Source: a virus
Virus record (IMG/VR): IMGVR_UViG_3300042691_034982
Span: 1-21,353 of that record
Reading direction: 5' to 3' (one strand)
Length of the DNA: 21,353 nucleotides
Positions within the stretch are counted from its first letter, which is position 1; every line of letters begins with the position of its first letter. This document shows, one piece after another, positions 1-21,353 of the stretch. Under the pieces are notes generated by a model. The model searched no databases and was not told the DNA's origin. It was given only the letters and a program-made list of their open reading frames with translations. Both the position numbers and the translations under genes were made by a program.

Positions 1-9
1 TTTTTTGTT

Positions 10-297
10 TTATACCGCAAATACCTCATAAGGCGTAATAATAACTTCAAATGTACAACCAAATGTACAATCAACTATTTTAAAAAGATCACATCCGTTG
101 TTATCGGTTAAAGTTATCATAACTTGTGGTGCGTTTTGAAATATTTCGGGTATTACCGTATTATAAAAAACTTGTGGTGGAACTGGACCCGGATCTATTG
201 TTCCAAGTAAGGTTGTATTATTCCCATAAACATCAGAAATGTAAACATCTACAGGAAATTCACCATTTGATATTGACTCAACTCTAACCTGTTTCAT
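10..297 (-). CDS. Small virion-associated protein, function unknown (95 aa)
   Basis: I do not recognise a family with confidence. The product is about 95 residues, with alternating hydrophobic and polar stretches that suggest an all-beta fold. It contains an NNGCD motif and three closely spaced cysteines in its last 30 residues (CDLFKIVDCTFGC). There is no signal peptide or membrane segment. I chose the ATG at 295-297 because it overlaps the stop codon of the upstream 711-residue gene in an ATGA arrangement typical of translational coupling; a TTG three codons further upstream is the alternative. As the last gene of the tail cluster here, directly after a fibre-like gene, it could be a fibre tip, fibre-associated or chaperone protein. 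That role is inferred from position only. Confidence 0.72.
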   Translation of the reverse strand: MKQVRVESISNGEFPVDVYISDVYGNNTTLLGTIDPGPVPPQVFYNTVIPEIFQNAPQVMITLTDNNGCDLFKIVDCTFGCTFEVIITPYEVFAV

Positions 298-2429
298 GAT
301 GTACAATTTATATCATATATAATTATCAATTCAACTAGAATTTGTTGACCATTTAATATAGTTTCTCCCGGTATTGTTTGGACAATAATCTGATTATTAT
401 TAGAATCTATATTAACATAACCAACACCAGGTACTGACAATAATAAATTTTGTACAACTGCAAAATATTCTTCATCTGAAGGAACATCAACTAATGAAGT
501 CGATGTATAAAATAAATTTGATGTCGATAATCCCAAAGGATTAACACTAACTTTAACTGTGAAAGTTGCAGAACTTAAAACACATCCCGAATTTGTATCT
601 GTTAAATCAGCAAACCCCTCATTTAACATTTGTAATAACCCACATTTAGTCGGCGATTGAATTTCAAATTCCTCACCTCCCATAACATAAGTTTGATAGT
701 TTGAGTATAATGAATTACAAACAATCTCTGTCGTATTTGTTAAAGTACACCCACTAGCATCAGTAACAGTCAAACTATATGTACCTGCGGTTAACCCAGT
801 TACATTTATTTGTTGCGGGTTACCAACAACGTTGTCTGACCAATCAAAAGTGTATGGTGCATTACCAGATGAAATGAATGCCGTAATAGTCCCACCATTT
901 CCATTACCACAAGAAGTGGAGAATAGAGAAAAAGTCAATGGATTACTTTGAGTAATTAATATTTGTTGTGATTGGTAACATCCAGTCGCATCAGTTACTT
1001 TTAAAGTATGTTGACCAGATGATATACTTGTATATGTAACAGCAGTTAGGTTAGTATCTACATAATATTCAATGTCATCCAAAGAATATGTTAACGGTAA
1101 TGTATATCCTGTGCCAACAAAAACATTAATCTTACCGTTTGATAAATTGCAAGTTGTACCAGTTGTTTCAGCAGTAAATGTAAATTTGTTACTTGTAATT
1201 AAAATAACTTCTTCAGAATATGAACATAAATTCGCGTCTTGTACAAAAACTGTGTATGTTCCTGCTGATAGATTTGAAAATGAATAATTCAATAAACTAG
1301 AGGTAATATTTTGTGTTGAACTATCTGGATACACCAAAGTATAAATGTATGGCGCAGTGCCTCCAACTAAATTCACAGTTATTACCCCATCATTACTATA
1401 ACAACTAGAATTGACTGTTGAGACAGTCACCGAATCTATACCTTCAGGTGAAGATAAAAAGGCACTTGCCTGAAAATTACATAACGCAACATCCGTTACA
1501 TTAAAAGTATACGGACCAGCCGTTAAACCTGTTAAAGTGAGTTCCCTACTATATGATATTATGTAATATCCTGTTGATGCCGAGTAATAAAACGGTTCGG
1601 TACCTCCAGTGATTTGTATCGTTAAACTACCATCATTATTTAAACAAGTAGGCGGTATCGCAATAAATTGTCCTAACCCAACGGGATCTACATCTGTTAT
1701 TGTACCTGTTTTAGATACAGAACATCCGAGAGCATCAGTTACAGTTGCAGAATAAACACCACTAGTCAATCCTGTGATTGATGAACCCGTTAAACTATTA
1801 CTCCAAAGATAAGTATATGGTGGCGTACCTGTAATTCCTGTGATATATATCTTACCTAGCGGTTGAGTTCCACATGAAGAATTTGGAACAACATATAACC
1901 CGAAATCTAATGGTGTAGATTCTTGTATTATAAAATCTTGTGTTTTTGCAGTACATCCCCCTATATCTTGAACTAACACATAGTAAGTACCCGCAGTTAA
2001 ATTTGTAAATTCAACTTCAGATGTATTTGTTATTGCAGATGAGATATAGACATCTGAAGTGTCATATAAATAAAAATTTGTTGATGAAAAATTTGATGTT
2101 GATGTTGCAATTACGTATCCATTATTTTCATCACAAGTAGTATCCTGAACTTCAACAATTGAACCTAAAACACCACTCGAAACCGGTATATTTATGTAAT
2201 ATTCTAAATTTACGGGTAACGTTGAATCGTTAACCCTAACTATGTATGTGTCTCCAGATAAACCACTTATAGTTACTGGAGTTAAAACTCCAATAGATGT
2301 ACCAGTGTATGGTGAAATCCATTCTACAGTGTAAGGTGGCGTACCCCCATACAAAAATAATGTAATTGCCCCACTACTAGTATTAGAGCAATCTCCTGTA
2401 ACTGAAATATCATAATTAAAACTTGCCAT
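294..2429 (-). CDS. SprB-repeat tail fibre / adhesin-like protein (711 aa)
   Basis: Residues about 14-568 consist of about seven divergent repeats of 55-75 residues. Each starts near a cysteine followed by an N/G-rich turn (CLNNDG, CYSNDG, CNLSNG), carries a GG-T-x-PY core (GGTPPY, GGTAPY), then a GLTAGTY-like turn, and ends in a VTDA-x-GC-like motif. This matches the SprB repeat of Flavobacteria cell-surface gliding adhesins. Most repeats have a cysteine at each end (for example C186/C236, C262/C317, C507/C561), possibly disulphide-bonded. Residues about 594-711 form a separate C-terminal domain that also resembles the end of the neighbouring 993-residue protein. There is no signal peptide and no type IX secretion sorting domain, and the gene sits in a tail operon, so I infer a virion fibre or receptor-binding protein rather than a cell adhesin. 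The ATG at 2427-2429 lies 4 bases after the upstream stop. Confidence 0.82.
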   Translation of the reverse strand: MASFNYDISVTGDCSNTSSGAITLFLYGGTPPYTVEWISPYTGTSIGVLTPVTISGLSGDTYIVRVNDSTLPVNLEYYINIPVSSGVLGSIVEVQDTTCDENNGYVIATSTSNFSSTNFYLYDTSDVYISSAITNTSEVEFTNLTAGTYYVLVQDIGGCTAKTQDFIIQESTPLDFGLYVVPNSSCGTQPLGKIYITGITGTPPYTYLWSNSLTGSSITGLTSGVYSATVTDALGCSVSKTGTITDVDPVGLGQFIAIPPTCLNNDGSLTIQITGGTEPFYYSASTGYYIISYSRELTLTGLTAGPYTFNVTDVALCNFQASAFLSSPEGIDSVTVSTVNSSCYSNDGVITVNLVGGTAPYIYTLVYPDSSTQNITSSLLNYSFSNLSAGTYTVFVQDANLCSYSEEVILITSNKFTFTAETTGTTCNLSNGKINVFVGTGYTLPLTYSLDDIEYYVDTNLTAVTYTSISSGQHTLKVTDATGCYQSQQILITQSNPLTFSLFSTSCGNGNGGTITAFISSGNAPYTFDWSDNVVGNPQQINVTGLTAGTYSLTVTDASGCTLTNTTEIVCNSLYSNYQTYVMGGEEFEIQSPTKCGLLQMLNEGFADLTDTNSGCVLSSATFTVKVSVNPLGLSTSNLFYTSTSLVDVPSDEEYFAVVQNLLLSVPGVGYVNIDSNNNQIIVQTIPGETILNGQQILVELIIIYDINCTS
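726..2390 (-). repeat. Tandem protein-level SprB-like repeats in the fibre gene
   Basis: About seven tandem units encode residues 14-568 of the 711-residue protein, starting at cysteines 14, 99, 186, 262, 343, 427 and 507. The units are clearly related in protein sequence but have diverged in DNA sequence; I see no long identical DNA copies, so this is an old expansion rather than a recent duplication. The first unit lacks the closing cysteine, and the second lacks the GG-T-PPY core. Confidence 0.75.
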
Positions 2430-2433
2430 TATA

Positions 2434-5415
2434 TCAATTACAATTTATATTTAGACTGATACCAACATTTAAATTTAATATTTGATTTAAATTTCTCGGT
2501 GTCATAGTTAATCCATTTATTGTTAATAAGTTTCCATTAAGAGAATAACCAAAATTAAAATTATTCAGATTTGATAAATAATTAATCAAAGTATTTCTCC
2601 ACATATTATTAGTCGGCACATCATTTATTCCGTATCCCACATAAAAAGGTTCTAGTATTATTTGATTAGTACCAATTTTCAAATCAACAAACCATGTCGT
2701 TGATACGGATTCTTGGATACAATCATTTAAAGTTAATCCACTGGACGCCAAAAATGAATTGATTCTGTTTGTTAAAATACTTTGGAAATTTGATACCGTG
2801 GTATCTCCATTTAGCCATGGATATATATAAAACTCAACAAATTCAGATGCACACGTATAATCAAAAATACTTGATATAATATAACAAGGGTCTACGGGAA
2901 CCGGAACAAATTGACATCCTCGTTGTCTCCTATAAACAAATTTCTGCTTGTGTAATACCGAATTTTCAAACCTTGTACCTGTATTCCATATTGTTGTCGC
3001 AGGAATCATTTGTTCTACTAACTTCATCCAATATGGGCCCAAACCATTTACATAATCAATTAATTTTTGATATGTATATTTGTTTGTAGGTATTCCAACA
3101 GTTTCTTCGGACTCTATATATTTCCACCAAATTGATTGTAATGTAGGATAACCACCTGTTTTACCATCTGTTATGTATTGTCTATTTCTAACATTTACCA
3201 TATTTTCCCAAAATGTTTGAGAAAATTCAAAGAACGTTTTCTTTTTTGGTTCAGGGTTTACAAATGTAGAATCTACACCACCAGGTACAGGATAATTAAC
3301 AGTTAAACCAGTTTCTGGTATTGGATAATCATATAATCTAGATTGCTCCCACACATCATACACTAAACCTTGTCCAGGATTTAAGTATAAATCAACATTC
3401 TTAACATTTAAAACTAATTTTTCATTATCTATAAAGTAATAAGCGTTATAATCCGCTTGATTTGATATTCTTAATTTATCATCATCTGATAGCCATGATT
3501 TATTATTATCAACAATTTTTCTTAACTTAAATCCTTCATTCATATAAGGAAAGTCTCTAAATCTATCAAGATAAATTTGACCGTAAGTAAATGGTTGTAG
3601 TTGAGTTTGTATATCGTAATTTTGTCCTGTATAAACCAAACCCGTTAATTGTACCTCATCAGGACTTCTATGTTGTGGTGTTGATTCATACCATCCCGCT
3701 CCTATTTGAAAATAGTAATCTTCAGTATTAATAGGTGCTTTAGGATATCCCTGACTATCCATAGGATATTCCTCCAAAGTTATTGTGACATCTTGATATG
3801 CGGTACTTGTGGTAATTGCAGTAAAAATTTGACCCTTAATTTTATAAAAATCTCCAGTCACATAATCCGGCGTTTTTTCAACATAGGTGCCACCTGATAT
3901 TTGAGCCCATTGTATATAGAATTGGTCTAAATTAATCTTTTGGTCGGCCAAATAAATATGTTCATTAAATTCAACCAAAGATTCCGGCGCACCTATCAAT
4001 CTCATAAGAAACTCAACAGACCTTCGTGTACCCTTTGACTTAAAAAGATACGCCGAATTCAAAATTAAATTTCGATAAAATGCATAATTTAATTCAGTCG
4101 GAGTTAACGCTCGAGCATATCCTGGATATGTAGGTGTATTTGTATTTCCAAATACTGAACTTAAAAAATCTTCATCAGTAATAGGTGAAAAATTAGATGA
4201 CCACCCCAAAGTTTGCGATAAATTAACTAAAAGTTGTGATGGGATATCATTACCTGGATTGTAATTAACTGAATTCATATATGCCAACGCATCAATGAAT
4301 TGTTTTACTTGGTCAAAACTTCTTCCGTATATTTGAAATATTTTCTCAACTTTTTGTCCGAGTGTATCAAATTCTTTAAGTGAATCTGTAATGAGAAATC
4401 TGGATATTAAATTTGTTTTAAACGAATCTAAATTTTCCGCAATTGCACCCAACTCTTCCAAATAACTATCAAACGCATATGACCTAATATCTAAATTCCA
4501 AAATCCATCTTTTGGCCAAGTAACTTCTTTATATAATGTATAAAACTGACCTGATATATCTTGTTCAGGAACTTGGAATACTGCAGTATATTCAGGTCGT
4601 ATAAGTCTGTTTAGTAAAAACTTCTCTACTTCATCAAAGTTTTCTGCAAAAACTTTATCAACAATAAAATCATTTGGTCTAATTTGATATTCGGATACTG
4701 TATCCGAAACAGAACCACCAAATGGACTACCCGAAACATAGAATTTTAGATTTCCACTAGTAGACGTATTTGTAGGAGTAAATGAAATTATATTATATAT
4801 ATTATCATTTATTGATATACAATAATCCAAATAAGTATTATATAAATTTCTATATTTGGATACTTCAATTTCTCTATACGATAAATTTGTGGTTGCATTT
4901 ATAGTGTAATCTATGTCAAACGGATTTTTAAGTCTATCAACATTTACCTCAAAATATGTCTCATCATTTACAACATCATAATATATATTCTCCGCAGTAT
5001 ATCCTGTGGTGAAATCAGAATTTAAATAAACAACTTCAAGTGCTGCAGGAAACTGATTTATAATTTTTGTAACGGATACACTAAACCTTTTGTTTAATGA
5101 CCCATACATAGAGAAATTCAATACCTGCGATACATCATAATTTGGATATACTCTGAATTGAGTCGCAATTATTCTCCTACTTTCCGTTAAATCCTCTATA
5201 TTCATAGAGTTCAGATTCATAGGTTCTGAAAACGCACCTACATTAAAATTCCTATTAACTTTTTCAGTAACAGATGTGGTAAATTCAAAATTTCCTTGCG
5301 TTAAACCTCCTCCTGTGACAGTCTGTAATCCAACTATGTCATCAGAGAAGGCACCCGCTCCGTTTCCTGGTTGAGGTGGATAAAAATATTTTGTCCTGTC
5401 TATATTTACCGCCAT
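2434..5415 (-). CDS. Putative baseplate wedge protein, gp7 / P2 gpI-like (993 aa)
   Basis: A large structural protein close in length to T4 gp7 (about 1030 residues). Residues about 340-480 look like the tail-protein-I type region found in contractile tail systems: a helical stretch with YGRSFDQVKQFIDALAYMN, then NDIPSQLLVNLSQTLGW and a KGTRRSVEFLMRLIGAP motif. Residues about 790-835 hold GPYWMKLVEQMIPATTIW and a basic RRQRGCQ end, also typical of such proteins. In T4 and P2 this component pairs with the gp6/gpJ protein to form the wedge core. Residues about 876-993 form an extra C-terminal domain shared with the downstream fibre-like protein. The ATG overlaps the upstream stop by one base (TAATG). 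That it is a tail structural protein is fairly sure; the gp7/gpI identity is an inference from motif style, size and gene order. Confidence 0.72.
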   Translation of the reverse strand: MAVNIDRTKYFYPPQPGNGAGAFSDDIVGLQTVTGGGLTQGNFEFTTSVTEKVNRNFNVGAFSEPMNLNSMNIEDLTESRRIIATQFRVYPNYDVSQVLNFSMYGSLNKRFSVSVTKIINQFPAALEVVYLNSDFTTGYTAENIYYDVVNDETYFEVNVDRLKNPFDIDYTINATTNLSYREIEVSKYRNLYNTYLDYCISINDNIYNIISFTPTNTSTSGNLKFYVSGSPFGGSVSDTVSEYQIRPNDFIVDKVFAENFDEVEKFLLNRLIRPEYTAVFQVPEQDISGQFYTLYKEVTWPKDGFWNLDIRSYAFDSYLEELGAIAENLDSFKTNLISRFLITDSLKEFDTLGQKVEKIFQIYGRSFDQVKQFIDALAYMNSVNYNPGNDIPSQLLVNLSQTLGWSSNFSPITDEDFLSSVFGNTNTPTYPGYARALTPTELNYAFYRNLILNSAYLFKSKGTRRSVEFLMRLIGAPESLVEFNEHIYLADQKINLDQFYIQWAQISGGTYVEKTPDYVTGDFYKIKGQIFTAITTSTAYQDVTITLEEYPMDSQGYPKAPINTEDYYFQIGAGWYESTPQHRSPDEVQLTGLVYTGQNYDIQTQLQPFTYGQIYLDRFRDFPYMNEGFKLRKIVDNNKSWLSDDDKLRISNQADYNAYYFIDNEKLVLNVKNVDLYLNPGQGLVYDVWEQSRLYDYPIPETGLTVNYPVPGGVDSTFVNPEPKKKTFFEFSQTFWENMVNVRNRQYITDGKTGGYPTLQSIWWKYIESEETVGIPTNKYTYQKLIDYVNGLGPYWMKLVEQMIPATTIWNTGTRFENSVLHKQKFVYRRQRGCQFVPVPVDPCYIISSIFDYTCASEFVEFYIYPWLNGDTTVSNFQSILTNRINSFLASSGLTLNDCIQESVSTTWFVDLKIGTNQIILEPFYVGYGINDVPTNNMWRNTLINYLSNLNNFNFGYSLNGNLLTINGLTMTPRNLNQILNLNVGISLNINCN

Positions 5416-6323
5416 TAACTAGTTATGTTTGTGAAATTTTTACTGAAATCTATATTATTACCTCTATCTTGTCTTACTTCATATAATAAAGCGTTAAATT
5501 GGTCTCTAATTTCATAGAGATTATATTGTCTGTAAATGTTATTTTGAGAGTCATATATTGTGTAAATACCATCATCAATAGACTTGGTCTGATTACCATA
5601 AAGAGCAATCGCCAATGATGACACATCGTATTCCACCATTTCTACTTCTATCGAAACCGGATTGAAAAAAGTATTTGTTATTATAATATTTTGACTAGGT
5701 TGTCCTATGTATGGTGTTGCATTAGGATTATTTGTTGGCGATGATGATGGTGAAACCGTACAGAATAATAAATTAGAATTTGATTGAACATATCTATATC
5801 TGATCGCCTTTTGGGTTGTATTAACCTCATTTGTCACAACTGGCTCACAATAAAAACAAGAAGTTATTATTCTGAAAAAGTTTGGAATTTTTGAACCGTC
5901 AGGATTGAGATATTCAATTCTAAAACCAACTAATCCTTGTGGAACAAACTTATTTAATGAGTCTGATGGTACATTAGCCAAATCTATAATTATTCCTTTG
6001 ACATTAGGTAAAGCACTCAAAACACCACAATCTGTAATTGATGTTCTGATTTCTTTTGGTCTTACATACAAAGTATATATTCCCAAAGCATTAAATTGAC
6101 CTGCCGGTAAAGTTAAATTATATAATCCACCTAATACTTCAACACCAGCGTTACCACCTGTCTCTGTATTAGCAAAATATGGTCTTAATATTGTTGGCGC
6201 ATCTAACTTTGTTAGAATAAATTCATCAGTAGCGTCTCTCGTTGGTGTGTAGGTCATAATTATCTCTACATCGCTCGGAGAAACATCGCTGGCTCTTATT
6301 GTTCCATATACTCCCGTCGACAC
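5415..6323 (-). CDS. Tail/baseplate structural protein, family unknown (302 aa)
   Basis: I do not recognise a family. The sequence is rich in beta-forming residues, Asn, Thr and Ser. It has a low-complexity Ser/Pro/Asn stretch at residues 190-201 (SPSSSPTNNPNA) that looks like a flexible linker, and a CFYC pair at residues 156-159. The N-terminal half could be an immunoglobulin-like or fibre-attachment domain (an LNPDGSKIPNFF turn near 139-150), but this is speculative. There is no signal peptide or membrane segment. The start is GTG at 6321-6323: an in-frame stop lies five codons upstream, and the next in-frame ATG would remove about 22 residues. Its stop overlaps the start of the 993-residue gene, so the two are probably translated together. 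Its position between a PKD-domain protein and the gp7-like protein suggests a virion component. Confidence 0.7.
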   Translation of the reverse strand: MSTGVYGTIRASDVSPSDVEIIMTYTPTRDATDEFILTKLDAPTILRPYFANTETGGNAGVEVLGGLYNLTLPAGQFNALGIYTLYVRPKEIRTSITDCGVLSALPNVKGIIIDLANVPSDSLNKFVPQGLVGFRIEYLNPDGSKIPNFFRIITSCFYCEPVVTNEVNTTQKAIRYRYVQSNSNLLFCTVSPSSSPTNNPNATPYIGQPSQNIIITNTFFNPVSIEVEMVEYDVSSLAIALYGNQTKSIDDGIYTIYDSQNNIYRQYNLYEIRDQFNALLYEVRQDRGNNIDFSKNFTNITS

Positions 6324-6409
6324 TATTTTATAATTTTAATTCATATATGTTTATAGAACTATTTGTTCTCTTATTATCAATTCCATTATAATGGTTCATA
6401 ACTTTTCGA
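6324..6409. other. Short noncoding gap with a palindrome and a weak hairpin
   Basis: These 86 bases separate the 47-residue zinc-ribbon frame from the 302-residue gene. They hold a perfect 12-base palindrome, CCATTATAATGG (6383-6394), and a small inverted repeat, AGAAC-TATTT-GTTCT (6356-6370). Neither is followed by a T-run on the minus strand, so I do not call a terminator. A 23-codon ATG frame (6328-6399, minus) exists but has no support as a gene. Confidence 0.35.
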
Positions 6410-6553
6410 TTAATTGATTATTTTTTTTTTCTTTTCTGATGAACATTTGTTACAAATCCAATTTTCTCTAATAGAACAATTCAATCTATTCTTCGTAGAG
6501 TATTGTTGTATTTCACCACAAACTGGACAATTTTTTTGGAAAACTTTAGTCAT
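6410..6553 (-). CDS. Small zinc-ribbon protein (47 aa), possible homing-endonuclease remnant
   Basis: A short ATG-to-TAA frame encodes 47 residues with two CxxC pairs, CPVC at residues 9-12 and CNKC at 34-37, separated by 21 residues, with a basic YSTKNRLNCSIREN stretch between them and a lysine-rich tail. This pattern resembles the N-terminal zinc ribbon seen in many phage HNH homing endonucleases, which usually continue into a nuclease domain. Here no nuclease domain follows, so the frame is either a stand-alone zinc-binding protein or a leftover of an endonuclease. A run of ten A residues (minus strand, 6421-6430) near the end could cause slippage; a one-base slip would give a 52-residue product ending at 6396. 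The start lies 16 bases after the stop of the 361-residue gene. Confidence 0.6.
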   Translation of the reverse strand: MTKVFQKNCPVCGEIQQYSTKNRLNCSIRENWICNKCSSEKKKKIIN

Positions 6554-6559
6554 AACATA

Positions 6560-6572
6560 TATAAATAGTTTA
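6560..6572 (-). promoter_or_regulatory. AT-rich 13-mer shared upstream of two genes (copy 1)
   Basis: On the minus strand the sequence TAAACTATTTATA occurs 6 bases upstream of the ATG of the 47-residue frame. It begins with the stop codon of the 361-residue gene. The same 13-mer occurs upstream of the 1569-residue gene. It may be a promoter or translation-related element, but in DNA this AT-rich a chance match is possible. Confidence 0.25.
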
Positions 6573-7655
6573 TTGCTTGTTTTCAACATTATAAAAATTA
6601 TATCCGTAGTTCAACATATCCGCCAAATTATCCACCTCACCCAATCTTTGTATTCTTTCGTATGCACTATTTTTACCCCTCTCTACGAAAACATTTGTCT
6701 GAATTTGTGGTTGATCTATAACTTTTAATAATACTTCCTCTTTAGTTATCGGAACCGCAGTTAAATTATTTTCAGTAAATCCTGACGATGGTTCAAAAAA
6801 TAAGGTTAAACCATTATTATAATCATAATAATTTACTTGATTAATTGTGTATGCAGTGAATACATCATTCATATCTGTAATAGCCCCCCAAATTTGACCG
6901 TTAGCAATCACAGGAACCCCTACTTGATACTTTGGTTTTCCATATTGAGCAAGTTCTTGAACTCTAGATTTTGTCAAACCTGATATTGTATATGGTACTT
7001 GCACATAATCATTTGATGTTTGTGCCGAAACTACATTCACAGCGTCACCTGAAAAAATATAATTATAAGATACAGGAGTTGCTGACCAACTACCCCCTAA
7101 AGGTATAAAATATGCCGTTCCTTGCGGATTTGGTATTTGTACATCAACAAAAGGTGTTGTGATAGTTTTTTGAACTTTTGTTATACCCCAAGGATTTTGC
7201 TGTTGTAGTGTAATAGTGTATGTTCGTGATGCTTGAGGATATATGTGTGATAAATAATTAGGTGTAAATGTGTTAATAACTTGCGATGGAGATCCGTCAC
7301 CCCAATTTATGGTATAAACCGATAACTCCAAAAACTTTTCAAATTCACCAGAGGTATTATAAACATACCAAGTATATGGGTCACCTGTTGTCGCCGAAAA
7401 TATAAAGTTTGTTACCACATCTTTCTGTAATATAGCCCCATCAAATGGACTGTAATAACCACAATCAACAGTATTCTCCCTTAATAAAATATTAACAGTC
7501 AATCCAGTTAATGTAGAAGACCCATTTGGTCCTGAACTAACAACCTGGGTCATACCCGAATATACACCAACTTTTTCTCCTTTGTAATCAACAACAGATA
7601 AATCACCTTTGATTGTTTCAGGAGATACTATAAATTTGTAATAGTCTTGAGTCAT
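6570..7655 (-). CDS. PKD-domain tail/baseplate structural protein (361 aa)
   Basis: Residues about 80-168 form a PKD (polycystic kidney disease) immunoglobulin-like domain. It shows the signature INWGDGSPS at 116-124 and the closing strand LSHIYPQASRTYTITL at 135-150. PKD domains are common in surface proteins of Bacteroidota and occur in phage fibres, where they mediate weak binding to polysaccharide or protein surfaces. The remaining C-terminal half is of unknown fold and ends in a charged segment (VERGKNSAYERIQRLGEVDN near 324-343) that could be an assembly or attachment element. No signal peptide or membrane segment is seen. The ATG overlaps the upstream stop by one base (TAATG), implying coupled translation. 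Its place inside the baseplate operon makes a virion role, perhaps a decoration or fibre-network protein, the best inference. Confidence 0.75.
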   Translation of the reverse strand: MTQDYYKFIVSPETIKGDLSVVDYKGEKVGVYSGMTQVVSSGPNGSSTLTGLTVNILLRENTVDCGYYSPFDGAILQKDVVTNFIFSATTGDPYTWYVYNTSGEFEKFLELSVYTINWGDGSPSQVINTFTPNYLSHIYPQASRTYTITLQQQNPWGITKVQKTITTPFVDVQIPNPQGTAYFIPLGGSWSATPVSYNYIFSGDAVNVVSAQTSNDYVQVPYTISGLTKSRVQELAQYGKPKYQVGVPVIANGQIWGAITDMNDVFTAYTINQVNYYDYNNGLTLFFEPSSGFTENNLTAVPITKEEVLLKVIDQPQIQTNVFVERGKNSAYERIQRLGEVDNLADMLNYGYNFYNVENKQ

Positions 7656-8497
7656 TATGGATTTACATATTCAAACCATTTTATGGGTATTGTCGTTCCC
7701 AATCTTTGTCCGTTATTGTTAAGTATCTGATATGTTTGTGTATTATAATCTAACTGAACCGTATAATAGAAATGTTTCGCATTATCAAAATTTGTTACAT
7801 CTCCACTGAAACATCCTTGTGATGGATTAGTAGTATCTCTCAAAGCAACAGGTAACCCACTTTGATCACAAGGTAACCTACCTGTCATCATCTTACTAAA
7901 CTTACCTGTTTTAGCATTGAAGAATTTCGCAGTCATATAAAATGTAGTAATATCTAAAAATTTTCTACTCTTTAACCAGTAAATAAAAAAACCTTCTTTG
8001 TCTCCTATATAATCTAAAATGAATTTTGGTTTTTTTATTTCAACAAGTTGTGTTTGCATATATGCACTCATTTTCAAACCTTGTTGGGTTGGTAAAATAA
8101 TTGTTATATAATTTTTCTGTCTTTTTTCATCTAAAGTGTCATATAAATCCAATTTGAAAAATGAGTTTGCAAAATTATTCTCATAATAATATATTTCTTG
8201 TGGTGTAAATCCATCACTTATGTAGTTATTACCCCAATTTGAAATAGTACTAGTTGAACCCGCAGAATAAAAATAAAATTCATAATTTAATTCAGTACTC
8301 ATAGTTGATCCAGTGTCAGGAGCATGTCCAAATCTTGTAACCTCAAAATCGTACCCTCTCCCAATAACATCATTAACTACTTTATTCTCAAATTCATCCA
8401 AAGCATCATCAACACCAGTAAAGTCCCATTTTAACTCAATAGGTATATTTAGACTTTTGTCTATGAATCCATTTTGTCTAATAACTACTTTATTCAC
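7655..8497 (-). CDS. Tail/baseplate structural protein, family unknown (280 aa)
   Basis: I do not recognise a family. The protein is rich in aromatic residues and beta-forming stretches (NYEFYFYS, KHFYYTVQLDY, TTFYMTAKFF) and ends in PIKWFEYVNP. It has no signal peptide, membrane segment or catalytic motif that I can see. The start is uncertain. I prefer GTG at 8495-8497, which gives an eight-base overlap GTGAATAA with the upstream gene; the very similar overlap ATGAATAA joins the 1569- and 564-residue genes. A TTG three codons upstream (8506) would give 283 residues, and no ATG lies near. Its context, in a run of overlapping structural genes, suggests a baseplate or fibre-attachment component. 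Confidence 0.68.
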   Translation of the reverse strand: MNKVVIRQNGFIDKSLNIPIELKWDFTGVDDALDEFENKVVNDVIGRGYDFEVTRFGHAPDTGSTMSTELNYEFYFYSAGSTSTISNWGNNYISDGFTPQEIYYYENNFANSFFKLDLYDTLDEKRQKNYITIILPTQQGLKMSAYMQTQLVEIKKPKFILDYIGDKEGFFIYWLKSRKFLDITTFYMTAKFFNAKTGKFSKMMTGRLPCDQSGLPVALRDTTNPSQGCFSGDVTNFDNAKHFYYTVQLDYNTQTYQILNNNGQRLGTTIPIKWFEYVNP

Positions 8498-10184
8498 ATC
8501 CGTCAATTAAAGGTTTAACCGCAAAGTCGGCACCCATATTATAACTTTGATTATAACCTTCAGGTATTAATCTAAATATCACATTCTGAAAAGGGTATTG
8601 TGCGTTATTCAAATATGGATAATCAACTCCTCTTCCTAAATTATCAATAAATCCATATGTATATAAATCCCTCCATCTAAAACTTGCATCTGCCTTTGAA
8701 TAAAACGCATACTTTGGAACAAATAATACTTCGTCAGAATTTGTCGTTTCAATATAATCAGAGAAAACTCGTATTGTCATCTTATTATGTGGCATATAAT
8801 AATATCCCAAACTATTTGTAGATGGATTTTGTACTGTTTGAAAGACACTTTGATTAAATTTTATCTTTTGGTAATAGTTAGATATAACTCTTTCTTTTTG
8901 TTCATAATCATTCCATTCACAAAAATCACCGTCGATTAAATCACCGACCTGTAATTCTTTATTATAATAAAATGTTTTGGTAGTTCCATTTGTTTTAGTA
9001 TATGAATTAACACCAATATTTGTATTGGAATTTACATTTGTTCCATCCCACCAAGAATTTGGTGATGTTGTAATATTGAAAGCCCATCCTTGTTTTAATC
9101 CAATACCATTTGTGGGATAATTGAAGTATCCTGTATATCCTCTATTAATTATAGACAAATAAAGTTCTGTTATTGGTCTATTCTGATTGTCTATTAAACC
9201 CTCCAAATCAATATCCCTTTCAACCGTAAAATTATATGAATTACTACTTGTTTTTTGTGATATTCTAGATTTATTATTCGGAGTTATGGGTGCAAATTCA
9301 AACTTTTTTTCCTCTTTAAAAGCATTTATTTCAAATCCATTTTTGATTGCAGATACATCTCCAACATTAGTTAAAACTTTATGTCTTCTAACATAATATT
9401 TAGATTTGGTCTCCTCTAAATTACTTGGATTAATTATTCTTTTGAATGTCCCTGTTTTACCATTATTGAATGTGGTACCAGTATATCCAACATTAATTAT
9501 TGAAAACATATTTGATTCACTATCAAACATGCCATTACCCAAACTGTACACCTGAAATATATTCTTATTAGTATAATAAAAAGACAATTCAACATATTCC
9601 CCAACTGATAATCCATGCGGAGCAATACACTGAAATTGAATTATCGGTTTTCCATTTAGTGTTGTATTTAATAATGAAAATGGAATTCCATCTTTTGCAT
9701 CCCAATTTATATTTCCAATAGGAGCAGAACTATATGACATTTTTTTATCACCGTCATTTTCTGACGCATAAGTTATGTAATAATTCCAATTGTACGAATA
9801 AGCGCTAACACTTCTATAATCTAAATGATTATCAACAATACTAGGTCTAAAGAAATCAAATTCATAATACTGTGGATAACCCTTCCAAACACCACTAACC
9901 GCCGATTCAATTTGGTCAACATAATACAGATTATATTGAAAGGGTAAATAATCGGTAGTGCCAGTTATTGTGTTAGCATATAAATAATTAACTTTAAATG
10001 TTGGTCTAAATACAGTACAGGACTGCCTTTCATCATCATAAACTTGTTCCAAGCTTATAGTCGCACTTCTATCATATTCAACTAATTCTTGATTTTGAGA
10101 ATCAAGTGAAATAGTTAATTCTTGGTCAACAATTGGTGACAACTTATAACTAAATGAACTCGGTATGATAGTATATTTATTCAT
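8490..10184 (-). CDS. Tail/baseplate structural protein, family unknown (564 aa)
   Basis: I do not recognise the family. The protein is rich in Asn, Tyr, Ser and Thr, with many short beta-like stretches and no signal peptide, membrane segment or enzyme motif visible. At residues 189-201 it has PHGLSVGEYVELS, a turn-strand motif of a kind I associate with phage structural proteins (HGLSxGDxV), and similar short turns (NVGYTGTTF at 231-239, NRGYTGYF near 346) repeat nearby. The ATG at 10182-10184 overlaps the end of the 1569-residue gene by eight bases (ATGAATAA), so translation is probably coupled. Size and position fit a baseplate periphery or fibre-attachment protein, but no specific T4 counterpart can be named from the sequence alone. 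Confidence 0.7.
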   Translation of the reverse strand: MNKYTIIPSSFSYKLSPIVDQELTISLDSQNQELVEYDRSATISLEQVYDDERQSCTVFRPTFKVNYLYANTITGTTDYLPFQYNLYYVDQIESAVSGVWKGYPQYYEFDFFRPSIVDNHLDYRSVSAYSYNWNYYITYASENDGDKKMSYSSAPIGNINWDAKDGIPFSLLNTTLNGKPIIQFQCIAPHGLSVGEYVELSFYYTNKNIFQVYSLGNGMFDSESNMFSIINVGYTGTTFNNGKTGTFKRIINPSNLEETKSKYYVRRHKVLTNVGDVSAIKNGFEINAFKEEKKFEFAPITPNNKSRISQKTSSNSYNFTVERDIDLEGLIDNQNRPITELYLSIINRGYTGYFNYPTNGIGLKQGWAFNITTSPNSWWDGTNVNSNTNIGVNSYTKTNGTTKTFYYNKELQVGDLIDGDFCEWNDYEQKERVISNYYQKIKFNQSVFQTVQNPSTNSLGYYYMPHNKMTIRVFSDYIETTNSDEVLFVPKYAFYSKADASFRWRDLYTYGFIDNLGRGVDYPYLNNAQYPFQNVIFRLIPEGYNQSYNMGADFAVKPLIDGCE

Positions 10185-13100
10185 CAGACAAATACTTACT
10201 TTTGAATTTATCTATCGCAGTAGCACCTTCTTTAATTCCAAAATAAAAATGAAACGGAGCCCCAACTAAAAAATTATCAAACATCGCCTTTTGGTCAGAA
10301 TAAACACCATTTTCATCAGTACTATAAATGTAACCTCTTCTCAAAGAAAGATTATTTTGAGGTACTGTTGAACTTTGAAAGTATCCAGGATTAACAACTT
10401 CTGTTCTATCTAAAGATTGGTATTTTTTACTGAAAATATCATTCATGTTTGTTCTCCAATTGTTATATTGACTTCCAAATATGTTGTTTCCATTCAAACC
10501 CCACCTATAAAATGGAACTGTTTGAGATTTAATACCGTATTTGTAGTTGAAACTATTTTGTCCACTATTAGTGGTAAAGTTTAAGCTTCCTGGTGTCAAA
10601 TAATCTCTGATTTGTAAGTCCTCTGTATTAGAAGAAAACCATATCGCCATTACACTATCTGAACCATCAGATAATACTTGTACTGGTGGCACACTAGTGT
10701 CAACATCATAAAATTCAGTCGAAAACTTTTGAACACCAATTTCTGAATTTATTGACATTAGTTGAATTAAGTCAGCATCTACTCTTAAATAAGGTGAAGA
10801 TGGTGTTCTATCAAATAGAGAATTGACCGATGATCCCCCTACTTGTAATAAATTTTGTAAAAATCCAGAATTTATCAATCTTGATATTGCAAACAGATTA
10901 ATTAAGTCAGAAGTTTCTCCGTAAGATGTTGATGTTAAATAAGGTATTATATAAGATTTAGCATACGCCTCTAAAATCAGTTCTTGGTAAAATTTACTTT
11001 TTATCCCCAAATCAACTATTGTTGTTGGGAACAAAAGATTTCTTTGATTGATTCCTGATGATTGTCTCCCTATAAATTTATCAGTCAAATCAAGATACGG
11101 ACTACTACGATAATAAAAATTCGAAGTATTTTTATCAAAATAAATAAGTTCGTTCGGATATTTTGATACAGGTTGATTATTTGAATTAAATTTTGTGGTT
11201 ACTTGTATCGGGTAAGTAAATAAAGAACCATTTACCCAATTGTTAGTAAAAGATTGAGAAATTACTTGTTGACATAACGCATTCATAAAATTATATCTTG
11301 CATACCATTCTGCTAGATTATCAATATCTTTACCTATATCAAATCCAGGTCTTCTTAAGAAAACATAACATCCATTTTGTACTGATGTACCTATTTGTGA
11401 AAAAATACCTTCATCTTCTTTATCTAAACATTGTGGTTTAATTCTAAAATTGGAACCAAATCCTTCATAACAATCCAAATCAACCATATTAGAACACCCA
11501 AATGTTTCAATAATTTTAGTAGAATACGGTAACCCATTTATGTCCACACTTTCTTGTTGAAAAGCAGATTCTCCCCATGAAATACTACCATCAACATTAG
11601 TCTCATTTACAGTATAAAATGTAAAATTATTATTCTGTTGTAATAAAGCAGGATTAGTACCCCAACTTTCACCGTTAAGTTTATCAGATGAAGGTAGTCT
11701 ATCAGTTCTCATAACATTTTTTAATTTGTTTGATAAACTGATAGGATTATCTTTAAAATAAAGATAAGCGTTAGGTGTAAAATAGTGGTAATCTAAATCA
11801 CCATAACTAAAAGTAGAAAAAGCCGCAAGTATATATGCATCTTTATTAAAATATATGAATGACGCACCAGAAATATCTTCAGATAAATCATATTTGGATG
11901 CATTAATCACATTAGAAAAAAATGAATTACTTGTTTTAGACACAAGAGATTGAACACCGTCAATCGTAACATCATTTAAATATGATGAAGGATAACTGTA
12001 AGGAGCGTCTAAAGCTCCATAGTACCCCAAACTTGTTGATGTGTAACCCGAATATTCGTTTCCTGGCGTAAAAAAATAAGACGAATAAAACATCTCATTT
12101 TGATTAAACTCTTGAACTGACCTATTACTAAAATCTAATTTTTGTACTGGAATATTAACTCTTGTATTTGCAGTTAATACAATATCATCCATATTAAGGC
12201 CTAAAAGATTCCCTATTTTGTATTCATTTACATACTTTGGTGAATATGGGTCAACCCCTCTCTGCAATATTAAAATATATTTATCCTCAATATTATCTAT
12301 TAATTCAAAAGGATTAAACTGATATGGTGAGTCGTTAGTATTTCCATAAAAAAGAATACCTTTTTTCGCCAAATAAATCTCACTGATTTCATTCAAAATA
12401 TTTGGGAAATGTTGTGTTGTACCTGTGTTCCATAAACTTATAGCATCACTTACAGTTATCGCAGTTACAACTTGGTAGTACTCCCTATCCATAGGATACG
12501 ATTGGGTCGTAATTGTAGAACCTGCCGGTAAATTATAGGATACAGGTGCAGAATTCTGTAACTGTGAAATGGCATATGAAACATTAATAATTGATGGAGA
12601 TGAAATTGTTGTTCCGGTTATTCCATTTGTAACCGCACTTGTTACTACTTTAACATTAGGATCACTTGTAGTTAATGGATCAACAGAAGTTAGTAATTGA
12701 CCTGAATTATAAAATCTATTCGATAATAAGGTAAGAGTATTATCATAATGTATTTTTCCAGGATTATTTTGAACAGAAAATGTAACCCCTATTTTGTTTA
12801 CACCAGAAAAATAAGATGGTCTAGTATTAAAAATATTTATTCTTTCCCCTAAAGTTAATGAGTCAGAATAAGCAAAATGGTCATCATTATTTTCTGAAAA
12901 TGTAACAACATTAGATTTTGGCGCTTTGAATAGTTCTTGATCGGCCGATATTGTTGTGTTTCCTGCAATTGCTTGTGAAAAAATTGATGTAGCCGAATCA
13001 ACATCTTCATCAATTACAATAGATTGATTATAAATTGTATTAGATAATTTGTCCAAATATGTGTCAGGATTTGATACAAAAGTTAGAACTCCATTAGTAC

Positions 13101-14886
13101 CCGCACCAATAGATTCAGTTAATATATCACTATTATCACACTTACAAGATTCACACGATGGATATGAAATCATAGGTAATTTTATACCCTTTATAATTTG
13201 AAATTCACAAACTAATCCAAAGGTTAATCCACAAATCACTAACATTATTATTGTTATAACCGCAAAAATTGCATGTAATGAAACAAGTAAAGATAACATT
13301 ATAGCATAGGTTATGAAAAACCCGAACGAATTTTCTGCCGAAACATAATTTTGGAAACCTTCATTTACAGGGTAGGTATTAATATTTCCCCTACAACTTT
13401 GATTTTGTATTTGTTTAATTCCTATAAAACTAGACCGTACATTACCAAAAAGTGATATTGATGAATATTGGTCAATTAAAGAAGTAACAGTATAAACTTT
13501 ATTATAATAAAACTCATAAAATGTGTCATCACAATTTATAATATCTTGAGTTCTCTGTTGTTTTCTACTACCAAAAAACCCGTTCGTATATCCTGACCAA
13601 TCCAACCCAAAGTAATAACTACTACCTAATGTATCGTCTGTGTTATTTAATGTGTTTGGGTCTGTTGAAGGATTCACCCATCCGTATTCACGAATATTAG
13701 GGACAAGATAATACGCTCTTTTGGTTTGTTGTGATAAGGTGTTTGGTTGTTTCCATTTAATTTTGAATCTATATTTAGATTTGGTTGGAATTCCTATTGT
13801 TGGGTCGTAAGAAATTATTTTTTCACCAAACTCATTAGTTATAACATATTCCAAATTCATAGGTAATTCCACAATCCATGTTCCATCTGTATCTATTACA
13901 TTACCTGAATTATCTAATCTATGTTGTTCTAAAATTGGATTACCCTCATTATCTTGTACAATTGTCTGTCTTATCGCAAGTATTTGACCAGGTCCAGTTG
14001 TTAACTGACACAAATTACCTAAATTTGCGTTAACTTTAGCATGAAAAAAAGGTAAATTTAAAATTTGACTACCAGGTTTAACACTAACATTGTCTGGTGA
14101 TGAATATATAGACCCCATAAATATTGCCGTAGGTTGAATGTCTATATTAGCCTCATTTCTCAAATCAAAATCTAACCTATTAACAGCAATCTCACAAACA
14201 GTCGGATCCCCCCAAAATGGAGATATATCAATAGATTTAACTAAATTAATGATTTGTGGTAATGAGTTCAAATCTTCCGATGTTCTAAATCTATCCCCAC
14301 TAACCTGTGTTTCGGTCGCTAAACCCATTCGTATTAAATCTTGTGGAGTCAAAGAAAATTCTCCTATATCAGACAAATCAACATCCATCACTATTGTCTG
14401 ATAACCAAGAGGTATTCCCATAATCATATAATCACCACTTTCATTAGTTCTAGCAGTAAATTTGTAATATTTGTCGTAAATTTGTACCGCAGTAGAAGCG
14501 GTTAAAGCGTCGATTCTTGATGGAAATGTACCAGTCGCAGCATGTGATTCATATGATTTTTCATATGGAAGAAGATTATATCTATAACCATCTTCATTTT
14601 TGTCAGTAGGTGACTTATAAGGATATATACTTTGAATTATCGGATTTGATTCATCAATCGAATCAATAGGTATAAACATAGAAACCCTTGCATTTGGTAT
14701 CCCAAGTCCATTATTGGCAGTAACTCTACCAACTAAAACACCATAGTCAGAACAATTACGATTGTATATTTCTGACTGTTGAATTTTCAAAGATAAAATC
14801 TCTAAAAATTCATAATCTTGGTCAAGTTGTACATTTATAGTTTTATTGATACCAACTTGTGTTCTTATCCTATAAGAATCACCCAT
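10177..14886 (-). CDS. Giant baseplate-operon protein with CarboxypepD-reg-like domain and hydrophobic segment (1569 aa)
   Basis: The largest gene here. Residues about 47-170 resemble a carboxypeptidase-regulatory-like beta-sandwich: it opens with GVLVGRVTANNGLGIPNARV (49-68) and, after an insertion, closes with TNESGDYMIMGIPLGYQTI (147-165). Such domains are frequent in Bacteroidota surface proteins. Residues about 300-400 may be a second beta domain. Residues about 521-560 are almost wholly hydrophobic, long enough for two short membrane passes, and are followed by the cysteine cluster CESCKC at 578-583. The rest is Asn/Ser/Thr-rich and of unknown fold. There is no N-terminal signal peptide. 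The gene directly follows the gp6-like wedge gene after 88 bases, so a baseplate role is inferred. The hydrophobic segment hints at contact with the host membrane during infection or at buried packing; the sequence cannot decide between these. Confidence 0.78.
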   Translation of the reverse strand: MGDSYRIRTQVGINKTINVQLDQDYEFLEILSLKIQQSEIYNRNCSDYGVLVGRVTANNGLGIPNARVSMFIPIDSIDESNPIIQSIYPYKSPTDKNEDGYRYNLLPYEKSYESHAATGTFPSRIDALTASTAVQIYDKYYKFTARTNESGDYMIMGIPLGYQTIVMDVDLSDIGEFSLTPQDLIRMGLATETQVSGDRFRTSEDLNSLPQIINLVKSIDISPFWGDPTVCEIAVNRLDFDLRNEANIDIQPTAIFMGSIYSSPDNVSVKPGSQILNLPFFHAKVNANLGNLCQLTTGPGQILAIRQTIVQDNEGNPILEQHRLDNSGNVIDTDGTWIVELPMNLEYVITNEFGEKIISYDPTIGIPTKSKYRFKIKWKQPNTLSQQTKRAYYLVPNIREYGWVNPSTDPNTLNNTDDTLGSSYYFGLDWSGYTNGFFGSRKQQRTQDIINCDDTFYEFYYNKVYTVTSLIDQYSSISLFGNVRSSFIGIKQIQNQSCRGNINTYPVNEGFQNYVSAENSFGFFITYAIMLSLLVSLHAIFAVITIIMLVICGLTFGLVCEFQIIKGIKLPMISYPSCESCKCDNSDILTESIGAGTNGVLTFVSNPDTYLDKLSNTIYNQSIVIDEDVDSATSIFSQAIAGNTTISADQELFKAPKSNVVTFSENNDDHFAYSDSLTLGERINIFNTRPSYFSGVNKIGVTFSVQNNPGKIHYDNTLTLLSNRFYNSGQLLTSVDPLTTSDPNVKVVTSAVTNGITGTTISSPSIINVSYAISQLQNSAPVSYNLPAGSTITTQSYPMDREYYQVVTAITVSDAISLWNTGTTQHFPNILNEISEIYLAKKGILFYGNTNDSPYQFNPFELIDNIEDKYILILQRGVDPYSPKYVNEYKIGNLLGLNMDDIVLTANTRVNIPVQKLDFSNRSVQEFNQNEMFYSSYFFTPGNEYSGYTSTSLGYYGALDAPYSYPSSYLNDVTIDGVQSLVSKTSNSFFSNVINASKYDLSEDISGASFIYFNKDAYILAAFSTFSYGDLDYHYFTPNAYLYFKDNPISLSNKLKNVMRTDRLPSSDKLNGESWGTNPALLQQNNNFTFYTVNETNVDGSISWGESAFQQESVDINGLPYSTKIIETFGCSNMVDLDCYEGFGSNFRIKPQCLDKEDEGIFSQIGTSVQNGCYVFLRRPGFDIGKDIDNLAEWYARYNFMNALCQQVISQSFTNNWVNGSLFTYPIQVTTKFNSNNQPVSKYPNELIYFDKNTSNFYYRSSPYLDLTDKFIGRQSSGINQRNLLFPTTIVDLGIKSKFYQELILEAYAKSYIIPYLTSTSYGETSDLINLFAISRLINSGFLQNLLQVGGSSVNSLFDRTPSSPYLRVDADLIQLMSINSEIGVQKFSTEFYDVDTSVPPVQVLSDGSDSVMAIWFSSNTEDLQIRDYLTPGSLNFTTNSGQNSFNYKYGIKSQTVPFYRWGLNGNNIFGSQYNNWRTNMNDIFSKKYQSLDRTEVVNPGYFQSSTVPQNNLSLRRGYIYSTDENGVYSDQKAMFDNFLVGAPFHFYFGIKEGATAIDKFKSKYLSDE

Positions 14887-14901
14887 GTATTCACTTTAAT
14901 T

Positions 14902-14914
14902 TATAAATAGTTTA
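14902..14914 (-). promoter_or_regulatory. AT-rich 13-mer shared upstream of two genes (copy 2)
   Basis: The minus-strand sequence TAAACTATTTATA lies 15 bases upstream of the ATG of the 1569-residue gene, in an 88-base gap that follows the gp6-like gene. An overlapping minus-strand octamer, TATAAATT, differs by one base from the T4 late promoter TATAAATA. The gap and the match to copy 1 (6560-6572) make a promoter possible, but the evidence is thin. Confidence 0.28.
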
Positions 14915-14974
14915 GGTGGTGTTTTTCAAAATTTCACCAAATAATAATTATAGATTAAAGTATTCATATGTGAA

Positions 14975-16813
14975 TTAAGAAAAAGTTATTGATTGGAAAT
15001 TTTTAACAGAAACTCTAATATCTTTATTTGGATATCTAACTTGATAAACTTGAGATGGTTGAGCAAATATAGTATCATCAACAGGTTTAATTTGTTTTGT
15101 TACAGGATCCGAATATTCCATAGATGTTTCAGATGATGAGTATTGTCCTCCAACATTATTAAACACACTTATACCAGCAACAGTTAGGACACCATTTTGA
15201 TTTTGTATTATACTTTGTAATTCAGACAAATAAACATTTTGTCCAAGTTGTCTATTTTGAGGATCTAAATATGTTGAAATTCTATCTATTACGGTAGATA
15301 TTACTTGTCCGGAATTTTGTGCGGAATCTAAAACTATTGAAACATCTATACTCAAATCTATAACTTCAGCAGATATAATAGATATATAATCATTTATCAT
15401 CCTATAATTTGATAGATATGTAGCAACATTTTGTTTCAAAGTATTTGAAATTATTGGTGTAAGTTTTCCAGATGTATCATAAGATAACATCTGAATAATA
15501 ATTTTATTATTGTTCTCTGTTATAGAAACTTTTGCAGGTGCACCATATTCTGCCGGCATAGTTCTTAAAATCGCCTCATAATCTTGTACAGTAACTGCTC
15601 TTTTTTGTGCGGCAAAATTAAAAGACACATAATTCCTAACTTCTTCCAACGAAGGAACTCCAGCACCTCCAATCGCAGCAGTGACATTATTACATCTTAA
15701 AGAATTTATAACAGAGGAGTTAGTTAATTCAGATGGCCCATTTACAAAAAATGATACAGTTCCTATTGAATTAATCACATTAGTGCCAAGATTTGACGCC
15801 AATCCCCCACCAACTCTGTATTGTATAAATAAAGTAGAATTAGGTGTTAAGGTTGAACCAAGTGAAAAATTATTTGAATATCTTTGTAGGTCTAAAGTCA
15901 CCCCTAGTGTGGTAAATTGGTTCAAAGCATCCTGTGCAGTATTTGTTCCCCCACCAAAAGTTATTTTCTTGAAACCTTCAGGTGTAAATTCAGAAATAAA
16001 CCTATTTTGTGTTTGTATATACCTTCCTACTTTTATTCCTGGTTGGTCTGAAACTTTAGTCGGATCTTCTATGAATATTCTATCCTCCGCCAAAGCGTCT
16101 ACTTCATACCATCTGTTTTGCACCCCCAAAAATTCGGACACGGTAGGTATATTTGTATAATCAGTACCACTTTTTAATAACACACTAGTAATACCTAAAA
16201 CATTCTTTTCAGGTAAAAAGAGTTCATAGAATGGTCTAACATCATTTGGTGTAATAACTTGTTTAAAAACTTTTGTAATACCATTAACAACTACTTCTCG
16301 TTTTGTGATAGTATAATTAACTAAAACACCATTAGCATTGAAGTTAGGTATTTTCAATCTATTCGGAAATCCTTGTGAATTATATGGAGATGCAAAATCT
16401 ACATCGGTAACATTTTCAAAAACAATACCAGCTCCAACAACTTGAGATCCTCTTGCTAATACTCCAAGATATCTTTCGTCTTCTTTATCCCCAAAAGCCG
16501 GAACGGTAATCGAGAAATCAACTAACGCAACAGATGGTCTTTGTCCTGGTATTTTTAATCCATAGGTTCTCGCAATATTATAGACAGATGATTTTTGTTG
16601 TGCATATTGTAACACAGTTTCTTGAATACTTCTATCTATATGATAATGTAGATTATCTGTGACAGCTGCGTTCAAATCCAAAAATACAGAGAATACTGAA
16701 GCATCATTAAAATCCTGTATTAATTCAGGATAATAAGTTCTCACATAATTTACCAATTCGGTTCGTATCGCTTGGTAATCTCTTGTTGTATATGATATAT
16801 TTCTATTTGCCAT
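14975..16813 (-). CDS. 6: Baseplate wedge protein, gp6 / baseplate J-like (612 aa)
   Basis: Resembles the gp6 / P2 gpJ family, which forms the inner ring of the baseplate wedge in contractile tails. The N-terminal region has the typical helical start: TTRDYQAIRTELVNYV at residues 9-24, a DFNDASVFSVFLDLNAAV stretch at 34-51, DNLHYHIDRSIQETVL at 53-68, then ARTYGLKIPGQRPS at 81-94. The C-terminal half carries the conserved baseplate-J segment with SLEEVRNYVSFNFAAQKRAV and VTVQDYEAILRTMPAEYG, followed by a domain with YLSELQSIIQNQNGV. The length is close to T4 gp6 (about 660 residues). The ATG lies 4 bases after the gp25-like stop, mirroring the W-J order of P2. Start and frame are well supported. 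Confidence 0.9.
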   Translation of the reverse strand: MANRNISYTTRDYQAIRTELVNYVRTYYPELIQDFNDASVFSVFLDLNAAVTDNLHYHIDRSIQETVLQYAQQKSSVYNIARTYGLKIPGQRPSVALVDFSITVPAFGDKEDERYLGVLARGSQVVGAGIVFENVTDVDFASPYNSQGFPNRLKIPNFNANGVLVNYTITKREVVVNGITKVFKQVITPNDVRPFYELFLPEKNVLGITSVLLKSGTDYTNIPTVSEFLGVQNRWYEVDALAEDRIFIEDPTKVSDQPGIKVGRYIQTQNRFISEFTPEGFKKITFGGGTNTAQDALNQFTTLGVTLDLQRYSNNFSLGSTLTPNSTLFIQYRVGGGLASNLGTNVINSIGTVSFFVNGPSELTNSSVINSLRCNNVTAAIGGAGVPSLEEVRNYVSFNFAAQKRAVTVQDYEAILRTMPAEYGAPAKVSITENNNKIIIQMLSYDTSGKLTPIISNTLKQNVATYLSNYRMINDYISIISAEVIDLSIDVSIVLDSAQNSGQVISTVIDRISTYLDPQNRQLGQNVYLSELQSIIQNQNGVLTVAGISVFNNVGGQYSSSETSMEYSDPVTKQIKPVDDTIFAQPSQVYQVRYPNKDIRVSVKNFQSITFS

Positions 16814-16817
16814 TTGA

Positions 16818-17288
16818 TTAAATATTTATAATTACAAAATCGCTTTGAGAGAAAGTACTCCTATTATTAGAGTAGTCAATTCTTACTTTTGCGGTATATT
16901 CTGATGTCCCCTTACCTGGAAATCTATATATACTGATATCACTAGGCCCGGCAATATTTTCGCCAGTTTGACCATCAACTTCACTTGTTATATCCGCCGG
17001 TGATATAGTTACACTATTTAATAACAAATTTGGCATATACTTTTCAACCGCATCACGAATGTCAGATTCTATCGCACTAAATGTAAGTCCATCAAATGGT
17101 TCAAATAAAAATTCATACAGTCTAGTTCCAAAGTCAGGTAAATAATATCTTGATCCCTTTCTTGTTAAAAGAAGATGAATTAAATCTGCTTTGATTTCTT
17201 CAGCCTCTGTTTCAGTCAGCTGTAAGTAATCACCCCTTGTTGAATCCCTAAATGGGAAATTAATACCGTAGGTTCTTCCTGCTGCCAT
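16818..17288 (-). CDS. 25: Baseplate wedge protein, gp25 / gpW-like (156 aa)
   Basis: Matches the gp25/gpW family of small baseplate wedge proteins, which clamp the wedge core near the start of the tail sheath. The central block is diagnostic: EIKADLIHLLLTRKGSRYYL at residues 31-50, PDFGTRLYEFLFEPFDGLTF at 51-70 and ESDIRDAVEKYMPNL at 74-88. The family is usually about 120-150 residues; the extra length comes from a loop at about 97-130 (ADITSEVDGQTGENIAGPSD) before the final strands. It is the first gene after the terminator at 17314-17348, so it probably heads the late structural transcript. The gp6-like gene follows after 4 bases. Confidence 0.92.
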   Translation of the reverse strand: MAAGRTYGINFPFRDSTRGDYLQLTETEAEEIKADLIHLLLTRKGSRYYLPDFGTRLYEFLFEPFDGLTFSAIESDIRDAVEKYMPNLLLNSVTISPADITSEVDGQTGENIAGPSDISIYRFPGKGTSEYTAKVRIDYSNNRSTFSQSDFVIINI

Positions 17289-17313
17289 AAGTTATTTATT
17301 ATGATAAATACAT

Positions 17314-17348
17314 AAAAAAACAAAATCACGACATTATGTCGTGATTTT
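17314..17348 (-). terminator. Intrinsic terminator after nrdA
   Basis: A perfect 12-base-pair inverted repeat (17322-17333 with 17337-17348, loop 17334-17336) reads on the minus strand as AAAATCACGACA, loop TAA, TGTCGTGATTTT, then G and seven T residues. It begins 12 bases after the nrdA stop and ends 26 bases before the gp25-like start. It would end transcription of the helicase-nrdB-nrdA unit. The run of five T on the plus side could also give weak termination in the other direction. Confidence 0.88.
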
Positions 17349-17359
17349 TGTCGTTATTT

Positions 17360-19780
17360 CTATGAACTACACCCAAAACATTCAAAAGGAGAATCCTCCG
17401 GCCTCGATGTTGTAGTTTTAAGTACTTCATCAATTTTTGGTTTTGTAGGAGTATTTACCTTCGATATATCAACCGCCAAATGTTTAGCACCTGTGGATAC
17501 CGCTCTAGTTCTAACATAATAACATAAGGTTTTTAATCCTTTTTGCCAACCGTGAAAATGAGATGAAGTAATTTTAGACAATGTTGGGTTTGCCATATAT
17601 ATGTTCATTGATTGAGATTGATCAATAAATGGTGCTCTTTCAGCTGCCATATCAATTAATTCTCTTTGAGATATTTCCCAAATAGTTTTGTATTTTGGAA
17701 TGAGATGTTCTATTCGTTTAACTTTTTTCAAATAGTTTTTATCCTCTGAATCAAGATAACTATTAAAGTTAATATTTTGAATTGACCCATCATTCATAAT
17801 GATTTCATTTTTCAAATCTTCACACCAAATACCTAACTTTTCAAAGTCATTAATCAAATACTTATTTACTATCAGAATTTCACCACCAACCACTCTACGA
17901 TTGAATAATGCTGAATGTGCCGGTTCTGTCATCTCAAATGATCCAGTAATTTTAGCAGAAGACGCAACTGGCATTTGAGCCGTGAATAAAGAATTACACA
18001 CTCCGTGTGTCATAACTTCTTCTTTCAGTTTATCCCAATCATACATACCTGATAAATCTGATTTGTCTAAACCCCACATATCAAATTGAAACACACCCTT
18101 TGACATTGGAGATCCTTTGAAGTATTGATATGGTTTATATTTTGATGACTTACATAATTCCATACTTTCTGTAATCGCCGCAAAATATATTGTTTCAAAA
18201 ATATGTTTGTTTAGATTCCTTGCCTCATCAGAAGTAAAAATATAATCGAGAATATAAAACACATCTGCAAGTCCTTGAACACCGATCGCAATTGCTCTTT
18301 GTTCTAATCCACCTTTTTCTCCTTTTTTGGTCGAATAACTATTAATATCAATAACTTTGTTTAATGATCTAACAACTTTTCTGGTTTCGTTAAACAACAG
18401 CTGGAAATCGAATTTTCCATCAACAATATAATTCTTAAGAACCATAGACGATAATGTACATATTGCAGTAGTTTTCTCATCTGTGTATTGATAAATTTCA
18501 TTACACAAATTCGATTGTTTTATCACCCCAATATTTTGATGGTTGGTCTTTCTATTGGCGTTATCTTTTGAACAAAGATATGGAACGCCTGTTTCGATTT
18601 GTGATTCAACAATTTTATTCCAAACTGTTTGAGCTTTCACTTTCTTACCAATTCCCAATTCAACCGCTTGCTGATAAACAGATTCATATTCTTCACCGTA
18701 ACAATCTTGTAATGGTTTAAGACCAGCTTTTTTGATATCGTTAGGACAAAATAAATACCATTCTTGGTCATTCTTCACAGCACGCATAAAGTTGTCAGGT
18801 ATCCAAATAGATGTGAATAAATCTCTAGCTCTCAATTCTTCGGCTCCTGTGTTTTTCTTAATATCCAACAAGTCGAATATATCTTTATGCCAAGGTTCCA
18901 TATAAATGGCCGCGCTACCAGGTCTTCTACCCTGTTGATTAAAAAATCTTAAAGATTCATTAACAATTTTAAGATATTTCAATACACCACCAGCATAACC
19001 TCCTGATGTTTTAATTCTACTTTCTTTACTTCTAATATTGGATACTGACAATCCAATACCTGCCGCATCCGCAGAATAAGTTGAGATATCGTTCAAACTT
19101 GCAAGCAGTCCTTCCCTTGAATCTTCATTATTATAATGAAGAACACAAGATGCCAGTTGAGGAATTTTTGTACCAGAATTTATCATAATTGGTGTCGCTT
19201 TTGACACCAACTGACTAGATAAGGAATTATAGTAATCCACCGCATCTTCAAACGAGTCGGTTACCCATAATGCCACCCTCATATACATATGTTGTGGTCT
19301 TTCTATTACAACTCCATTAGAGTCCCTTAAAAGATACATCTCATATAATGATCTCCACCCAAAATAGTCGAAATTAAAATCATTATCGTGATTTATAACA
19401 CTATCGATTTCAACTTCACCCCAAGTTTTTATTAATTCAATAACTTTATCATTAACAATACCTTCTTCATTCAATTTAATCATAGTACGACTGAAACTTT
19501 CATCAGTTTCTTTATGATGTGATGAGACCGCAACACTAGCCGCAAGTCTAGAGTAGTCGTGATGACTACCCGTATATGACGCAGCAATTTCTGATATAAG
19601 CTTATCCAATTCTTTGGTGGTTACCAATCCTTCGGTGGGAACTGATGTAATTACCTTAATGAAAATTTCATCTGAATTTACATTCAATCCTTTAGCCGCC
19701 CTCTTTATCCGATTATATATCTTTTGAGGATTAAACGGAACCTCTTCTCCGATTCTTTTCTTAATTTTTAATGACATCAT
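17360..19780 (-). CDS. nrdA: Ribonucleoside-diphosphate reductase, class I, alpha subunit (806 aa)
   Basis: Reduces ribonucleoside diphosphates to deoxyribonucleotides together with NrdB, in the cytoplasm. Residues about 4-95 form an ATP-cone (KKRIGEEVPFNPQKIYNRIK), the allosteric activity switch. Active-site residues by comparison with the E. coli enzyme: the redox cysteine pair C212 (QLASCVL) and C441 (AICTLSSM), the thiyl-radical cysteine C426 in NLCNE (N424, E428), and the tyrosine pair Y754-Y755 (LCYYVRT) of the radical path. The core motif AQMPVASSAKITGSFEMTEP lies at 601-620. The C-terminal CFGC (801-804) supplies the shuttling cysteine pair. All catalytic residues are present, so it should be active. 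The start has two adjacent ATG codons (19780 or 19777). nrdB lies 12 bases upstream and a terminator follows. The MPVASSAKITG form resembles Bacteroidota and eukaryotic-type enzymes. Confidence 0.97.
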   Translation of the reverse strand: MMSLKIKKRIGEEVPFNPQKIYNRIKRAAKGLNVNSDEIFIKVITSVPTEGLVTTKELDKLISEIAASYTGSHHDYSRLAASVAVSSHHKETDESFSRTMIKLNEEGIVNDKVIELIKTWGEVEIDSVINHDNDFNFDYFGWRSLYEMYLLRDSNGVVIERPQHMYMRVALWVTDSFEDAVDYYNSLSSQLVSKATPIMINSGTKIPQLASCVLHYNNEDSREGLLASLNDISTYSADAAGIGLSVSNIRSKESRIKTSGGYAGGVLKYLKIVNESLRFFNQQGRRPGSAAIYMEPWHKDIFDLLDIKKNTGAEELRARDLFTSIWIPDNFMRAVKNDQEWYLFCPNDIKKAGLKPLQDCYGEEYESVYQQAVELGIGKKVKAQTVWNKIVESQIETGVPYLCSKDNANRKTNHQNIGVIKQSNLCNEIYQYTDEKTTAICTLSSMVLKNYIVDGKFDFQLLFNETRKVVRSLNKVIDINSYSTKKGEKGGLEQRAIAIGVQGLADVFYILDYIFTSDEARNLNKHIFETIYFAAITESMELCKSSKYKPYQYFKGSPMSKGVFQFDMWGLDKSDLSGMYDWDKLKEEVMTHGVCNSLFTAQMPVASSAKITGSFEMTEPAHSALFNRRVVGGEILIVNKYLINDFEKLGIWCEDLKNEIIMNDGSIQNINFNSYLDSEDKNYLKKVKRIEHLIPKYKTIWEISQRELIDMAAERAPFIDQSQSMNIYMANPTLSKITSSHFHGWQKGLKTLCYYVRTRAVSTGAKHLAVDISKVNTPTKPKIDEVLKTTTSRPEDSPFECFGCSS

Positions 19781-19792
19781 AATTATTGGTTT

Positions 19793-20746
19793 TTAGAAAT
19801 CGTCGGTGAAATTTAACTCTTCACCAAGTTTTGCTTTTTGATATTCAATTGTTCTCGATTCAAAGAAATTACCTTTAGTTTCAACCGCAATTTGTTCCAT
19901 AAACTTGAATGGTTGCTCAACATTAAAGTGCTTACCACATCCAAGTTTTACCAAAAGTTGGTCTGTCACAAATTCCAAATATTGTTTCATCAAATTTGAA
20001 TTCATACCTATCATCGATACTGGCAATGATTCTGTGATGAATTCCTTTTCAATCTCCAAAGCCGATAACAAGATTTCTTTTATTCTTTTATCACTTGGTT
20101 TATTATCAATATGATTATTCAACAAATGAATCGCGAAGTCAGTATGAAGATTTTCATCCTTAAAGATCAAAGCATTTGCGTTACACAAACCTTGCATTAA
20201 TCCTCTTGATTTCAACCAAAATATTGAACAGAATGAACCCGAAAAGAATATACCCTCAACCGCCGCAAACGCTACAAGCCTTTCTTGGAAAGAACTATTC
20301 TTAATCCAATTCAAAGCCCAACTTGCTTTCTTTTGCACTGCCGGTAATCTATCAATCGCATTGAAACATTCATCTTTTTCCTTTGGATCAGATACATAAG
20401 TATCAATCAATAATGAATACATCAGAGAATGGATATTCTCCATCATAATCTGAAATCCATAAAAGAATTTGGCCTCCGGATATTGGACTTCTTTAACAAA
20501 GTTCTCCGCCAAATTTTCATTCACAATACCATCTGATGCCGCAAAAAACGATAATACATTTTTTATAAAATATCTTTCATTATCAGTGAGTTTTTCCCAA
20601 TCCCTAATGTCATTACTCAAATCTACTTCTTCTGCCGTCCAAAACGCAGCCTGATGTGTCTTATAAAATTCCCAAATATCATCATACTGAATTGGGAAAA
20701 TTACAAACCGACCAGGATTTTCCATTAAAATTTTTTCTTCTTCCAT
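19793..20746 (-). CDS. nrdB: Ribonucleoside-diphosphate reductase, class I, beta subunit (317 aa)
   Basis: Ferritin-like small subunit that houses the metal centre and starts the radical used by NrdA. The expected ligands are all visible: D42 (AEEVDLS), E103 and H106 ([10 protein letters not shown]), E164 (AAVEGIFF), and E198 and H201 (KDENLHTDF). The radical tyrosine aligns with Y110, which supports a tyrosyl-radical (class Ia/Ib-like) enzyme rather than a tyrosine-free one. The acidic C-terminal tail NFTDDF matches the peptide that docks R2 onto R1. The length is somewhat shorter than E. coli NrdB (about 375 residues) but normal for this branch. The ATG lies one base after the helicase stop, so the genes form one operon in the order helicase, nrdB, nrdA. 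Confidence 0.97.
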
Positions 20747-20747
20747 C

Positions 20748-21353
20748 TTAAATTAAATTTTGTTGTTCTTGCCTTTGTTTTCTTTTTTCTAATAATTCTT
20801 TAACTCTATCTCTTTTTCTTTCTTCTTGTTGTTCTTCAAATCCCAAGAAAGTTACTGAACTTTCCGTATCTATTTCCAAAAGTTCGTTATTAAATTTACA
20901 ATTTTCAAATACCACACCATCTTTCCCTAAACGAGATTTTGTAATTGCTATTGTAGCCAAATTCATTTCCTTTTGTTGTAATGTTTTTGCCACGGTAATA
21001 ATTACGTGCCCAACTTGAGCCTTTTTTATCGATCCTCCCATCTGATCAGTTGTAACAACTTCAGATGAAATACTTGACCTATTACCTTGAGTTGCCGTCC
21101 ATCCAACCAAATTAAGTTCGTGACACATCGCCTCAAATCCTCTCATTACAGAACCTTCCGCTTTCCACTCATCTTTAGCAGTTGTTTCAGGAAGAATACA
21201 GTCAATATAGTCCAATAACACCAAATCAATTTTGATACCATCAGCAATCATTTTACGTATCTGATTCTTTATTTGATTCATAGTCACAGTATCCGATGCC
21301 AATTTTTTGAGAATTAATCTATTTGGCATCGATTCTTTTATCTCCGTAATTTT
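20748..21353 (-). CDS. Replicative DNA helicase, DnaB / T4 gp41-like, C-terminal part (partial)
   Basis: The frame is open to the right edge of the window, so the N-terminal part, including Walker A, is missing. The 201 visible residues belong to the RecA-like motor of DnaB-family helicases: Walker [14 protein letters not shown] (fragment residues 41-53), the helicase motif with glutamine [11 protein letters not shown] (84-94), the [20 protein letters not shown] segment (103-122) and the arginine-finger region TKSRLGKDG (138-146). A charged, Gln-rich coiled coil ends the protein (about 172-198: [20 protein letters not shown]), possibly a contact for primase, clamp or loader. A methionine at 21329 is internal, not the start. 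It is cotranscribed with nrdB, one base downstream. Confidence 0.88.

Follow-up and report, generated by a model that had tools for sequence, protein, structure and literature searches.

Two adjacent tail proteins of otherwise different architecture, a 711-aa fibre-like protein and a 993-aa baseplate wedge protein, share an end module of about 120 residues, and the homology of its two copies is confirmed by profile, structural and invariant-residue tests. Both proteins are encoded in the window analysed here, the 21,353 nt virus record IMGVR_UViG_3300042691_034982 (positions 1 to 21,353), whose minus strand carries a baseplate gene cluster. The order in this cluster is a gp25-like baseplate protein (16818..17288; Pfam GPW_gp25, E 1e-11), a gp6/baseplate J-like wedge protein (14975..16813; Pfam Baseplate_J, E 2.8e-6; PHROG 219, E 9e-22), a 1569-aa protein, four mid-size proteins, the 993-aa protein (2434..5415) and the 711-aa SprB-repeat protein (294..2429). 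As delimited by profiles, models and alignment, the module occupies residues 594-711 of the fibre (297..650) and residues 876-993 of the wedge protein (2437..2790), exactly where a sequence-only reading of the window had placed it.

Homology and predicted fold

Compared on their own, the two window sequences give a BLASTP E value of 0.026, and a forced alignment shows 25% identity, so that their likeness by eye is only a hint. Profiles built from close relatives aligned with P 1e-4 and a score of 30.7 in hhalign, whereas 300 column shuffles did not exceed 23.3. With divergent relatives added, the comparison of residues 594-711 with 876-993 reached P 3.3e-8, a probability of 95% and a score of 50.7, in an alignment spanning nearly the whole module; here 400 column shuffles gave at most 29.3 (mean 12.8) and unrelated proteins of the window at most 27.4. 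This climb of the score with added diversity is expected of true homology. Extending the flanks gave P 2.3e-7, and the homologous stretch may reach back about 20 residues further to a C...Y motif, which would correspond to fibre residue ~570 (position ~725) and wedge residue ~855 (position ~2853). In large contigs, the profile of each module retrieves the other protein, with cross-hits down to E 2.5e-9 among ten contigs, and the two modules of one divergent phage match at E 2e-5 even when simply compared as a pair. Convergence on a similar alternation of helices and strands might be invoked because the two window sequences, aligned as a pair, do not reach significance at database scale; such an origin is extremely unlikely in view of the profile, fold and invariant-residue tests, and chance resemblance was ruled out by the column shuffles and the control proteins.

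The exact strings that had first drawn attention to the two ends were partly a matter of luck. The shared cysteines hold throughout the family, but most relatives of the fibre end in D-I-(M/I)-C-L-(S/T) and not in INC, and the QQILVEL/NQILNLN strand, put forward as a common feature, is a pair that is not conserved among relatives. In an alignment of 156 modules (78 from wedge proteins and 78 from fibres), the cysteine of helix 1, the proline preceding helix 2 and the last cysteine were present in 78/78 copies of either type, and a leucine of helix 2 in 77 and 78 of the 78 wedge and fibre copies. In each of the two window proteins, the spacing between the two invariant cysteines is 93 residues. 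A third cysteine follows the hairpin of strands 3 and 4 in 73 of the 78 wedge copies; one column away, a cysteine also occurs in 11 of the 78 fibre copies, those inspected being divergent fibres.

AlphaFold predicts the same order of elements in both modules, namely a strand, a helix, two long strands, a helix, two short strands and a long final strand, the wedge copy having pLDDT values that mostly exceed 90 and the fibre copy values of 82-92. When the wedge model was compared with viral models by Foldseek, the best match was a 714-aa ‘SprB repeat’ fibre (A0A6J5LD72; E 8.3e-5, probability 1.00), ranking above a 985-aa protein which, judging from its length and identity, is probably a homologue of the wedge protein. 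The same fibre was the top viral match of the fibre model (E 2.8e-16). A further match in BFVD, A0A7S9SUG9 of virus NIOZ-UU157, is a lead to a possible occurrence of the module beyond this group of phages. Likeness to solved structures was judged from the wedge model, the search with the fibre model being dominated by its Ig-like repeat, and was weak (Z up to 5.5). The module of either protein had no convincing match in Pfam, in the PHROGs or among PDB sequences; the domain constitutes a new family, although the duplication of a domain between neighbouring tail genes is known in kind.

A possible third copy at the end of a 361-aa protein of the window (6573-7655, minus strand), whose residues 265-361 are weakly similar to the wedge module, scored 27.4, below the shuffle maximum of 29.3; we read this likeness as probably due to chance.

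Distribution and history of the module

Relatives were collected in three scans of viral contigs, which were up to 326 kb in length. The comparison covered 185 records of the wedge protein, of which 92 are distinct, and 166 complete records of the fibre, of which 79 are distinct; since some records represent the same contig twice, the distinct counts are the proper ones. The module was present in every record of both sets (166/166 and 185/185), and a single viral scan yielded at least 495 stretches with a gene for the wedge protein. No further copy was detected in ten large contigs (up to 326 kb), none of which has the module in more than two places, the wedge protein and the fibre. Its carriers form a group of large, abundant and uncultured phages. 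Searches with both modules (tblastn) found none in cultured phages, the syntenic regions of phages immuto and Mel-JY01 and of LR756508 are without it, and no relative appeared in the genome contigs searched.

In a phylogenetic tree, all wedge copies are separated from all fibre copies by one branch (support 1.0, length 2.0). Identity between wedge and fibre modules is 17.3% within a phage and 17.5% between phages, and these nearly equal values rule out gene conversion. Together, the single split and the lack of excess similarity within phages indicate one old duplication without gene conversion. The two proteins are co-inherited, their distances correlating with r ~0.93. An initial estimate of co-evolution gave a partial r of 0.57; residual distances of the two modules correlate with r 0.45-0.51, or 0.28 when only close pairs are considered. 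As this correlation ranks only 3rd to 14th among 227 control segment pairs, above most of them and not unique, co-evolution lends weak support.

Bacteroidota hosts are a guess, based on the SprB repeats and on the gp6-like protein, whose nearest cultured relatives include one from a flavobacterial phage. Large freshwater Bacteroidetes phages with genomes of up to 331 kb have been described (PMC9723584) and may belong to the same clade as the carriers of the module.

The two carrier proteins

The 993-aa protein had been called gp7-like from the letters alone. Its position, downstream of gp25 and gp6 in the baseplate cluster with five genes between gp6 and its own gene, supports this designation, as does its homology to the large protein found downstream of gp25-gp6 in Microcystis phage Mel-JY01 (L108, 1336 aa; E 5e-9) and, weakly, to the counterparts in Flavobacterium phage immuto (L106, 1265 aa) and LR756508 (L107, 1400 aa). 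On the other hand, searches of Pfam, PHROGs, NCBIfam and PDB sequences gave no gp7/gpI or BW3 match, and it is by gene order and distant homology that the protein would fit the gp7/BW3 type of wedge protein. In the syntenic region of Mel-JY01, immuto and LR756508, several adjacent proteins of the tail module also end in one common motif, ‘..TTIGLYDD..LLAVAKLSKPI..’, whose sequence is however unrelated to the module described here; we saw it by eye in L108:29005-37951 (Mel-JY01), L106:28992-31082 (immuto) and L107:29417-34022 (LR756508).

The 711-aa protein consists of SprB/Ig-like repeats followed by the module: Pfam SprB matches it in 6 stretches (E 4.4e-20) and an Ig-like repeat appears in its AlphaFold model. 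A match to PHROG 2973, a Hoc-like head decoration family (E 3e-13), is located on these Ig/SprB repeats; the position of the gene and the module shared with the wedge protein lead us to favour a tail protein over a head decoration. The literature on SprB repeats in phages, of which our coverage was partial, yielded no description of the domain. Five places resembling the SprB repeats of the fibre were also observed in LR756502.1:515782-516981, part of a 642-kb uncultured phage record.

The term ‘C-terminal’ suits the module in one protein better than in the other. It always ends the wedge protein, with 0-13 residues after it, and it ends most fibres, but in 14 of the 79 distinct fibres it is internal, being followed by 14-694 residues, mostly a linker rich in Thr and Pro with varied sequence behind it. 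In a few fibres the part preceding the module is longer, so that the module starts at residue ~740-980 instead of 590-600. The reading of the module as an obligatory terminal tag therefore fails, and it is better described as a constant element of the fibre to which variable sequence may be added. The longer additions, of 152-694 residues, were seen in the fibres of L187, L128, L134, L040, L183, L063, L110, L121 and L060; sequences added after the module are possibly exchangeable adhesins.

Possible roles of the module

The sequence-only reading had offered docking, trimerisation or recognition by a chaperone as the meaning of the shared end, and by analogy with known tails docking appears the most plausible of the three. 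In contractile tails, receptor-binding proteins attach at the C-terminal region of the gp7/BW3-type protein (PMC10811340, PMC10457771), and in a typical baseplate the N-terminal modules of tailspikes are expected to bind the C-terminal domain of BW3 (PMC10811340). The wedge copy of the module resembles T4 gp7, XM1 gp17 and Milano BW3 in forming the C-terminal part of a wedge protein, a likely attachment site for fibres or spikes (PMC10457771, PMC10811340), although the solved members of the BW3 type have no sequence match to it. An alpha/beta domain of ~120 residues was duplicated long ago between the wedge protein and the fibre encoded by the next gene and was kept in both; we propose, at somewhat less than even confidence, that it acts as a peripheral docking module. 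The wedge copy would form the outer C-terminal platform to which receptor-binding proteins attach.

That the fibre carries a copy of the domain from the attachment region of the wedge protein suggests docking of like to like. The fibre copy would pack against the wedge copy, so that the fibre is held close to its C-terminal region while any extension after the module stays free. Such direct binding, a clasp derived from one duplication and perhaps sealed by the invariant cysteines, is a doubtful possibility on present evidence, and conserved modules can persist in two proteins without touching each other, which counts against docking. Two results also count against it: the wedge copy varies more than any other part of its protein, and no homologue of assigned function emerged among solved structures. 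We know of no BW3-type system in which a fibre carries a copy of a wedge domain, nor of any description of fibre attachment by a like-to-like clasp in contractile tails. The cysteines might stabilize a contact between modules, and they bring to mind phage Milano, which has a disulfide network and bonds between its fibres and wedge proteins (PMC10811340). A further parallel may be drawn with the adjacent T4 genes 10, 11 and 12, whose proteins share one fold, the duplicated ‘flower’ motif, in neighbouring peripheral tail genes and contact each other (PMC3004832). The flower motif, however, combines a helix with small beta-sheets in trimeric proteins, whereas the carriers here are a wedge protein and an SprB-repeat fibre; no relation of the module to T4 gp10/gp11/gp12 was found, the flower motif being absent among the structural matches listed.

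Alternatively, the two copies could be parallel docking sites for one third partner and not bind each other, which we consider rather unlikely. The candidates would be the small protein encoded just downstream or a downstream collagen-like fibre; a small protein and proteins with Gly-Thr/Ser repeats follow in most loci, and in some phages extra sequence has been added right after the fibre copy. No partner was identified, however, and this arrangement requires two equivalent sites on very different carriers. The small protein of the window (98 aa, no known family; 10-306, minus strand, after the fibre gene) is a candidate partner with relatives in 68 of the 78 compared loci.

It is unlikely that the module is a generic structural domain which, after its origin from a common ancestor, was reused for now unrelated jobs such as decoration, spacing or local stabilization. 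The low identity between copies (17%), the lack of concerted evolution and the occurrence of Tail tubular protein B among the Foldseek viral-model matches of the wedge model would all agree with such reuse. So would a weak likeness (Z 3.9-5.5) of the alpha/beta arrangement of the wedge copy to domains of a podovirus tail-complex protein (7y22 chain Y) and of the tail sheaths of phages 7-7-1, Milano and A-1(L), although these are different proteins in different places and the Z values are within the range of common arrangements. The strict conservation of the Cys/Pro/Cys triad in both copies across the family, and the fact that the module was never lost from either protein, speak against it.

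A folding tail that serves trimerisation or is recognised by a chaperone would explain why the module ends the wedge protein and most fibres, but is very unlikely, since T4 gp7 is a monomer with one copy per wedge (PMC3004832), the AlphaFold models have no long helix suggestive of a coiled coil, and the fibres that extend beyond the module disfavour a tail recognised by a chaperone.

The domain provides an annotation handle for the tails of abundant uncultured large phages. Beside T4 gp10-12, it represents another case of tails built by domain duplication between neighbouring structural genes, and its presence in both proteins suggests a testable rule for the mounting of fibres in these phages.
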